Positions 1 to 64,000 of a DNA stretch of 64,000 bases are shown here, one piece after another; the stretch's first letter is position 1; the number at the start of each line of letters is the position of its first letter. Source of the DNA: Cohnella cholangitidis (GTDB taxonomy: Bacteria > Bacillota > Bacilli > Paenibacillales > Paenibacillaceae); the NCBI RefSeq assembly GCF_014107495.1, contig NZ_CP041969.1:3955501-4019500 (forward strand), written 5' to 3'. The notes beneath the pieces are model-generated. The model saw nothing but the letters and a program-made list of their open reading frames with translations, was not told the DNA's origin and made no database searches. The position numbers and the translations under genes are program-made.

Positions 1-2
1 TG

Positions 3-290
3 CTTCGTGCGCTAGATGAACAAGAGCAAGAGCTGGAATCCGTTGCCGGACGATTCTATGGAACGGTCGAGCGTACATGGGAGCTTTTCGTTAGCGTGGG
101 CTTTATGACGGAGGAGCAGCAGCGCGAGGTTAGAGAGGTTAGCCAAGGTTTGGCTAGAAGTACATTAGCATATGCGCATGCGATTTTTCCGCTGCTGGGG
201 ATGGCTGTCTTGATGGAGGATAACCTGATCAACCGAATTTGGCGGGATCTTCATACGGTTACCCAGCATTCGGTGCTCGTTCCGGCGTAA
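3..290 (+). CDS. Acyl-CoA dehydrogenase-fold flavin enzyme, C-terminal fragment
   Basis: The frame is open from the left edge and stops at 288-290, so only the last 95 residues are visible. The tail (INRIWRDLHTVTQHSVL) resembles the C-terminal helix of the acyl-CoA dehydrogenase superfamily, in particular the DszC/SfnB-type flavin-dependent monooxygenases, which end with a similar R-x-W-R-D-x-H-T motif. The catalytic part lies outside the window, so dehydrogenase and monooxygenase cannot be separated. A strong terminator follows 20 bases downstream. Family assignment is inference from a short tail. Confidence 0.65.
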   Translation, partial: LRALDEQEQELESVAGRFYGTVERTWELFVSVGFMTEEQQREVREVSQGLARSTLAYAHAIFPLLGMAVLMEDNLINRIWRDLHTVTQHSVLVPA

Positions 291-309
291 AAATGTAGCT
301 ATAAAGTCA

Positions 310-345
310 AAAGGCCGGGAGAAGGATTCTTCTCCTGGCCTTTTT
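310..345. terminator. Bidirectional intrinsic terminator
   Basis: A 14-bp stem with one G-T pair (AAGGCCGGGAGAAG / CTTCTCCTGGCCTT) is followed by T5 on the plus strand. It lies between the convergent ends of the flavin enzyme and the molybdopterin oxidoreductase and probably serves both. Confidence 0.85.
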
Positions 346-347
346 CA

Positions 348-2390
348 TCATATTTTCTCGATGTCGACTCGAGTAGAGAAGAAGGTGGCGCCGCCGCCCA
401 TGTCGGCTAATCGCTGCGAGGTCAGCGAGTTGACGGCTTGAACGCCCTCGTTGCCGTGCTCCCACCATAAGCCTTGGCATACGAGTACGCCGGGCAGCAC
501 GTTGTTCGCGACTTTGACCGTAATCCGGCATTCGCCTCGGTCGTTCCATAGTCGCACCCGATCTCCCTGCCGAAGTCCCCGGGCCGAGGCGTCCTCGGCG
601 TTCATATCTGCGGTCGGCTGCTTCTCCAACCGCTTTAGTCGGTCCTGATTGCCGAAGGTTGAATTGATGTAACTGTGGTTAGGACCGGTCACGAGCAGGA
701 AGGGCAGTTCCCCAGGCTCCTTAATCGGCGTATATTCGGGTACGGGAGGGAGTCCGGCCCTCAGCATCGCCTCCGAATACAGCTCGAACTTGCCGGAAGG
801 CGTAGGAATTTTCTCCGGGAACGTCGTAGAGCTTTCCAGCTTCATTTTCGCCCAGCCGTTCCGCGCGAGTTCCTCGTAAGTGAGTCCGTTCAAGTATGGC
901 GTGTTGCGGTCCAATGCTTGCCGGATCATCTGCTCTTCGGTCAAGTCGAACGCTTCCGGTTCGAAGCCCATTCGCAAGCCGAGCTCCTTGAACAGAGTGA
1001 AGTTGGATTTGCATTCTCCCATCGGTTCGATAATCGGCTCGTGCAATTGAACGTATAAATGCCAGTAGGAGGAGAATAGATCAAGATTCTCGAAGTGGCT
1101 CGTTGCCGGCAGTACCAAATCCGCATAAAGGCAAGTGTCGGTTAAGAACAAATCGTGAACGACGGTAAACAGGTTATCGCGCATCATGCCCCGGCGAACT
1201 TGGTTCTGATCCGGCGCGACGACGGCGGGATTGCTGTTGTACACGAATAGAAAATCAATGGCGGGATCGGCTTCCAATAACGCTTCCCCGAGCCGGTTCA
1301 TGTTGACGGAACGGACGTTTCGATCCGGCATCAAGTCGGGGCGCTCTAACTTATAGGCGTTCACCGCGGAATAATGGCTGTTTCCTTTGATCGCGCCGCC
1401 GCCCGGAATACCCCATTGTCCGGTCAAAGCGGGTAAACAAGCAATCGTACGGATGGCCATGCCGCCATTGTCGTGATGCTGCAAACCGTTGCCGATCCGA
1501 ATGAACGAAGGAGACGCATTGCCGTACTCGCAGGCCAGTCTGACGATAACGTCAGCCGGAATGCCCGTAATTTCCGCTACGCGCTCCGGAGGGTATAGCG
1601 CAGCTTGAGCGGCGAGCTCCTCGTACCCCTTCGTGTACTTCCCGATAAACTCCGCGTTCGTCAGCTTCTCCCGGATAAGCACATGCATGATCCCTAATGC
1701 CAAAGCCGTGTCAGTGCCCGGGATAATCGGGATGAACTCGTCGGCCCACGCGGAGGTTCTATTCCGATGGACGTCGATATGAACGATTTTGGCGCCGCGC
1801 TTGCGGGCTTCGTTCAGATACATGACCTGATGCATGTTAGTCGAGACCAGATTGCAACCCCAGACGAGCGCGTACTTCGAATGAATCGTATCCTCGGGAT
1901 CTATTCCCGCCGAGGCGCCCATCGTATAACGATAACCTGCCGATCCGGCCGCGTTGCAGATCGTGCGTTCCAACTGGCTCGCTCCGAGGCGATGGAAGAA
2001 ACGGCGATCCATGCCCTCGGCGTTGAGGATGCCCATGTTTCCATAGAAGCTGTAAGGCAGAATCGTCTCCGCCCCCTTGTTCGCTATCGCGTTGCGCAAC
2101 CGGCGGACAATCTCCTCGTAAGCTTCCTCCCAACTGATTCTCTCGAAGTCCATGGTCCCTTTAGGCCCGACTCTTCGCATCGGATACATTAGCCTATCGG
2201 GATGATAGACGCGTTCGTTGAGGTGCCGGACTTTGTTGCATATCGCGCCTTGCGTGACCGGATGGTCGGGATTTCCGTCAATCGAAACGATGACGTCTTG
2301 ATCCATTTTCACGTTTAAGCTGCAAGTATCCGGACAGTCGAAAGGACAGACCGACCGAGCAATCGTAAATTTCGTGGTTGTTGCCGACAT
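348..2390 (-). CDS. Molybdopterin-dependent oxidoreductase (YoaE/formate dehydrogenase-like)
   Basis: This 680-residue protein belongs to the DMSO-reductase superfamily of molybdenum enzymes. The N-terminus carries a [4Fe-4S] motif with cysteines 15, 19, 23 and 51 (CPFDCPDTC, then AICNK). The central Moco-binding body follows, and a molydopterin dinucleotide-binding domain lies near the C-terminus. The length and the CPxDCPDTC start match the uncharacterised Bacillus YoaE type rather than respiratory enzymes. There is no twin-arginine or other signal peptide, so it should be cytoplasmic. No iron-sulfur or membrane partner subunit is adjacent. It diverges from the Asp-box/MoaD-like pair at 2521. 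The substrate cannot be inferred. Confidence 0.85.
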   Translation of the reverse strand: MSATTTKFTIARSVCPFDCPDTCSLNVKMDQDVIVSIDGNPDHPVTQGAICNKVRHLNERVYHPDRLMYPMRRVGPKGTMDFERISWEEAYEEIVRRLRNAIANKGAETILPYSFYGNMGILNAEGMDRRFFHRLGASQLERTICNAAGSAGYRYTMGASAGIDPEDTIHSKYALVWGCNLVSTNMHQVMYLNEARKRGAKIVHIDVHRNRTSAWADEFIPIIPGTDTALALGIMHVLIREKLTNAEFIGKYTKGYEELAAQAALYPPERVAEITGIPADVIVRLACEYGNASPSFIRIGNGLQHHDNGGMAIRTIACLPALTGQWGIPGGGAIKGNSHYSAVNAYKLERPDLMPDRNVRSVNMNRLGEALLEADPAIDFLFVYNSNPAVVAPDQNQVRRGMMRDNLFTVVHDLFLTDTCLYADLVLPATSHFENLDLFSSYWHLYVQLHEPIIEPMGECKSNFTLFKELGLRMGFEPEAFDLTEEQMIRQALDRNTPYLNGLTYEELARNGWAKMKLESSTTFPEKIPTPSGKFELYSEAMLRAGLPPVPEYTPIKEPGELPFLLVTGPNHSYINSTFGNQDRLKRLEKQPTADMNAEDASARGLRQGDRVRLWNDRGECRITVKVANNVLPGVLVCQGLWWEHGNEGVQAVNSLTSQRLADMGGGATFFSTRVDIEKI

Positions 2391-2520
2391 TCGCTACACG
2401 CTCCATTCCTTAAACCAGTATACCGTAAAATAATATGCGGAAATATCCGTTTCGAAAAAAGGAAATCCTTACCTATAGAACGAATGTTTGTACATCAAGT
2501 AGGTAAAGGGAGGAAATCGC

Positions 2521-3633
2521 TTGGCTAAAAGAGTGAATCTGCTAGTCGGAACGAACAAAGGCTTATTCGTCTATTCCTCGAACGAGCAAAGAAAGGATTG
2601 GAAGCTTAGCGGACCGTACTTGAACGGTTGGGAGGTTTATAGCGTACTTGGAGATAGCCGTAACGGGAATGCGATATTCGCGGGAACCTCCCACGCGGTT
2701 TACGGTCCGTCCATACGAGTGAGTTACGATACGGGAGAGACTTGGACTCAGATCGAGGAGGGTCCGCGTTATTCGGAGGAGAGCGGCTTTAAGTTGAATC
2801 GGATATGGCAGCTTGTTCAAGGCGCTTCATCGCAACCGGATATCTTGTACGCGGGAGTAGAAGAGGCCGGTCTATTCATCAGCCGCGACCGTGGAATCAC
2901 TTGGCAGGAGCTAAGCGGGCTAACGAGCCATCCGACGCGTCCGGGTTGGTTTCCCGGAGCGGGCGGCATGTGTCTGCACACGATCATCGTCGACCCGAAT
3001 CGCCCGGAGAGAATATGGGTCGCCATGTCGGCCGTAGGCGTATTCCGATCGGAGGACGGAGGGCAAACTTGGCAAGCCCGCAACGCCGGCCTTGCTCGCG
3101 TTCCTACGGGACAACCCTACGACGAGGTCGGGTATTGCATTCATAAAATGGCTATCGATCCGGAATGCTCGGATGTTCTATACATGCAGGAGCATTGCGG
3201 CGTATTCAAATCGGAGGACGGCGGGGATAACTGGACGCCCTATGAAGAAGGGTTGGTATTAAAAGAGGGGGATGAGCCGTTCGGATTTCCGTTCTGCGTA
3301 TCGCCTACCGGGGATCTGTTCATTATTCCGCTGGAAAGCTCGGAGCAGAGGTCGATGAGAGACGGCAGGCTTCTTGTCTACCGCAGGCATAGGGACGAGC
3401 CCCAATGGCTGCCGATCGGCGACGTGCTCCCTGAGGAGAAGCGACACGTCAGCGTATTAAGGGACGCTATGTCGGTGGACTCGCTGGAGCCTTATGGCAT
3501 TTATTTCGGTACGACGTCCGGCGAGCTGTTCTGCTCCTTGGATCGAGGAGAGAGCTGGCAGAGGCTTCCCGGTCAACTATCGCGAATCTTATCGGTGAAA
3601 CCGTGGATCGTGGAGGCGGAGGATGAGGGTTGA
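2521..3633 (+). CDS. Asp-box (BNR) repeat beta-propeller protein
   Basis: This 370-residue protein has a TTG start 9 bases after GGGAGG. Five Asp-box motifs of the S-x-D-x-G-x-T-W type are visible near residues 68-75, 121-128, 177-184, 231-238 and 339-346, so the chain probably forms a beta-propeller like sialidases, VPS10 or photosystem assembly factors. No signal peptide or membrane segment is seen, so it is probably cytoplasmic. Its stop overlaps the start of the MoaD/ThiS-like gene by 11 bases, which implies translational coupling and joint function. Annotation as a glycosyl hydrolase would be unsupported: Asp boxes mark the fold, and no sialidase catalytic set was recognised. Confidence 0.85.
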   Translation: MAKRVNLLVGTNKGLFVYSSNEQRKDWKLSGPYLNGWEVYSVLGDSRNGNAIFAGTSHAVYGPSIRVSYDTGETWTQIEEGPRYSEESGFKLNRIWQLVQGASSQPDILYAGVEEAGLFISRDRGITWQELSGLTSHPTRPGWFPGAGGMCLHTIIVDPNRPERIWVAMSAVGVFRSEDGGQTWQARNAGLARVPTGQPYDEVGYCIHKMAIDPECSDVLYMQEHCGVFKSEDGGDNWTPYEEGLVLKEGDEPFGFPFCVSPTGDLFIIPLESSEQRSMRDGRLLVYRRHRDEPQWLPIGDVLPEEKRHVSVLRDAMSVDSLEPYGIYFGTTSGELFCSLDRGESWQRLPGQLSRILSVKPWIVEAEDEG

Positions 3634-3898
3634 AGTCGTCGTGCCGGGCTTGCTTGCGGATTGTACGGGAGGGCGCGCGAAGTTTTCTCTGGAAGCCGAT
3701 ACTCTACAGGGCGCGCTTGATCGGTTGGTAGACGATTATCCCCTGTTGAAACGGCACCTGTACGACGAGAGCGGCAAGGTCAGGAAACACGTGCTGTTAT
3801 GCTACAACAATGAGAATATCGATTGGCTGGAAAGCTTGGATGTCCCTCTTCATCCCGGAGACCGGCTGGCCGTCATGCAACTGGTGTCCGGCGGATAA
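3623..3898 (+). CDS. MoaD/ThiS-like ubiquitin-fold protein
   Basis: This 91-residue protein has the size and pattern of a beta-grasp sulfur carrier or ubiquitin-like modifier. A hydrophobic N-terminal strand is followed by a helix near residues 28-40 (LQGALDRLVDDYP), a hydrophobic run (KHVLLCYNNENI), a P-G-D-R-L turn and a C-terminal Gly-Gly. In this family the terminal GG is adenylated by an E1-like enzyme and then thiocarboxylated or conjugated. No E1-like (MoeB/ThiF) or JAMM protease gene is in the window. The gene overlaps the Asp-box gene, and the divergent neighbour is a molybdoenzyme, but a role in molybdopterin synthesis is unproven. Confidence 0.8.
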   Translation: MRVEVVVPGLLADCTGGRAKFSLEADTLQGALDRLVDDYPLLKRHLYDESGKVRKHVLLCYNNENIDWLESLDVPLHPGDRLAVMQLVSGG

Positions 3899-3905
3899 AA
3901 AAGCG

Positions 3906-3938
3906 AGAGCGAGAGTTCATCCTCGCTCTTTTTTTTTG
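3906..3938 (+). terminator. Intrinsic terminator
   Basis: The stem AGAGCGAG / CTCGCTCT is followed by a run of nine T. It ends the Asp-box/MoaD-like unit. Confidence 0.9.
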
Positions 3939-3974
3939 CGTTTAGGCGAGTTAACGATCAACGGAAGCGAGATT

Positions 3975-4169
3975 ATGGGGAAACGTTGGAAAAGGCCATT
4001 CCGGTGCTGGAATACGGTGTTCGGCCATTTCAACGCACTCATAGGGGTCAGCTTTCTGGCGGTAATTGTGATACACTTGTATTTGTTTAAAACCCCTGGG
4101 GCTTACATCCGTAAGGGATCAGCGCGCGTAAGGGACTCGGGGTCGCAAATAGGAGGTTGGAAAAGTTGA
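3975..4169 (+). CDS. Possible small single-pass membrane protein
   Basis: A 64-residue reading frame begins at an ATG at 3975 and overlaps the start of the next gene. It encodes a basic N-terminus (MGKRWKRP) and one hydrophobic segment near residues 20-37 (ALIGVSFLAVIVIHLYLF). The upstream ribosome site (GGAAGCGAG) is poor. It is not recognised as a family and could be non-coding or the remnant of a transporter gene. It is listed because the 267-base gap otherwise holds only the terminator and a weak hairpin (CTTAC-ATCC-GTAAG near 4104-4117). Confidence 0.2.
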   Translation: MGKRWKRPFRCWNTVFGHFNALIGVSFLAVIVIHLYLFKTPGAYIRKGSARVRDSGSQIGGWKS

Positions 4170-5338
4170 TCGAGAAATTCAGGAGAGTGCGTATCGATTC
4201 CGATCTGTACGAGTTGGAGATTGATGGGGGCAAATTCACTCGTGTTGAATTTGATCGCGGGGATCGGACTCCGGAGATCGGGGAAGGCGAATGGGATGCG
4301 GCGGGTTTGCTGTATATGCCTACGTTGGCCGATATGCACTGCCATTTGGATAAGCATTTTATCGGAGAGCGTTGGCGGTCGCGCAAGAGGATCGACACGC
4401 TTCCTAATCAATTGCATAGGGAGAAGGAACTGCTGGCTTCCTTGAGCGGCACCGTAGAGGAGCGGGCTCGCATTTTGCTGAACCTCATGCTAAGCCACGG
4501 GACAACGCGCATCAGAACGCATGTGGACGTCGATCCCGAGCTCGGGTTAAAGCATCTGGAGGCGGTTCTTAAAGTACGGGAAGAGTATCGCGGCCTCATG
4601 GATATCGAGATCGTGGCGTTCCCGCAGCAAGGGCTGCTTCGTTCGCGTTCTTACGGCGTCATGCGGGAAGCGATGCAGAGCGGAGCCGATCTGGTAGGAG
4701 CGGTAGATCCGGGTGGCTTGGATCGCGGCATCGAACCTTGTTTGGAGCAGGTGTTCGGATTGGCGACGGAATTCAACGCGGGCGTCGATATCCATCTCCA
4801 CGATCCGGGTCATCTCGGCGTGTATACGATCGAGCGAATGGCGGAATATGCCGGGCAAACCGGACTGCAAGGCCGGGTGGCGGTTAGCCATGCTTGGGGT
4901 CTGGGGCAGATTACCGAAGCGGAATCGGCTGATATCGGCCATAAGCTTAGGGAACAAGGCGTATCTGTCATTACGAGCGTGCCGATCGATCGGCAGATGC
5001 TTAACGTGCCGCAATTGTCGTCCATGGGCGTGGATGTTCGCGTAGGTACGGACAATGTGCTGGACGCGTGGTCTCCGTTCGGGAGCGGGGATATGCTGGA
5101 GCGTCTTGGCAGATTGGCGGAGAAGTGTTACTGGGTCGAAGACGAACAGTTGCTCGGGGCTTACCGGTACGGAACCGATAAGCAGCTCTCGCCGAAAGTC
5201 GGAGATTCCGCGGATTTCGTCCTCGTCGACGCCATGAATCTAGAGCATGCGATGGCATCCGCTCCGCCGCGCGAATGGGTTATCGTCGGCGGCAAGCCGG
5301 TCGCGGGCCGGCGATTCGAAGGGGGCTTGAACAAATGA
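4166..5338 (+). CDS. Cytosine deaminase-like amidohydrolase, divergent paralogue
   Basis: This metal-dependent amidohydrolase (390 residues) resembles CodA. The first metal motif is DMHCHLDK. A conserved glutamine lies in IVAFPQQG, a histidine in DIHLHDPGH, another in AVSHAWG, and the metal aspartate in VGTDNVLDAW. CodA has HCDE where this protein has HLHD, so the catalytic glutamate is replaced by aspartate and the substrate may differ. The TTG at 4166 is preferred because AGGAGG at 4151-4156 then has 9-base spacing; an in-frame TTG at 4157 abuts the ribosome site. The stop overlaps the start of the second paralogue (ATGA), so they form an operon. Confidence 0.8.
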   Translation: MIEKFRRVRIDSDLYELEIDGGKFTRVEFDRGDRTPEIGEGEWDAAGLLYMPTLADMHCHLDKHFIGERWRSRKRIDTLPNQLHREKELLASLSGTVEERARILLNLMLSHGTTRIRTHVDVDPELGLKHLEAVLKVREEYRGLMDIEIVAFPQQGLLRSRSYGVMREAMQSGADLVGAVDPGGLDRGIEPCLEQVFGLATEFNAGVDIHLHDPGHLGVYTIERMAEYAGQTGLQGRVAVSHAWGLGQITEAESADIGHKLREQGVSVITSVPIDRQMLNVPQLSSMGVDVRVGTDNVLDAWSPFGSGDMLERLGRLAEKCYWVEDEQLLGAYRYGTDKQLSPKVGDSADFVLVDAMNLEHAMASAPPREWVIVGGKPVAGRRFEGGLNK

Positions 5339-6629
5339 TCATCGTAAATGCTGTTCTTCGCGATAGAGAGGGGTTATGCTTCATTCGGTTGCGGGACGGT
5401 AAGATCGCCGCGATCGGGAGGATGGAGGAGATGTCCGACGCGGACGGTTCAGGGATGGCTCTCGTCGACGCGGAAGGCGGGCTCGTCCTGCCGCCGTTCA
5501 TTGACTCCCATCTGCACTATGATTCGGCGCTTACGGCCGGGGAACCTCGTTGGAATCGGAGCGGAACGTTGTTCGATGCCATCGAGCTCAACGGCGAACG
5601 CCAAGCTTCGGCTACGCGAGAGGATTACAAGAGCAGAGCCGTTCGGACGATTAAGTGGCAAGCCGCGCAAGGGATTCAATATGTGCGCGTCCATGCCGAC
5701 GTATCCGGTCCGAAGCTGACTTCCCTTGAAGCGATGCTGGAGCTTCGCGACGAGATGAAAGGCTGGGTGGACATCCAGGTCGTCGCTTTTCCGCAGATGG
5801 GCTTGATGGGCAGTACCCGTTCCTTGGAGCTCATGGAAGAGGCGGCGAAGTTGGGGGCTGACGGAATCGGGGGCATTCCCCATTTCGAGATGACCAGGGA
5901 GCTTGGCGTCGAGTCGGTTAAAGCTGCTTTCGATATTGCGGAGCGTTATGGCCGCTTCGTCGATATTCACTGCGACGAGACGGATGACGAGCATGCGAGA
6001 TTCGTCGAGGTCGTAGCCGCGGAAGCTTATTTCCGGGGGATGGCAACCGGACGACGGCAAGTCATGTGACGGCGATGCACTCTTACAATAATGCTTACGC
6101 GGCTAAGTTGTTCGGAGTGCTGCAGCGATCCGGCATACACATCGTCGCCAATCCGTTGTCCAATATCAGCTTGCAAGGGCGGTTCGATTCCTTCCCGGTT
6201 CGCCGCGGAATTACGCGTATTAAACCGTTGCTCGAAGCGGGAATCAACGTTAGCCTCGGGCACGATAATTTCCTCGATGCGTTCTACTCTCTCGGAACGG
6301 CCGGTATGTTGCCCGTGCTCCATATGGGCTTGCATGCGTGCCACATGCTCGGATACGAGGATATTCTGCGATCTCTTGACTTGATTACGGTCAATGCGGC
6401 TAAGACTTTGGGTTTGGGATCGGAGGAATACGGGATTGACGTTGGTCGTCCGGCTAATCTTATTCTGATGGATGCGCCCGATGCGTTCGAATGCGTGCGG
6501 ACGCAAGCCGCGGTCAAATTGGCCGTCCGCGGCGGTAAAGTGCTGGCGGAAACGCCGGTCGCCAAGACGAAGGTATACGATCCCTCGACCGGCCATGAGG
6601 AGAACGTCAATCGGATTCGTCGGCGTTAG
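5335..6629 (+). pseudogene. codA: codA-like cytosine deaminase, frameshifted
   Basis: Two frames together give a full-length CodA-type deaminase (cytosine to uracil plus ammonia). The first part (from the ATG at 5335) holds DSHLHYD, VVAFPQMG and DIHCDETDDE, including the catalytic glutamate. The second part, read in another frame, holds TASHVTAMHSYN, ANPLSNISLQGRFD and GHDNFLDAFYSLGTAGML, all close to E. coli CodA. The frame breaks at about 6040-6044, where ATGGCAAC would restore the family sequence if it were ATGGGCAAC. The upstream frame stops at 6067-6069. Either the gene is a recent pseudogene or one G is missing from the sequence. It overlaps the stop of the upstream paralogue by ATGA. 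Confidence 0.8.
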
Positions 6630-6796
6630 AATAAATAGGGCGGAGAGGCGGGCGATCGACGGATCGCTCGTCTCTTTCTTCATTGGTTCAGCAGACTACA
6701 GCCTCAATTCCCTGCGCAAACCGCCTCGCATCCCCTCCAACCCTGCCCCCAATTAATAAAAATTTAATAACCGATTTAGATGCGATTAATTTCTGT

Positions 6797-6902
6797 CCTA
6801 TAGTATAGGATCGGAGGGCATCCTGTGAAGGAGTGCCGCCTTTCGAAAGGGGGTTCGAAAAGTCGTCTTTGCGAAGGGTGCCGAAAACCCGACTTTTTGA
6901 AC
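6797..6902 (+). promoter_or_regulatory. Leader region of the kinase/regulator operon with inverted repeats
   Basis: The 307-base gap at 6630-6936 contains no gene. It holds three inverted repeats. CCTATAGTATAGG (6797-6809) includes a TATAGT that could be a -10 element. CCTTTCGAAAGG lies at 6839-6850. GTTCGAAAAGTCG at 6853-6865 pairs with CGACTTTTTGAAC at 6890-6902 (12 of 13). The last could form an attenuator-like hairpin in the leader of the histidine kinase gene; no long T-run follows. Function is inference. Confidence 0.4.
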
Positions 6903-6936
6903 TCTCATTTTATACTTATGGAAACGGGGAGTGCCG

Positions 6937-8412
6937 ATGCCGATCCGGAGGCGAATGCTGCTTTCTTACACGGTTATGATGCTAGTATCCGTGCTGTCGA
7001 TATTGGCGTTGTTACTAACGGTAGCGATAGCCATAACGGGAGATTGGACCGGGGTCCGCAATCTTTTCGATAAGCAATACGCGCTTAAACCGATATCCAT
7101 CGAGGAGCAAAACGCGTTCGACGAAGTGCGATACTTAGCCAAGAAAACCCCGGACCGCCTGCACGACACGGAATTGTTGTCCGGCCTGGACGTCCGGTTG
7201 CCTTCGGTGCAGTCCGGCCTTATCGTAAGGGAGGGCGATCGTATCCTATACGCGACGCCGGCGCTCGGGATGATCGCAACGGAAGTTGAACTGCCGGCAT
7301 ACGAGATGGTCAACATTAACGTTCGGGGGACGTGGTCCGCTGACGATCGGTTTTTCACTTACGTGAAATTCGATTTTTTATTTCCTAACCAAACCCCGGG
7401 AAGCATCTACATTGTTAAGCAGGTCAGCCCTTACGGGGAGATGACGAGCGAATGGTTCCCGGCCATGATCGCATTGCTCTTGATATTGCCGTTGCTCGTT
7501 AACGGTCTGCTCAATTATTACGTCTCGCGCAGCATCGTGAATCCTCTTAAGGAACTGAAGCGGGCAACGGATCAAATACGCGAAGGAGATCTGGCGTTCG
7601 AGGTCCGAAAAGGCTCTCGGGACGAAATCGGGCAATTGTTTCACTCGTTCGAGGAAATGCGGCGGAGGCTGGAACAGTCGGTCGGGCTGCAGCTTCAGTA
7701 CGAGGAGAATCGCAAAGAATTGCTGTCGAATATTTCGCATGACTTGAAAACGCCGATCACCACGATTAAAGGCTATGTGGAAGGGATTCGGGACGGCGTG
7801 GCTAATACGCCGGACAAGCTGGACGTTTATTTGTCGACGATCTATTCCAAAGCCGTCGCGATGGATCGATTGATCGACGAGTTGTTTTTGTTCTCTAAGC
7901 TTGATCTGGGGAAAGTTCCGTTTAACTTCGAAAAGGTGAATATCGGGCGATACATGGAGGATTTGGTCGAGGAGCTGGAGATGGATCTGGCCGAGAGGGG
8001 AATTTCCATTCGATACCTCCCTCCGCATGACGGTCCGTTGTATGCCAAAGTCGACCGGGATAAGCTGAAGCGGGCGATGTTCAATATTACCGACAACAGC
8101 GTGAAGTATATGGACAAACCGCACAAGGAAATTCTGATCTCAATGTCCGCCCGGAAGCGCGATGAAATCCTCGTCGAGGTAGAGGATAACGGTCCGGGAA
8201 TCGAAGCGGAAGCGGTTCCGCATATTTTCGAGCGGTTCTATCGGGCGGAGCAATCGAGGAGCTTGCAGACGGGCGGAAGCGGACTAGGGCTTGCCATTGT
8301 CAAACAAATCATTCACGAGCATGGCGGCAACATTCGGGCAACGAGCCGGGAAGGCGAGGGGACGACCATCTCGTTCACGTTGAAGCGGATGGAAGGAGAG
8401 ATGGATAGTTGA
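6937..8412 (+). CDS. Sensor histidine kinase (HAMP, class I)
   Basis: This 491-residue membrane kinase has a first transmembrane segment near residues 10-32, an extracytoplasmic sensor of about 140 residues, a second membrane segment near 175-197, a HAMP linker (SIVNPLKELKRATDQI), a dimerisation box with phospho-accepting His 268 (NISHDLKTP), and ATPase motifs N (FNITDNSVKY), G1 (DNGPGI) and G2 (GGSGLGLAI). ATG 6937 is used because GGGGA precedes it by 6 bases; a GTG at 6931 is in frame. It overlaps the response regulator start by four bases. The order kinase then regulator is less common than the reverse in Firmicutes. The signal is unknown. Confidence 0.9.
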   Translation: MPIRRRMLLSYTVMMLVSVLSILALLLTVAIAITGDWTGVRNLFDKQYALKPISIEEQNAFDEVRYLAKKTPDRLHDTELLSGLDVRLPSVQSGLIVREGDRILYATPALGMIATEVELPAYEMVNINVRGTWSADDRFFTYVKFDFLFPNQTPGSIYIVKQVSPYGEMTSEWFPAMIALLLILPLLVNGLLNYYVSRSIVNPLKELKRATDQIREGDLAFEVRKGSRDEIGQLFHSFEEMRRRLEQSVGLQLQYEENRKELLSNISHDLKTPITTIKGYVEGIRDGVANTPDKLDVYLSTIYSKAVAMDRLIDELFLFSKLDLGKVPFNFEKVNIGRYMEDLVEELEMDLAERGISIRYLPPHDGPLYAKVDRDKLKRAMFNITDNSVKYMDKPHKEILISMSARKRDEILVEVEDNGPGIEAEAVPHIFERFYRAEQSRSLQTGGSGLGLAIVKQIIHEHGGNIRATSREGEGTTISFTLKRMEGEMDS

Positions 8413-9098
8413 AAAAAATATTAATCATAGAAGACGAACCGAGCATTGCCCAACTTCAGCGGGATTATCTCGAGATCAGCGGGTTCGCGGCGGATATCGT
8501 CGCGGAAGGGGATGCGGGGATCAGGCAGTCGCTAACCGGCCAGTACGATTTGATACTGCTCGACGTCATGCTGCCCAAAGCCGACGGTTTCGAGGTATGC
8601 CGAACGATTCGTTCGAAGATAGACATCCCTATAATCTTCATCTCCGCCAAAAAAGAAGAGTTGGACAAGATTCGCGCTCTCGGGCTAGGGGCGGACGATT
8701 ACATGATCAAGCCGTTCAGTCCCGGCGAGATGGTAGCCCGGGTGAAGGCGCACTTATCCCGTTACGACCGCCTGCGGGGCGACCCGGTTGCGCAATTGAA
8801 CGAAATCAACATCCGCGGGTTGAAAATAGACCGTGCCGCGCATCGCGTATTCGTCAACGACAAGGAGATTACGGTTACGGCCAAGGAATTCGATTTGCTT
8901 ACTTTTCTCGCCGATCATCCTAACCGGGTGTTCAGCAAGGAGCATCTGTTCGAGCAGCTATGGGGGTTCGACGCGGCGGGGGATCTCTCGACGGTTACCG
9001 TCCATATCCGCAAGCTGAGGGAGAAGATAGAGGCCGACCCGTCCGATCCGCAATATATCGAGACGGTGTGGGGAGCGGGGTACCGTTTTACGGTGTAA
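8409..9098 (+). CDS. OmpR/PhoB-family response regulator
   Basis: This 229-residue protein has a receiver domain with acidic pocket E8-D9, phospho-acceptor D52 (LLDVMLP) and K101, then a winged-helix DNA-binding domain (VTAKEFDLLTFLADHPNRVFS, ending GAGYRFTV). It starts with TTG inside the end of the kinase gene, so translation is coupled and the two form a cognate pair. A terminator follows, then an SLH-protein gene that is a possible but unproven target. Confidence 0.92.
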   Translation: MKKILIIEDEPSIAQLQRDYLEISGFAADIVAEGDAGIRQSLTGQYDLILLDVMLPKADGFEVCRTIRSKIDIPIIFISAKKEELDKIRALGLGADDYMIKPFSPGEMVARVKAHLSRYDRLRGDPVAQLNEINIRGLKIDRAAHRVFVNDKEITVTAKEFDLLTFLADHPNRVFSKEHLFEQLWGFDAAGDLSTVTVHIRKLREKIEADPSDPQYIETVWGAGYRFTV

Positions 9099-9128
9099 TT
9101 GTCCGAAAAAAGTCAAATCGTCGTCGCG

Positions 9129-9180
9129 CAAGGGATCTTTCGAATAAGTCTACTCGACTTGTCGGAAGGTCCCTTATTTG
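9129..9180 (+). terminator. Intrinsic terminator of the two-component operon
   Basis: A long imperfect stem AAGGGATCTTTCGA / TCGGAAGGTCCCTT, with an inner AAGTC/GACTT helix, is followed by ATTTG. Confidence 0.7.
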
Positions 9181-9339
9181 CGTTAGGCGGTGGTGCCGGG
9201 GCGTGCTGCCAACGATTTAATCAAATGATTGGATGGATTTAAGAAATGGATAATATCCCGTTTAGGGCGAATTTAGAATGACCCTTTATGATGAAATCTG
9301 TTAGCACGATTCACAATAAACGAAGGAGTGACTCACCTC

Positions 9340-10818
9340 ATGAAAATCAATAAAAAAATTCCCGCGTTGGCGCTAGTCGCGGCAATGGGCGCTACTGTCG
9401 CCGGACAAGCATTCGCGGCCGAAGCGGTTACGACGAATGCGGCATCTGTCGCCAACAGCGAAGCTGCTATGAACGAGCTGGTTAAGCAAGGCGTATTGAA
9501 CGGTTATGGCACGCAAGGGTTGAAACCCGAGCAACAAGCAAGCCGAGCGGAGTTGGCGAAGATCGTGAAGCTCGCCTTTAAGCTGGAGCTAGGAAACGCG
9601 GCGGCCAAGTCTTTCGCGGACGTTCCTAGCGGAGCTTGGCATTCCCCTTATATTAACGTCGTCAGCGGACTCGGCATCATGAACGGAACGTCGGCCTCGG
9701 CGTTCAAGCCGACGGCTCCCGTCATGCAAGCGCAGCTTGCGCTTGTCGTTTCGCGTATTACGAAGATAGATATGGCGACCGTGACTTCATGGTTGCCTCA
9801 ATACTCCCCGCTAGCTGTCGTGACCCGCGGAGAGATCGCACGAGTCGTTGTCGCCGCGCAAGAAGCTCTGGTTAATGCGCCGGTTAAGGTGATGAGCGTC
9901 AAGTCGCTTAGCAAAATCGCGGTAGAGCTTGTCCTGTCCAAGCCGATCGCCGAAGAGGAAGCGAACTTGGATCTGGCCAAACAGAATCTGACGTTCAATA
10001 ACGACTTGAAGATCGTAAACGTGCCCCGCCTGAAAAGCGGTTCTACTTCTACCTATATCGTGCCGGTAACGACTCAGAAAGCGGCTACGACCTATACGTT
10101 CTCCTACAAGGGCAAAGCAGCGGGTTCGTTCACTTCGAGCCAAGAGAATATCCGCATGGATTCCGTGCGCTCCGTTACGTCGGATACGTTCGAGGTAGAG
10201 TCGTTGATTACCGACGGAGTGACGGATTACGGTAACGTGATCAAAGCTTATGCCGGGGGGCGCGGTTCCCAAGCTTTCGCGCTCGACGAGAACAATCGTT
10301 ACAACGGCCAAACCTATCAGATTATTTCGTCTCTCCGAGATCGCAGCGTAACGATCACTCCGCAAGGCGGGGAGCCGATCGTGGCGGCATACGTGCCGTT
10401 CACCCAAGCGACGGACGGTCGTCAAGCGGCGAAATTCCGATTGCCTTCAGGACAGACGTTAAAAGCGGGGACTTCCTATACCGTAGCGGCGGATTGGTTC
10501 GTTTTGAAGAATCCGACATTCGTCGCCCGGGAAGCTGCTCCGCTCGTTATCAAGAGCGCGAAATCGTTAAGCGCGACTTCGCTTGAAGTCACGCTGGCCG
10601 CGGATCCTAAAGACGAACTGTTCGCCGGACGTAGCGTAACTCTGAAAGCCGACGACGGAACTGAGCTGTCTGCGCAATATAAATTCCAGTCCCGCAAAGG
10701 CGCGGCAGGCATGTTCGATGTTCTTAACGGCGGTCAATTGCAAGCGGACAAGGAGTATACCGTTATTCCTATAGGAGACTGGGCAACCGTTGCTCAAGCG
10801 GTTAATCTCGGAAGGTAA
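9340..10818 (+). CDS. S-layer homology domain surface protein
   Basis: This 492-residue exported protein has a signal peptide ending near residue 27 (AGQAFAAEA). Two recognisable SLH repeats follow over about residues 40-135 (MNELVKQGVLNGYG..., FADVPSGAWHSPYINVVSGLGIMNG), and a degenerate third lies around WLPQYSPLAVVTRGEIARVVV. SLH repeats bind pyruvylated secondary cell-wall polymer. The rest (about 340 residues) is beta-rich and not recognised. ATG 9340 is chosen because GAAGGAG (9322-9328) sits 11 bases upstream; a GTG at 9328 overlaps that site. It is monocistronic and followed by a hairpin. Confidence 0.88.
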   Translation: MKINKKIPALALVAAMGATVAGQAFAAEAVTTNAASVANSEAAMNELVKQGVLNGYGTQGLKPEQQASRAELAKIVKLAFKLELGNAAAKSFADVPSGAWHSPYINVVSGLGIMNGTSASAFKPTAPVMQAQLALVVSRITKIDMATVTSWLPQYSPLAVVTRGEIARVVVAAQEALVNAPVKVMSVKSLSKIAVELVLSKPIAEEEANLDLAKQNLTFNNDLKIVNVPRLKSGSTSTYIVPVTTQKAATTYTFSYKGKAAGSFTSSQENIRMDSVRSVTSDTFEVESLITDGVTDYGNVIKAYAGGRGSQAFALDENNRYNGQTYQIISSLRDRSVTITPQGGEPIVAAYVPFTQATDGRQAAKFRLPSGQTLKAGTSYTVAADWFVLKNPTFVAREAAPLVIKSAKSLSATSLEVTLAADPKDELFAGRSVTLKADDGTELSAQYKFQSRKGAAGMFDVLNGGQLQADKEYTVIPIGDWATVAQAVNLGR

Positions 10819-10853
10819 GAAACGTATATTCCGCTATTAGAAGGGCAACCTAT

Positions 10854-10892
10854 ACCAGCAACGCTTGAAGTCGGAGTGTTGCTGGTTATCGT
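10854..10892 (+). terminator. Probable terminator hairpin after the SLH gene
   Basis: A 12-bp stem (ACCAGCAACGCT / AGTGTTGCTGGT, one G-T pair) encloses a nine-base loop. Only TTAT follows, so termination may be weak. Confidence 0.5.
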
Positions 10893-10942
10893 TCCAGGGA
10901 AAAAGGGGTTGTGCGAATGATTACGTAAGGTGATAATTAAGT

Positions 10943-10971
10943 TTGCTTTTTATTAGGGAACCTGTTATAGT
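10943..10971 (+). promoter_or_regulatory. Promoter of the cold-shock gene
   Basis: A -35 TTGCTT (10943-10948) and a -10 TATAGT (10966-10971) are separated by 17 bases. The predicted start near 10978 leaves an untranslated leader of about 130 bases before the ATG at 11111, as is typical for csp mRNAs, whose leaders act in temperature-dependent translation in other bacteria. Confidence 0.65.
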
Positions 10972-11110
10972 AAAAACTATCGAAATCGTGACCTGGATTC
11001 ACAAAATGGAAAGGGTTATAATTTTGAATTAAACCCTAGCCATGTTGTGGATTTTTTATTCGTATGAATAAAAAAGTTCATGAGGCAATAGAAGTTGGAG
11101 GTGAATTTAA

Positions 11111-11311
11111 ATGCAAACAGGTACAGTGAAATGGTTCAATGCAGACAAAGGCTTCGGTTTCATCGAGGTTGAAGGCGGTAACGACGTATTCGTGCACTTC
11201 AGCGCGATCACGGGTGAAGGCTTCAAAACTTTGGACGAAGGACAACGCGTTCAATTCAACGTGGTACAAGGCAACCGCGGACCACAAGCGGAGAACGTTG
11301 TTAAACTGTAA
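11111..11311 (+). CDS. csp: Cold-shock protein (CspA/CspB family)
   Basis: This 66-residue single cold-shock domain is an RNA chaperone that binds single-stranded nucleic acid in the cytoplasm. RNP1 (KGFGFI, residues 13-18) and RNP2 (VFVHF, residues 26-30) are intact, with aromatic residues W8, F15, F17, F27 and F30. GGAGGTG precedes the ATG. The gene has its own promoter, long leader and terminator. A YdjO-like gene follows at once, a pairing that fits a shared cold response. Confidence 0.97.
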
Positions 11312-11320
11312 ATCCAGTGT

Positions 11321-11358
11321 AAAAATGCCCTTAACGGTTAGTTAAGGGCATTTTTTTT
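11321..11358 (+). terminator. Intrinsic terminator of csp
   Basis: A 15-bp perfect stem AAAAATGCCCTTAAC / GTTAAGGGCATTTTT continues into a run of T. Confidence 0.92.
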
Positions 11359-11388
11359 GGTTATGCTAATGGAAAAGGGGGCTCGTCC

Positions 11389-11619
11389 ATGTACTCACGG
11401 AAAAAAGTGTTCGAAGAAATTCCTGAAGAAATGACGGCAATCTGGTCCTGTACGAGTGATGATTGCAACGGGTGGATGAGAGACAATTTCGCTTTCGAAA
11501 CAGCGCCCACCTGCGGGCTCTGCCACCAGCCGATGAAGAGCGGCATGAAGATGCTGCCGCAGCTAGTGAATACAAGCCGGGATCAGAAATCCTCTCGTAA
11601 AGGCGTATCAATCGGATAA
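11389..11619 (+). CDS. YdjO-like cold-inducible zinc-ribbon protein
   Basis: This 76-residue protein has four cysteines (C21, C26, C42, C45: WSCTSDDC and TCGLC) arranged as a small zinc ribbon. It resembles the YdjO family of Bacillus, described as cold-inducible and of unknown function. GAAAAGGGGG precedes the ATG. Its position directly after csp supports a cold-stress role. It has its own terminator. Confidence 0.75.
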   Translation: MYSRKKVFEEIPEEMTAIWSCTSDDCNGWMRDNFAFETAPTCGLCHQPMKSGMKMLPQLVNTSRDQKSSRKGVSIG

Positions 11620-11636
11620 CCAAACATATTTGTAGA

Positions 11637-11668
11637 AGAGCACCGCGAGAGGTGCTCTTTTTCTTTTT
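11637..11668 (+). terminator. Intrinsic terminator
   Basis: The stem AGAGCACC / GGTGCTCT with loop GCGAGA is followed by TTTTTCTTTTTT. Confidence 0.9.
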
Positions 11669-11851
11669 TATATATGTCATATTAAGTTACATAATCCGCG
11701 CATTTATGAAAACGCTTAACGTCATTTGGGGAAAGGGGGAAAACGTTTCCTGTATTTAATAAGACGTTGATAAAACAGGGATTGAGATGCGTTATCCTTA
11801 ATGAAAACAGTTGAAAAACGAGGGGGTTAAGGTGAAGTAGCTATTGAATTA

Positions 11852-11868
11852 TGTTAGAATTTATGACA
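11852..11868 (+). promoter_or_regulatory. TnrA/GlnR-type operator upstream of nirB
   Basis: TGTTAGAATTTATGACA matches the consensus TGTNA-N7-TNACA at every defined position. A plausible -10 (TATTAC, 11899-11904) would place transcription start near 11910, so the box centre is at about -50, the position from which TnrA activates promoters in Bacillus under nitrogen limitation. Whether this organism uses TnrA, GlnR or both cannot be seen. The rest of the 325-base gap (11620-11944) holds the preceding terminator and AT-rich sequence. Confidence 0.8.
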
Positions 11869-11944
11869 TAATTTAAGTCGTAGAACGATATTAATTCCTA
11901 TTACATGACAATTTGTGTTAGATAATAGGTTGGGGGCTGCTGAC

Positions 11945-14353
11945 ATGAAGAAGAAACTTGTACTAGTAGGTAACGGAATGGCGGGGGTTAGTTGTATCGA
12001 ACAATTGCTGAAGCTTGCTCCGAACCGTTACGACATTACGATATTCGGCAGCGAGCCGCATCCTAACTATAACCGCATTTTGTTATCCTCCGTACTCGCG
12101 GGCGATGCCGATATGAAGGACATCGTCATTAACGATTGGTCATGGTACGAGGAAAATCATATTACGCTGCATACCGGGCAAACGGTAACCCATATCGACA
12201 AAGATCGGAAGCTGGTCCGCACGGACGGTGGAATTAGCGTTCCTTACGACGAGCTGATCATCGCGACGGGCTCATTGCCGTTTATGCTCCCGCTTCCGGG
12301 CGCGGACAAGGAAGGCGTGATCGCCTTCCGCGACATTAAAGACTGCGAAACCATGATAGCTACGGCTAAAAAATATAAAAAAGCGATCGTCATCGGAGGA
12401 GGGCTGCTTGGCTTGGAAGCGGCTCGCGGATTGCTTAACCTCAACATGGAAGTATCCGTCGTCCATATCCATCCTTATTTAATGGATCGACAATTGGACC
12501 AACCGGCGTCCTTGATGCTGCAACGCGAGCTAGAGGGGCAAGGAATGAAGTTCCTGCTCTCCAAGAACACGGAATCGATTCTCGGCAGGAAGCGCGTTAC
12601 GGGCTTGCGATTTACGGACGGCTCGGAAGAGGCGGCGGATCTGGTCGTCATGGCGGTCGGCATTCGGCCGAATGCCGCGCTGGCCAAGACCAGCGGGATC
12701 GAGTGCAATCGCGGAATCGTCGCTAACGACTTTATGGAAACGGACGTTCCGAATATTTACTCCATCGGAGAGTGCGCGGAACATCGCGGGATTTCGTACG
12801 GCTTGGTCGCTCCTCTGTATGAACAGGGGGCTGTCCTTGCGAAACGTCTAGCCGGCGTGGACACGCAAGGGTACCAAGGCTCGGTCGTCTCGACCAAGCT
12901 CAAGGTGTCGGGAGTTAACGTATTCTCGGCGGGGCAATTCAAAGACAGCTCGGATACGCGCGCCGTACGGCTCCAGGACGAACTGGACGGCGTCTATAAG
13001 AAAGTCGTGATCCGGGACGGCAAGGTCATCGGGGCCGTACTGTTCGGGGACACGGCAGACGGGTCGCGATTGTTCGCGATGATCCGCAGCGGAGAGGACG
13101 TAACGGGCAAAGAGAAGGAAGTGCTTCTCGGAGCGAGCGCCGGCGGTTCCGCGAAGTCGGGCGTAGACCTTGTAGCGGCGATGAGCGACGACGAAATCGT
13201 CTGCGGCTGCAACGGGGTCAGCAAAGCCGGCATCGTGCAAGCGATCAAGGAAAAAGGCTGCACAAGCGTCAACGAAATCAAGGCGTGCACGAAAGCTTCC
13301 GGTTCTTGCGGCGGCTGTAAGCCGCTCGTAGCCGACGTGCTCGCTTACGTGCTTGGCGCTGACGGCGTGACAAGCGTTAAAGAAGGCATTTGCGGTTGTA
13401 CGGCATTGGGACGCGATGAAGTAGTCGAGGCCATTAAAAGGTTGCATTTGACGACCTCCAAGGAAGTCATGAACGTTCTGGAATGGAACAATCCCGAAGG
13501 GTGCTCCAAGTGCCGGCCGGCCGTCAACTACTACCTCGGCATGGTATGGCCGGAGGAGCATGAGGACGAGAGAGAGTCGAGATTCGTTAACGAGCGCAAT
13601 CACGCGAATATCCAGAAGGACGGCACGTACTCCGTCGTGCCTAGGATGTACGGCGGCGTGACGACGCCTAAGGATTTGATGAAAATCGCGGAAATCGCGG
13701 ATAAATACGAAGTTCCGCTTGTGAAGATGACCGGCGGGCAACGAATCGATTTGCTTGGAGTCAAGAAGGAGCACCTGCCGGCGATGTGGGCGGATTTGGA
13801 TATGCCTTCGGGTTACGCGTACGGTAAATCCCTCCGCACCGTGAAGACTTGCGTCGGCTCCACGTTCTGCAGGTTCGGAACCCAAGACGCGATGGGCATG
13901 GGGATCAAGCTGGAGAAGAAATTCGAACGATTGAATACGCCGGCTAAAGTCAAAATGGCCGTATCCGGATGCCCGAGGAATTGCGCGGAAGCGACGATTA
14001 AAGATTTCGGCATTATCGCGATCGACGGCGGCTGGGAGTTGCATGTCGGAGGTAACGGAGGAACGAAGCTGCGGGGAACGGACCTCCTCTGCAAAGTCAA
14101 AACGGAAGAAGAAGTTCTTGAATGGTCCGGCGCATATCTCCAATATTATCGGGAAACGGGCAAATATAACGAACGGACTGCCGAGTGGCTAGAACGTCTC
14201 GGCTTGGATACGATCAAAGCGGCGTTGGAAAAGCCAGAGGATCGGATCGCCTTGAACGAACGAATCGATAAGACGTTAGGGCTCATGAAAGACCCTTGGA
14301 AAGAAATCATCGAAGAGAAGAAGCTGAACGAAACCTTCGTACCTTTAACTTAA
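11945..14353 (+). CDS. nirB: Assimilatory nitrite reductase [NAD(P)H], large subunit
   Basis: This enzyme reduces nitrite to ammonium with NAD(P)H in the cytoplasm (802 residues; NasD in Bacillus). In order it shows an FAD motif (VGNGMAG, 8-14), an NAD(P)H motif (VIGGGLLGLEAARG), a BFD-type [2Fe-2S] domain (CGCNG at 420, ACTKASGSCGGC), a second BFD-like domain (ICGCTALG...GCSKCRP), then the nitrite/sulfite reductase half domain. The siroheme-[4Fe-4S] cysteines 636, 642, 676 and 680 (TCVGSTFC; SGCPRNC) are intact. The ATG at 11945 gives the family start MKKKLVLVGNG. No NirD/NasE small subunit gene is adjacent, which is unusual. A TnrA-type box precedes it and an ANTAR-type leader follows. Confidence 0.95.
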   Translation: MKKKLVLVGNGMAGVSCIEQLLKLAPNRYDITIFGSEPHPNYNRILLSSVLAGDADMKDIVINDWSWYEENHITLHTGQTVTHIDKDRKLVRTDGGISVPYDELIIATGSLPFMLPLPGADKEGVIAFRDIKDCETMIATAKKYKKAIVIGGGLLGLEAARGLLNLNMEVSVVHIHPYLMDRQLDQPASLMLQRELEGQGMKFLLSKNTESILGRKRVTGLRFTDGSEEAADLVVMAVGIRPNAALAKTSGIECNRGIVANDFMETDVPNIYSIGECAEHRGISYGLVAPLYEQGAVLAKRLAGVDTQGYQGSVVSTKLKVSGVNVFSAGQFKDSSDTRAVRLQDELDGVYKKVVIRDGKVIGAVLFGDTADGSRLFAMIRSGEDVTGKEKEVLLGASAGGSAKSGVDLVAAMSDDEIVCGCNGVSKAGIVQAIKEKGCTSVNEIKACTKASGSCGGCKPLVADVLAYVLGADGVTSVKEGICGCTALGRDEVVEAIKRLHLTTSKEVMNVLEWNNPEGCSKCRPAVNYYLGMVWPEEHEDERESRFVNERNHANIQKDGTYSVVPRMYGGVTTPKDLMKIAEIADKYEVPLVKMTGGQRIDLLGVKKEHLPAMWADLDMPSGYAYGKSLRTVKTCVGSTFCRFGTQDAMGMGIKLEKKFERLNTPAKVKMAVSGCPRNCAEATIKDFGIIAIDGGWELHVGGNGGTKLRGTDLLCKVKTEEEVLEWSGAYLQYYRETGKYNERTAEWLERLGLDTIKAALEKPEDRIALNERIDKTLGLMKDPWKEIIEEKKLNETFVPLT

Positions 14354-14371
14354 TCGTTCGTATGACGGTTA

Positions 14372-14482
14372 CCAGAGAGACAAAGAAGTCTCCTATGGAA
14401 TCGAATAGCCAGCATATCGGCTAATGAATGAGACAACGGAGTCTCTAAGCAGTGCTAGGACTTCGTTGTCTCATTTTGATTC
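14372..14482 (+). ncRNA. ANTAR-target antitermination element (two hexaloops plus terminator)
   Basis: Hairpin P1 is GAGAC-AAAGAA-GTCTC (14377-14392), with an outer CCA/TGG helix. Hairpin P2 is GAGAC-AACGGA-GTCTC (14430-14445). Both loops have six bases with A at position 1 and G at position 4, the known signature recognised by ANTAR-domain antiterminators (NasR, EutV). A small helix (TAGCC/GGCTA, 14406-14423) lies between them. The 5' half of P2 is also the 5' half of a 16-bp terminator stem (14428-14443 with 14459-14474) followed by TTTTGATT, so P2 and the terminator exclude each other. The element lies in the nirB-narK gap and should gate the nitrate genes. The ANTAR protein is not in this window. 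Confidence 0.8.
14428..14482 (+). terminator. Regulated terminator between nirB and narK
   Basis: The stem ATGAGACAACGGAGTC pairs with GACTTCGTTGTCTCAT (one G-T pair), loop of 15 bases, followed by TTTTGATT. It overlaps the P2 hexaloop hairpin and so is the likely attenuation site of the ANTAR-type switch. Confidence 0.8.
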
Positions 14483-14497
14483 GTAAGGAGCTGTAAC

Positions 14498-15676
14498 ATG
14501 GTCAAATCAACCTCTACGCAAATACTCGTCTTTTCCACCCTCGCCATGACGGCATCCTTTATGATCTGGAGCTTGTTCGCGCCTCTTGCAGGAAGCATCC
14601 AAGAAATGCTTCATCTGTCGACGCTTCAGAAGAGCGTGTTGATAGCAACCCCCGTCTTGCTCGGATCGATAATGCGAATCCCAATGGGAATATATACAGA
14701 CCGCTTAGGCGGCAGAAAAATGTTCGTAGGAACGATGCTGTTTCTGGTGCTTCCTCTTCTGGCGGCGGGATGGGTCAAAAGCTATCCTCTTTTGCTGCTA
14801 TGCGCTTTATTCATCGGGATGGCCGGTACAACGTTCGCGATATCCTTAACCTATGTTTCCAGGTGGTTTTCCGCGGACAAACAGGGTTTCGTGTTAGGTC
14901 TCGCGGGACTCGGCAATCTCGGAACGGCCGCTTCCAGCTATCTGATGCCCGTTATATACGGTAAGTTCGGCTATCAATGGGTGTTCTGGAGCATGGCTTG
15001 CATGATCGTCGTTACGGCCCTCGTATTCTGGTTCGGAACATCGGAATTGCCGAAGCCCAGCCAAGCCAAAACCTTCAAACAAGCGATGTCCGTAGTCAAG
15101 GAGAAGCCGACCCGGTATTTATCCTTGTTCTATTTTCTAACCTTCGGGGGCTTTGTGGCCTTTAGCGTCTACTTACCGACTTTGCTGAAAGAGCTGTTCG
15201 ATAGAAGCACGGAGGATGCGGGCATTCAGACGGCCGCATTCGTGCTTCTGGCGACTTTGATTCGACCGCTCGGCGGCTATTTGGCGGACAAAATCGGATC
15301 GCAGAAAGTATTGGACGCCGTTTTTGCGGGAATTGCGGTCGCGGCGCTGCTGATCGCGGTTTCCGTTCATCATGACGTGCCCTTCATGATCGTGTGCTTG
15401 TTTCTCGGGGGGTTATTGGGTATAGGGAACGGTGCCGTGTTCAAAATGGTTCCCGAGGTTTCTACCGGGAATACGGGCGCGGTTACGGGAATCGTAGGCG
15501 CTGCCGGGGGCGTCGGCGGATTTTTTCCTCCGATCGTCTTGGGAATCGTTCAGCAGCAGACGGGCGGTTTTGCCTTAGGGTTCGTGTTCATGGCTATTTT
15601 CGCGGGAGTCTGCTTATGGGGCAATCGGGTTACGCGTGCGATGCAGGCATCTAAGCGGATGGCCGTAACGAGCTAG
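14498..15676 (+). CDS. narK: Nitrate/nitrite transporter (NarK/NasA family MFS)
   Basis: This 392-residue major facilitator protein has about 12 membrane segments and imports nitrate. Glycine-rich nitrate signature segments are visible (GLAGLGNLGTAASSYLMP and VGAAGGVGGFFPPIVLG), with an MFS loop (GIYTDRLGGRKMF) and conserved arginines in the early helices (GSIMRIPMG, LIRPLGGYLADKIG). AAGGAG precedes the ATG. It lies directly behind the ANTAR-type antitermination element, so its expression, and that of nasB and nasC downstream, probably depends on read-through when nitrate or nitrite is sensed. Confidence 0.93.
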   Translation: MVKSTSTQILVFSTLAMTASFMIWSLFAPLAGSIQEMLHLSTLQKSVLIATPVLLGSIMRIPMGIYTDRLGGRKMFVGTMLFLVLPLLAAGWVKSYPLLLLCALFIGMAGTTFAISLTYVSRWFSADKQGFVLGLAGLGNLGTAASSYLMPVIYGKFGYQWVFWSMACMIVVTALVFWFGTSELPKPSQAKTFKQAMSVVKEKPTRYLSLFYFLTFGGFVAFSVYLPTLLKELFDRSTEDAGIQTAAFVLLATLIRPLGGYLADKIGSQKVLDAVFAGIAVAALLIAVSVHHDVPFMIVCLFLGGLLGIGNGAVFKMVPEVSTGNTGAVTGIVGAAGGVGGFFPPIVLGIVQQQTGGFALGFVFMAIFAGVCLWGNRVTRAMQASKRMAVTS

Positions 15677-15744
15677 AAGCGGTCGGCGCAGGGAGAACTT
15701 AGTTTCGAGGGAAGCGGGAATGGATCCGGGGAGGGCGTAGGCTT

Positions 15745-18093
15745 ATGGGAAAACAAAAACTGGTGCTGATCGGCAACGGGATGGCTGGAGTCAGGTGTAT
15801 CGAGGAGATTATTAAGCAGGAGCCGGATGCTTTCGAAATTACGATTTTCGGCGGCGAACCTCATCCGAACTATAACCGAATCATGCTTTCCAAGGTGCTG
15901 CAGGGCGATACGCAGATTAAAGATATAACGATCAATGATTGGCAGTGGTACAAAGACAATGGAATTACGCTCTACACGGGCGATCCGGTCGTTCAGATCC
16001 ATACGGGCGAACGCGTCGTTACTAGCAGCAAGGGGGTAACCGCGCGGTACGATAAGCTTATTCTGGCTACCGGTTCTTTGCCTTTCATGCTTCCGTTGCC
16101 GGGGGCGGACTTGCCGGGAGTGACCGCGTTCCGCGATATTAACGATTGCAATACGATGCTGGAAGCATCGCGTAAATATAAGAAAGCTATCGTCATCGGC
16201 GGCGGGCTGCTCGGGATCGAGGCTGCGCGGGGGTTGCTTAATCTCGGAATGGAAGTCGACGTCGTGCACATCTACCACCACATCATGGAACGGCAATTGG
16301 ATGCGGACGCGGCGGAGATGCTCAAGAAGGATCTGGAGAAGCAAGGGATGAAATTCCTGCTGGGCAAGCACACGGAGAAAATTTTAGGCAAAAAAAGAGT
16401 GGAAGGCTTGCAGTTCAAAGACGGTACGAAGGCGCTGGCGGATCTGATCGTCATTGCCGTCGGCGTTCGGCCGAATATTAAGCTGGCTGCGGAAAGCGGC
16501 ATTGAAGTTAACCGGGCGATCGTCGTCAATGACCGAATGGAAACGAATATCCCCAACGTCTATGCTGTCGGAGAATGCGCGGAGCACCGCGGGATGGTAT
16601 ACGGATTGGTTGCGCCTCTCTATGAGCAAGGGAAAGTGCTCGCGAAAACGATCTGCGGAACCGAGACGGAGGGTTATCAGGGCTCCATTCTGTATTCGCA
16701 GCTAAAAGTGTCCGGAGTGGAAGTGTTCTCTGCAGGCGAGATCCGGGATTCCGAAGTGGAAGCTACGTTCAAAATACACGACGGCATTCGCAACAAGTAT
16801 AAGAAGGTAACCGTCCGGGACAATCGCGTCGTTGGCGCGGTATTGTTCGGAGACAGCAGCGAAGGCAACAAGCTTCTCGGATATATCAAGCAGGGCGCGG
16901 ACGTCTCGGTATTGGATCAACAAGCAGGAGGCGGGGCGGATGCGGAGGATGAAGCGATATGCGCCATGTCCGACAAGGAAACGGTGTGTTCCTGCAACGG
17001 CGTAACGAAAGGGGCGATCGTGTCGGCGATTCGCGGCGACAAGCTCGAAACCTTCGAGGAAGTCAGGGAATGCACGAGGGCATCCAGCTCCTGCGGCGGT
17101 TGTAAACCTCTCGTGTCCGCTATTCTTCGGGTAACGTTAGCGAGCGGCGAGGAAGGCGAGGTAGAGAAGAAGACGATTTGCGCGTGCGCGGACTACAGTC
17201 ACGACGAGCTGAAGGAAGCTATCGGACGGCAACGGTTCGGCACGGCTGAAGAAGCGCGTAGACTGCTTGGGTGGAAGGAGGAAGCGGGCTGCTCTGCGTG
17301 CCGTCCTGTAATGAGCTACTATTTGGGCGCTTTGAACGGCGATTCCGATCAATTTGCGGTTGCGCCGTTCGCCGATGGAACGTATTCCATCGTACCCCGA
17401 TTGCATGGGGGGCTGGCCAAGGCAGCGCAATTGCGGCAGATCGCGAGCGTTATGGATAAATACGAAGTTCCGCAAGCGAAGCTCGGGCATGACCGGCTTG
17501 AGCTGTTCGGGATTTCCGATGACAAGCTGGCGGAAGCGGTATCGGAACTGGCCATGCCCGTAGCTTTGGCAAGCTACGGGCATCCCGTGACGGTAACCTC
17601 TTGCGAAGGAATGAAATACGATCCGCTCGCTTTGCGGGATTCGATCGGCATGGCGATCGCTCTGGAACGGCGGTTAGAAGGCTTGCAGATGCCTGCTCCG
17701 TTAACGATCGCCGTATCCGGGAGCCCGTTGCATCGCGCGGGGACGCTTGCCAAGGACATCGGCATCGTCGGAGTTCCCGGGGGCTGGGAAATCTACGTCG
17801 GAGGCAACGCGGGACGATCGCTTCGTCAGGCACAGCTGCTCAGTATCGAGACGATGGACCGGGCGGCGCTGGAACTGGCGGCGGCGTTCCTGCAAGCCTA
17901 CCGCGAACTAGCCTATTACGGCGAAACGACATGGGATTGGATTGATCGGGCAGGGCTCGTGGCGCTGAGGGAAAGATTGTTCAACCGGGCGGAACGCGCC
18001 GGATTCATGGAGCGATTGGATTCGGACAGGGAAATCAGCTTATCCAGATCAATACAACGGCGGCCGGCGGCTGCCTGGGGGCGGGTGAATTAA
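15745..18093 (+). CDS. nasB: Assimilatory nitrate reductase electron-transfer subunit (NasB-like)
   Basis: This 782-residue protein is a paralogue of the nirB product: FAD motif (IGNGMAG), NADH motif (VIGGGLLGIEAARG), two BFD-type [2Fe-2S] domains (VCSCNG, CTRASSSCGGC; ICACAD, GCSACRP) and a nitrite-reductase-like tail. In that tail three of four siroheme-cluster cysteines are lost: CEGMKYD replaces CVGSTFC, and SGSPLHR replaces SGCPRNC. It therefore cannot hold siroheme and most likely passes electrons from NADH to NasC, as NasB does in Bacillus. Its stop abuts the nasC ATG, which supports a two-subunit enzyme. Confidence 0.88.
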   Translation: MGKQKLVLIGNGMAGVRCIEEIIKQEPDAFEITIFGGEPHPNYNRIMLSKVLQGDTQIKDITINDWQWYKDNGITLYTGDPVVQIHTGERVVTSSKGVTARYDKLILATGSLPFMLPLPGADLPGVTAFRDINDCNTMLEASRKYKKAIVIGGGLLGIEAARGLLNLGMEVDVVHIYHHIMERQLDADAAEMLKKDLEKQGMKFLLGKHTEKILGKKRVEGLQFKDGTKALADLIVIAVGVRPNIKLAAESGIEVNRAIVVNDRMETNIPNVYAVGECAEHRGMVYGLVAPLYEQGKVLAKTICGTETEGYQGSILYSQLKVSGVEVFSAGEIRDSEVEATFKIHDGIRNKYKKVTVRDNRVVGAVLFGDSSEGNKLLGYIKQGADVSVLDQQAGGGADAEDEAICAMSDKETVCSCNGVTKGAIVSAIRGDKLETFEEVRECTRASSSCGGCKPLVSAILRVTLASGEEGEVEKKTICACADYSHDELKEAIGRQRFGTAEEARRLLGWKEEAGCSACRPVMSYYLGALNGDSDQFAVAPFADGTYSIVPRLHGGLAKAAQLRQIASVMDKYEVPQAKLGHDRLELFGISDDKLAEAVSELAMPVALASYGHPVTVTSCEGMKYDPLALRDSIGMAIALERRLEGLQMPAPLTIAVSGSPLHRAGTLAKDIGIVGVPGGWEIYVGGNAGRSLRQAQLLSIETMDRAALELAAAFLQAYRELAYYGETTWDWIDRAGLVALRERLFNRAERAGFMERLDSDREISLSRSIQRRPAAAWGRVN

Positions 18094-20211
18094 ATGGAGA
18101 GCAACGTTAAAGCGCTTGAGCCGCAAGGGACGTCGGTATTCGATACGCAGTGTCCATTCTGCAGCGTTCAGTGCAAAATGCAAGTAGTCGAGGAAAGGAA
18201 TCGCGCGCAAGTAAGCTATACGGTTATCCCGAAGCCGAACGCCGCATCGGAAGGCCGCCTGTGCATCAAAGGCATGAACGCTTATCAGCATGCTTTGACC
18301 GCCGAGCGCATTCTGCATCCGATGGCGAAGGTAGACGGACAGTTCGTGCAAATCTCCTGGGAAGAAGCCTACCGGCGGATCATTCATAAATTCACGGAGC
18401 TTCGCAACCGTTACAGCTACGATTCGATCGGAGTTTACGGAGGCGGATCTTTAACGAACGAGACGGCTTACTTGCTCGGTAAATTTGCAAGGGTTGCCTT
18501 GCAAACCAAATATATCGATTACAACGGCCGATTTTGCATGTCCGCGGCCGCTTCCGCGGGCAACAAAACGTTCGGCATGGACCGCGGCTTGACGAATCCG
18601 CTGTCCGACATTCCTCTGGCCAAATGCATCATCCTCGCCGGAACGAATATCGCGGAATGCCAGCCTACGTTGATGCCGTATTTCACCAGGGCGAAGGAGA
18701 ACGGGGCGTACGTCATCGTCATCGATCCTCGGGAGACGGGAACGACGGCGATCGCCGATTTGCATTTGAAGGTCATGCCGGGAATGGACGCCGCGCTTGC
18801 GAACGGCTTGCAGAAAGTTCTGCTCGAGGAAGGGTTGCTGGATAAGGAGTTTCTGTCCGATCGCACGGCAGGGTTCGAGAAGCTGAAATCCCACTTGCAG
18901 CAATTGGATCTTAACGAGATTGCGGAATTAACGGGCGTATCCGTCGAAGACATCCGCAAAGCTGCCATTGCGTATGGTAAGGCGGCAACCGGAATGGTAT
19001 TCACGGCACGTGGGGTCGAGCAGCAGACGGACGGCTATATGGCGGTAAGAAGCTTCTTGAATCTCGTGCTGATGACCGGCAAGATCGGCAAGCCCGGATC
19101 GGGTTACGGGGCGGTAACGGGCCAAGGCAACGGGCAAGGCGGCAGAGAACATGGGCAGAAAGCCGATCAACTGCCGGGTTATCGAATGATCGACAATCCG
19201 GAACATCGGGCCTACGTGGCCGGAGTGTGGGGGATCGATCCGAGTACTTTGCCCGGGAAGGGCGTCTCTGCGTACGAGATGATGGAGAAGGTTCACGCCG
19301 AAGAGATTCGCGCGCTGATCATAATGGGATCCAACCCTATCGTGTCCAACCCGAACGCTAACTTCGTGGAAGAAGGGTTGAAGAAGCTGGATTATCTCGT
19401 CGTCGCGGATATGTTCCTATCGGAAACGGCGCAGTTGGCCGATCTTATTCTTCCCGTCTCCGCGTACATCGAGAATGAAGGAACGCTGACGAATATGGAA
19501 GGCCGCGTTCTATTGCGGGAAGCTAATCGTCCGGTGCCAGGGGAAGCTAAACATGATTGGCAAATTCTATGCGACATCGCGGAAGGGTTGGGGAAAGGGG
19601 AATACTTCGGCTTCCGTTCCGCGGAGTCGATCTTTAACGAACTGCGCTTAGCAAGCAAAGGCGGCATTGCCGATTATTACGGCATTACCTACGATCGGCT
19701 TCGCGAAGAAGAAGGCGTCTACTGGCCTTGTCCGTCTGCGGCGCATAAGAGTACGGGGCGCATATTCGAGGCCGAATTCGCGCATCCGGGCGGCAAGGCG
19801 GAAATCGTAAGCGTGGATAATCATTTGCCGGATGAACCGACGGACGAGCAATATCCGCTCATTCTGACGACGGGGCGCGCGCTGACTCATTATTTAACGG
19901 GCGTGCAGACGCGCAGAAGCCATTCCCTCGCCGCAAGGGATTTCGAATCCTATATGGAAATTCATCCCCGCACGGCCCGGAAGCAAGGGATTAAAGACGC
20001 CTCCTTGGTTCGGTTGCAATCGAGAAGGGGAGATATCGTCGTCCGCAGCCGATATCGGGCCGACATTCGGGAGGATACCGTGTTCGTGCCGATGCACTGG
20101 GGAGATATTCAGAACGTGAACAAGATCACGAATCCCGCTTTGGATCCGACCTGCCGCATGCCGGGCTTCAAGTCTTGCGCGGTTAACGTTGTATCGCTTT
20201 TCCCGCAATGA
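18094..20211 (+). CDS. nasC: Assimilatory nitrate reductase catalytic subunit
   Basis: This 705-residue molybdenum enzyme reduces nitrate to nitrite in the cytoplasm. The N-terminal [4Fe-4S] cysteines are 20, 23, 27 and 57 (CPFCSVQC; LCIKG). The molybdenum ligand is probably C148 in NGRFCMSAAASAG. The Moco body includes GQGNGQGGREHGQKADQLPGYR, typical of NasA/NasC/NapA enzymes, and a C-terminal dinucleotide-binding domain begins near PLILTTGRALTHYLTGVQTR. There is no TAT signal. The ATG begins directly after the nasB stop. The locus lacks nearby molybdenum cofactor and siroheme synthesis genes. Confidence 0.93.
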   Translation: MESNVKALEPQGTSVFDTQCPFCSVQCKMQVVEERNRAQVSYTVIPKPNAASEGRLCIKGMNAYQHALTAERILHPMAKVDGQFVQISWEEAYRRIIHKFTELRNRYSYDSIGVYGGGSLTNETAYLLGKFARVALQTKYIDYNGRFCMSAAASAGNKTFGMDRGLTNPLSDIPLAKCIILAGTNIAECQPTLMPYFTRAKENGAYVIVIDPRETGTTAIADLHLKVMPGMDAALANGLQKVLLEEGLLDKEFLSDRTAGFEKLKSHLQQLDLNEIAELTGVSVEDIRKAAIAYGKAATGMVFTARGVEQQTDGYMAVRSFLNLVLMTGKIGKPGSGYGAVTGQGNGQGGREHGQKADQLPGYRMIDNPEHRAYVAGVWGIDPSTLPGKGVSAYEMMEKVHAEEIRALIIMGSNPIVSNPNANFVEEGLKKLDYLVVADMFLSETAQLADLILPVSAYIENEGTLTNMEGRVLLREANRPVPGEAKHDWQILCDIAEGLGKGEYFGFRSAESIFNELRLASKGGIADYYGITYDRLREEEGVYWPCPSAAHKSTGRIFEAEFAHPGGKAEIVSVDNHLPDEPTDEQYPLILTTGRALTHYLTGVQTRRSHSLAARDFESYMEIHPRTARKQGIKDASLVRLQSRRGDIVVRSRYRADIREDTVFVPMHWGDIQNVNKITNPALDPTCRMPGFKSCAVNVVSLFPQ

Positions 20212-20235
20212 ACTCATAAACGCCATTAAATCAAG

Positions 20236-20260
20236 AAACTCGACCCGGTCGAGTTTTTTT
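20236..20260 (+). terminator. Intrinsic terminator of the nitrate operon
   Basis: The perfect 9-bp stem AAACTCGAC / GTCGAGTTT with loop CCG is followed by more T. Confidence 0.93.
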
Positions 20261-20376
20261 GCGTTTTTATTCCATGACCGCCTTGATGACTGCGGTAACT
20301 GGTCATATTACGTGACGGAGATATACGATAAACGGAGAGTTGAAACCTATCTACGCCGGAAGAGGGAGAGAGCTTA

Positions 20377-21633
20377 ATGGGCAATGCGTACGACATCATT
20401 GTGGTTGGGGCAAGAGTAGCCGGCTCCACGTTAGCTTACTTATTGGCCAAGGAAGGATACAAGGTGCTTCTGCTGGATCGCGGAACGTTTCCGAGCGATA
20501 CGCTGTCCACCCACAACATGTACAGCAATTCGTTAGGCATGCTTCGCGGGTTAGGCATATTGGATGCCGTGCTGGAGACGGCGACTCCGCTTTATCGCAG
20601 AGCGCGAGTGGACTTCGATGGAGCGATTATCGACGGGATTTTTCCGGAATCGGACGGTTTGCAGGGCTGTTTGTGCGTTCGTCGCAAATATTTGGACACG
20701 ATCCTGTTCGACAATGCCAAAGCTGAGCCCGGGGTAACGGCGATCGAAGGCTTTCGCGTGACCTCGTTGATCGTAGAGAACGGAATCGTTAAGGGAGTAG
20801 AAGGGAAACGCAAGGATGGCGATGGAGAGGTCGAAAGGTTTACGGCTCATCTCGTCGCGGGCGCGGACGGCAGATTGTCCAAGGTCAGGGAATGGGCGGG
20901 AAGCGAGCGGAAAATCGTCGTGCCGACGGATTTCGCTTCTTATGTCGCTTACGTTACGAACTTCGAGCAAGCGGGGGAAATCCATGTCGAGTTTTACAAG
21001 AGCAAGGATAAGCTGGCGATCGTATTTCCGACGAGCGACAATCAATACGTGCTCGGAGTGATGTTCCCGCTTACCGACAACGCGTGGATGGCAAGATTCA
21101 AGGCTAGTCCGGAAGCAGGTATACGCGACCTCATCGACGAAGGATTCGCTCACACGACTTTAGCGGACCGGTTTAGGAAAGCCGAGTTTGCGCCATCGGA
21201 GTCCGTCAAGGGCCTGCACGGTTACGATAACGATTGGTTCGTCGGCATGGGCCGAGGCTGGGCGTTGCTTGGGGACGCGCTGTCGTTCAAGGATCCCGCG
21301 GTCGGCCAAGGAATGCACGACGCCTTATATGGAGCGCACATGCTGGCCGAAATCCTGTCGCAATACGCAGCTCAAGATTGGCAGGACAATTGGGAGTCAA
21401 TGGGCGCGGTGTATCAATCGGCCATGGAAGCCAAACTCATGTCCCGCTTCTGGATGGGCTGCCAGTTTACGAAGAACGTGCCGGTTCCTCCGGAAGTGAC
21501 GGCCGCGTACCATCTCGTAGGGCAAGATGCCCAAGCCACGGAAGTGTTCCTAGGCGTCTATAACTACGTGAGCGAACCGGAACATCTTCATGAAGAAATC
21601 GGAAGATTGATCAACCGGGTTGGATCGGCTTAA
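20377..21633 (+). CDS. FAD-dependent oxidoreductase (group A monooxygenase/geranylgeranyl reductase-like)
   Basis: This 418-residue flavoprotein has an N-terminal dinucleotide motif (VVGARVAGSTLA, residues 9-20), a DG-type motif (AGADGRLSKVREWAG) and the second FAD motif (LLGDALSFKDPAVGQGMHDAL, near residues 297-317). These are the three landmarks of the p-hydroxybenzoate hydroxylase fold used by aromatic hydroxylases and geranylgeranyl reductases. A glycine that is usual at position 2 of the first motif is replaced by alanine. It lies after a strong terminator, so it is probably separate from the nitrate operon. The substrate is unknown. Confidence 0.85.
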   Translation: MGNAYDIIVVGARVAGSTLAYLLAKEGYKVLLLDRGTFPSDTLSTHNMYSNSLGMLRGLGILDAVLETATPLYRRARVDFDGAIIDGIFPESDGLQGCLCVRRKYLDTILFDNAKAEPGVTAIEGFRVTSLIVENGIVKGVEGKRKDGDGEVERFTAHLVAGADGRLSKVREWAGSERKIVVPTDFASYVAYVTNFEQAGEIHVEFYKSKDKLAIVFPTSDNQYVLGVMFPLTDNAWMARFKASPEAGIRDLIDEGFAHTTLADRFRKAEFAPSESVKGLHGYDNDWFVGMGRGWALLGDALSFKDPAVGQGMHDALYGAHMLAEILSQYAAQDWQDNWESMGAVYQSAMEAKLMSRFWMGCQFTKNVPVPPEVTAAYHLVGQDAQATEVFLGVYNYVSEPEHLHEEIGRLINRVGSA

Positions 21634-21648
21634 CTCTCCTATTAACGA

Positions 21649-21676
21649 ACAGCCCCGACTTTACGGTCGGGGCTGT
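21649..21676. terminator. Hairpin between convergent genes
   Basis: A perfect 11-bp stem ACAGCCCCGAC / GTCGGGGCTGT with a six-base loop lies 15 bases after the flavoprotein gene and 12 bases from the end of the convergent SLH gene. T-runs are poor on both strands. Confidence 0.65.
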
Positions 21677-21688
21677 CGTCATTATTGT

Positions 21689-22921
21689 TCAGTTCTTCTT
21701 GGCGATGGAGAAAATGACCGTCTTGCTGTCGGCATCGATTCGGATATCGACCGTATCCGTTCCGATCGTCACTTGCTTGGAGGAAACTTTCGTTCCGGCG
21801 TCCACATGGGTACAAACCTCGGTAAACCACTTGCGGAAGGTGGCGGCGTTATATCCGAACAAGTAGTTGGAGAAAGTCTCGACGACTTCCTCGTTACGAG
21901 CGAACGTTCCTTCGCGAAGCCGGATCGTAATTCCGTAGGTGTTGTATTGAGGATCCAGCCATAAGGCGGTTTCCGCCTGCTGCCCGGCTACTCCGGAGGC
22001 CGATGCCGTTAGATTGTCTTTTTCCTTCTGGTCCTTGTACAATCGCAACGTCGTGTCCAACAGTTCATGGTTGGCGCCCCTTAGTTGACCAGCCTGCTTC
22101 AGGACGTCGTAAGCGTCTCGCATTCTTTGGTCGGGGAACACGATCATTTTCGTTCCTCCGCCAACCGTAGGCACGGAGAGCTGCAGCCGATCCGCGGACG
22201 AGCTCGAGACGGCGATTCTTTCTTTTATGTTCTTGAGTCTGTTCAGAAGCACGAGCGATTGCGCTCGGGTCACTTTGTCGCCTACCCCGAAATAACCGTT
22301 CGGATAACCTTGCATGATCCCTTTGGCTAACGCTTCCGCTATGAATTTCTGTTCGCGCTCCGTTGCGCTTATGAGATCTCCGTACGATTGCGCGAGCTTC
22401 TGGCTGAATTGGCCATCCTCCAGAAATTCCGTTTCCTGCAACGTGTAGTAGATGACCTCCGCAACGTTCTCCCTGGTCATGTCGCTTTGGAAATCGCTGT
22501 AACGGCTTTTGTTCAAGAAGTGAAGATCGCTGGCGACGTCGATATATGGCTTAGCCCAGTATCCGACCGTGGCGGGTTTGAAGTCGTAGTAACGGTAGTC
22601 TTGCTTGAGGATCGTCTGATTCTCCGCGCTTAAGGATTGCAAGAACGCGGGGCTCCAGCTTCGTTCCCCGTTCTGATGAAGATCCGAGTAGGATAGGATG
22701 AGCATCTTGATGAATTGGTCCACTTTGACCGGTTGGTCCGGTTGGAAGCTTCCGTTCGGATAACCGTCCAGAATGCCTTTCGCGACCATCTCCGTTATCG
22801 TTTTCTCGGCCCAGTGGCCCTTGATGTCTTTGAAGGGTAGTTCTTGTTGTCCCTGCGCATATGCAGCGCTGCCCGTGCATAATACGGAAATCATTAAAGC
22901 GAATATCGTCCAACGACGCAT
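21689..22921 (-). CDS. S-layer homology domain protein
   Basis: This 410-residue exported protein has a signal peptide (MRRWTIFALMISVLCTGSAAYAQ) and three SLH-like repeats: FKDIKGHWAEKTITEMVAKGILDGYPNG, the region YWAKPYIDVASDLHFLNKSRYSDFQSDMTRENVAEV, and FIAEALAKGIMQGYPNGYFGVGDKVTRAQSLVLLNRL. These anchor it to cell-wall polymer. The C-terminal 180 residues are not recognised. ATG 22921 is chosen because AGGAGG lies 6 bases upstream; an in-frame ATG at 22939 is upstream of that site. It is convergent with the flavoprotein gene. Confidence 0.88.
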   Translation of the reverse strand: MRRWTIFALMISVLCTGSAAYAQGQQELPFKDIKGHWAEKTITEMVAKGILDGYPNGSFQPDQPVKVDQFIKMLILSYSDLHQNGERSWSPAFLQSLSAENQTILKQDYRYYDFKPATVGYWAKPYIDVASDLHFLNKSRYSDFQSDMTRENVAEVIYYTLQETEFLEDGQFSQKLAQSYGDLISATEREQKFIAEALAKGIMQGYPNGYFGVGDKVTRAQSLVLLNRLKNIKERIAVSSSSADRLQLSVPTVGGGTKMIVFPDQRMRDAYDVLKQAGQLRGANHELLDTTLRLYKDQKEKDNLTASASGVAGQQAETALWLDPQYNTYGITIRLREGTFARNEEVVETFSNYLFGYNAATFRKWFTEVCTHVDAGTKVSSKQVTIGTDTVDIRIDADSKTVIFSIAKKN

Positions 22922-23158
22922 GATAATCCTCCTGATCATGAATTGCCAAATGGTGGCTTTATAAGCTAATCATAATCGGGAAAGGTTCGAAACAGCCGGG
23001 ATGACTAAAGAGCCGGGAGACGCGAGCGGTCTTTGGTTATATTTCCTCTAGGTCCGAAGTCATGCAACCCATCTGCGGCAAGATGTTGATAACGTTAAAC
23101 ATTTGCCGGGTTAAATGCCGATATATGAAGTACGAACCACTAAATGGGGGTGCTTCAT

Positions 23159-23713
23159 ATGACTAGGCCGACTATCTTCGTGTTAACCGGTACTAGCGGA
23201 TCAGGCCGCAAAACCGTAGCCAGGAAGACGGGGGAGAAGCTCGGATGGGTACCGGTTCGGTCCTGCACGACCCGTGCGCCGCGCAATCCCGAGCAGCCGG
23301 ATGGAGACTATAAATATATTAGCCGCGAGAAATTCGACGAGTGGGAGCAATCGGGGAAATTCGTGCAAACCGCGACCATCGATAAGAACAAATACGGGAT
23401 ATTGCTTAGCGATCTGGAAGCGGCGATGAAGGATGATCGCGGCGTATGCCTTATTCTGAACCGGGATGGTGCGTCGGCCGTTAAAGAACGATTCGGGGAC
23501 AAGGTCGTACGGATCTTCATCTACGTGGACAAACAAACGGTTCGCGAACGGCTCGAGAGCAAAGGCACCCGGTACGACGTCATCGAGAACTACCTGGAGC
23601 ATTATACGGAGGAAGTTACTTATCGCAAATCATGCGAGCATGTTTTCGAGAACGTAGAATTAAACCGGACGATAGAGCACATTTGCGAAGCGATGAAAAC
23701 GTACGGGGGTTAA
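23159..23713 (+). CDS. Guanylate kinase-like protein with altered P-loop
   Basis: This 184-residue protein has the guanylate-kinase fold: P-loop region GTSGSGRKT (residues 11-19), GMP-site pattern RSCTTRAPRNPEQPDGDYKYIS, lid and core segments. Canonical Gmk has G-x-S-G-x-G-K-[GS]-T; here arginine occupies the lysine position and lysine follows, so ATP binding may be altered. It is probably not the housekeeping gmk, which normally sits near rpoZ. The start is ATG 23159 because GGGGGTG ends 6 bases before it. It is convergent with the germination operon, and its role is unknown. Confidence 0.75.
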   Translation: MTRPTIFVLTGTSGSGRKTVARKTGEKLGWVPVRSCTTRAPRNPEQPDGDYKYISREKFDEWEQSGKFVQTATIDKNKYGILLSDLEAAMKDDRGVCLILNRDGASAVKERFGDKVVRIFIYVDKQTVRERLESKGTRYDVIENYLEHYTEEVTYRKSCEHVFENVELNRTIEHICEAMKTYGG

Positions 23714-23731
23714 CGGAGATGCGTAAATGAA

Positions 23732-24826
23732 TCAAGCCTTCTTCTTGCGAAAAAGCGAGACTAAGTAAAGCAACAGCAACGGAAGAACGGCGCAAGTTAT
23801 TCCCCACATCGGATGAATGCCGGATACGATAAAATTCCAATAGGCCTCGCCGCGAATTCCTACGGATATCGCAATGACCGAGCATAGCAGGGCGAGCGGG
23901 AAAGTAAGCTGTCGATTGTCTTGCGGTACGCCCAATATTTGGTTAAGCGTGAGATGGGCGCAGAAAAAGACGATGGCCGCTTTCATGAAGGAAGCTACGA
24001 TCATGGAATAACCCATAAGCGCCTCGAAACGTTGGAAGATTTCCGTCACCTCGATCGTACGGGCTACCTCGAACATGGAGTATTTGCGTTCTCCCGCGAG
24101 CGGTCCGAACGTCATCAAGGTTATTAGCGTGACGATCAGCAATGACGCGGAGTTCAGGAGAAGCGCCAGCGCCATTTTGCGGCCCGTACGATCGTTCGGT
24201 TTCCGCTTAACGTAAGGAAGAATCATGCTGAACAGGACGATCTCGCCATAAGGAAAGCCGAACGTGAAGTATATTCCGTGCAACAGCGGCTTCATCCCTT
24301 CGTTGACGACGGGCAGTAGAAAATGCCAATTGAGATTAAGCGAAGAAAGCGAAATGTTGAATACGACGAAAATCATGACGCTCGCCATCAACAATCCGAA
24401 CATCCCCGCGATTTGCCCTAAGCCCGCCCGAACGGTAAGGGCTACGGCCATGATTATAAGGATAATAAAAACCGTATGTTCGGTATTTCGCATCATGGAG
24501 CTTTTGAGGAACAACGCGATATCCATGGTAATCCCGGCGATCATCTCAAGCTGAAGGGACAAAAATAACAAACCGAGCACGATCGCCAGGGGTCTGCCGA
24601 TCAACTTCGAGGCGTACTGGACATAAGTCATGTCGGGATAGCGGTCGGCCAGCCATACGATGGGATAAAGCAGCATTAAGCCGAGCGCGGTCGAGGCGAG
24701 AAGGCTGATCCACGCGCCCGCATGGCTGAACGATATGAGAGGAGCCGGGATGTTGATGATGGAAGAGCCCGTCATGAAAGTGAACAGCAATACCGCGCCT
24801 TGATTGGGGGTGAGCGCGTTTCTCAT
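23732..24826 (-). CDS. gerB: Spore germination permease (GerAB family)
   Basis: This 364-residue integral membrane protein of the APC superfamily has about 10 transmembrane helices and matches the B subunit of a GerA-type nutrient receptor, which binds germinant in the spore inner membrane. The N-terminus (LTPNQGAVLLFTFMTGSSIINIP) and the following helices are typical. It is the last gene of a minus-strand operon gerA-gerC-small gene-gerB. Its germinant is unknown. Confidence 0.9.
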   Translation of the reverse strand: MRNALTPNQGAVLLFTFMTGSSIINIPAPLISFSHAGAWISLLASTALGLMLLYPIVWLADRYPDMTYVQYASKLIGRPLAIVLGLLFLSLQLEMIAGITMDIALFLKSSMMRNTEHTVFIILIIMAVALTVRAGLGQIAGMFGLLMASVMIFVVFNISLSSLNLNWHFLLPVVNEGMKPLLHGIYFTFGFPYGEIVLFSMILPYVKRKPNDRTGRKMALALLLNSASLLIVTLITLMTFGPLAGERKYSMFEVARTIEVTEIFQRFEALMGYSMIVASFMKAAIVFFCAHLTLNQILGVPQDNRQLTFPLALLCSVIAISVGIRGEAYWNFIVSGIHPMWGITCAVLPLLLLYLVSLFRKKKA

Positions 24827-24832
24827 TCGGGG

Positions 24833-25075
24833 TCATCCCTTCGGATTGAGATAGGACAATAGCGCCTTCACGACTCCGCCGAAGATAAAAGTCGCCGTAT
24901 CGAGATAGGAGTAAGAGCGAAGTTTACCGCTATAGACAAGCAAGTGATAAACCGATAAACCCAACAAAGCCGCATAAACGGCCTTAATCCGCCACCGGGC
25001 GGCGTTTAGTTTATCGTAGAACCAATCATGCACGAGAAAGGCGATCCATATCGCCCCTAACAAGAAATACATCAT
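24833..25075 (-). CDS. Small membrane protein in the ger operon
   Basis: This 80-residue protein has an N-terminal hydrophobic segment (YFLLGAIWIAFLVHDWF) and a second one (AVYAALLGLSVYHLLVY), so two membrane passes are likely. It lies 6 bases before gerB and 6 bases after gerC on the same strand. Small two-pass D-type accessory proteins occur in some Bacillus germinant-receptor operons and modulate the receptor; this may be such a subunit. Sequence alone gives no firm family. Confidence 0.7.
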   Translation of the reverse strand: MMYFLLGAIWIAFLVHDWFYDKLNAARWRIKAVYAALLGLSVYHLLVYSGKLRSYSYLDTATFIFGGVVKALLSYLNPKG

Positions 25076-25081
25076 TTAGAA

Positions 25082-26278
25082 TCACCTATCCGAGTATACA
25101 GGTTTGCCGATATTCGTACCGGTGGATACGAGAATGACTTCGGCATGCATTTCGTAACCGGAACTCGCGAACCTCGCCGGCCAATCCGCTTTCCATTGTT
25201 TCCACAACCTCGGATTTTTCTCGTACACGATGTTCCCCGCCCCAACGAGATCGATATGCTTGTCCAACATCCATTCGATACTCTCGGTCATGTTTTTAAC
25301 AATCGTATCCCTTACTCTTTTTTGCACGATAAGATCGTCTTGAGGCATGAGCGCCTTCCCGCATATGAGCTCGGAAGCGGCCACGAAAGATTTGTTTCTG
25401 AATACGAGAAGAGGGCGGTCGCCGTCGATTCTCACTTTCATAGAAGTTTCCGTGTGCAGCACTTCGAAAGCGTCCTCTTGAAGAAGACGACTGCCGGTTG
25501 AACCGCCGGCGCAGGGGACTTCGAGAATTCCGGATTTATACCGGCTCTGCAGCAACTGGACTCCTTCGGTAAGCGAGGCGGGGATAATCTCTTTGATCCG
25601 GCCGTCAACGAGAACGGCCGATCCGGCGACGTTAGTAGCGGGCACTTTTTCGTTCTCGGTTTTCTCCTTGTACAGATAAGGGAGCAAGGCGACGGCGGAT
25701 TGGCTTCTGGCTTGCAACGCCAGTTCGAGCAAGTTGATTCTCGCCGTTTTGCCCGCGAACTCATGAGAAGCTTTCTCGCCCAAGAAATATTGCTGGCTAA
25801 TGGAATTCTCGATGTACGGCGACGAATTCAAGTAATCGAATGCTTTGCCTCTCGTAATGAGCACGTGGGAGGTCAAACGCGGTTCATGATCCCGATAGAA
25901 AAAATCGAGAAGGCGAAGCAAAGGGACTTTGCGAGCGAGAGCCTCGCTGATCAATATGACTCTCATATGGCTCCACTGGGCTTTGCGCCCTAAGTGGATC
26001 GTAATGTCCCGTATCGCTTCGATGACCGATTGGTCTTTCGTATGGATGTTAATGTAGGCTTTACCCGTCTTTCCTTTTCCCGTTACGGATTGCGAAGGCT
26101 TGAAAATCTGGACGGATAAGTCGATGTTGTCTTGGCCCGAATCATCCATTGCGATTCCCATGACGAATCCCTTCTCGGGAAGCTCGGCGCGATCTCCGCA
26201 AGCGGTTAAGAATAAGCTGACCAGGGACAGCAGGAGAATAGCCGGGGCGACTATTCTTAGAATAAAACCGTGACGCAT
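25082..26278 (-). CDS. gerC: Ger(x)C family spore germination lipoprotein
   Basis: This 398-residue lipoprotein has a signal peptide with a lipobox ending at LFLTAC, then the Ger(x)C body (GDRAELPEKGFVMGIAMDD at the start of the mature part, and the C-terminal VKNMTESIEWMLDKHIDLVGAGNIVYEKNPRLWKQ). It is the C subunit of a GerA-type receptor on the outer face of the spore inner membrane. The start at 26278 follows GAGGAGA; an upstream extension in the same frame lacks support. It lies 44 bases after gerA. Confidence 0.9.
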   Translation of the reverse strand: MRHGFILRIVAPAILLLSLVSLFLTACGDRAELPEKGFVMGIAMDDSGQDNIDLSVQIFKPSQSVTGKGKTGKAYINIHTKDQSVIEAIRDITIHLGRKAQWSHMRVILISEALARKVPLLRLLDFFYRDHEPRLTSHVLITRGKAFDYLNSSPYIENSISQQYFLGEKASHEFAGKTARINLLELALQARSQSAVALLPYLYKEKTENEKVPATNVAGSAVLVDGRIKEIIPASLTEGVQLLQSRYKSGILEVPCAGGSTGSRLLQEDAFEVLHTETSMKVRIDGDRPLLVFRNKSFVAASELICGKALMPQDDLIVQKRVRDTIVKNMTESIEWMLDKHIDLVGAGNIVYEKNPRLWKQWKADWPARFASSGYEMHAEVILVSTGTNIGKPVYSDR

Positions 26279-26322
26279 GAGATCTTCTCCTCGTTGGCCT
26301 CGAATGCCTCGATTGCCCAAGC

Positions 26323-27791
26323 TTAGGTCGATCGGGGAGGTTTCGTTCGGCGGATAAGCCCGGACAGCCTCTTCCGAATGAGAGTATCGCGGAATTGCCG
26401 GGCATTCCAAGGGGCGATCGGCGTAAGATATGGAACTTTTAGAGATGTTAAGGTAACGAGATGAAGCCAAATGAACAAGTAGCCTAGTAAAATGCCGAAC
26501 CCTCCGAGCATCGCGGCCAATGCCATTAACGGAAACTGCAACAGCCGCAAAGCGATGGAAAGGTTGTACTGCGGTAAGGAGAAAGAGGCGATTCCGGTTA
26601 GAGCGACCACGACGACCATAATCGGAGAGGCGATGCCTGCATTGATGGCGGCTTCGCCGATGACTAGGGCGCCTACGATGCTTACCGCCGAACCGACGGG
26701 CCTTGGAAGACGTATTCCCGCTTCTTTAAGCAATTCGAAGAAGAATACCATGATGACGGCTTCGATGAAGGCGCCGAACGGAATTCCTTCGCGGGAATCG
26801 ATGATCGCCAACAACAGGACGGTGGGAATCAACTCGGTATGGAAGGTCGAGATAGCTATGTATAAGCTTGGAAGTGATACCGCCATCAGCAGAGCGATCA
26901 TTCTGAGCCAACGGATGAAGTTGGACACAAGTACTCTCTGATAATAGTCCTCGCTGGATTGAAGGAGCTCGAAGAACAGTCCGGGACAGATCAGGATAGA
27001 ACCCGATCCTTCGGCCAATACGATAATTTTCCCGTTGAGCAAAGCCGCCGCCGCGACGTCGGTTCTTTCCGTATAGCGGAATTGGGGGAAGGGGGAATAG
27101 GGAGAATCCTCGATCAATTCTTCGATATAGGACGTATCCAAGATTTCACCGGGATTGACCATGTCGATGCGCGATTTGAATTCCGCTAGCAATGCGGGTT
27201 CTACTACTCCTTCCAAGTATCCGTAGCTGATAGTCGTATTCGATAGTCCTCCGGCTTTAAGGGATTCGAACTTCAACGCCGGGTTTTTTACGCGCATGCG
27301 GATCATTCCGATGTTTTTCTGCACGTTCTCGATCGTGCCTCGCGAGGTCCCTGCACGACCGGTTCCGTCTCCGGCTCCGTAACCTGGCGGGATTCCAGGC
27401 CGTTCGCTTCGTAGCTTATCGCTTTATCCCAACCGTCGAGAAAAATAACGACGCAGCCATTGAGGATGCATTGGTCAATGTCCGACCACTTGCTCTCAAC
27501 GGTCGCCGATTCGGAGGAAGCGCCGCGAGAGTCGAAAAAATGGATGAGCATTTCCGGGGTTACATGCGTTCCGGGGCCGACGAAATGTTCAGTCAAGTCC
27601 TGCATGGAACGTTTCATATAATTAATCTTCTTATTTTGGATGATCGTGCGGAAATAAACCGAAACCGCCGAATTTCTCATGCCGGGACCGTACTGCCAAT
27701 GCGCGTATTCGAGATCGCTGCACGACTTAAAGGTATCTTGCAGCCTTTGAAGGTTCGTTTGCAGATGATTGGATAGATGATCCGCTCTCAT
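26323..27791 (-). pseudogene. gerA: Spore germination receptor GerA subunit, frameshifted
   Basis: Two frames together make a normal GerA-type A subunit of about 490 residues. The N-terminal part (from ATG 27791, 9 bases after AGGGAG) has the cytoplasmic domain up to VVQGPREA. The C-terminal part resumes with ENVQKNIGMIRMRVKNP and includes five hydrophobic helices. The break is at about 27336-27340: on the coding strand GAGGCACG would give the family motif PREG and restore the frame if it read GAGGGCACG. Without that base the receptor should be inactive, because B and C subunits need A. The downstream genes are intact. Confidence 0.82.
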
Positions 27792-27888
27792 GAAGGGCAA
27801 CTCCCTGCGATAGGATAATTGGCTTATGTAAAGTTTTCCATCATCGTAGCGTTTTTATGCAATTTCCTCAGGAGGCGTTAGGCAAGCG

Positions 27889-27918
27889 CAAAAAAACCGG
27901 CTGGATGGCCAGCCGGTT
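27889..27918 (-). terminator. Intrinsic terminator of the fhuF-like gene
   Basis: The perfect 10-bp stem AACCGGCTGG / CCAGCCGGTT with loop ATGG is followed on the minus strand by seven T. Confidence 0.92.
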
Positions 27919-27930
27919 ATAAGTATGCGA

Positions 27931-28722
27931 TTAAGCGGTCCGCTCTGCTACGGCCGCCTCGATTTCCAGCTTCATAACCGCGCGTTCCTCGTCTTTGAGG
28001 ATCGGACAGTTGTAACATTTTGTTCCATCTTCTCGTTTATAGTACATACAGCATGCCGAGCGCATCATGATTTGGCCGCCGGGCTCGTAAGGGCTATCTA
28101 GATAGCACGGCGTGTGCACGAACGGGTTTTTCCTCCGGTTGAAGATTTCCCCGGGCATGCGGGATAGCAGCGTAAAATCGTCGTCGACGAGCTGCCGTAC
28201 AGCTCCTTCCGGAATCGTCTTCCGTATGTAATCCATTAAATGTGCGGATCGAGCGCCGTATTGGTTCCAGATAATGGCGGGCTTCAGTCCAGCCGCGGCT
28301 GCTGCCGTCTCGATGAGCGGGTTCATCGTTTCCGCGAAGTAACGGGACCATTCCGCGACGATCGCCGCTTCCCGGTTAGCGTCCGGCAAGTCGGTCCAAC
28401 GCAACTCCGTGATTTGGAATACGACATGGGCATGGTCATCGTGGGTTTCTAATTGGATGGTTAAGTTGTCAAGAGACAGGTCCAAGATCCTATTGTACTG
28501 GGACATGACGATTTGCTTGGTGGCCGCAAGCCCGAAGAAGGCTAGCCCGATGTAAGAGGCGGCAAGCTCCAGTCCGATTCCCTTAACGAGCGCCGAGCCT
28601 TGCCGCAAAACTTCTTTCATGTTCTCATGTTGAAGAAGGTCGGCAAGCGGCAAGGACAGGATCGGATTGTCCGACCCGTTGGTCGAGATATGAAAATACT
28701 CTTCGAACAACTTCAGATCCAC
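27931..28722 (-). CDS. FhuF-like ferric-siderophore reductase
   Basis: This 263-residue cytoplasmic protein ends with the FhuF cluster motif C-C-x10-C-x2-C (SACCMYYKREDGTKCYNC), which holds an unusual [2Fe-2S] cluster used to reduce iron in imported ferric siderophores. The N-terminal 200 residues match the size of the family domain. Upstream there is a sigma-A promoter and a perfect Fur box, so it should be made under iron starvation. It is monocistronic with its own terminator, and no siderophore transporter is beside it. Confidence 0.85.
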   Translation of the reverse strand: MDLKLFEEYFHISTNGSDNPILSLPLADLLQHENMKEVLRQGSALVKGIGLELAASYIGLAFFGLAATKQIVMSQYNRILDLSLDNLTIQLETHDDHAHVVFQITELRWTDLPDANREAAIVAEWSRYFAETMNPLIETAAAAAGLKPAIIWNQYGARSAHLMDYIRKTIPEGAVRQLVDDDFTLLSRMPGEIFNRRKNPFVHTPCYLDSPYEPGGQIMMRSACCMYYKREDGTKCYNCPILKDEERAVMKLEIEAAVAERTA

Positions 28723-28746
28723 TGTAGCTTCACCCGCTTTTGATTA

Positions 28747-28795
28747 TGATAATCATTATCATACAATCATAGCTCCTGGCGGCTATTTTTGTCAA
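28747..28795 (-). promoter_or_regulatory. Fur-regulated promoter of the fhuF-like gene
   Basis: TGATAATCATTATCA (28747-28761) is a perfect 7-1-7 Fur box. On the minus strand TTGACA (28790-28795) and TATGAT (28766-28771) are separated by 18 bases, so Fur would cover the transcription start. The site may also affect the divergent transporter gene at 28853. Confidence 0.9.
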
Positions 28796-28852
28796 ACCGA
28801 TGAATGTGCCTAAAGCTTATGTAAAAAAGTGACATCATGTAAGGACGAACCT

Positions 28853-30109
28853 ATGGCGAAAGAGTATAATAAGGGGGCTGAACAGAAAGGGTGGAGGAAG
28901 TTGTCAGGTTTGCGAAATAAGCTTTCGCCGCTAAACGCGGTCGTATGGACGCAATTTTTAAGCGCGTTCGCGGATAACTTGAATTTTTTTCTGATCGTAG
29001 GATTGGTCAAGAGGGAAGGCGTGTCCGATCCGGACGGAATGGTCACATATATTCAGATGGCGGTTCTTGTTGCCTATGTCGTGCTGGCTCCTATCGTAGG
29101 CGCTTTCGCGGACAAAAAAGCCAAGTCGCACGTGTTGTTGCTCGGCAACGTGCTGAAAGCGACGGGGATTATGCTGCTATTAGTCGGCGTACCTCCCGCG
29201 ATCTGCTACTTTTTCGTCGGGGTCGGCGCGGTCGTCTATTCCCCGGGAAAATACGGCATACTATCGGAATTAACGAACAACGAACGAGATCTCCTAAAGG
29301 CAAACGCGCAAGTGGAGGGATCGACGATCCTGGCGATTCTGCTCGGGACCGTTGCCGGCGGATTCCTCGCGGCAAGCTCCGACCTGCCGGCCATTCTCGT
29401 CTGCCTCTTCATTTATTTGCTGTCGCTCAGCATGACGTTCCTTATCCCGGCAAGGGAGGGAAATTCAAATATACGTTATAGCCAGGCCGCGGGACAATTT
29501 TTCCGCGACGTACACAAGCTGTTCCGCAATCGCAGAAGCCGGTTCTCGTTAATCGGCACGGGGGCTTTCTGGTTGACGGCATCGGTATTGCGCATTGCTC
29601 TTATAGCGTGGCTTCCGTTGAATTTAGGAATCGAGGATACGGACCAACAATCGATGATCATCGGAGTGACGGCACTCGGGGTCGTAGCCAGCGCGTTCCT
29701 GACGTCTAAGCTGGTGCCGGAGGGCAGGCTTTATCGGGGATATTATTATGGGATCGCCATGGTTGCCGCCGTCATGGCCGTTAATTTCACGAATGAGCTA
29801 TGGCTGACGGCAACGCTGCTGTTCATTACCGGGGTCATGGGCGGAATTTTCCTTATCCCGTTGAATACGATGCTGCAAGAGGAAGGGAAAACCGCCATTG
29901 GCTCGGGGAGAACGATAGCGGTGCAAAACTTCGTTGAGAACAGTTTGACCGTTGTAGGTCTGTTCCTGTACCTTACGCTTCGGGAGATGGACGTGCCCGT
30001 CAATCATTCCGTAATCGGAATCGGCGCGGTGTTGACTTTGTTTTTCATTTACTTGGCTTTCCAGATCGGCGCGATCAAGGCGAGCTATTCCCGCAAGGAA
30101 ATGAGATGA
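28853..30109 (+). CDS. MFS transporter (LplT-like)
   Basis: This 418-residue protein has about 12 membrane segments. The segment LSAFADNLNFFLIVGLV near the N-terminus and GVGAVVYSPGKYGILSELT resemble LplT, the lysophospholipid flippase of the major facilitator superfamily; transport of another substrate is possible. AAGGA lies 7 bases before the ATG at 28853. It diverges from the Fur-controlled gene. Its last 25 bases overlap the end of a convergent small gene. Confidence 0.75.
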   Translation: MAKEYNKGAEQKGWRKLSGLRNKLSPLNAVVWTQFLSAFADNLNFFLIVGLVKREGVSDPDGMVTYIQMAVLVAYVVLAPIVGAFADKKAKSHVLLLGNVLKATGIMLLLVGVPPAICYFFVGVGAVVYSPGKYGILSELTNNERDLLKANAQVEGSTILAILLGTVAGGFLAASSDLPAILVCLFIYLLSLSMTFLIPAREGNSNIRYSQAAGQFFRDVHKLFRNRRSRFSLIGTGAFWLTASVLRIALIAWLPLNLGIEDTDQQSMIIGVTALGVVASAFLTSKLVPEGRLYRGYYYGIAMVAAVMAVNFTNELWLTATLLFITGVMGGIFLIPLNTMLQEEGKTAIGSGRTIAVQNFVENSLTVVGLFLYLTLREMDVPVNHSVIGIGAVLTLFFIYLAFQIGAIKASYSRKEMR

Positions 30110-30381
30110 ACGAGCTGAGGGTTGGCCGTGACTTTGATGACCGCATGGCCGGAGTCGTACTCCGCGGTTCCCGTGCCGACCTCGGCGGAAGCTTCGGTTC
30201 CGAGCACGTAGAACAGATCGTCGGCTAACGTGCGGATGCACACTTCGCGCTCGTCTTTGGAAAGGCTCTCCCAATCGTCCGCCTCCATCTCGAATGCTTC
30301 ATAAAATTGCGGTACCGTGGAGATGGCGCGGGACAAGTCGTCGAGAATATGATCATATGCTCTAGTATAGGAGATGGCCAT
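30085..30381 (-). CDS. Hypothetical acidic protein
   Basis: This 98-residue acidic protein (MAISYTRAYDHILDDLSRAI...) has no signal peptide or membrane segment. GAAAGGGG stands 6-7 bases before its ATG on the minus strand, which supports translation. Its end overlaps the convergent transporter gene by 25 bases. It belongs to no family recognised here. Confidence 0.65.
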   Translation of the reverse strand: MAISYTRAYDHILDDLSRAISTVPQFYEAFEMEADDWESLSKDEREVCIRTLADDLFYVLGTEASAEVGTGTAEYDSGHAVIKVTANPQLVHLISLRE

Positions 30382-30467
30382 AGGGATACCCCTTTCAAGT
30401 TTTGTTTCATTATACGCGAGACTTTATTCTTTAGCCAACCTTTAGGTCGCCTTCCTTGATGTAACAC

Positions 30468-30496
30468 TTTAACACTGTGTTTACATTCGTTATAAT
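30468..30496 (+). promoter_or_regulatory. Promoter of the ltaS-like operon
   Basis: A perfect -10 TATAAT (30491-30496) is preceded at 17 bases by a weak -35 TTTAAC (30468-30473). The predicted leader is about 20 bases. Confidence 0.5.
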
Positions 30497-30521
30497 AAAT
30501 GAGGTTGTGGAGGTGAATAGC

Positions 30522-32372
30522 ATGAAATCATTAAGGCTAGGGACATGGTTATCCAAGCCCTTCGTCTTTTTCACCATCTTGATGGTCATCAAGATTTATT
30601 TGGCGAGAATCGTCATTTTCGATAGTTCGTCCGCATGGCTTCAACTTGCGACGGGGATTCCATCGGTCTGGGTGCTATTCTGCCTGATCGAATGGTTGGC
30701 GCCGCGGAGGAAACTGGGCGTCTATATCGCGGTCAACCTCCTATTGACGACTATCTTTTTCGCGGTCATCATGTATTACAAATATTTCGGAGTTATCGTC
30801 ACCTACCATGCCCTGCAGCAAGTAAACCAAGTAACGGAAGTGAAAGGCAGCGTATTCTCTCTGCTTCACCCTTACTTCTTGTTTATTTATACGGACGTGG
30901 TAGTGTTCCTCTTGTTGTATATGAGCCGCCGATTCCGGGAATGGGGCAAGTCGTTGGCGGTTCGCGAGTCGAAATGGTTGATTACTTCCCTATTCTCGCT
31001 GTCGTTGGCCGCATCCGTAACGACTGTATGGTTGCACCAAGACAGCATTAACGAGCTTAAGCAAGCAGAGAACATGGGTATATTGAATTACGAGGCCTAT
31101 GCGGTATTCGCTAGCGCGACGCAGGAAGTCGAAGATCCGAGCAATGTCACGGAAGAGGCGATCGCCAATCTGAAAGCTTGGCAACCGCCTGCATCGCCAC
31201 TCTATTGGGGGGAGGCTCAAGGGAAAAACGTAATTATTCTGCAGTTGGAAGCGGCCCAGAATTTCTTGCTTGATCTGAAGATTGACGGACGGGAAGTCAC
31301 GCCAGTCATGAACAAGCTAATGAAAGAGCACTTCTATTTCCCTCACTTCTACCAACAAGTAGGACAAGGCAATACTTCGGATGCCGAATTCGTCGTGAAC
31401 ACTTCCTTCTACATTCCCCAACACGGAGCGGCAGCTCAGGACTATGGGGACCGGGCGCTTCCGAGCATGCCTAAAGTGTTAAAGGAACACGGGTACCAGA
31501 CGGCGACGTTCCATACGAACGACGTGCAATTCTGGAACCGCAAGGAGCTTTACAAAGCAATCGGGTTCGATCGGTATTACGACGCCGAATTTTTTGGCGG
31601 CGACGACATGGTATTCTTCGGACCGTCCGATGAAGTATTGTATGACAAGACGGCGGATGAATTGCTGAAGATGAGCCAAACCGGCAAACCGTTCTATTCG
31701 CAGATCATCTCGATGTCTTCTCATCATCCGTTTAATATTCCGGAACGCAAAGTGCATTTCCAACTGCCGAAGAGATATGAGAACACGCTCGTGGGCGATT
31801 ATATCCAAGCCCAGAACTATACGGATTACGCTCTCGGAAAGTTCATCGACAAGCTGAAGGAGAACGGTCTGTGGGACAAATCGGTATTGGTCATTTACGG
31901 AGATCATCTTGGCTTGCCGATCTATTCCCTAAGCGATCACGAGATGAATCTCATGAAGGAAATTTACGGCCGCGAATATCGATATTCGGAAATGCTGAAC
32001 ATTCCTCTGATGGTCATTGCTCCCGGAGTCACCAAGCCGCAAAGGCTGGAGCAAACCGGCGGACAAGTCGATATTATGCCGACATTAGCTAATTTGCTTG
32101 GCGTTTCCTTGGAAGGGCACATCCATTTCGGACAGGATCTGTTGAATACGACGCATAATTTGCTGCCGCAACGCTATTATTTACCTTCGGGCTCATTCGT
32201 GAACGACAAAGGAATATTCGTGCCGGGACTCAATTACGAAGACGGAATAAGTTACGTTTACGATGGCGGAAAGTCGAGCGAGACCGATTCTACGGAAGAT
32301 GAATATAATCGTGCGTTGGACCTTTTGCGGTTATCGGACAGCTATGTGAGCCATTTGCCGAAGCATGAATGA
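30522..32372 (+). CDS. LtaS-family sulfatase (lipoteichoic acid synthase-like)
   Basis: This 616-residue protein has five N-terminal membrane helices (residues 1-165) and an extracellular sulfatase-fold domain. Catalytic landmarks match LtaS: E243 (ILQLEAAQNF), nucleophile T285 (GQGNTSDAE), and the metal pair D461-H462 (IYGDHLG). LtaS enzymes polymerise glycerol phosphate from phosphatidylglycerol onto a glycolipid anchor, but paralogues can act as primases or on other polymers. ATG 30522 follows GGAGGTG by 6-7 bases. A PAP2-like gene follows at 37 bases and probably belongs to the operon. Confidence 0.9.
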   Translation: MKSLRLGTWLSKPFVFFTILMVIKIYLARIVIFDSSSAWLQLATGIPSVWVLFCLIEWLAPRRKLGVYIAVNLLLTTIFFAVIMYYKYFGVIVTYHALQQVNQVTEVKGSVFSLLHPYFLFIYTDVVVFLLLYMSRRFREWGKSLAVRESKWLITSLFSLSLAASVTTVWLHQDSINELKQAENMGILNYEAYAVFASATQEVEDPSNVTEEAIANLKAWQPPASPLYWGEAQGKNVIILQLEAAQNFLLDLKIDGREVTPVMNKLMKEHFYFPHFYQQVGQGNTSDAEFVVNTSFYIPQHGAAAQDYGDRALPSMPKVLKEHGYQTATFHTNDVQFWNRKELYKAIGFDRYYDAEFFGGDDMVFFGPSDEVLYDKTADELLKMSQTGKPFYSQIISMSSHHPFNIPERKVHFQLPKRYENTLVGDYIQAQNYTDYALGKFIDKLKENGLWDKSVLVIYGDHLGLPIYSLSDHEMNLMKEIYGREYRYSEMLNIPLMVIAPGVTKPQRLEQTGGQVDIMPTLANLLGVSLEGHIHFGQDLLNTTHNLLPQRYYLPSGSFVNDKGIFVPGLNYEDGISYVYDGGKSSETDSTEDEYNRALDLLRLSDSYVSHLPKHE

Positions 32373-32409
32373 TCGATTGGCATTATAGATATTTAGAGGG
32401 GGTCAGGTA

Positions 32410-33069
32410 GTGGCATTAAAAAAGATAGAATGGAAAAAGTACACTCCGCTGCTATTAATGTTGGTGTTTCCCGTTCTTGGTTGGATGTACGCTTTGACCA
32501 ACAATATCGACAATCAGGAAGTGTACAGGTTAACGACGAGCGTAGACGAGGCTATCCCGTTCATTAAGTACTTCTCGTTGCCGTATTCGATCTGGATTTT
32601 CTATATTTACGTTTGTTTGTTCTATTTCTTCAAGAAAGACATTAACGTATATTATCGTTCGCTTATGACTTACGTCGTGTGCGCTTTGCTGTGTTATTTG
32701 ATTTACTCCGTATTTCAAACGACTGTAGATCGTCCGATGATCGTAGGCAGCGATCCGTTCTCCGAGTTGATGAGATATATTTATAATCGGGATCAGCCCT
32801 TTAACTGCTTCCCGAGCATTCATTGTTTCTCGAGCTACATGGTGATGAGAGCGATCTGGACCAGCAACTTCCGCAACAAGTGGAACGTTACGCTGATCAC
32901 AGGCATGTCGAGCATTATTATTATGTCCACTTTATTCGTAAAGCAACACGTGATCATGGACGCTTTGGCCGGATTTTTCTTGGTTGAGGTAGTAACCGCG
33001 GTAATCATCCTGTTCGAACGCAGGCTGCGCGTTACTCGCGAACGCCAGAAGAGCACTTTCGGGGCCTAA
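32410..33069 (+). CDS. PAP2-like membrane phosphatase/phosphotransferase
   Basis: This 219-residue protein has about six membrane segments and a GTG start behind AGAGGGGG. It carries the PSxH motif (NCFPSIHCFSS) and the H-x3-D motif (VKQHVIMDALAG) of the PAP2 superfamily, in a form closer to inositol phosphorylceramide synthase-like members than to classical phosphatidate phosphatases. Following an LtaS-like gene, it may act on lipid products or anchors of polymer synthesis, for example diacylglycerol or a lipid phosphate; that link is inference from position. Confidence 0.8.
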   Translation: MALKKIEWKKYTPLLLMLVFPVLGWMYALTNNIDNQEVYRLTTSVDEAIPFIKYFSLPYSIWIFYIYVCLFYFFKKDINVYYRSLMTYVVCALLCYLIYSVFQTTVDRPMIVGSDPFSELMRYIYNRDQPFNCFPSIHCFSSYMVMRAIWTSNFRNKWNVTLITGMSSIIIMSTLFVKQHVIMDALAGFFLVEVVTAVIILFERRLRVTRERQKSTFGA

Positions 33070-33082
33070 TTCATAGCGCAAT

Positions 33083-33137
33083 AAAAAAAGCTGATCGTCA
33101 TGGCAGAACGATTACTTCGCCGTGACGATCAGCTTTT
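33083..33137. terminator. Bidirectional terminator between convergent genes
   Basis: The perfect 15-bp stem AAAAGCTGATCGTCA / TGACGATCAGCTTTT is flanked by seven A, which give T7 for minus-strand transcripts of the TetR gene, and by TTTT for the plus strand. Confidence 0.88.
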
Positions 33138-33143
33138 CGCGTT

Positions 33144-33767
33144 TTATCGGGAACAGGTCATCGTAAACCGGCACAAGCGCCGCAAATGCTGCTTGATCTG
33201 CTCAATGGAGTAGCCCTTCTCGTTCTTGATGTGGAAGTAGCCGACAGGCGACATCGAACAGATGATGAAGTGAGCGGCCAATTCGGCATCGACCGGCTCG
33301 GAGTCGGAGTCCGTTCGGATGATTTCGGCCAACAGCTCGGATATCCGGTCCCTGAAGAAATGGTATGTGGGCGTATGGAAAAAGTTTCCTCGTTCGTCGT
33401 TGCAATTCATCTTCGATTCCATCGCCATCATTAACCCGGAGATGAGCCCCGACTTCTCTTCGATGGCATCTACCCAGTGATCGATAATTCCGCCTAGGCG
33501 TTCAGCCGCTGGGGCCTGTTTATTTTCCTCTAAATAAGCGCGAATCATTTCCACCAACTGATTGCTGTAATCATCGAGTATATCTAAGCATAGATCCCCT
33601 TTATGGGCATATCTTCGATAAAGCGTTGCTTGTCCTACGCCTGCCGTCTTGGCGATCTGATGCATGCTAACGGGTTGAACGCCATGCTCGTTAAAGAGAT
33701 CATGGGCGGTCTGAAGAATCAATTGGCGGTTTTCTACAGCGTCTCTACGTTCCCGACGAATGGACAC
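33144..33767 (-). CDS. TetR-family repressor of the adjacent efflux gene
   Basis: This 207-residue protein has a helix-turn-helix near residues 12-58 (RQLILQTAHDLFNEHGVQPVSMHQIAKTAGVGQATLYRRYAHKGDL) and a variable ligand-binding C-terminal domain. The start is GTG 33767, 7 bases after GAGGGGG; the longer upstream frame would run through the operators. It is divergent from a DHA2 efflux pump, and two perfect palindromes lie between, so it very likely represses both genes until a toxic compound binds. Confidence 0.92.
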   Translation of the reverse strand: MSIRRERRDAVENRQLILQTAHDLFNEHGVQPVSMHQIAKTAGVGQATLYRRYAHKGDLCLDILDDYSNQLVEMIRAYLEENKQAPAAERLGGIIDHWVDAIEEKSGLISGLMMAMESKMNCNDERGNFFHTPTYHFFRDRISELLAEIIRTDSDSEPVDAELAAHFIICSMSPVGYFHIKNEKGYSIEQIKQHLRRLCRFTMTCSR

Positions 33768-33809
33768 AGAATCGCCCCCTCGTTTCACTGAAATTTTACG
33801 TTCCACTTG

Positions 33810-33864
33810 TTGACAACCGGACAATTGTCCGGTAACATCGAGATTAAACGGACAATTGTCCGGT
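33810..33864. promoter_or_regulatory. Efflux promoter with two perfect TetR operators
   Basis: The palindrome ACCGGACAATTGTCCGGT (33816-33833) and a second copy, CGGACAATTGTCCG (33849-33862), are centred 31 bp apart, about three helical turns. The first exactly fills the 17-base spacer between TTGACA (33810-33815) and TAACAT (33833-33838). The second covers the predicted transcription start. Binding at either site would block the pump promoter. Confidence 0.92.
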
Positions 33865-33988
33865 ATCAATGCGGGTTACCGTTCGTAGCGTCCATATGTG
33901 TCTATTGTACCGCCAAGGCATGGTACGGTCAATGGAACGAGAGAGACAGCGCGGAGGAGGATCCTTACTTTAGGATAGGAGGAAACAC

Positions 33989-35491
33989 ATGTCTTCGAAA
34001 GCAGCACCTGCAACAACGGAAGCCCCGTTCTCGATGAAGACGATTCTAGGGCCGTTGATTGCGATTGTCGTCGGTATTTTCATGGTTATATTGGATGGTA
34101 CGGCCGTTAACGTCGCGCTTCCCAAGCTACAAGAAGAATTCGAATTGTTGAACCTGTCGTTAGTCCAATGGACGGTTATCGGTTATGCGTTAGCCCAAGC
34201 GGCGGTCATTCCTCTAGCCGGATGGCTATCGGATCGGTTCGGCGCCAAGAAAGTATTCCTGATCTCGGTCGGGTTGTTCACGATCGGATCGTTGCTCTGC
34301 GCGTTAGCTAACAGCGTGGAGACGCTGATCGCGTTCCGTATCGTTCAAGGTTTAGGCGGAGGCGTAGTCGTGCCTATCGCTATGGCGTTCATTTACCGCT
34401 TGTCTCCTCCAGGCAAAGTCGGTGCCGTTATGGGCATGATGGGGATCCCGATTCTGCTCGGTCCGGCGCTTGGTCCGGTAGTCGCGGGATGGTTCGTCGA
34501 GTATCATAGCTGGCAATGGATTTTCCTGATCAATATCCCGATCGGCATCATCGGCGTTGTTCTTGGCATTCGTACGTTGCCTAACATTCAACGCCAGACG
34601 GTTGCGGCATTGGATGGATTTGGAATGATCTTGGGACCATTGGCATTTGCCGCGTTAGTATTCGGCGTATCGCATGGCGGTATCGATCCGATCACGGGGG
34701 AATCCACATGGTTGGATTGGGAAACGTTGGTCGGATCCGGAGTAGGCCTCGCGGCGTTGATTCTATTCGTTATCGTGGAGCTTAATCGCCGGAACCCGCT
34801 TCTCGAGCTTCGGGTATTCCGTTCGGGCAACTTCACGAAAGGGATTATCGTGCAATGGATCTCGCAGATCGCCATGTTCGGTACGATGTTCCTCGTTCCG
34901 CTGTTTCTGCAACAAGCAAAGGGTTATAGCCCGCTTGAAACCGGTTTGATCATGTTGCCTCAAGCTCTGGCTTCCGGTTTGTTCATGCCGATCGGCGGTA
35001 AATTGTCCGATAAATTCGGTGCTCGTCCTCTGGTTATCGCAGGGATGGCTCTGACGACGGTTGCGGCTTTGCTGCTGTCCAACATTTCCGGAGATTCCGG
35101 CATCGGCGCGGTTATGCTGCCGCTTGGACTGCTTGGCGCGGGAATGGGATTGTTCATGATGCCGCTCAATAACCATTTGATCCAATCCGCTCCGCAGAAC
35201 TTGGTAGGACGCGTAACTTCGCTTACCAATGCGGCGCAACAAGTCATGATGTCGTTCGCGGTCGCGATCCTCATGACGATCTCCACGACTAAGATGCAGA
35301 ATTTGATGATCGAGCAGGGCAAACAACAGCCTGACGTGCATCTGTATGCATCGTCGTTCGGTTACACTTTCTTGATCTTGCTCGGAATCGCGGTCGTCGG
35401 AGGTCTTCTGGGGCTTATGCTTTCGAAGCCGAAGAGAGCCGAAGGCGAGTCCGCGGCGAACGCGGAAGTTCCGATCATGGTAGGTCATTAA
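33989..35491 (+). CDS. DHA2-family multidrug efflux MFS transporter (EmrB/QacA type)
   Basis: This 500-residue protein has 14 predicted membrane helices. Motifs of the drug:H+ antiporter-2 family are visible: LDGTAVNVALPKLQ in helix 1, GWLSDRFGAKKVF in the first loop, and GPALGPVVAGWFVEYHSWQWIFLINIPIG (motif C region). AGGAGG lies upstream of the ATG. A divergent TetR gene and twin operators control it. Likely substrates are lipophilic drugs or dyes; the exact set cannot be inferred. Confidence 0.93.
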   Translation: MSSKAAPATTEAPFSMKTILGPLIAIVVGIFMVILDGTAVNVALPKLQEEFELLNLSLVQWTVIGYALAQAAVIPLAGWLSDRFGAKKVFLISVGLFTIGSLLCALANSVETLIAFRIVQGLGGGVVVPIAMAFIYRLSPPGKVGAVMGMMGIPILLGPALGPVVAGWFVEYHSWQWIFLINIPIGIIGVVLGIRTLPNIQRQTVAALDGFGMILGPLAFAALVFGVSHGGIDPITGESTWLDWETLVGSGVGLAALILFVIVELNRRNPLLELRVFRSGNFTKGIIVQWISQIAMFGTMFLVPLFLQQAKGYSPLETGLIMLPQALASGLFMPIGGKLSDKFGARPLVIAGMALTTVAALLLSNISGDSGIGAVMLPLGLLGAGMGLFMMPLNNHLIQSAPQNLVGRVTSLTNAAQQVMMSFAVAILMTISTTKMQNLMIEQGKQQPDVHLYASSFGYTFLILLGIAVVGGLLGLMLSKPKRAEGESAANAEVPIMVGH

Positions 35492-35513
35492 CAAGATAAT
35501 GAGCAACGCAAAG

Positions 35514-35545
35514 GAGCTGACTCGAAAGGAGTCAGCTCTTTGTTT
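35514..35545 (+). terminator. Intrinsic terminator of the efflux gene
   Basis: The perfect 10-bp stem GAGCTGACTC / GAGTCAGCTC with loop GAAAG is followed by TTTGTTTTAT. Confidence 0.88.
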
Positions 35546-35566
35546 TATATCGATTATGCTTTTTAC

Positions 35567-35685
35567 GGGCATGTATCTCCTTCCGGTTGCGTTGAAATCG
35601 TGAAATCTGATTCAATAAACCATTAGCAAAGTAATTTCACGATTTCAAAAGGCAAACGCTCCGCTCCTCCAGGAGATACATGCCC
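35567..35685. repeat. Nested inverted-repeat element, 119 bp
   Basis: Two perfect 15-bp inverted repeats are nested. The outer pair is GGGCATGTATCTCCT (35567-35581) with AGGAGATACATGCCC (35671-35685). The inner pair is TTGAAATCGTGAAAT (35592-35606) with ATTTCACGATTTCAA (35634-35648). TCTTTTT follows on the plus strand. It lies in the gap between convergent genes, after a separate terminator for the upstream gene. It could be a terminator for the minus-strand gene, a small MITE-like or REP-like repeat, or a structured RNA. Confidence 0.75.
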
Positions 35686-35720
35686 TCTTTTTCCATCGAT
35701 TGAAGCCTATTTATTCTTTT

Positions 35721-36611
35721 CTAGTTAATCATGTAGAAGTCCGTGCCTTTAATGGCATCGAGATCCGCGCGATCGACCGCAATCTCCGTTACTTCTCCCT
35801 TATCGGTCAACTTTGCCGTATCGATTACTTCTTTTACGATCTCGGGCTCGTAGTGGGTAGGGCTCGCGATCTTAGGCTTGACTAGCTCAAGAGCCTTAAG
35901 CGTGCTTGCTGTAGAGGCGCTATATTCGCTTACGTTCGAGAATCTCGAGAGCATAATATCGATTTTGCCGAGTTTCTTAAGCTGATCGGGCGTCAGTTCA
36001 TCCTGTCCCATATCTCCGAAATGGGCGATGCGCAAACCGTCGACTTCGAACACGTAGATGAAGTCGCTCGGCACTCCTTCGAAGTAGGTCGGGGTGTGGC
36101 TTGCCGGAATCGAAGTGACCGTAATATCTTTGACGGTGAAGGATTCTTCTTGGAACACCGATACTTTCGCTTCCGGCGAAGCGTTGATGAAGCTTTCGTC
36201 GAAATGATCGGGATGCTTATGGGTAACCGTAATAATGTCGGCTTTGAGAATTTTTTCTTTGTTGTATAGTCCGTAAGGATCGGCGATCGCGACCGTTCCG
36301 CTTTTGGAGACGATGGCATAAGAAGCGTGATACGCTCCGCTCTTATCCGAGGTGACGTTGCGGATTAACGTTTTGCCCGTCGTGTTGCTCAAGGTGTCGG
36401 CGTCGAACGTTAACTCGGGTTCCGGGCTTGCCGATGGAGCGGGTTCGGACGCTTGGGCGGGTTCAGGCGCCGCGCTAGCGGGCGCGGCAATGGTCGCGCT
36501 TGGCGAGCTTGCCGCTTGGGAGGCGGGACTTTCCGCCGAGTTGCCGCAAGCTTGGGCCAGCAACAGAAAAGGAATGCCGAGAAGCAACAATCGAGTTTTA
36601 CCGAATCGCAT
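35721..36611 (-). CDS. Metallo-beta-lactamase-fold lipoprotein (UlaG-like)
   Basis: This 296-residue lipoprotein has a lipobox (LLLAQAC), then a Ser/Ala/Pro-rich linker of about 45 residues that probably spans the wall, then a hydrolase domain. Metal motifs are THKHPDHFD, the histidine in IPASHTPTY, FGDMG and THYEP, as in the UlaG-like branch that acts on phosphoesters or lactones. It is probably anchored to the outer face of the membrane. The substrate is unknown. It is monocistronic and its downstream end faces the nested repeat. Confidence 0.82.
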   Translation of the reverse strand: MRFGKTRLLLLGIPFLLLAQACGNSAESPASQAASSPSATIAAPASAAPEPAQASEPAPSASPEPELTFDADTLSNTTGKTLIRNVTSDKSGAYHASYAIVSKSGTVAIADPYGLYNKEKILKADIITVTHKHPDHFDESFINASPEAKVSVFQEESFTVKDITVTSIPASHTPTYFEGVPSDFIYVFEVDGLRIAHFGDMGQDELTPDQLKKLGKIDIMLSRFSNVSEYSASTASTLKALELVKPKIASPTHYEPEIVKEVIDTAKLTDKGEVTEIAVDRADLDAIKGTDFYMIN

Positions 36612-36730
36612 GAATAAGACCCCCTATGAAGTGTCGCGCGTCTAGGCGCGGCTACGATTACTATCGTACTGAAGGGGGGAGCCGAAGGGTATAGCTAATC
36701 GTCAGCGATTAGGTGACAATCGACAATAGC

Positions 36731-36762
36731 AAAAGAGCCAGGAGCGACATGTCACCCCTGGC
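36731..36762 (-). terminator. Probable terminator of the AraC gene
   Basis: The stem GCCAGG / CCTGGC with inner palindrome GACATGTC lies 16 bases after the AraC stop; four A give T4 on the minus strand. Confidence 0.65.
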
Positions 36763-36777
36763 CCGGCTTCTATTCCG

Positions 36778-37707
36778 TTATTGAGGCATCCGGCAATATA
36801 AATTACGAAACTCCGCGGGAGAATAGCCCGAATGCTTGCGGAAGGTGCGAATGAAATGCGCGTTATCCCGCAGCCCTACCCGGTTCATCACTTCCTCGGA
36901 CGGCAGCAGCGTGTTTCGGAGCATATATCCGGCCATCTGCATTCTAACGGAGTTCAGGTAGGACATGATGGACAATCCGGTCGATAGCTTGAATTGCTGG
37001 TTTAACGTCGTTTTGTTGGTATGGAAATGTTTGGTCAGATCTTCTATCTTGATCTTCTGTTTGTAGTTCATATGTAAATAAAGAATGACAGGACGCAATG
37101 CCTCTGCAGCAGCGCCCGGAATAGGCTGAATCATGGGCAATGCGTCGCTGTAAGGACGACGAAGCAAGGTTAGCAACTCCATAAGAATGGAACGGCTGCG
37201 GCACGGCCACTGTCCGTCCGGTTGCTCCGTCAGTTGCCGTCTCGTCTCATCGAGCAAATACTCGGCGTGCTTGGCGATCGAAGGATCTACCGGAACGATG
37301 TTCGGATTATAGCGATATTCCGTTACCTGCCTTTTGCGAAAGGGGTCGAGATACCATAGATCCTGGTTGTCGCGCACGGTGAATTCGGAGACGTCTTCCT
37401 GGGAGAGATCCAGCTTAAACCGATCGTTAACCAGATTAGGATGAAAGTAGATCGATCTTGATTTCATATAGGAATCGGCAAGAAGGACGATCGATTCCCG
37501 TTCATTCAAGCAAATAAAAGCCGGGCTAACGATCGGAAAGGCAATGCCGCCGACTTCGCATATTCCGGTACCTTCCATCACCAGCAAGAGATGATACCGT
37601 TCATGCAGCCCTAGATTGAGCTGATCGTCGTTGTCGTCGCGAATCCACATCGGGTGCGCGTATCCGGAATGATGATGCAATCCTACAGCGGACAATTGCA
37701 TGGCCAA
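36778..37707 (-). CDS. AraC-family transcriptional regulator
   Basis: This 309-residue protein has an N-terminal cupin-like sensing domain (ERYHLLLVMEGTGICEVGG) and a C-terminal pair of helix-turn-helix motifs (KIKIEDLTKHFHTNKTTLNQQFKLSTGLSIMSYLNSVRM and VGLRDNAHFIRTFRKHSGYSPAEFR). Such proteins usually activate sugar-use genes, but no transporter is directly beside it. Its ATG follows AAAGGGGGC on the minus strand. The target is unknown. Confidence 0.9.
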   Translation of the reverse strand: MAMQLSAVGLHHHSGYAHPMWIRDDNDDQLNLGLHERYHLLLVMEGTGICEVGGIAFPIVSPAFICLNERESIVLLADSYMKSRSIYFHPNLVNDRFKLDLSQEDVSEFTVRDNQDLWYLDPFRKRQVTEYRYNPNIVPVDPSIAKHAEYLLDETRRQLTEQPDGQWPCRSRSILMELLTLLRRPYSDALPMIQPIPGAAAEALRPVILYLHMNYKQKIKIEDLTKHFHTNKTTLNQQFKLSTGLSIMSYLNSVRMQMAGYMLRNTLLPSEEVMNRVGLRDNAHFIRTFRKHSGYSPAEFRNLYCRMPQ

Positions 37708-38151
37708 GCCCCCTTTACCTGGTCAACATATTGGACGACCCCCGCGGACGAGTCCGACGGGGGTCTTAATATTGAAGCGCAACCGCGCGATTCTTCCTGA
37801 TTCACTTTCACGAAAACAACGATAGCCCTACCTCTCCATCGTTCTTGCGGCTCCGTGGCCGCGCCAGTGAGAATTCGTGTTTCCTTCCAGCAGCCGATTC
37901 TTTGATCTTAATAAGGAATGTGTGGTAAAACGGAGGAATATTACCCTTTAATATGAGGAAAATCTGAGGGTCACAACTTCTTTAAGATATTATTATAATT
38001 CTTCGGTTGGTAATTGTCAATAGATTGTCAAATTTTATGCATTGACCGGAGGAGCAAGGGAGCCTGATATCGAAAACTAATGAAGAAGTCATTTTGAACC
38101 GATGAACATGAAGAAGGATTTTCAATAATCATCAGAGCAGGTGTTAAGCCA
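37708..38151. other. Long intergenic region with a GC-rich hairpin
   Basis: This 444-base gap holds no convincing gene. A strong hairpin (GACCCCCG...CGGGGGTC with inner GGAC/GTCC, 37738-37766) lies close upstream of the AraC gene. A perfect TATAAT at 37994-37999, with a poor -35 (TCACAA at 17 bases), and a tandem TTGTCA at 38014 and 38025 may belong to the promoter of the DoxX-like gene at 38152. The segment around 37970-38040 is AT-rich. Confidence 0.45.
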
Positions 38152-39096
38152 ATGGTTCAGTACATGCACGTCAAATGGTTCACGGATGTCGATCCGGTCA
38201 AGGAAGCGTTGGAGAACGTTCTGTCTCCCGTGTTTATGGGTACGGCGATAGCCGTCGCTCTGTTGCTCGCGATACTTACCCAATTGCTCCCTTCGATTAT
38301 GAAGCTTTCCGCGCTAGGGAAATTGGATCGGCAAGTGGAGCGCTTGCGTCCGAAGTCGTTCTATATTTTGCAGTACGGTACCGCGATTGCATTGCTGTGG
38401 TCGTTGCTGGAGGGCAGCTTGTTCGCGCCCGAATTCGGCCAACCTCAGCAGGAGATCAAGATTGCCGTATACGCGACGATCGTCTTATTGCTCATTCCGC
38501 ACCATATCTCCCTAAAGGCGGCAGCTCTGATTATTTTCGGATTGTACGTCTATGACGTAGGCGAGTACGGATTGTTCCATATGCTTGACTATGGGTTTTA
38601 TTTGGCGATTGCCGCCGCGCTCGCCTTCTATAGGACCGCGTTCGAGAAGTGGTCGTTTCCGTTGCTTTATTTGGGTACGGGTTTATCGCTCTGTTGGGTA
38701 GCGGTGGAAAAATGGATTTATCCGGCCATGAGTCTCGATATCGTGGAGAACCATCATGTGCCGACGTTCGGATTCGACCCGGGCGTGTTCATCGTATTGG
38801 CGGCGTTCATCGAATTCGTGGTCGGATACTTGCTCGTCGTCGGAATATTGAACCGTCTGCTGTCTATCGTTCTTACGCTGATCTTCATTATGACGACAAT
38901 GCTGTTCGGTTACGTGGAGATCGTCGGCCATTTTATGATCCATGTCATTCTTCTGCTGTTTATTATCGAAGGCGTGAGCTTCTATAAACCTCCCGTCGAC
39001 ATGCACAAGACGAAGCTCGACCGGATCGTTTTCGTAGCGCTCAATTTCTTGCTCGTGCTCGCTACCTTCTTGTTGATCTACTACCGGTTCGCCTAA
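38152..39096 (+). CDS. DoxX-like integral membrane protein
   Basis: This 314-residue protein has about eight hydrophobic helices. The repeated pattern with SFPLLYLGTGLSLCWVAVEKWIYP and FDPGVFIVLAAFIEFVVGYLLVVGILNRLLS resembles the DoxX/SURF4 fold, in which four-helix units sit around a conserved acidic residue. GCAGGTG lies 7 bases before ATG 38152. A second membrane gene follows 71 bases on, probably in the same operon. Function is unknown. Confidence 0.7.
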   Translation: MVQYMHVKWFTDVDPVKEALENVLSPVFMGTAIAVALLLAILTQLLPSIMKLSALGKLDRQVERLRPKSFYILQYGTAIALLWSLLEGSLFAPEFGQPQQEIKIAVYATIVLLLIPHHISLKAAALIIFGLYVYDVGEYGLFHMLDYGFYLAIAAALAFYRTAFEKWSFPLLYLGTGLSLCWVAVEKWIYPAMSLDIVENHHVPTFGFDPGVFIVLAAFIEFVVGYLLVVGILNRLLSIVLTLIFIMTTMLFGYVEIVGHFMIHVILLLFIIEGVSFYKPPVDMHKTKLDRIVFVALNFLLVLATFLLIYYRFA

Positions 39097-39167
39097 AAAT
39101 CGTTGCCGCATGGCGTGCATCGGGATAACCTCGCCGTTATACAATAGGTAATAAAGGAGGAATTCCC

Positions 39168-39601
39168 ATGCAGCAATTCGCGGTTGTGGTCAAAGAGATC
39201 CGGAAGTTTCTGGCCTCGTTCCAGATCGTAACGTTTTTGTTGCCGTTCCACCTCTATATTTTATTCGGCGGTCTCGGCGTCCTGTTTGTGGAAGAGATTC
39301 TGTACCGCAACGTGTCATATTCCAACTATGACGTTCTGAACACGCTGTTCAACGACATTCCGCTGCATATTATCGCGTATTACGGAACTTTCGTAGGGCT
39401 CTGGCTGACGCTGATCTCGAAGGACGTCAAGTACTTGCCTTACGGGCTATGGGGATATGCGTTCCTCGCATTGTTCCCGTTCGAAGGATTAAGTCTGTTC
39501 GATATCGTAAGGGCGCCATATATGCATACGGCGGATACTTGCTGTTCCGTTTCAGTTCCAGCTCGTCGAGTAAATCGGATAACCGAACTCTTAAAGTCTG
39601 A
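39168..39601 (+). pseudogene. Small membrane protein, frameshifted
   Basis: The frame starts at ATG 39168 behind AAAGGAGG and encodes hydrophobic segments (VTFLLPFHLYILFGGLGVLF; GLWGYAFLALFPFEGLSLFDIV). After residue 115 the zero frame turns into improbable sequence that would run into the next terminator and stop only at 39735-39737. The alternative frame from about 39517 reads IYAYGGYLLFRFSSSSSKSD and stops at 39599-39601, just before the terminator. One missing base in AGGGCGCC (39510-39517) explains this. The family is not recognised. Confidence 0.65.
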
Positions 39602-39625
39602 TAATTTCAAAGCCGAATATCGATT

Positions 39626-39656
39626 AGATCGCCTTACGTTGGGCGGTCTTTTTTTT
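39626..39656 (+). terminator. Intrinsic terminator
   Basis: The stem AGATCGCC / GGCGGTCT (one G-T pair) is followed by T8. It lies 25 bases after the corrected stop of the preceding gene, which supports the frameshift reading. Confidence 0.9.
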
Positions 39657-39687
39657 GCGTTCTCGACAATCGGCCCAAATGCGAAGT

Positions 39688-39715
39688 TTGTTACCCTATC
39701 GTGGGAATGTATAAA
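39688..39715 (+). promoter_or_regulatory. Candidate promoter of the first sugar-transport operon
   Basis: TTGTTA (39688-39693) and TATAAA (39710-39715) are separated by 16 bases. Predicted start is near 39722, about 75 bases before the first permease gene. Confidence 0.45.
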
Positions 39716-39796
39716 CAATCGGTACTCTGTTATATAGTTTCGCCGTATTCCAGGGGATAGAATGAAATACAAGAACAATCATTATGGGGGATGAGC

Positions 39797-40777
39797 ATGT
39801 CGCAAGCAACGACGAAGCAGCAGTATGCAGCGATGCCGCCAAAGCAAGGCATGGTTAGCAAAAAAGGCTTCTTCCACAGACTGTTCAAGCAATTGGACGT
39901 TCAACTGATGGTTTGGCCGGGGGTCTTGTTGGTCTTTGTATTTTCCTATATCCCCATGTACGGCGTGTTAACCGCATTCATGGACTATAACGTGTTTACC
40001 GGATCGAATATCTTCGACAATCCATGGGTGGGGTTCAAACATTTCGAGAAGTTCTTTAACGCTCCGGAGTTCGACACGATCTTGAGAAATACGATTGTCG
40101 TCAGCTTGTTGAAGTTCCTAATCGGGTTTCCCGCACCGATCATTCTTGCGCTTATGCTGAATGAAGTGCGTCACATGATGTTTAAGCGGTTCGTACAGAC
40201 GATTACATATCTTCCTCACTTCATGTCTTGGGTTATCGTAGGCGGATTGGTCATCTCCTTGCTCTCGACCGAGAATGGAAGCGTCAACATTTTGCTGGAG
40301 AGCGTAGGTGCGGTTGACGAGCCGCTCAACTTCTTGTCCATGAAAGAATACTTCTGGGGAATTCTCATAACGACGAACGTTTGGAAGGAAATCGGCTTCA
40401 ACTCCATCGTCTATCTTGCGGCGATCGCGGCGGTGGATCCGCACATGTATGAAGCGGCAGACATCGACGGCGCAAGCAAATTCAAGCAAATCTACCTCAT
40501 TACGTTGCCTACGATTATGCCGGTCATTACGATCTTCATGATTCTTGCAATGGGTAACTTCCTGAATGCGGGCTTCGAAGATATTTTGATCCTTGCCCAG
40601 AATCCGTCGCTGAGACCGGTCTCGGATGTCATTGATACCTATGTTTACCGAGTCGGGCTGCAGAATCAGAAATACTCGTACGCCGTTGCCGTCGGGTTGT
40701 TCAAAGCGCTCGTGAGCATCTCGCTTCTGACGATAGCCAACTATCTGGCTCGAAGATCCGGAAACAGCCTATGGTAA
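39797..40777 (+). CDS. Carbohydrate ABC transporter permease (LplB-like)
   Basis: This 326-residue membrane protein has six transmembrane helices and the EAA loop (YEAADIDGASKFKQIYLITLPTI) that contacts the ATPase. It belongs to the LplB type used for oligosaccharides and polysaccharide fragments in Paenibacillus. ATG 39797 is preferred because GGGGG lies 6 bases upstream; an ATG at 39791 abuts it. It starts the module permease-permease-binding protein. No ATPase is encoded nearby, so a shared MsmX-type ATPase is expected. Confidence 0.92.
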   Translation: MSQATTKQQYAAMPPKQGMVSKKGFFHRLFKQLDVQLMVWPGVLLVFVFSYIPMYGVLTAFMDYNVFTGSNIFDNPWVGFKHFEKFFNAPEFDTILRNTIVVSLLKFLIGFPAPIILALMLNEVRHMMFKRFVQTITYLPHFMSWVIVGGLVISLLSTENGSVNILLESVGAVDEPLNFLSMKEYFWGILITTNVWKEIGFNSIVYLAAIAAVDPHMYEAADIDGASKFKQIYLITLPTIMPVITIFMILAMGNFLNAGFEDILILAQNPSLRPVSDVIDTYVYRVGLQNQKYSYAVAVGLFKALVSISLLTIANYLARRSGNSLW

Positions 40778-40808
40778 ATCTCGACATCATACAGGGGGGC
40801 GAAAAAAG

Positions 40809-41705
40809 TTGAGTTTTAAGCGGTTAGGCTTCGGCGATCGATTTATGATATTGAGCATATACGCGTTCCTGATTATATTGTCTTTCTCCGCGTTATATCC
40901 GTTCTGGAACGGATTGGTCATCTCGTTCAATGAAGGTTTGGATACGTCGAAGGGCGGCGTAACGTTCTGGCCGAGAGCGTTCACTCTGGAAAATTACGAA
41001 ATCGTATTAAGCGATAAGAACCTGCTAAACGCGTTCTTCATTTCCGTAAGCCGTACGGTAATCGGTACGATTACCGCCACCTTCATGACGGCGCTTATGG
41101 CGTATGGCTTAACGAAAAATGATTTGATAGGGAAAAAGTTCTACACCGTATTTCTACTCTTCACTTTGTATTTCGGCGGCGGTCTCATCCCGACGTTCCT
41201 ATTAATTAAATCGTTAGGCCTGATGAACAATTTCTTGGTTTTCATTATCCCGGGGCTGGTCAGCGTTTGGAATATGATCGTATTCCGTACTTTCTTCAAG
41301 AGTCTGCCCGCAGGATTGGAAGAGTCGGCGCAAATCGACGGCTGCGGCAATTGGGGGACATTCTTCAAGATCGTCCTTCCGCTCTCGGGTCCGATTATCG
41401 CGACGTTAGGACTATTCACGGCCATTGCCCACTGGAACGACTGGTTTCTGCCTACGATCTATATATTCGATGAAAATCTGATGCCGATCCAGAGCGTGTT
41501 GAGGCGGATTCTTAACGCTAACCTCATTCAGGATTCGGGAATCGTGAGCGCGGAGACGGCCCAAAGGCTCGCGAAGAAGAGCTTAACCTCCAAAGCGCTA
41601 ATCAACGCGACGATTATGGTCGTTACGTTGCCGATCATGCTCGTATATCCTTTCGTGCAGAAGTATTTCGTGAAGGGCGTACTGGTAGGGTCTTTGAAAG
41701 AGTAG
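40809..41705 (+). CDS. Carbohydrate ABC transporter permease (LplC/YtcP-like)
   Basis: This 298-residue partner permease has six transmembrane helices, an EAA loop (LEESAQIDGCGNWGTFFKIVLPL) and the typical C-terminus (YPFVQKYFVKGVLVGSLKE). A TTG start follows GGGGGGC by 8 bases. It forms the heterodimeric channel with the upstream permease. Confidence 0.92.
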   Translation: MSFKRLGFGDRFMILSIYAFLIILSFSALYPFWNGLVISFNEGLDTSKGGVTFWPRAFTLENYEIVLSDKNLLNAFFISVSRTVIGTITATFMTALMAYGLTKNDLIGKKFYTVFLLFTLYFGGGLIPTFLLIKSLGLMNNFLVFIIPGLVSVWNMIVFRTFFKSLPAGLEESAQIDGCGNWGTFFKIVLPLSGPIIATLGLFTAIAHWNDWFLPTIYIFDENLMPIQSVLRRILNANLIQDSGIVSAETAQRLAKKSLTSKALINATIMVVTLPIMLVYPFVQKYFVKGVLVGSLKE

Positions 41706-41778
41706 AAGGTTTCCCATCGGTTTGGAGCGTGCAACGCTTTAGACATATAAGATTAGTCAAGAGAGGGGTAAAATCTGT

Positions 41779-43476
41779 ATGAAGAAAGTTAGAAAGCCGT
41801 TACTGCTAGTCGTATCGGCGGTATTGCTTCTTGCAACCGTGCTAGCCGGCTGCAGCAGTTCGAATAACGGCAACAATGCGGCATCTCCTTCCGCGAGCAG
41901 CCCGGCTTCGTCGCCTGCAAGCAGCGCAAGCGGCGAGGAAACGCCTGCCGCGGCAGGATGGGTTTTAGGTTCGGAGCCTCTAGAATTTTCCGCATATGCC
42001 CATTATGGCTGGCTGGATTTCCCGGCCGATATGGCGTCAGTTCCATTATGGAAGTACTTGAAAGAAAACAAACAGGTTAATATCAAAGCTATTCAAGCAA
42101 AAGGCAACCACGCCCAATTGATGGCGACGATGATGGCCGACAAGCTTCCCGATCTTATCTATACGGATCGCGAACACCCGGATCTCGACAGGCTCTATAA
42201 CAATGGCAAACTCGTCGCGTTCGACGACTACTTGGATAAATATCCTAACCTGAAAAAATACCTTGATAACAAATATGTGGATATGCTGCGTTCGCCGGAC
42301 GGCAAGCTTTACAAATTCCCGAACTGGTACACGGACAAACCGACGAGCACGTCCGGTTATGTCGTGAATAAGAAGATCTACGAAGAGCTAGGTAAACCTA
42401 AGCTCGAAACGACCGACGATCTGTACGCATACCTCGTGCAAGTCAAACAAAAATACGGGGACGAAATCGTTCCGTTCGAGCCGGACCGCACGCAGGACGG
42501 CCAAGGAATCGGCGTATTGTACGCGGCATTCAAAGAAGGCGCGCTGTACCAGTCGCTTGCAGCCGCATTGTTGGCTACGGTGGACGGAGATAAGCTGACT
42601 TCCATTTTCGCGGATCCGGCATTCCATGAATCGCAAAAATTCGTATCGAAATTGTATCGCGAGAAATTGATTTCCCAAGACATGTTCACGCAAGACAGAG
42701 GTAAAGTATTGGAGAAACTGCTAGCAGGCCGCGTAGCCGTCTATGCAGGATCCAGCCCTACGACTTACGCGTCGCAAGGACATTATGAATTGATCAAATC
42801 CGATCCGAACGCAGGTTATTTCATGATCTGGCCGCTCGTAAAACCGGGTCTCGATAAGACAAAAGTATACGCCGGCGGTTGGGATGCTCTCGGATGGAAC
42901 GTTAGCGTTATTACGACGGAAGCCAAAGATCCCGAGAAGATCTTCGCGTTCTTGGATTGGTTGACCGGACCGGAAGGCATGACGATTCAATTCTACGGTC
43001 CGGAAGGCAAGAACTGGCAAGGTTTCGACGGGGAAGGATATCCGATCTTTACGGATGCGTATGACGCTACCGAAGTAGCGGATATTCAAACGAAGAACGA
43101 TCCGGTCATGATCGCGGGCAATAGTTCTTATATCGATAAAGCGAAGATGAAATACGAAGGCACGTTGCCTCCCGAGAAGCAAAACTGGCAGGCGCGTTGG
43201 CAGAACGAGATTACTTGGCCGTCGTCCAACGAAATCACCGAATTCAGAACGGGACTCGAGCCGACTGCGGATGAAGAATTGGGCGATATCAGACAAAACA
43301 TGCTCGACCTGTTCCTGCAAACTCTGTCCGAATCCGCGACGGCCAAGAGCGACGAGGAAGTCGACAAAATTCTTAACGCGGCCAACGAAAAAGCGATGGA
43401 TCTAGGTTACCAGAAGCTTCTGGATTGGCGTACGGAGAAGTGGCAAGCGAACAGAAAGACGCTTGGACTTCAATAA
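41779..43476 (+). CDS. Extracellular sugar-binding lipoprotein
   Basis: This 565-residue solute-binding protein has a signal peptide with lipobox (LLATVLAGC), a Ser/Ala-rich linker and a large two-lobed domain of the LipO/YtcQ type. It delivers sugar to the two upstream permeases. A paralogue follows after a terminator. The large size (over 500 residues) fits proteins that bind oligosaccharides. The ligand is not predictable. Confidence 0.92.
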   Translation: MKKVRKPLLLVVSAVLLLATVLAGCSSSNNGNNAASPSASSPASSPASSASGEETPAAAGWVLGSEPLEFSAYAHYGWLDFPADMASVPLWKYLKENKQVNIKAIQAKGNHAQLMATMMADKLPDLIYTDREHPDLDRLYNNGKLVAFDDYLDKYPNLKKYLDNKYVDMLRSPDGKLYKFPNWYTDKPTSTSGYVVNKKIYEELGKPKLETTDDLYAYLVQVKQKYGDEIVPFEPDRTQDGQGIGVLYAAFKEGALYQSLAAALLATVDGDKLTSIFADPAFHESQKFVSKLYREKLISQDMFTQDRGKVLEKLLAGRVAVYAGSSPTTYASQGHYELIKSDPNAGYFMIWPLVKPGLDKTKVYAGGWDALGWNVSVITTEAKDPEKIFAFLDWLTGPEGMTIQFYGPEGKNWQGFDGEGYPIFTDAYDATEVADIQTKNDPVMIAGNSSYIDKAKMKYEGTLPPEKQNWQARWQNEITWPSSNEITEFRTGLEPTADEELGDIRQNMLDLFLQTLSESATAKSDEEVDKILNAANEKAMDLGYQKLLDWRTEKWQANRKTLGLQ

Positions 43477-43485
43477 AAGATAAAG

Positions 43486-43544
43486 GCATGCGAGCTATCC
43501 CAAGGGATCCATCCGGATCTCTTGGGATATGTCTGCATTTTTTT
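43486..43544 (+). terminator. Hairpin terminator/attenuator between two binding-protein genes
   Basis: The stem TATCCCAAG...CTTGGGATA, with inner GATCC/GGATC and an outer ATGC/GCAT helix, is followed directly by T8. It separates the transporter genes from the second lipoprotein and YesN/YesM genes and should lower their expression. Confidence 0.8.
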
Positions 43545-43576
43545 GCTTCTATTCTCTAAATAGGGGGCGCAACGTA

Positions 43577-45271
43577 TTGAGACAAAAAAGAGAATGGATC
43601 GTGCGGGTCGTTTCGGTATTGGTTGCCATGTCTATTCTAGCAGCTTGCAACGGCGAGGCCAGCCGTCCGGCCGCCTCGTATTCTTCGGCCGAGCCCGAAG
43701 CGGAAGAGAGCTTCGTTAGCGCCGGTCGCGAAGGCAAATTATTCGAATTCGGGGCAGAACCGCTCGATATTACCTTCTATGCGCATTATAGCAACTACAA
43801 AATGCCGCAATGGGGCGCCGATCCTTCGTCGAAATGGATTCAGGATCACATGAAAATCAATATACAAGCGGTTAGCGCGGAAGGCAACGGCGCGCAGAAG
43901 CTTCAGAAGATGATCGCCGGCAAGCAGTTGCCCGACCTGATATGGGGGCAACGCGATTCCGACCTGGAAAGGCTGCGGGAAGCGGGCTTGCTTGTTCCCC
44001 TTGATGAGTACATCGAGAAATATCCGAATCTTAAGCGCTGGGCAGGGGACAAAATACTAAATTTGCTTCGCGCCCCCGACGATAAAATCTATTTTTTTCC
44101 GAATTACTATACGGATAAACCGCACGGCAACGCGGGATACGTGGTGAATAAAAGGATTTATAAGGAGCTTGGCTCGCCGAAGCTGGAAACGACCGACGAC
44201 CTGTACGATTATTTGAAGCGGGTCAAGAGCAAGTTCCCCGGCGTCGTGCCGTTCGAGACCGGCCTTGCGAACGAAGGGCATGGCATCGATCAGTTGTTCT
44301 CGGCGTTTAAGGAAAACAACTTCAGCTTTACGAGCAATTACGCGGTCACTTCGGGAGATCGGATGGTATCGATCTACAAGGACGAAGGCTTCAGGGAATC
44401 CGCGAAATACGTGGCGAAATTGATGCGGGAAGGTCTCATGACGCAGAATGCCTTGACTCAGACCGCGGACCAAGTGAGCGAGAAGCTGAGTCAGGGGCTC
44501 GTAGCGGTATACGCTTCCGCGGATCCTATCAAGATGGCGATGCCGGCCGATGCCGAAATGTCGAAGAACAATCCCGACGACGGTTACTTCTTCATCGAGC
44601 CGATCTACAAGAAAGGATTGGACAAAAGCAAAATCTATCCGGGCACTTACAATTTATTGGGATGGAACGTCACGGCGATCACGACGAGCGCCCAGAATCC
44701 GGAAGCGATCTTCGCGATGCTCGATTGGATGACCGGCCCGGAAGGCTCGTCCGTGCAAATGTGGGGGCCTCCGGGGCCGGACGGGTATTGGGACGGTTTC
44801 AAGGAAGACGGGATAACCCCGAGATTCACGGCGAAATACGCCGAGGATCCGGAGGGACTGGCCAGGATTCAATCGGTTTCGGGGGATTTGATCTGGGTGG
44901 GCAACACTGCGTTCCTGGACCAAACAAAGAGCGATTACGAAGCGACGTTGCCGGAAGACAAACGCAACTGGTCCACGTATTGGCAGCATAAGGTTACTTG
45001 GAAGTCGCAGGGGGATGCGACGCCGTTCATGAACCTCCATCCGATGCCGGATACCGAGGAAGGAATCATTCACCGCCGGATCAAGGATATTTGGTTGGAG
45101 GCCAGGGCGGACGCGATGTTCGGAACGAGCGATCAAGAGGTAATCGACATCTTGGATGAAGCGCACGACAAATCCATGGAAGTAGGTTTTCAACGGTATC
45201 TTGATTACATTACCGCGAAATGGCATGCGAACTTGAAAACCCTGAACGAAGGGACCGCCCCACAACCTTAA
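43577..45271 (+). CDS. Second extracellular solute-binding lipoprotein
   Basis: This 564-residue lipoprotein (lipobox MSILAAC) is a diverged paralogue of the upstream binding protein: both share GxEPLxxxxYAHY near the mature N-terminus, PDLIW/PDLIY, and the NYYTDKP/NWYTDKP segment. TTG 43577 is chosen because TAGGGGG precedes it by 9 bases. It lies 22 bases before a YesN-type regulator gene, so it may serve the sensor system as a sugar-loaded signalling protein rather than transport. That role is inference from gene order. Confidence 0.88.
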   Translation: MRQKREWIVRVVSVLVAMSILAACNGEASRPAASYSSAEPEAEESFVSAGREGKLFEFGAEPLDITFYAHYSNYKMPQWGADPSSKWIQDHMKINIQAVSAEGNGAQKLQKMIAGKQLPDLIWGQRDSDLERLREAGLLVPLDEYIEKYPNLKRWAGDKILNLLRAPDDKIYFFPNYYTDKPHGNAGYVVNKRIYKELGSPKLETTDDLYDYLKRVKSKFPGVVPFETGLANEGHGIDQLFSAFKENNFSFTSNYAVTSGDRMVSIYKDEGFRESAKYVAKLMREGLMTQNALTQTADQVSEKLSQGLVAVYASADPIKMAMPADAEMSKNNPDDGYFFIEPIYKKGLDKSKIYPGTYNLLGWNVTAITTSAQNPEAIFAMLDWMTGPEGSSVQMWGPPGPDGYWDGFKEDGITPRFTAKYAEDPEGLARIQSVSGDLIWVGNTAFLDQTKSDYEATLPEDKRNWSTYWQHKVTWKSQGDATPFMNLHPMPDTEEGIIHRRIKDIWLEARADAMFGTSDQEVIDILDEAHDKSMEVGFQRYLDYITAKWHANLKTLNEGTAPQP

Positions 45272-45293
45272 CTACTCGGATGGAGGATGCGCT

Positions 45294-46865
45294 ATGTATA
45301 AGGTGCTGCTGGTTGACGATGAAGAGCTTGATCTGGAAGGGATGCGGCAGTTTATTCCGTGGAAAGAGCTTGGGATGGAAGTGATGGGAGCCGCCAACAA
45401 TGCGCTCACCGCCAGCGAGATGATGGCGCGGTGGCCGATCGACATTCTCGTGAGCGACGTGAACATGCCCTATATGTCGGGATTGGATTTGGCCCGCTCC
45501 GCGCTTGAACGTTCCCCGAACTTACGCGTGATCTTCGTGAGCGGTTACCAGGAGTTCAGCTACGTAAGGCAGGCATTGTCATTGAAAGCTTATAACTACG
45601 TGTTGAAACCGATGGAAGACAACGAGCTTGTCGCCACTCTGGTCAAGGTAAAGCAAGATTTGGACGAGGCGAACAAGCAGCGCGAAGTCGAGGAATCCTA
45701 TCAGCAAATGATCCCCATCGCGAAGAGCGATTTGTTGATTCGGTTGCTGGAAGGAGAGGCGGGGGAGGACGGCGACTCCCGGTCGAGGCTGTTCGCGTCC
45801 CACGGCTTGGATCGGTTAAACTGGCCGCTCCGGGTGGCTATAATGGAGATCGACAAATGGACTTGGGAGTACGAAGACGCACAGCGATCCCAGTTGGAAA
45901 TTTCGCGAGTGTTCCTGCAGCAGGTGCATGAGGCCGTTGAGGGGGAGATCCCTTATTGCAAGCTGAGCAATCAGAGGATTGCGTTGCTATTGGAGGAGGC
46001 CGGACTGGAACAAGCGGCGCGGAAGCTCTACGCTTCGATCGGGAAGCAATTGACGGTGTCCGTAACGACCGGCTTGGGCAATCCCGTGCATGACCTGGAG
46101 CAGCTGCATTCCTCCTATCAACAAGCGATCAAAGCGGTCGAAGGCAAAATGTTCTTGGGCAAAGGGACCTTGATCAAGTACGAGGAAGTGCAACGGGACC
46201 CTGAGATGTTGGACGCCCGCATGCTGGACGCGAGGATGGAAGCATTGCTCAAAGCGATGACGGAATACGACCTGGTGCGGGTCTATGACGAACTCGAGAA
46301 TCTGTTCCAATCGGCGGCAAGCTTGCGGTCTAGATTTACGGTGCACAATCTGGCGATCTATATCGTATGGAAGCTGGAACAGCATCTTAACTCGATGGAT
46401 GAAGATTTGTTCAAGCTGCTCGATATCGAGCTGCACAATCTCGACATCGTGTTGCAGTTCGATACGATCAACGATATTCGCTCTTGGCTCGTCCATCGCG
46501 TATACGAAATCTCGGAGCGCCTGCACGAGAAGTCCAATACGACGTCGAGCAAGTTCATGAGAAGCGTTATGAAAATGATGAAGGAACGGATGAGCGAGAA
46601 CATTACGATGAAGGACTTCGCGAAACATTTTCCTTTCTCGCCCAGCTATTTCGGATTTCTCATCAAGGAAAAGTCGGGCCATACGTTTAACGAATTGCTC
46701 GTTCAACTTCGCATGGAGCGGGCATGCGAGCTGCTTAAAGTGCCGGGAATCAAAATTTACGAGGTGGCCGATCAGGTCGGCTATCGCTATCTTCCGTATT
46801 TCAGCAGGCAGTTCAAAGAGAAGATCGGGATGACGCCGCTCGAATACCGCAAAAAGGAGCTATAA
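45294..46865 (+). CDS. YesN-type response regulator (receiver plus AraC HTH)
   Basis: This 523-residue regulator has a receiver domain (D8-D9 pocket, phospho-acceptor D55 in LVSDVNMP, KP motif in NYVLKPMED), a long middle region of about 270 residues and a C-terminal AraC-type DNA-binding domain (ITMKDFAKHFPFSPSYFGFLIKEKSG; VADQVGYRYLPYFSRQFKEKIGMTPLEYRKKEL). The following gene encodes its kinase. It probably activates the adjacent sugar-uptake genes. Confidence 0.93.
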   Translation: MYKVLLVDDEELDLEGMRQFIPWKELGMEVMGAANNALTASEMMARWPIDILVSDVNMPYMSGLDLARSALERSPNLRVIFVSGYQEFSYVRQALSLKAYNYVLKPMEDNELVATLVKVKQDLDEANKQREVEESYQQMIPIAKSDLLIRLLEGEAGEDGDSRSRLFASHGLDRLNWPLRVAIMEIDKWTWEYEDAQRSQLEISRVFLQQVHEAVEGEIPYCKLSNQRIALLLEEAGLEQAARKLYASIGKQLTVSVTTGLGNPVHDLEQLHSSYQQAIKAVEGKMFLGKGTLIKYEEVQRDPEMLDARMLDARMEALLKAMTEYDLVRVYDELENLFQSAASLRSRFTVHNLAIYIVWKLEQHLNSMDEDLFKLLDIELHNLDIVLQFDTINDIRSWLVHRVYEISERLHEKSNTTSSKFMRSVMKMMKERMSENITMKDFAKHFPFSPSYFGFLIKEKSGHTFNELLVQLRMERACELLKVPGIKIYEVADQVGYRYLPYFSRQFKEKIGMTPLEYRKKEL

Positions 46866-46901
46866 AGAAGCCTATCTCAGCAGCAATAGTGGAGGTCATC
46901 G

Positions 46902-48674
46902 ATGAAGCTGATTCCGGAAAGCGGCAGAAAGCTAAAATATATCCCGATCGGATACAAGCTCATGCTTTCTTATATGATTTTTATCATCATTCTCGTATCC
47001 GTTAACGGTTACGTTACGAATTCGATGTACAATAATTCGATCCGCAAGCAATCCCGAACGAACATTCAAGCGACGATTACGCAAATCAAGGACAATATAA
47101 CCTACAAGACGGACGATATGACCCGGATTTCATCCTTGCTCTACGACGACTATAATCTCGTGCAGAACTTGAAATCGTTGGAGACGGGAAGGGAACAATT
47201 TTACCGAATGACGCAGATTATTAAACCGAAGCTGGACAGCGCATCCAAGTCGATAGGCTTTAGCCAGCGGCTCAGCGTCTATTTCCATAACGAATCCGTA
47301 GATGAAATCTATCAAACGAGAACGGAAGGGGAGGATGATCTTATTCAGCAAACCTTCGATATCTACCATATGAAACGAATAGTCGAAGAAGACTGGTATA
47401 AGGATTATCCCGAGGAACGATATAGCGTTACGATGCAGTGGAAGCAGGTGGAGGAAGACATGGACGAGAATCGAATCTCCTTGATCCGGCGCATCGTGGA
47501 CACGAGCAACCCGCTGCATCTTCAAGAGCTGGGCATGATGAGATTCAGCGTTCGATTGAAGGATCTGTTCGAGAGCGTCGACTTCTCGAAAGTAGGCGAG
47601 GGCAGCCTGATTTCCGTGAAGGATAAAGAAGGCAAGGAAATCTATTCCTCCGGCATGCCGATCCTAAATCCTGACGAATCGAACAATTCCGAGAGCCCCT
47701 ACATCACGATCGAGGAAAAGCTGGGAAGGCAGGAATGGACGATCGTCGCCCATGTCCCCGTCATGATTATCGAGCAGGAAGCCCGGAAGGTCAGGACTTT
47801 TATCATCGGCGTGTGCGTCGTTTGCTTCATCTTGTTTACGTTCGCCGGCATTTTCATGTCCCGTTATTTTTCCATCCGGATTACGAAGTTCGTATCGGTG
47901 TTGAACGCGTTCCGGGAAGGCAATCTGCACAAGAGAATCTCTTACAAAGGAAAAGACGAATTCTCGCAGATCGCTACCGCCCTCAACGGAATGGGCGAGG
48001 ATGTCGAAGCGCTCATCAATAAAGTGTATTTAACGCAGCTGCAGAAGAAGGAAGCGGAGCTGGAAATGCTCCAGTTGCAAATCAATCCTCATTTTCTGTA
48101 CAACACGTTATCTTCCATTAACCGATTGGCGAAGTTCGGGGAGAACGAGAAGCTGCAGAAAATGGTCGTGCAGTTGGGCAAATTTTATCGGCTGACGTTA
48201 AATTCGGGCCGTACGCTCATTCCGATCTCGTCCGAAATCGAGCAGTCTAACGCCTATCTGGATATTCAGAAGGTTAAGTACGGGCAGCGGATGGAAGTGT
48301 CGTACGACATCGACGTGAACATATGGCCTTACGAAACGATCAAGCTGATCTTGCAGCCGTTCATCGAGAACGTCCTCAAGCACGCTTGGTGGGGCGATCG
48401 AATTCATCTTCGGATCGTTGCGCGGTTGGAAGGGGACGACATTCTCTATCGCATTATCGACGACGGCATGGGGATGCCGCAGAAGAGAATTCGGGAGATT
48501 CTCGCTCCGTCGGACGAGAACGAGAACGGTTACGGCATTCGTAACATCGACGAGCGTATCAAGCTGCAATACGGTACGGAGTACGGAGTGTCGATCGTGA
48601 GCAGACCCGGCATAGGAACGTCCGTGCAAATTCGAATTCCGGCCAAGAAACGCAAGCTTTATCTCAAAGAGTAG
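46902..48674 (+). CDS. YesM-type sensor histidine kinase
   Basis: This 590-residue kinase has a membrane helix near residues 24-44, a large extracellular sensor domain (about 45-295), a second helix (near 298-320, FIIGVCVVCFILFTFAGIF), HAMP, a His_kinase domain with H397 (QINPHFLYNTL) and an ATPase domain (DDGMGMP; NGYGIRNIDERI). It is cognate to the upstream YesN-type regulator. A terminator follows. Confidence 0.93.
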   Translation: MKLIPESGRKLKYIPIGYKLMLSYMIFIIILVSVNGYVTNSMYNNSIRKQSRTNIQATITQIKDNITYKTDDMTRISSLLYDDYNLVQNLKSLETGREQFYRMTQIIKPKLDSASKSIGFSQRLSVYFHNESVDEIYQTRTEGEDDLIQQTFDIYHMKRIVEEDWYKDYPEERYSVTMQWKQVEEDMDENRISLIRRIVDTSNPLHLQELGMMRFSVRLKDLFESVDFSKVGEGSLISVKDKEGKEIYSSGMPILNPDESNNSESPYITIEEKLGRQEWTIVAHVPVMIIEQEARKVRTFIIGVCVVCFILFTFAGIFMSRYFSIRITKFVSVLNAFREGNLHKRISYKGKDEFSQIATALNGMGEDVEALINKVYLTQLQKKEAELEMLQLQINPHFLYNTLSSINRLAKFGENEKLQKMVVQLGKFYRLTLNSGRTLIPISSEIEQSNAYLDIQKVKYGQRMEVSYDIDVNIWPYETIKLILQPFIENVLKHAWWGDRIHLRIVARLEGDDILYRIIDDGMGMPQKRIREILAPSDENENGYGIRNIDERIKLQYGTEYGVSIVSRPGIGTSVQIRIPAKKRKLYLKE

Positions 48675-48688
48675 AATTGCGAATCAAC

Positions 48689-48738
48689 GAAGTTTTCCAT
48701 TCTCCTAACGATAGGGAACGGGAGGCTTCTTTTTTTTC
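48689..48738 (+). terminator. Intrinsic terminator
   Basis: GAAGTTTTCC pairs with GGGAGGCTTC using G-T pairs and is followed by a run of eight T. It separates the two sugar-transport modules. Confidence 0.65.
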
Positions 48739-48870
48739 GGTCGGAATCGAGGTTCACCTGAAAAAATGCAACCCCAAACGAAATTTGGAGCCTTACGCAC
48801 GAATGCGGGCACTGAGTATACTTATCAATATGAAAAGGCTTACAAGTTGTTGCGAGGAGGGGTGGCCGGA

Positions 48871-49839
48871 ATGGAATCGAATGCGGGAATAGATCGCCCG
48901 ATGCATAAGCCAATGAACAAAATGAGAGGGAGGACTAGTCTGTTTCGTAAATTATACGGCCAGCGATACCTCCAGGTCATGGCTTTGCTCGGAGTCGCGT
49001 GGATGATCTTGTTCCATTACATCCCGATGTACGGGATTATCCTTGCGTTCAAGGAATACATCGGAATCGGGGAGATTTCGAAAGTTCCTTGGGCAGGATG
49101 GAGCCATTTCAAGGCGATATTCGAAGACGACATGATGGGACAGGTTATCAAGAATACGTTGGGCATCAGTTTGTTGAAGTTGATTATCGGATTCCCTATT
49201 CCGATCATATTCGCTCTATTCCTGAACGAGCTTCGTTCCATGAGGTTCAACCGGATCGTCCAGACGATTTCGTACCTTCCCCACTTTCTGTCTTGGGTTA
49301 TTCTTGGAGGGATACTGACGGCGTGGCTGTCCGACGTGGGAATCGTGAACGACGTCTTAATGGGGCTAGGTATCATTAGCGAACCGATCTATTACTTAGG
49401 AGAACCCGGATATTTTTGGACGATCGTCATTTCGTCGGACATCTGGAAAGAGTTCGGGTGGTCGGCCATCATTTATATCGCCGCCATCGCCAGCATCTCG
49501 CCGGAGCTCTACGAAGCCGCGACGATCGACGGGGCAGGGCGTTTCCAACGAATGTGGTACGTGACGCTTCCTTGTCTCAAAGGCACGATCTCGATTTTGT
49601 TCATTCTGGCCGTCAGCGGCATCTTGAATTCCAATTTCGATCAGATCTTGGTGTTGAAAAACCAAGTCAACGAAAGCGCCAGCAGCGTAATCGACATTTA
49701 CGTGTACGAGGTCGGGATCAAGCAAGGACGCTTCTCCTACTCGACCGCGGTCGGGTTGGTTAAAGGGCTTATCGCGCTCTTCCTGCTGTTGCTTGCAAAC
49801 TCCGTAACGAAGCGGATGAACCAATCTTCCCTATTCTAG
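48871..49839 (+). CDS. Carbohydrate ABC transporter permease (LplB-like), second module
   Basis: This 322-residue permease has six helices and the EAA loop (YEAATIDGAGRFQRMWYVTLPCL). It is clearly related to the permease at 39797 (shared FHYIPMYGI/FSYIPMYGV and TISYLPHFLSWVI/TITYLPHFMSWVI). ATG 48871 lies 10 bases after GAGGAGG; longer in-frame versions run over that site. It opens the second module. Confidence 0.9.
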   Translation: MESNAGIDRPMHKPMNKMRGRTSLFRKLYGQRYLQVMALLGVAWMILFHYIPMYGIILAFKEYIGIGEISKVPWAGWSHFKAIFEDDMMGQVIKNTLGISLLKLIIGFPIPIIFALFLNELRSMRFNRIVQTISYLPHFLSWVILGGILTAWLSDVGIVNDVLMGLGIISEPIYYLGEPGYFWTIVISSDIWKEFGWSAIIYIAAIASISPELYEAATIDGAGRFQRMWYVTLPCLKGTISILFILAVSGILNSNFDQILVLKNQVNESASSVIDIYVYEVGIKQGRFSYSTAVGLVKGLIALFLLLLANSVTKRMNQSSLF

Positions 49840-49857
49840 CAAAGGCGGTGAACGGCC

Positions 49858-50748
49858 ATGTGGGCGAAAGACCGCAGAACCCGCGGCGACGTTATATTCG
49901 ACAATCTTAATATCATCGCGATGCTGTTGATTTGTTTTGCCACCTTGTATCCGATCTGGTATGTGTTAGTCAACTCGTTTAACGACGGGAAGGATGCAAT
50001 GACCGGCGGCAATATTTACTGGATTCCTCGGCAGTTCAGCCTGGAAAATTACACGACCGTCTTCGATAATGCCGGGATTATGACGGCGATGGGCGTTACG
50101 GTGGCGAAGACGTTAATCGGAACCGTCATCCATGTGTTCTTCACGGCGATGGTCGCTTACGCCTTATCCCGCAAGGAACTGATCTTCCGTAACGTCTACA
50201 TGATCATCGGGACGATCACCTTATTTTTCAGCGGGGGCTTGATTCCAACCTATCTCTGGTTTCGCGATCTCGGCTTGCTGGATACTTTCGGGGTCTATAT
50301 CTATCCGGCGATGTTCAGCTTCTTCGATCTCATCATTTTCCTGGCGTTCTTCCGCGAAATTCCGGAAGGCCTGGAGGAGGCGGCCAAGATCGACGGCGCT
50401 AACGACTTCACGATCTTCGTCCGGATCGTCTTGCCGGTATCCTTGCCGGTCGTAGCCACGATCGCGTTGTTCCATGGCGTGTGGCAATGGAACGATTATT
50501 TTACGGGACTTCTCTATACGAACAACGATAAGTTGCAGCCGATTCAGACGTTCTTATATCGAATAATCGCCCAATCCAGTTCCAATCAGATAGTCGGAGC
50601 GACTGGCGGAGCGATCAACCGGACGGTAACGTCTCAATCGATCAAGCTCGCGACGATGGTCATCACGACGTTGCCGATCGTTCTGGCCTATCCGTTCCTG
50701 CAGAAATATTTCGTCAAAGGGCTCATGATCGGCTCGCTCAAAGGCTAG
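49858..50748 (+). CDS. Carbohydrate ABC transporter permease (LplC-like), second module
   Basis: This 296-residue permease has six helices, an EAA loop (LEEAAKIDGANDFTIFVRIVLPVS) and the C-terminus YPFLQKYFVKGLMIGSLKG. AAGGCGG precedes the ATG, 18 bases after the previous gene. It pairs with the preceding permease. Confidence 0.92.
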   Translation: MWAKDRRTRGDVIFDNLNIIAMLLICFATLYPIWYVLVNSFNDGKDAMTGGNIYWIPRQFSLENYTTVFDNAGIMTAMGVTVAKTLIGTVIHVFFTAMVAYALSRKELIFRNVYMIIGTITLFFSGGLIPTYLWFRDLGLLDTFGVYIYPAMFSFFDLIIFLAFFREIPEGLEEAAKIDGANDFTIFVRIVLPVSLPVVATIALFHGVWQWNDYFTGLLYTNNDKLQPIQTFLYRIIAQSSSNQIVGATGGAINRTVTSQSIKLATMVITTLPIVLAYPFLQKYFVKGLMIGSLKG

Positions 50749-50815
50749 CTATTCAAGAGGTTTCACTTTCCCCGAAAGGGAACTTATTATATAAAACAGT
50801 TAAAGGGGTATGACA

Positions 50816-52510
50816 ATGAAAAAGTGGTTAAGCGTAGCGATTATCGCCGCACTCATGCTTTCTATCGTCGCTTGTTCCGGCGGCAACAACGAACCGGCCG
50901 CAAGCAGCCAGAGCGCGTCGAGCGAACCTCCCGCAGCTAGCTCCAGCGCGAGCGCTAGCGAGAAGCCGGGAGCGGACGAACCGGGCTGGAAGGCGGACAC
51001 TTCTCCGATTACTTTCGACTGGTATCTCAACTTCGCTTGGTTCCCGAACAAATGGGGCGTCGACCCGACTTCCCAGTATATTACGAAGAAAACAGGCGTC
51101 AACTTGAACCTCATCGTTCCGGCGGGCAACGAGAACGAAAAGCTGAACGCGATGATCGCGGCCAATCAGCTGCCTGACTTTATTACGCTCGGCTGGTGGG
51201 AAGAAGGCGTCAAGAAGATGGTCGAGGGCGGACTCGTGGAGTCTCTGACCGACTTGGCCGACCAGTACGATCCGTATTTCTTTAAGGTTGCCGACCCTGC
51301 GAAATTATCGTGGTACGCTCAACCGGACGGCAAAACGTACGTATACCCGAACGCTTCTTCCTCGCCGAAAGATTTTCAACAATACGGTACCCAGTTTACG
51401 TCGAACCAAACGTTCGTCGTTCGCAAGGATATGTACGAAGCGATCGGCAAGCCGGACATGCGGACTCCTGAAGGTTTCTTGAACGCCCTGAAGCTGGCGA
51501 AGGAGAAATTCCCGGAAGTGAACGGTCAGCCGCTCATTCCGATCGGCTTCCATGAATTCGGCGACGTGGGCAACTATTCGTTCTACGACGTCCAGCAGGA
51601 CTCCTCGTACCTGTCGCATTATCTTGCGCTTCCGAGGGAGAAAGAAGGCAAGTTGTATGACCGTCTAACCGATCCGGAGTTCGTCACTTGGCTCAAAACA
51701 TTCCGCCAAGCGAACCAAGACGGCTTGATCTCCAAAGACGTGTTCGTCGACAAACGCGCGCAAATGGAAGAGAAGATCGCCCAAGGCCGTTACTTCGCGA
51801 TGCTGTACCAACGGACGGACTTCGCGGCGCAGCAAAACGTACTGTTCGCCAAAGATCCGAATTCGGTGTACATCGCGGTTGACGGACCGGCGAATTCGAA
51901 GCTGGAACCGCCGCAATTAGCCGGACCTGCCATTTCCGGATGGACGGTAACCTTGATCTCCAAGAACGTGAAAGACAAAGAGCGCGCGATCAAGTTCCTG
52001 AGCTATTTGCTTAGCGAAGAAGGCCAGAAAGACATGTATCTCGGAGAGAAGGGCGTCTCCTATGACACGATCGACGGCAAAGACCAGTTCAAGCCGGAAG
52101 TACACAATCTGATGAACACGGATCGCTCCGCGTTCGATAAGAAATACGGCGCTTCCCATACGTTCTGGATGCTCATGGATACGAACATGCAGCTGCAATG
52201 GCAACCGCCTTCCGTAGAGCCTTTCAAGCAACTGGAAGACTGGACCAAAGGGAAAACGACGAGCTTCTCCCAATACGATCTGATTAATCCGCCGGCGACT
52301 TCCAAGGAAGGCATTAACGCGACGAAGATCGGCAACGAGTGGGGCAAGGTGCTGCCGAAGCTGCTCTTGGCCAAGTCGGACGGGGATTTCGATCAAATCT
52401 TCAAGGAGTTTATCGAAAAACGCGACAAGACGGGATTCGCGGAACTGCAGGCTTACCGTCAAACAAAATACGAAGAGAACGTCAAGAAATTGGCGGAATT
52501 CATGAAGTAA
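50816..52510 (+). CDS. Extracellular sugar-binding lipoprotein, second module
   Basis: This 564-residue solute-binding lipoprotein has a signal peptide with lipobox (MLSIVAC), a Ser/Ala/Glu-rich linker and a two-lobed domain (FDWYLNFAWFPNKWG...). ATG 50816 is chosen because AAGGGG lies 7 bases before it; an ATG at 50810 is one base from that site. It serves the two permeases upstream. A strong terminator separates it from the kinase gene. Confidence 0.92.
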   Translation: MKKWLSVAIIAALMLSIVACSGGNNEPAASSQSASSEPPAASSSASASEKPGADEPGWKADTSPITFDWYLNFAWFPNKWGVDPTSQYITKKTGVNLNLIVPAGNENEKLNAMIAANQLPDFITLGWWEEGVKKMVEGGLVESLTDLADQYDPYFFKVADPAKLSWYAQPDGKTYVYPNASSSPKDFQQYGTQFTSNQTFVVRKDMYEAIGKPDMRTPEGFLNALKLAKEKFPEVNGQPLIPIGFHEFGDVGNYSFYDVQQDSSYLSHYLALPREKEGKLYDRLTDPEFVTWLKTFRQANQDGLISKDVFVDKRAQMEEKIAQGRYFAMLYQRTDFAAQQNVLFAKDPNSVYIAVDGPANSKLEPPQLAGPAISGWTVTLISKNVKDKERAIKFLSYLLSEEGQKDMYLGEKGVSYDTIDGKDQFKPEVHNLMNTDRSAFDKKYGASHTFWMLMDTNMQLQWQPPSVEPFKQLEDWTKGKTTSFSQYDLINPPATSKEGINATKIGNEWGKVLPKLLLAKSDGDFDQIFKEFIEKRDKTGFAELQAYRQTKYEENVKKLAEFMK

Positions 52511-52526
52511 GAGCGAAGGCAAGTCC

Positions 52527-52553
52527 AAAAAACCCAGAACGCCTGGGTTTTTT
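52527..52553 (+). terminator. Intrinsic terminator
   Basis: The perfect 11-bp stem AAAAAACCCAG / CTGGGTTTTTT encloses loop AACGC. Confidence 0.92.
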
Positions 52554-52627
52554 GGGCTTTTCCCGCGTTAAATATCACAAGCGCGTGATAGAATAGGGAC
52601 ACGACCGCCGCGAAAGAGATGTGACGC

Positions 52628-54541
52628 ATGATGCCGCGCTACTGGAAGAACAAACGGGAGAAAATCAAGTTCCGGCTGGAGCAGCTGACTCTGCAGAAGA
52701 GGCTCGTCATCGCCTATATTCTCATCATGCTGGTTCCGAGCTTGCTGATCTCGATGTATATTTTCCGCGGACTGACGGGCAACACGGTTCAGGAGCTGCA
52801 GAAGAACAACGAGTACGCGTTGGAGATCGAGCAGATTAATATTAAAAACAACATGGAAACGATGAAACGGGCCGCCCAGCGGGCTATCGTCGATCAGAAG
52901 GTCGTCGATTATTTAATGCAGCCAAGCCTGATGAGCGTATCGGATTTAATCGAATTGGACCGCCTCAGCTTGCAGAACATCGTAAGGATTCAGTTCAACA
53001 ATCCCAATATCGAACTCATTCGTATTTTCATGAGCAATTCTTCGACGAACGAGATGTCCCCCGTCCTCTTGCACGAAAGTCGGATTCGAAACGCTCCCTG
53101 GTATTTGCCCGTAATGGAAGCCGAACAGACGGACGTATGGGTATTCAGCCGATCGACGAGAGAGCTCTTCAAAAGCCGTTCCGAAGGGCAAGAGGATAAG
53201 CGGCCGAGAATCTCCCTGTACCGCGAGCTTCAGTATCCTCAAGGTACTCACGTCGGCATTCTGCAGGTAGATATGTTTCTGACGAACTTCTTTCCGAATA
53301 CGTTCAGCGCCTTGCAGGACGATCAATCCCAATTGGTAGTCATCGACCGGAAAGGCAACTTCTTCCGCAATTCCGCGAACGGTTTCTTGGATCGTTCCGG
53401 ATTGACCGACGAGATTTTGCAACGGCAGATCGCCGCCATCGAACCATCCGAGACGAACAAGGGCAGCTTCGAATTCAATGTAGCAGGTTTGCCCTTCCTG
53501 GCCGTCTATTCTTATATCGAACCTCTCGATTCCTATATGATGAAAGTAGCATCGCTGAAGCCCGTATACGATGGAATTAACGAAACGCGTAATCGTATCA
53601 TACTAGCCAATGTAATTTTGCTGATCATTTTGACGGTGTCTACTTATTATCTGAACTCTTTTATTCTGAAAAAATTGCACGTGCTGACGGACTCGATGAA
53701 AAAAATGCGTCAAGGAGACTTCGGCTTCGACATCAATATCCGCGGAGGGGGAGAGGTCGGCGACCTGGCCCACCATTTCCGCAAGATGCTGCGCAAGATC
53801 AACGAGCTGATCGCCGATGCGGTCAAGAAACAGGCGGCGGCCAAGGAGGCCGAGCTGGCCACGCTGAAGAACCAGATCGATTCTCATTTCCTCTACAATA
53901 CGTTGGAAAACATTAAAATGATGGCGGAAATCAACGATCAGCGGAATATTTCGGACGCGCTCACCTCCTTGGGCAGCATGATGCGCTACAACATGCGCTG
54001 GACGAGCGAATACGTGCGCTTGAAAGACGAGTTGACCCATATCGGGCATTACGTCAATATCGCCAATATCCGCTTCGACGATAGAATGAAGCTCGTGACG
54101 AACGTTCCCGGCGCTTACGTGAACCAGGAGCTTCTTAAGATGTCGCTTCAGCCCGTCGTCGAGAATTCCGTTAAGCACGGGCTAGGGGACGGAGAACTGA
54201 AGATCGTGATCCATGCGGAGATCGAGGAAGACGCGATGCTGATCTCCGTTACCGACGACGGAGTGGGGATGACGTCCTACCAGGTGCAGGAGTTGAACGA
54301 GCGAATCGCGCGATCGGACAGATTAACCGCTGCCGGAGACGATCAGGGCTACGCCGGTAGTAACGGAACAGGCATTGGATTGGTCAACGTTCATAGCCGA
54401 ATCCAAATGCATTTCGGCAGAGAGTACGGGCTGAAGGTGGAGAGCGAGAAGGGAAGCTATACGCGGGTGACGATTCGGATTCCGCATTTTATTCTGGACG
54501 GGGGGAACTCCTCATATGAGAACGCTGCTGATCGTCGATGA
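52628..54541 (+). CDS. YesM-type sensor histidine kinase, second module
   Basis: This 637-residue kinase has a membrane helix near residues 29-49, an extracellular sensor of about 270 residues, a second helix near 318-342 (IILANVILLIILTVSTYYL), HAMP, His_kinase domain with H420 (NQIDSHFLYNTLENIKM) and ATPase motifs (TDDGVGM; GTGIGLVNVHSRI). Its end overlaps the regulator gene by 26 bases, so the pair is cognate. The order kinase-regulator is the reverse of that in the first module. Confidence 0.93.
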   Translation: MMPRYWKNKREKIKFRLEQLTLQKRLVIAYILIMLVPSLLISMYIFRGLTGNTVQELQKNNEYALEIEQINIKNNMETMKRAAQRAIVDQKVVDYLMQPSLMSVSDLIELDRLSLQNIVRIQFNNPNIELIRIFMSNSSTNEMSPVLLHESRIRNAPWYLPVMEAEQTDVWVFSRSTRELFKSRSEGQEDKRPRISLYRELQYPQGTHVGILQVDMFLTNFFPNTFSALQDDQSQLVVIDRKGNFFRNSANGFLDRSGLTDEILQRQIAAIEPSETNKGSFEFNVAGLPFLAVYSYIEPLDSYMMKVASLKPVYDGINETRNRIILANVILLIILTVSTYYLNSFILKKLHVLTDSMKKMRQGDFGFDINIRGGGEVGDLAHHFRKMLRKINELIADAVKKQAAAKEAELATLKNQIDSHFLYNTLENIKMMAEINDQRNISDALTSLGSMMRYNMRWTSEYVRLKDELTHIGHYVNIANIRFDDRMKLVTNVPGAYVNQELLKMSLQPVVENSVKHGLGDGELKIVIHAEIEEDAMLISVTDDGVGMTSYQVQELNERIARSDRLTAAGDDQGYAGSNGTGIGLVNVHSRIQMHFGREYGLKVESEKGSYTRVTIRIPHFILDGGNSSYENAADRR

Positions 54542-56075
54542 CGAACGAAATATTCGAAACGGCTTGAAAGCGATGATCGAGCGGGAATTTCCCGGAGCAT
54601 ACCGCGTCGAATTGGCGGCCGACGGCAAGCAGGCTCTTGAACTGCACGAGCAGGACCCGGCGGATATCGTTCTGACGGACATTCGGATGCCGGTCATGGA
54701 CGGCATCGCTTTAATCAAAGAGCTGGCGGGATCGCATGACGGACCTGCCTTGCTGATCTTAAGCGGTTTCGATGATTTTCAATACGCCAAGGAAGCGATT
54801 AAGCACAAAGTGAAGGAGTACTTGCTTAAGCCGATCGTGCGGGACGATTTGTTCGCGGCGCTTGGCAGAATCGAATCCGAGCTTGCTCAACGGGAAGCGA
54901 TTCACGACAAACTGGAGGCGACGGATAAATACCGTAAAGGCATGCAGGTCAATACTCTCCAGCATATCTGGGCAAGGGCCGGCATCGGCGAGCGGGAAGT
55001 GGAGGCGTTAGGCGCGGAAGCGGGGCTGCGGAAATTCGAGCCGGCTTATTATATCGGAATATTGGATTCTCCGGGCAATCAACGCAATCTGATCAAAAGC
55101 AATGAGTATTTATCGAGGCGCGATCAACTAGGGTCCTTCCTCTCGATGGAGGACAAGGACGGGCGGCTAGTCGTATTGACCTCGCAGTTGGAAATTCTGC
55201 AGGGGCTGGCGGATAGCTTGGCTTCGGCATCCGGCGGAACCGGAACGTTCGCTACGGGGATCAGCGGCAAAGGCGAAGCCGTCGGGCAGCTCCGGATGAA
55301 GTACGAAGAGGCTCGGCATGCGCTTAAATATCGGATTTTGCTGAGCAGATCGGAATCGGCCCTGATTCATTATGAACGGCTTGACGTAAGAGATCCCTCG
55401 TACCGGGTTTCCGAAGATACGATCCGTAAGCTGGCCAATATGCTTGGAACGGACAGGGATAAGGAGATGAAAGCGCTCCTTATGGAACTGTTCGCGGCGA
55501 AGGCGCTATGCGAGGCGGATATCGGCTACTTCGAAGCCCTTAGCCAGGCGCTTAACGAGAAAGTGTTCGATCAAGTATTCCATACGTACGGGGAAGCCTC
55601 CGTAGAAATCATTAAGATGTATAAGCTGGCCGGAAACTTGTATAATTTTACGCACATCCAGGATTATATCCACTGCGTTCAGAATCTTCTGTTCGCTTTG
55701 AACGACTATATCCGCCATTTGAGATCTATCCACGTCGACCAGAAAGATATGGCCAAGGCAGTGGAATATATCCAAGCCAATTATGCGAAGGATCTTAGCA
55801 TGACTATGGTGTCCAACTACGTCTCGCTTAACTATTCGTATTTCAGCCAAGCCTTCAAGGATTTCGTAGGAACAACCTTCGTCAATTACTTGAAAACCTT
55901 GCGAATCGAGAAAGCGAAGGAGCTTCTGGAAACTACCGAGCTCAAGGTGCTTGAAATCGGAGACAGGGTCGGATTTGAGAATACGAAGCATTTCAACCGG
56001 GTATTCAAAGAGATGCAGGGAGTTACGCCGCTGGAATACCGGCAGAACAGGATCGAACGCCCGAAGGGACGATAA
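54516..56075 (+). CDS. YesN-type response regulator, second module
   Basis: This 519-residue regulator has a receiver domain (D8-D9, phospho-acceptor D55 in LTDIRMP, LLKPI), a middle linker region of about 280 residues and a C-terminal AraC-type domain (LSMTMVSNYVSLNYSYFSQAFKDFVGTTF; IGDRVGFENTKHFNRVFKEMQGVTPLEYRQNR). GGGGGGAACTCCTC precedes the ATG inside the kinase gene. It likely controls the second transporter module. Confidence 0.93.
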   Translation: MRTLLIVDDERNIRNGLKAMIEREFPGAYRVELAADGKQALELHEQDPADIVLTDIRMPVMDGIALIKELAGSHDGPALLILSGFDDFQYAKEAIKHKVKEYLLKPIVRDDLFAALGRIESELAQREAIHDKLEATDKYRKGMQVNTLQHIWARAGIGEREVEALGAEAGLRKFEPAYYIGILDSPGNQRNLIKSNEYLSRRDQLGSFLSMEDKDGRLVVLTSQLEILQGLADSLASASGGTGTFATGISGKGEAVGQLRMKYEEARHALKYRILLSRSESALIHYERLDVRDPSYRVSEDTIRKLANMLGTDRDKEMKALLMELFAAKALCEADIGYFEALSQALNEKVFDQVFHTYGEASVEIIKMYKLAGNLYNFTHIQDYIHCVQNLLFALNDYIRHLRSIHVDQKDMAKAVEYIQANYAKDLSMTMVSNYVSLNYSYFSQAFKDFVGTTFVNYLKTLRIEKAKELLETTELKVLEIGDRVGFENTKHFNRVFKEMQGVTPLEYRQNRIERPKGR

Positions 56076-56102
56076 GCGAATAAAAGCAAGCCGATTCGAA
56101 GG

Positions 56103-56131
56103 CCCTACAGGCGTTGTTCCCGTAGGGTCTT
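56103..56131 (+). terminator. Intrinsic terminator
   Basis: The stem CCCTAC / GTAGGG, extended by imperfect inner pairing, is followed by TCTTTT. Confidence 0.7.
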
Positions 56132-56280
56132 TTGGCGATGGTCAACTAATAAACGGGGAAAGGGAGAATCTAAAGGGGGGAGAATGAAAATCTAACCAAA
56201 GATGGCGTGAGAAATACTGAATTGACCGGCTGTTCAATAGATAATTCCTTGAATAATAAGACTGTTAACATTTTCGCCAT

Positions 56281-56309
56281 TTGACTTTCGAACGGTCGTT
56301 CGATAAGCT
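56281..56309 (+). promoter_or_regulatory. Operator and possible promoter of the RND pump gene
   Basis: The perfect palindrome TCGAACG-GT-CGTTCGA (56288-56303) has the form of a TetR-family operator. TTGACT (56281-56286) lies directly upstream, and a weak -10 TAAGCT (56304-56309) would have 17-base spacing, so the palindrome would fill the spacer. The TetR gene downstream of the pump (59539) is the probable binder. A second repeat TTCAA-N11-TTGAA (56233-56253) lies further upstream. Confidence 0.65.
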
Positions 56310-56344
56310 TGGCATCAGAGATATCTAGAGGAGGAGTTGGAGAA

Positions 56345-59300
56345 ATGAGGAGCGTTATCGGTTTTTCTTTGAAGAATAAATTCGCCTTGTGGATGATTAC
56401 GATTATCGTGATCGTGGCGGGGTTGTACTCCGGTATGACCATGAAGCAAGAGAGCTTGCCGAATCTTAACTTGCCATTCCTAAGCGTGACCACGGTTTCG
56501 CCGGGTTCCGCGCCGGATGCCGTCGTTAAGCAAATTACCGAGCCGTTGGAAAAGCGGCTTACGAACGTCGAAGGGGTTAAGAATATCACTTCGACTTCCA
56601 TGGAGAACGTATCTTCGATCTTCGTCGAATACGATTTCGGCCAAAACATGGACACGGCCGTAGCCCAACTAAGGGAAGCGGCGGCGGAAGTCGCGCTTCC
56701 GGAAGGAGTCGTAGCGCCGGATATTTCCAAGTTCTCCTTTAACTCTTTCCCGGTTATATCGTTAAGCGCATCCGGGCAAGGGAGCTTGGAAAATTTGACG
56801 AAGACCGTAACCGACGAAATTCAGCCGGTGCTGGAAGGGATTCCGGGAGTCGCTTCGGTACAGATCGCCGGGCAGTACGTCCAAGAAGTGACGTTGAAAT
56901 TCGATCAAGCCAAGCTGGCGGAGCTAGGCCTTAGCGAAGATACCGTAAAAGGGATCATCCAAGGTTCGGCGTTAAAGGTTCCGCTAGGACTGTTCCAGTT
57001 GGACGAAACGCAAAAAACGGTTGTCGTCGATGGACGAATCACGACGATCGACGATCTGAAAAAGCTCGCGATCCCGGTCGTTCCATCGGCCGCTGCGCCT
57101 AACATGGCTGCCCCTAACGCAGCCGCTCCTACCGCGGCGGCACCCGAAACGGGCGCCGTCAACCATGCCGCACCGGGTACTGGGGGCTTGCCAACCGTTC
57201 AATTAGGGGATATAGCCGAAATTAAGTTGCTTGGCAAAGCCGAGTCCATCTCGCGCACGAACGGCGCCGAGTCCGTCGGAATCCAGATCGTCAAAGCGAA
57301 CGATGCGAATACGGTAGACGTCGTTAACGACGTCAAAGCCGAAGCGGACAAGCTGAAAGAAAAATTCGGCGATCTGAAGCTCGACGTTCTGCTCGATCAA
57401 GGCAAACCGATCGAGGAATCCGTCGAGACGATGTTCAGCAAGGCGTTATTCGGAGCATTGTTCGCCGTTGTCGTCATCTTGCTGTTCTTAAGAAATATTC
57501 GTACGACGCTGATCTCCATCGTCTCGATTCCATTATCGCTCATTATCGCGGTTCTTTTCTTGAAGCAGTTCGACGTTACCCTGAATATCATGACGCTCGG
57601 AGCGATGACCGTCGCGATCGGGCGGGTTGTCGATGACTCGATTGTCGTCATAGAGAATATTTACCGCCGAATGTCGCTGGCGGGCGAGAAACTGAAGGGC
57701 AGCGAACTCGTGCTGGAAGCGACGCGCGAGATGTTCCTTCCGATCATGTCGTCTACGATCGTCACGATTGCCGTTTTCCTGCCGCTTGGACTCGTGAGCG
57801 GGATGGTCGGCCAGATTTTCCTTCCGTTCGCGTTAACGATCGTCTTTGCTTTGCTGGCTTCCTTGATCGTGGCGATTACGGTAGTGCCGATGTTGGCTCA
57901 TCAGATGTTCAAAAAGGGAATTAAAGCAGGCCAATCCCACGATCATGAAGAGAGACCGGGGCGCATGGCCAACGGCTATCGCCGGTTGCTTACGTCCGCT
58001 TTGAATCATAAGATTATTACGTTAGTTATCGCATTCGCTCTATTAGTGGGCAGTTTGTTCCTCGTCCCTCTTATCGGAGCAAGCTTCTTGCCGGAACAAG
58101 AGGACAAATATACGATGGTGACCTACTCTCCCGATCCGGGCGACAGCATCGAGGATGTAGAGGAACGCGCATTGATCGCAGAGAAATACATTCTGGAGCA
58201 ATCGGATATCACGAACCTGCAATATTCCGTCGGCGGCTCGAACCCGCTCCAGCCGGGCCCATCGAAGTCGGGATTGTTCTTCGTACAATATGAGCACGAT
58301 ACGAAAGATTTCGCGGACAAGAAGGAAGCCTTAATCGAAGGGCTGAGCAAGGCCGTACCTATCGGTCAATGGACCGAGATGGATATGTCCGGCGGTCTTG
58401 GAGGAAGCAGCTTCAGTATTAGCGTCTTCGGGGAAACTTTGGAGGACATTGCTCCGGTCGCCGATGAGATCGCCGAGCTAATGAAGGCCGACGATTCTTT
58501 CGAGAAAGTCGATACAAGCCTGTCCAAGACCTATGATCAGTACACGATCGTTGCCGACCAGGCGAAGCTAAGCCAATACGGGCTGACAGCAGGGCAGATC
58601 GCGATGGCCCTAAGTCCGCAACGCGTTCGTCCGGTTATTACGCAGGTCGAGGAGCAAGGCAAAACTTATAACGTGTACGTAGATGTCGATAAAGCGGAGT
58701 TTAAGAGCGTTAACGATATATTGGATTCCAAGCTTCAATCTCCGTTGGGCGTCGCCGTGCCGATCCGTGACGTAGCCCAAGTCGAAGAAGGAACTTCTCC
58801 GAATTCGATCGCAAGGCAGGAAGGCAAAATGGTCGTCAACGTTACGGGAGAGATTACGAAGTCCGACGTTGCGAAAGTATCGAGCGACTTGCAAGCGAAA
58901 GTAGATAAATTGGAAAAGCCGGCTACCGTGGAAGTGAAATTCGGCGGCGTCACCGAGCAGATTAACGAAACGTTTACGCAGCTCGGCCTTGCGATGGCGG
59001 CGGCGATCGCGATCGTCTATCTCGTTCTCGTCCTGGCTTTCGGAGGCGGACTAGCTCCGTTCGCGATTATGTTCTCCTTGCCGTTCGCAATAATCGGCGG
59101 ACTCGTCGCATTGTATCTGACCGGAGAAACATTAAGCGTATCGGCGCTAATGGGAGCGCTGATGCTGATCGGTATCGTCGTCACGAACGCGATCGTTCTT
59201 ATCGACCGTGTCATTCACAAGGAAAAAGAAGGCTTATCGACGCGCGAAGCCTTGATCGAAGCGGGCGGCGTCCGTCTGCGTCCGATCTTGATGACCGCAC

Positions 59301-59488
59301 TCGCTACGATCGGAGCGCTCTTGCCGCTTGCGTTCGGCTTCGAAAGCGCGGGCATTATTTCCAAAGGGCTCGGAGTAACGGTCATCGGCGGTCTCATCAG
59401 CTCGACGTTGCTCACCTTGCTCATCGTGCCGATTATTTACGAAATCCTGATGAAAATCAAACGCAAATCGAGGAATTCGGCCGCTTGA
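56345..59488 (+). CDS. RND-family efflux pump (AcrB/SwrC-like)
   Basis: This 1047-residue transporter has 12 membrane helices in two homologous halves, each with a large extracellular porter domain. The paired aspartates of the proton relay are present in helix 4 (GRVVDDSIVVIENI). SwrC (YerP) of Bacillus, which exports surfactin and other amphiphiles, is the nearest characterised type; no adaptor or outer-membrane gene is present, as expected. A low-complexity Ala/Pro stretch (about residues 244-286, AAPNMAAPNAAAPTAAAP) interrupts the first porter domain and is unusual. ATG 56345 follows AGGAGG by about 10 bases. The TetR gene follows in the same direction. Confidence 0.92.
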   Translation: MRSVIGFSLKNKFALWMITIIVIVAGLYSGMTMKQESLPNLNLPFLSVTTVSPGSAPDAVVKQITEPLEKRLTNVEGVKNITSTSMENVSSIFVEYDFGQNMDTAVAQLREAAAEVALPEGVVAPDISKFSFNSFPVISLSASGQGSLENLTKTVTDEIQPVLEGIPGVASVQIAGQYVQEVTLKFDQAKLAELGLSEDTVKGIIQGSALKVPLGLFQLDETQKTVVVDGRITTIDDLKKLAIPVVPSAAAPNMAAPNAAAPTAAAPETGAVNHAAPGTGGLPTVQLGDIAEIKLLGKAESISRTNGAESVGIQIVKANDANTVDVVNDVKAEADKLKEKFGDLKLDVLLDQGKPIEESVETMFSKALFGALFAVVVILLFLRNIRTTLISIVSIPLSLIIAVLFLKQFDVTLNIMTLGAMTVAIGRVVDDSIVVIENIYRRMSLAGEKLKGSELVLEATREMFLPIMSSTIVTIAVFLPLGLVSGMVGQIFLPFALTIVFALLASLIVAITVVPMLAHQMFKKGIKAGQSHDHEERPGRMANGYRRLLTSALNHKIITLVIAFALLVGSLFLVPLIGASFLPEQEDKYTMVTYSPDPGDSIEDVEERALIAEKYILEQSDITNLQYSVGGSNPLQPGPSKSGLFFVQYEHDTKDFADKKEALIEGLSKAVPIGQWTEMDMSGGLGGSSFSISVFGETLEDIAPVADEIAELMKADDSFEKVDTSLSKTYDQYTIVADQAKLSQYGLTAGQIAMALSPQRVRPVITQVEEQGKTYNVYVDVDKAEFKSVNDILDSKLQSPLGVAVPIRDVAQVEEGTSPNSIARQEGKMVVNVTGEITKSDVAKVSSDLQAKVDKLEKPATVEVKFGGVTEQINETFTQLGLAMAAAIAIVYLVLVLAFGGGLAPFAIMFSLPFAIIGGLVALYLTGETLSVSALMGALMLIGIVVTNAIVLIDRVIHKEKEGLSTREALIEAGGVRLRPILMTALATIGALLPLAFGFESAGIISKGLGVTVIGGLISSTLLTLLIVPIIYEILMKIKRKSRNSAA

Positions 59489-59538
59489 TCGCGGGAAGAC
59501 GCGAACGAGGGGACTTGAAGCAGGAGGTGTAACGGGTC

Positions 59539-60441
59539 TTGCAGGATAAGAAAAAGCAGATTCTCGAAGCGGCGATTCATTGCTTTGCCCGCAAAGGATT
59601 CAACGCGACAACGATACAGGAAATCGTCGATGAGCTTGGCATGGCCAAAGGTTCCATCTACTTTTACTTCAAGTCCAAGGACGATCTTCTGATATCGGTG
59701 ATCGAGTATTATAGCCAAATGCTGTTCGAGCGGATGGAGGGGCTCCCCGACGAGGCCGGGCTCCCTCCCCGCGAGAAGCTTGAGCTTCAATGGGAGAGGC
59801 AGTTCCGGTTTATCCGCGAGCATCTGGATTTCATGATGACGCTGATTAAGGAGCCGATTACCGGATTGCATCCGCACATCCAAGGAATGATGATTCGCCT
59901 TCGGGCCAGATCGCAAGTATGGAACGTCTCGCACCTTCTGGCGATATACGGCAGCCCGGTCGAAAACTACCTCGCGGATGCGTCCGCTTTAATGTCCGGA
60001 ATCGTCGCGCAATACTTGGAAGCTATCATGTTCGAAAAAAAGAGCTTCGACGACGCTCAATTAAGCCGATTCTTGCTGCGGCGGTTGGACGACCTGATAG
60101 CCGGGATGATTCAGGCGGGGGAACCTCAGATTTTGCCGCCGATGAATCTGGACCATCTACGAACATTAGCGGGATTGACTCCGGCGATCAGCAATTCCAA
60201 TACGGTTCTTATCCAAGAGATCATGGACCGGATCGTCGGTTCGGAATCCCCGCGGGACGAATCCGTCCAGAGGGACATGATGGCCGCGTTGGCGCTGTTG
60301 AAAGACGAGATCGTCAAACCGGCGCACAAAAACCATCTCATTATCCGGGCCATGCTCGCTTTGCTCAAGCAACATGCATCGGATGAACTGATGGAGCCGT
60401 TGCTTCGTTTGGAGCAGAGCCTATTAGAAAATCCAATATAA
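59539..60441 (+). CDS. TetR-family regulator of the RND pump
   Basis: This 300-residue protein has an N-terminal TetR helix-turn-helix (residues 6-52, ILEAAIHCFARKGFNATTIQEIVDELGMAKGSIYFYFKSKDDL) and a C-terminal domain about 100 residues longer than usual. A TTG start follows AGGAGGTG by 10 bases. It lies 50 bases after the pump gene and probably represses the joint operon through the palindrome at 56288. Confidence 0.9.
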   Translation: MQDKKKQILEAAIHCFARKGFNATTIQEIVDELGMAKGSIYFYFKSKDDLLISVIEYYSQMLFERMEGLPDEAGLPPREKLELQWERQFRFIREHLDFMMTLIKEPITGLHPHIQGMMIRLRARSQVWNVSHLLAIYGSPVENYLADASALMSGIVAQYLEAIMFEKKSFDDAQLSRFLLRRLDDLIAGMIQAGEPQILPPMNLDHLRTLAGLTPAISNSNTVLIQEIMDRIVGSESPRDESVQRDMMAALALLKDEIVKPAHKNHLIIRAMLALLKQHASDELMEPLLRLEQSLLENPI

Positions 60442-60534
60442 AGTTCTTCTAAAGTTTTCCTCTCCCGCGACAATTCGATTGCCAAGTTGTGTATAGTAAA
60501 AAGGAAACTTTCACAGCTTGGAGGATGCACGGAA

Positions 60535-61134
60535 ATGTATTGCTCGAATTGCGGAGAGAAGCTAATCGCTTCCGCCATCTCTTGTCCTACCTGCGGCTTC
60601 GAGGTTAGACCGGTTCCGCCTATGCCGGAAGCGAAGGAGGCGCCGGTATCGAGCGAGGAGCAACGCCCTTCGTTGACTGTCCAGCGCGACTCCTATTCGT
60701 ATGGATTGTCCAATCAATCCAAGAAATTAATTTTGGTCGCTCTAGGGGCTATCGCTATCGTTTATCTTATATTCAAGTTCGCCGGCGGCGACGGCAGCCA
60801 AGCTACCCCGGAGAAGACCGTTAAGGGCTTCATGAACGCGGTTAAACAAGAAGATGCCAAGAAAATGGTAAGCTATATGTCGATCTCGACTTTGGACCTT
60901 CCCGAGGGGGACGGTATGGATTCCTTTATCGAAATGCTGGAAAGGCGGTTCGAGGATAGAATTATAAATCTTCGGGATTACGACATTAAGGATGTCGACA
61001 TCGACGAGCAAACGGCGACGGTCGATTATGAACTGGAATATACGTACGATGACGAGAAGTTTACGGAGGACAATTCCTTCGACCTCGTGAAAATCAAAGG
61101 CAAGTGGTTCATTAGCGGAGGCTTAGACTTCTAG
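60535..61134 (+). CDS. Zinc-ribbon membrane protein of unknown function
   Basis: This 199-residue protein begins with a zinc ribbon (C3, C6, C17, C20: MYCSNCGEK...SCPTCGF), followed by a polar linker, one membrane helix near residues 62-80 (LILVALGAIAIVYLIFKFA) and an extracytoplasmic NTF2-like domain of about 110 residues resembling DUF4878-type folds (EKTVKGFMNAVKQEDAKKMVSYM). ATG 60535 lies 10 bases after GGAGG. The layout recalls TcaA-like proteins linked to envelope stress, but function is unknown. Confidence 0.78.
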   Translation: MYCSNCGEKLIASAISCPTCGFEVRPVPPMPEAKEAPVSSEEQRPSLTVQRDSYSYGLSNQSKKLILVALGAIAIVYLIFKFAGGDGSQATPEKTVKGFMNAVKQEDAKKMVSYMSISTLDLPEGDGMDSFIEMLERRFEDRIINLRDYDIKDVDIDEQTATVDYELEYTYDDEKFTEDNSFDLVKIKGKWFISGGLDF

Positions 61135-61144
61135 ATATGAGCGC

Positions 61145-61180
61145 AAAGCCCTCGAACTCCTTATGGAGGGCGAGGGCTTT
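61145..61180. terminator. Bidirectional terminator
   Basis: The perfect 10-bp stem AAAGCCCTCG / CGAGGGCTTT lies between convergent genes. Confidence 0.8.
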
Positions 61181-61200
61181 CGTCATGAATGCGGCACGTA

Positions 61201-62076
61201 TTAAGCTTCGAGCGCGATATTTAACGTCAAATCCAGCGTATCGCCGGGCGCTACCATCAGCAACTCTTTCTTATCGTTCAATGCTTCGTTCAAGGCTGTC
61301 CAAGGCTCTACGCAGACGAACGGTTTGCCGGCTACGGACCACAGCACGACGTATCGGAACTGCTCGCTGTAAGTCAGGCGAACGCTGCGTCCTTGGGCTA
61401 ACGGAAATCCGATCTCCGGTTTGCCGGCGTCCAGCAGCGCGGCCGATTCTACCATTCCCTCAAGGAACAAGGTTCCGTCGAATGGTTTTTCCTGTTTGTC
61501 GTTATAGTCCAGAATCCGGGTGGCATCGGTATCGTAGGTTAAATTCTTGCCTTCCGTGGCGAAATACGGATGGAAGCCGGCCACCATCGGCATCTCCTCG
61601 CCGGAGCGGTTCGTATATTGTTGTTCGATCGAGAGCGCGCCGTTCTTCAGGCGATAAGTGAAACGCAGCTCGAATGCGAACGGATACGCGGCCAGCGTCT
61701 CCGCATTGCCGTTCAAGACTAACGTAATCGATGCGGATCCTTCCGTCTCCGTAGCGACGACTTCCCATGGAAGAATGCGGGCGACGCCATGATTCTTCAT
61801 CGCGTAAGTCCGGCCTTTCCATTCATATTGTCCCTTGACGAGTTGTCCCGCAATCGGGAACAGTACGGGAATTCCGCCCCTGATGTTCGCGTCTGGATTC
61901 AGGAAGGTGTCGCGGTCTAAATACAACAGCTCGATGCCTTGCAGCCGGCAGCTCGTGACGATGCCTCCGCGTTGCGGGCAAATAACGACGGTCGAATTCG
62001 TGCTCTCTTCCTTCAATTCATAGAGAGGGAAGCCGTCGATCGTTTGATTGATTTGATAGGCTGAGTTCGAAGTCAA
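61201..62076 (-). CDS. Aldose 1-epimerase-like protein
   Basis: This 291-residue protein has the galactose mutarotase fold: NIRGGIPVLFPIAGQL, the catalytic histidine region KNHGVARILPWEV, and GFHPYFAT. It probably interconverts anomers of a hexose or hexose 6-phosphate (YeaD-like members). TTG 62076 is chosen because AGGAGG lies 8 bases upstream on the minus strand; a longer frame to 62154 would run over that site. It is monocistronic and divergent from the glycosidase gene. Confidence 0.88.
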   Translation of the reverse strand: MTSNSAYQINQTIDGFPLYELKEESTNSTVVICPQRGGIVTSCRLQGIELLYLDRDTFLNPDANIRGGIPVLFPIAGQLVKGQYEWKGRTYAMKNHGVARILPWEVVATETEGSASITLVLNGNAETLAAYPFAFELRFTYRLKNGALSIEQQYTNRSGEEMPMVAGFHPYFATEGKNLTYDTDATRILDYNDKQEKPFDGTLFLEGMVESAALLDAGKPEIGFPLAQGRSVRLTYSEQFRYVVLWSVAGKPFVCVEPWTALNEALNDKKELLMVAPGDTLDLTLNIALEA

Positions 62077-62308
62077 AAGGTATTCCTCCTGTGTCGTGGC
62101 TTGCGTCTTTCCCATTATACCAATATTTGACCAGGTGCCCAACTGAACTTCCACGATCAGAAGAAACGTCCCTTTCGATCTCCCGGGCCGAGAAAGGAGC
62201 GTTAAACGTCATTTCCTGGGAAATGCTGTCGGATACGGTCAACGCTTGAAGAAACATTGCAAGGCTGGACACGAGGACGCGTATAAACTATTATGTATGT
62301 TTACTTTT

Positions 62309-62327
62309 GCAACAACTATGTTGTTGC
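62309..62327. promoter_or_regulatory. Perfect inverted repeat upstream of the glycosidase gene
   Basis: GCAACAAC-TAT-GTTGTTGC lies 48 bases before the start of the next gene, in the 298-base divergent gap (62077-62374). It could be an operator or a leader hairpin. No promoter was assigned. Confidence 0.35.
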
Positions 62328-62374
62328 CCTCGTATAAAGGAAGTACGAATCTGATAGAGGGAGAGTGGACGCCA

Positions 62375-63508
62375 ATGCCAGCATTGCCGCCTAGAGCATC
62401 GACTACGGCGTCGCGTAAAAATAAAAAGGTCCGCAAGAGGCAGCCGGTGCTGTGGGTATTGTTCAAAATCGTATTCGCGACCGGGTTTACGTTCGCGGTA
62501 TTGTTCGCCGGGTGGTTCTTCTTGACCCCATCGGGCAATGAATACCGCTTTATGCTAGCGGACTCCTTGATTACGACCCAGCACAGGGAGTGGGCGAAAT
62601 ACATTATCGGGGAGAAAGCATTGCGGGAACGGGTAGCGTCGTACGTCAATCAGTTCGAGGAGATGGGCGAGGAGCGCGATACGCATACGATTCCGGCCGA
62701 CTCCGCTCAGAACGATCCCGACCCCGCGGAAGCCGAACCGGAGAAGCTCACGTCCATCGAGGAAGTCGATGGCGAAGGATTCCACGGATATCTTCTGTCG
62801 GTCAGGGATCCGAAGAAGATCAGGCTCGTCGTTCCGATCAAGAGGGGGCGCGGGGAGAAGGTGTCCAGCATGGTTAAGCGGACGGGCGCCATCGCCGGAG
62901 TGAATGCCGGAGGATTCTCCGATCCGAACTGGCGGGGAAATGGATTCAAGCCGATTGGCTTGGTCATTAGCGACGGGAAAATTCTCTATAACGGTTTAGG
63001 CAATAAAAATAGCGTGCAGATCGTCGGAATAGACAAGAACGGCAAGATGTTGGCGGGCAAATATTCCATAGACGAGCTTATGGAGCTAGGGATCTCAGAA
63101 GCGGTCAGCTTCTCTCCGCGGATAATCGTGAACGGCAAAGGCCTTATTCCTAACCGTGCGCAAGGTTGGGGAATCGCTCCCAGGACGGTAATGGGACAGC
63201 GAGAGGACGGTACGATCCTGTTTCTGCTTATCGACGGACGGCAGCCCGGCTACAGCATCGGCGCGACCCTGTACGATGCTCAGGAAATTCTACTCGAGCA
63301 TGGGGCCGTCATCGCGGCTAATCTGGACGGAGGTTCTTCGACGGTGTTAGTCACGGAGAACGGGGAAATCGTGAACAAACCTTCTTCCTCGTCCGGGGAA
63401 AGATATTTGCCGACCGGGTTTCTCGTCTTCGATGATCCGGATGCCGTCGAGGTGCCGAACATATGGGCAGGCTTGAAGCCGTCGGAAATAGACGCGGGCA
63501 AATGGTAA
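62375..63508 (+). CDS. Phosphodiester glycosidase family protein (NAGPA domain)
   Basis: This 377-residue protein has a basic N-terminus, one membrane anchor near residues 28-49 (VLFKIVFATGFTFAVLFAGWFFL), an acidic linker and an extracellular NAGPA domain (AIAGVNAGGFSD; PRTVMGQREDGTILFLLIDGRQPGYSIGATLYDAQEILLEHGA; NLDGGSSTVL). Family members cleave or rearrange phosphodiester-linked sugars and are often linked to wall polymers or exopolysaccharide. ATG 62375 lies 9 bases after GAGGGAGAG; the frame extends upstream but without a better ribosome site. Confidence 0.85.
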   Translation: MPALPPRASTTASRKNKKVRKRQPVLWVLFKIVFATGFTFAVLFAGWFFLTPSGNEYRFMLADSLITTQHREWAKYIIGEKALRERVASYVNQFEEMGEERDTHTIPADSAQNDPDPAEAEPEKLTSIEEVDGEGFHGYLLSVRDPKKIRLVVPIKRGRGEKVSSMVKRTGAIAGVNAGGFSDPNWRGNGFKPIGLVISDGKILYNGLGNKNSVQIVGIDKNGKMLAGKYSIDELMELGISEAVSFSPRIIVNGKGLIPNRAQGWGIAPRTVMGQREDGTILFLLIDGRQPGYSIGATLYDAQEILLEHGAVIAANLDGGSSTVLVTENGEIVNKPSSSSGERYLPTGFLVFDDPDAVEVPNIWAGLKPSEIDAGKW

Positions 63509-63514
63509 CGGAAT

Positions 63515-63551
63515 AAGCGGAGCCGGATGGGAGATCCGGTTCCGCTTTTCA
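63515..63551 (+). terminator. Intrinsic terminator
   Basis: The stem AAGCGGAGCCGGAT / ATCCGGTTCCGCTT (one mismatch or G-T) is followed by TTCATTTT. Confidence 0.85.
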
Positions 63552-63634
63552 TTTTCGGCCCAACCGTTGACGCACTGAATTCGATCCATTACGATAGAAT
63601 CATAAACGCGTGTTTACAGAAAGAAGCTGAGCTT

Positions 63635-64000
63635 GTGAAGAAGAATGAGATCAATTCCATGGAGATCGCCAAGCTTGCGGGAGTTTCGCGGAGTACCGTC
63701 AGTCGGGTCATCAACAACTATTCCAACGTCCCGCCCGAGACGCGCGAAAAGGTGCTGCGGATTATCGAGCAGTATCATTACGTTCCGAACGCCTCGGCGC
63801 AAGTGTTGGCCGGCAAAAAAACGCGGACGATCGGCCTGTTCATGATCGAAGCGGGGCACGTCTCCAGCGATGTTCTAACGAACATGCTGATCGCGAGCGT
63901 AATCGAGAACGCTTCCTTTCATGGCTATTACGTGCTTACCCGCATTATCCGCGATGCCAAGGACGTCGAGAGCGTCCGGGGCGTTAAAGATATTTTTTAC
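63635..64000 (+). CDS. LacI-family transcriptional regulator, N-terminal part
   Basis: The frame begins with GTG 63635 and is open to the window end (122 residues). The first 50 residues are a LacI helix-turn-helix and hinge (MEIAKLAGVSRSTVSRVINNYSNVPPETREKV), followed by the start of the periplasmic-binding-like sensor domain (KTRTIGLFMIEAGHVSSDVLTNMLIASVIENASFHGYYVL). It is cut by the window edge. The ribosome site (AGAAGCTGAG) is weak. The targets are probably sugar genes beyond the edge. Confidence 0.9.
   Translation, partial: MKKNEINSMEIAKLAGVSRSTVSRVINNYSNVPPETREKVLRIIEQYHYVPNASAQVLAGKKTRTIGLFMIEAGHVSSDVLTNMLIASVIENASFHGYYVLTRIIRDAKDVESVRGVKDIFY

Follow-up and report, generated by a model that had tools for sequence, protein, structure and literature searches.

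Targets of ANTAR proteins were defined in 2012 as a pair of hairpins, each of 3 bp or more, whose six-base loops carry A in position 1 and G in position 4 (A1/G4 hexaloops), with a linker of variable length and an overlapping terminator (PMC3369931); this and the following comparisons draw on parts of the papers cited. In Enterococcus faecalis, the leaders recognized by EutV (eutP and other eut leaders) carry two such hairpins, of which the second, P2, is excluded by the terminator, and the sequence of the closing pairs matters there as well (PMC3369931, PMC8934654). The linkers of these leaders span 5-12 nt; one of 14 nt, or an addition of 20 nt, cripples or abolishes antitermination by EutV (PMC3369931, PMC8934654). 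In the nasF leader of Klebsiella oxytoca, a hexaloop element with a terminator serves nitrate assimilation genes together with the ANTAR protein NasR, which has a nitrate-sensing NIT domain (PMC3369931, PMC3795266), whereas the NasS-NasT system, acting at nasA leaders in Paracoccus and nirBD leaders in Pseudomonas, relies on an ANTAR protein without NIT domain for antitermination of nirBD and nas genes (PMC3795266, PMC12830290). Antitermination of nirBD by NasT has already been described (PMC12830290), and the targets of the 2012 survey include nitrite reductase and nitrate transporters (PMC3369931). Among the literature matches listed, a scope that leaves the tables of that survey outside, none describes an ANTAR nitrate regulon of Paenibacillaceae.

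The locus considered here carries two A1/G4 hexaloop hairpins, the second in conflict with a terminator, among genes of nitrate assimilation, and the genome encodes an ANTAR protein, ANTAR1, beside related genes. From the EutV targets the element differs in its linker (37 nt versus 5-12 nt) and in lying inside an operon, after the first gene, while ANTAR1 differs from EutV in having neither a Pfam receiver match nor a conserved phospho-acceptor. NasR has a NIT domain, whereas Pfam reports only the ANTAR domain for ANTAR1, and the switch of nasF lies in a 5' leader rather than inside an operon. Unlike NasT, ANTAR1 has no adjacent NasS-like gene, most of the relatives viewed having a TrpD-like neighbor instead; in AmiR-AmiC of Pseudomonas aeruginosa the target is the amidase operon, and no AmiC-like partner is seen by eye beside ANTAR1. 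The mechanism is known from other bacteria, in the targets of EutV, NasR and NasT; what is unusual here is the spacing of the hairpins and their position. Judged by its sequence, the element belongs to the class as defined in 2012, and by the spacing need of eutP it would not. The nirB1-narK1 gap is probably an ANTAR1-controlled transcription attenuator inside the operon, gating narK1-nasB-nasC.

The element between nirB1 and narK1

The window (the whole stretch of DNA analysed, 64,000 nucleotides, C1:3955501-4019500 of a 6.4 Mb genome) contains nirB1, narK1, nasB and nasC in this order and all on the plus strand, with 144 bases between the first two (Table 1). The name nasB is taken from the earlier sequence-only reading and from the position of the gene; narK1 scores 249 bits against TIGR00886, under that model's cut-off of 311.7. 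A NirD query against positions 11001-20500 of the window gives only matches with E 5-9, leaving nirB1 without a following nirD, and a search of the nirB1-narK1 gap for a nirD remnant found none. Upstream of nirB1, where the sequence-only reading had named a TnrA box, there are in fact two perfect boxes of the form TGTNAN7TNACA, which we take to be the GlnR/TnrA-type consensus; the window has three perfect boxes in all where 0.38 would be expected, and these are two of them. Promoter-like matches (7) are about as numerous as in shuffles (6.2), and the promoter scan found none in the nirB1-narK1 gap; in the nirB1 leader (11620-11944), no stem of at least 4 bp carries an A1/G4 hexaloop.

Table 1. 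Features of the nitrate operon and of the nirB1-narK1 gap, in window coordinates.
Feature	Position	Strand	Basis or remark
GlnR/TnrA-type box TGTCATATTAAGTTACA	11675..11691	+	perfect match to TGTNAN7TNACA
Second GlnR/TnrA-type box	11852..11868	+	perfect; overlaps weak promoter-like match 11844-11872
nirB1, NADH nitrite reductase large subunit	11945..14353	+	TIGR02374, 1068 bits
Predicted junction preceding synthesis of the terminator arm	14356..14429	+	MFE = centroid, prediction only
P1, GAGAC-AAAGAA-GTCTC, candidate ANTAR recruitment hairpin	14377..14392	+	direct reading
P1-P2 linker, 37 nt	14393..14429	+	direct reading; folding
Intrinsic-terminator-like hairpin, short U-tract	14426..14477	+	-30.3 kcal/mol
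P2, GAGAC-AACGGA-GTCTC, candidate antiterminator hairpin	14430..14445	+	direct reading
Shine-Dalgarno-like AAGGAG of narK1	14485..14490	+	by eye; lies outside the terminator hairpin
narK1, nitrate/nitrite transporter, first gene past the switch	14498..15676	+	TIGR00886, MFS_1
nasB, NirB-like, presumed electron-transfer subunit of nitrate reductase	15745..18093	+	TIGR02374, 821 bits
nasC, assimilatory nitrate reductase catalytic subunit	18094..20211	+	NF047855, 1208 bits, cut-off 1100
Terminator-like hairpin 3' of nasC	20233..20259	+	terminator scan

Direct reading of the gap confirms two GAGAC/GTCTC hairpins with A1/G4 hexaloops, as had been claimed from the sequence. In P1 the stem arms 14377-14381 and 14388-14392 enclose the loop AAAGAA (14382-14387), and in P2 the arms 14430-14434 and 14441-14445 enclose AACGGA (14435-14440); both loops have A in position 1 and G in position 4, both fit the form AANGRN, and both hairpins are AC/GU-closed. 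P1 and P2 are identical in 14 of their 16 bases, and their loops lie 53 nt apart.

The terminator hairpin pairs 14426-14443 with 14459-14476; its stem, previously given as 16 bp, is real and slightly longer, with 18 outer pairs including G-U. The tract UUUUGAUU starts at 14474, its first three U lying inside the stem, and the U-tract is short and partly paired; a simple terminator scan misses this hairpin, the loop limit of the scan being 8 nt. Because the terminator takes the whole 5' arm of P2, the two are mutually exclusive, and the predicted folds bear out the claim that they cannot coexist: when growing prefixes of the RNA are folded, P2 is part of the minimum-energy structure from 14446 to 14458, and the terminator hairpin replaces it from 14464. 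The exclusion that marks an antitermination-type target is predicted here, with a U-tract that is short. Folding of the region 14340-14500 gives z = -5.3, with 0 of 200 shuffles equally stable.

Before the terminator arm is synthesized, the RNA is predicted to form a junction (-28.8 kcal/mol; z -3.2, a stability matched by none of 200 shuffles), composed of an outer helix (14356-14361/14424-14429), a stem that bears P1 (14366-14403) and a middle hairpin (14406-14423). The linker bases left unpaired in this prediction are 14393-14395, 14404-14405 and the loop of the middle hairpin, and P2 begins at the base that immediately follows the predicted outer helix. No Rfam family reaches its gathering score at the element; a loose threshold gives miRNA-like, plastid and RybB-like matches, which are rejected as chance because they lie far under their gathering scores.

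ANTAR1 and the leader elements of relatives

The sequence-only reading had called for a search of the genome for ANTAR-domain proteins. Two exceed the Pfam cut-off, and one of them, ANTAR1, stands in a nitrate locus with canonical dual-hexaloop leaders: its gene, 4 kb outside the window, is oriented divergently from nirB2 and precedes narK2, and the leaders of both these genes carry dual hexaloops. The locus also has GlnR/TnrA-type boxes, 3 against 0.08 expected, located between the ANTAR1 and nirB2 genes and ahead of narK2. ANTAR1 matches Pfam ANTAR with 68.8 bits, with no other Pfam domain reported, a fused NIT domain included; the nearest solved structure of its ANTAR domain by sequence is EutV (E 3.4e-10), and it keeps 10 of 11 EutV RNA-contact residues, counted over those named in the parts of the literature used. 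Its N-terminus is modelled as receiver-like. No NasS-like gene lies beside it; the genome encodes six NMT1_2 proteins, the closest about 130 kb away.

Within the genus, loci around ANTAR1-like genes were compared in 20 genomes (the genome studied here and 19 of the 21 others with the gene, G153 and G159 being left out), and in every one the ANTAR gene adjoins a divergent nirB. A first scan of these loci, which asked only for A1/G4 hexaloops and a terminator, yields an element in 16 of 20 nirB leaders and 3 of 4 narK2 leaders, along with a handful of probable chance pairs at other places in these loci; both loops are AANGRN in 16/16 of the nirB-leader elements, although A in position 2 and R in position 5 were not demanded. 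Under a looser rule, fitted after the sequences had been viewed (AANG in P1, (A/G)ANG and GGC/GCC in P2), the element is present in 20/20 nirB and 4/4 narK2 leaders, with loops 21-25 nt apart where the rule allowed 19-27. Since this rule demands both, the invariance of the loops and of P2 in the alignment of 24 leaders is partly built in, and rests instead on the first scan and on the distinct matches in the family.

Covariation is seen in P1. Over the 24 leaders, cells in which both partners of a pair have changed number 24 against 7.0 in shuffles, and paired cells amount to 97.7% against 88.2%, each value reached in 0 of 500 shuffles. Double changes touch 4 of the 6 pairs, a count reached by 194 of 500 shuffles and not beyond chance; the two inner pairs of P1 and the three of P2 are invariant and uninformative alone. 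A model built from the 24 leaders, with the window element excluded (hereafter R1), finds only the nirB2 and narK2 leaders as strong matches in the genome; as these two helped to build it, they show that there is no other close copy and are not independent finds. Of the remaining matches in the genome (14-20 bits), the best, L081, is antisense inside a long open frame, and the rest are taken as chance. Of the 37 genus genomes, 22 have both an R1 element and ANTAR1 and 15 have neither, a co-occurrence in which element and gene are often neighbors and 20 of the 22 genomes served to build the model.

In the family, R1 matches occur in 74 of 118 genomes sampled, 8 of the 74 having been used in building R1. 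Of 50 matching loci viewed, the 30 best (three from R1-building genomes) all have the element before nirB with a divergent ANTAR gene, while in 20 chosen by hand it precedes nirB in 3, narK in 4, nasB in 8, another gene followed by nasB in 4 and no recognized gene in 1; in one locus, L137, the gene preceding nasB resembles moeA by eye. The presence of the element at nirB, narK and nasB across these loci indicates that ANTAR regulons of nitrate genes are widespread in the family. Over 46 distinct family matches, in an alignment fitted to the structure, double-changed cells of P1 number 74 against 23.2 and paired cells reach 97.8% against 83.5% (each 0 of 500 shuffles); P1 is closed by AC/GU in 46/46, and P2 by GGC/GCC in 45/45 of the rows with letters there. 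Among 55 R1 matches, position 2 of the P1 loop is A in 55/55 and position 5 is R in 51/55; in the P2 loop, position 1 is A in 52/54, position 2 is A in 50/54 and position 5 is R in 50/54. The P2 loop starts with G in 2 of the 24 leaders, the nirB2 leader of this genome among them; in otherwise canonical elements this loop is GACGAA (L006:6407-6452, which is that leader, and L062:9278-9323).

The nitrate ANTAR gene is followed in 46 of the 50 loci by a gene for a TrpD-like phosphoribosyltransferase (Pfam Glycos_transf_3), or in 43 of 47 genomes, three of them being counted twice in the former figure. Examples lie in L063-L078 and L106-L135 (for instance L068:7245-8288:-), and the ANTAR stop overlaps the start of the TrpD-like gene in at least seven loci. 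The neighbor is missing beside ANTAR1 in this genome and in the three closest relatives (L006, L060, L061, L062); the sole TrpD-similar protein of the genome is 31% identical and is encoded elsewhere. The TrpD-like protein could be the missing sensor partner of the nitrate ANTAR protein.

Origin, spacing and competing explanations

The sequence-only reading had proposed an alignment of nirB-narK gaps from relatives, and the outcome is divided: the hexaloops are kept at nirB, narK and nasB leaders in the genus and family, and the pair of the gap has no counterpart at the other narK1 orthologs. The orthologs were collected from 394 family genomes at E <= 1e-120, and the scan covered some 320 bases before each narK1; none of the 23 other loci has a hexaloop pair 17-60 nt apart, and a further relative, L059, found by scanning genome contigs with NarK1, has no hexaloop upstream of narK. 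Some of the 23 loci do have isolated A1/G4 hexaloops upstream, L016 two of them about 100 nt apart. Within the stretch searched, nirB-nirD stands directly upstream in 16 of the 23, nirB without nirD in L020 and neither in 6, so that the window element, which finds no covarying counterpart among these orthologs, occupies the place of nirD in a nirB-nirD-narK order. In a close relative, G063, nirB1 leads straight into nasB, with neither narK1 nor the switch. Given the lack of the pair at all 23 orthologs, the usual nirB-nirD-narK order and the arrangement in G063, this lineage probably evolved or acquired the switch itself. Its position inside the operon, after the first gene, and its long spacer are unusual.

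The absence of a counterpart in relatives would suit an ordinary intercistronic terminator, or a processing or stability hairpin that lowers expression of narK1-nasB-nasC below that of nirB1, in which case the hexaloops would be coincidental or stem from a chance 16-bp duplication; the terminator hairpin is very stable, and 14 shared bases of 16 are what a duplication would leave. Against this stands the chance test, in which 12 Mb of first-order Markov sequence of the window's composition was scanned for pairs of perfect 5-bp stems with A1/G4 hexaloops whose loops lie 17-60 nt apart: two such pairs occur there, and exactly one, P1/P2, in the window on both strands. With both loops AANGRN, a form picked after the relatives had been viewed, no pair occurs in the 12 Mb, and the combination of two 5-bp stems, AANGRN loops and a P2 within the terminator arm is very unlikely by chance. 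In this genome, moreover, an ANTAR/hexaloop system accompanies genes of this type, and we consider the ordinary hairpin unlikely.

The window element is the best R1 match in the window, at 12.7 bits and E 0.27, and fits with P2 only, which is read as a P1. Its P1 has the AC/GU closing of R1, but P2 is closed by GAC/GUC, not GGC/GCC, and the loops are 53 nt apart rather than 21-25; for these reasons and its low score it is not filed as an R1 copy. Since lengthening destroys antitermination by EutV, the 37-nt linker is the main argument against function. It lends itself to the view that this is a drifting or half-formed ANTAR element, with a spacer too long for antitermination, that acts as a constant attenuator; the closing pairs of P2 depart from those of the family, and the P2 loop of the nirB2 leader also deviates, with G in position 1. 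Decay, however, would hardly leave both stems perfect and both loops in form, and the linker, 37 nt in sequence, is predicted to be folded (z -3.2). There are also two AC/GU-closed AANGRN hexaloops with loops 31-35 nt apart in the narK2 leaders of six sister species (L177, L183, L189, L191, L201 and L202, in each near 1500), pairs that are absent from the R1 matches. All six lie divergent from an R1 element, and wherever nasB was found (five loci) that element stands before it; changes in the P2 stem preserve pairing in L183 (CGATAC/GTATCG) and L191, and a clear terminator is seen in L191 only. We regard a drifting element as quite improbable.

These leaders came from a looser pattern of two AC-AANGRN-GT stretches with 14-44 bases between them. 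In the genome it matches once, at the window element; the reversed control also matches once, so that there is no second copy, and this single match is not proof of rarity. Over the 37 genus genomes the pattern is not enriched, with 49 matches against 122 for the reversed control, and only the six matches positioned at narK2 are informative; a seventh, in G152, adjoins an R1 element.

The genome's other ANTAR protein, ANTAR2, combines receiver and ANTAR domains; it is an EutV-like response regulator that adjoins a histidine kinase and eut-like genes. Its neighborhood (L105:13525-18784) contains the histidine kinase and genes that resemble eutA, eutB and eutC by eye; a hexaloop scan of the eut-like region under a strict terminator rule gave no targets, which says little. 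With this protein encoded in the same genome, the element might answer to ANTAR2 and link nitrate uptake to ethanolamine use; the genes behind it are nitrate genes, however, its loops match those of ANTAR1-associated elements, and it is ANTAR1 that adjoins nirB2 and narK2, which leaves control by ANTAR2 a very slim prospect. That the two 16-bp palindromes, 53 bp or about five helical turns apart, are DNA operators of a dimeric regulator, as their identical half-sites and variable spacer and the 13 genomic occurrences of GAGAC-N6-GTCTC (reversed control pattern: 1) might suggest, is scarcely credible: of the 11 occurrences elsewhere, 10 fall within stop-free frames at least 300 bases long, no sign of an operator, the gap has no promoter-like match, and the palindrome 'spacers' fit the form of RNA loops.

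Attenuation of narK1-nasB-nasC as proposed

In the proposed attenuator under ANTAR1 control, RNA polymerase would start upstream of nirB1, at the region with the two GlnR/TnrA-type boxes, and transcribe nirB1. By default, the nascent RNA would form the 14426-14476 hairpin, and most polymerases would halt before narK1. An active ANTAR1 dimer would be recruited by P1 and stabilize P2; the stabilized P2 would deny the terminator its 5' arm, and narK1-nasB-nasC would be transcribed. The computed basis of this proposal comprises the hairpins, their predicted exclusion and their rarity, an ANTAR1 with RNA-contact residues, and canonical sister elements that covary in relatives; we infer from it that ANTAR1 binds the element and that termination is efficient. 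Nitrate or nitrite would be the inducer. The R1-type elements of relatives precede nirB, narK and nasB, the same functions as in the window operon.

The ANTAR interpretation put forward earlier is favored by ANTAR1, the sister elements and the AANGRN loops, and is weighed down by the 23 narK1 loci without the pair, the 37-nt linker and the short U-tract. Expression of nirB1 under nitrogen limitation, with narK1-nasB-nasC also needing an ANTAR protein, fits the parts, and the gap may keep transporter and reductase off when nitrate is absent. The further idea that the switch follows nirB so that detoxification precedes nitrate import is possible and finds no support here; the argument is weakened because nirB2 carries an ANTAR-type leader of its own.

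Nitrate genes with an ANTAR-type element are nothing exceptional in the family, and the searches outline an ANTAR nitrate regulon across it. If functional, the window element would probe how strict the spacing of ANTAR targets is, the rule being broken in sequence and perhaps not in three dimensions; it would bear on the handover of one dimer from P1 to P2, and it would split a nitrate operon into a first gene and an ANTAR-gated remainder. Taken together, though only tentatively, the observations would be compatible with a separate type of ANTAR target that has a folded three-way junction in place of the short linker and two P1-like (AC/GU-closed) hairpins; with gating in mid-operon, nirB1 responding to nitrogen limitation alone and narK1-nasB-nasC also to the inducer; and with a family-wide nitrate ANTAR protein that has neither NIT domain nor adjacent NasS, for which the TrpD-like neighbor is maybe the sensor.

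Two observations concern other parts of the window. The third perfect TGTNAN7TNACA box (9299-9315, +) lies just upstream of a gene at 9328 that looks S-layer-like by eye, and positions 37806-37893 (+) match the BsrC sRNA of Rfam with 68.4 bits, the gathering score being 38.
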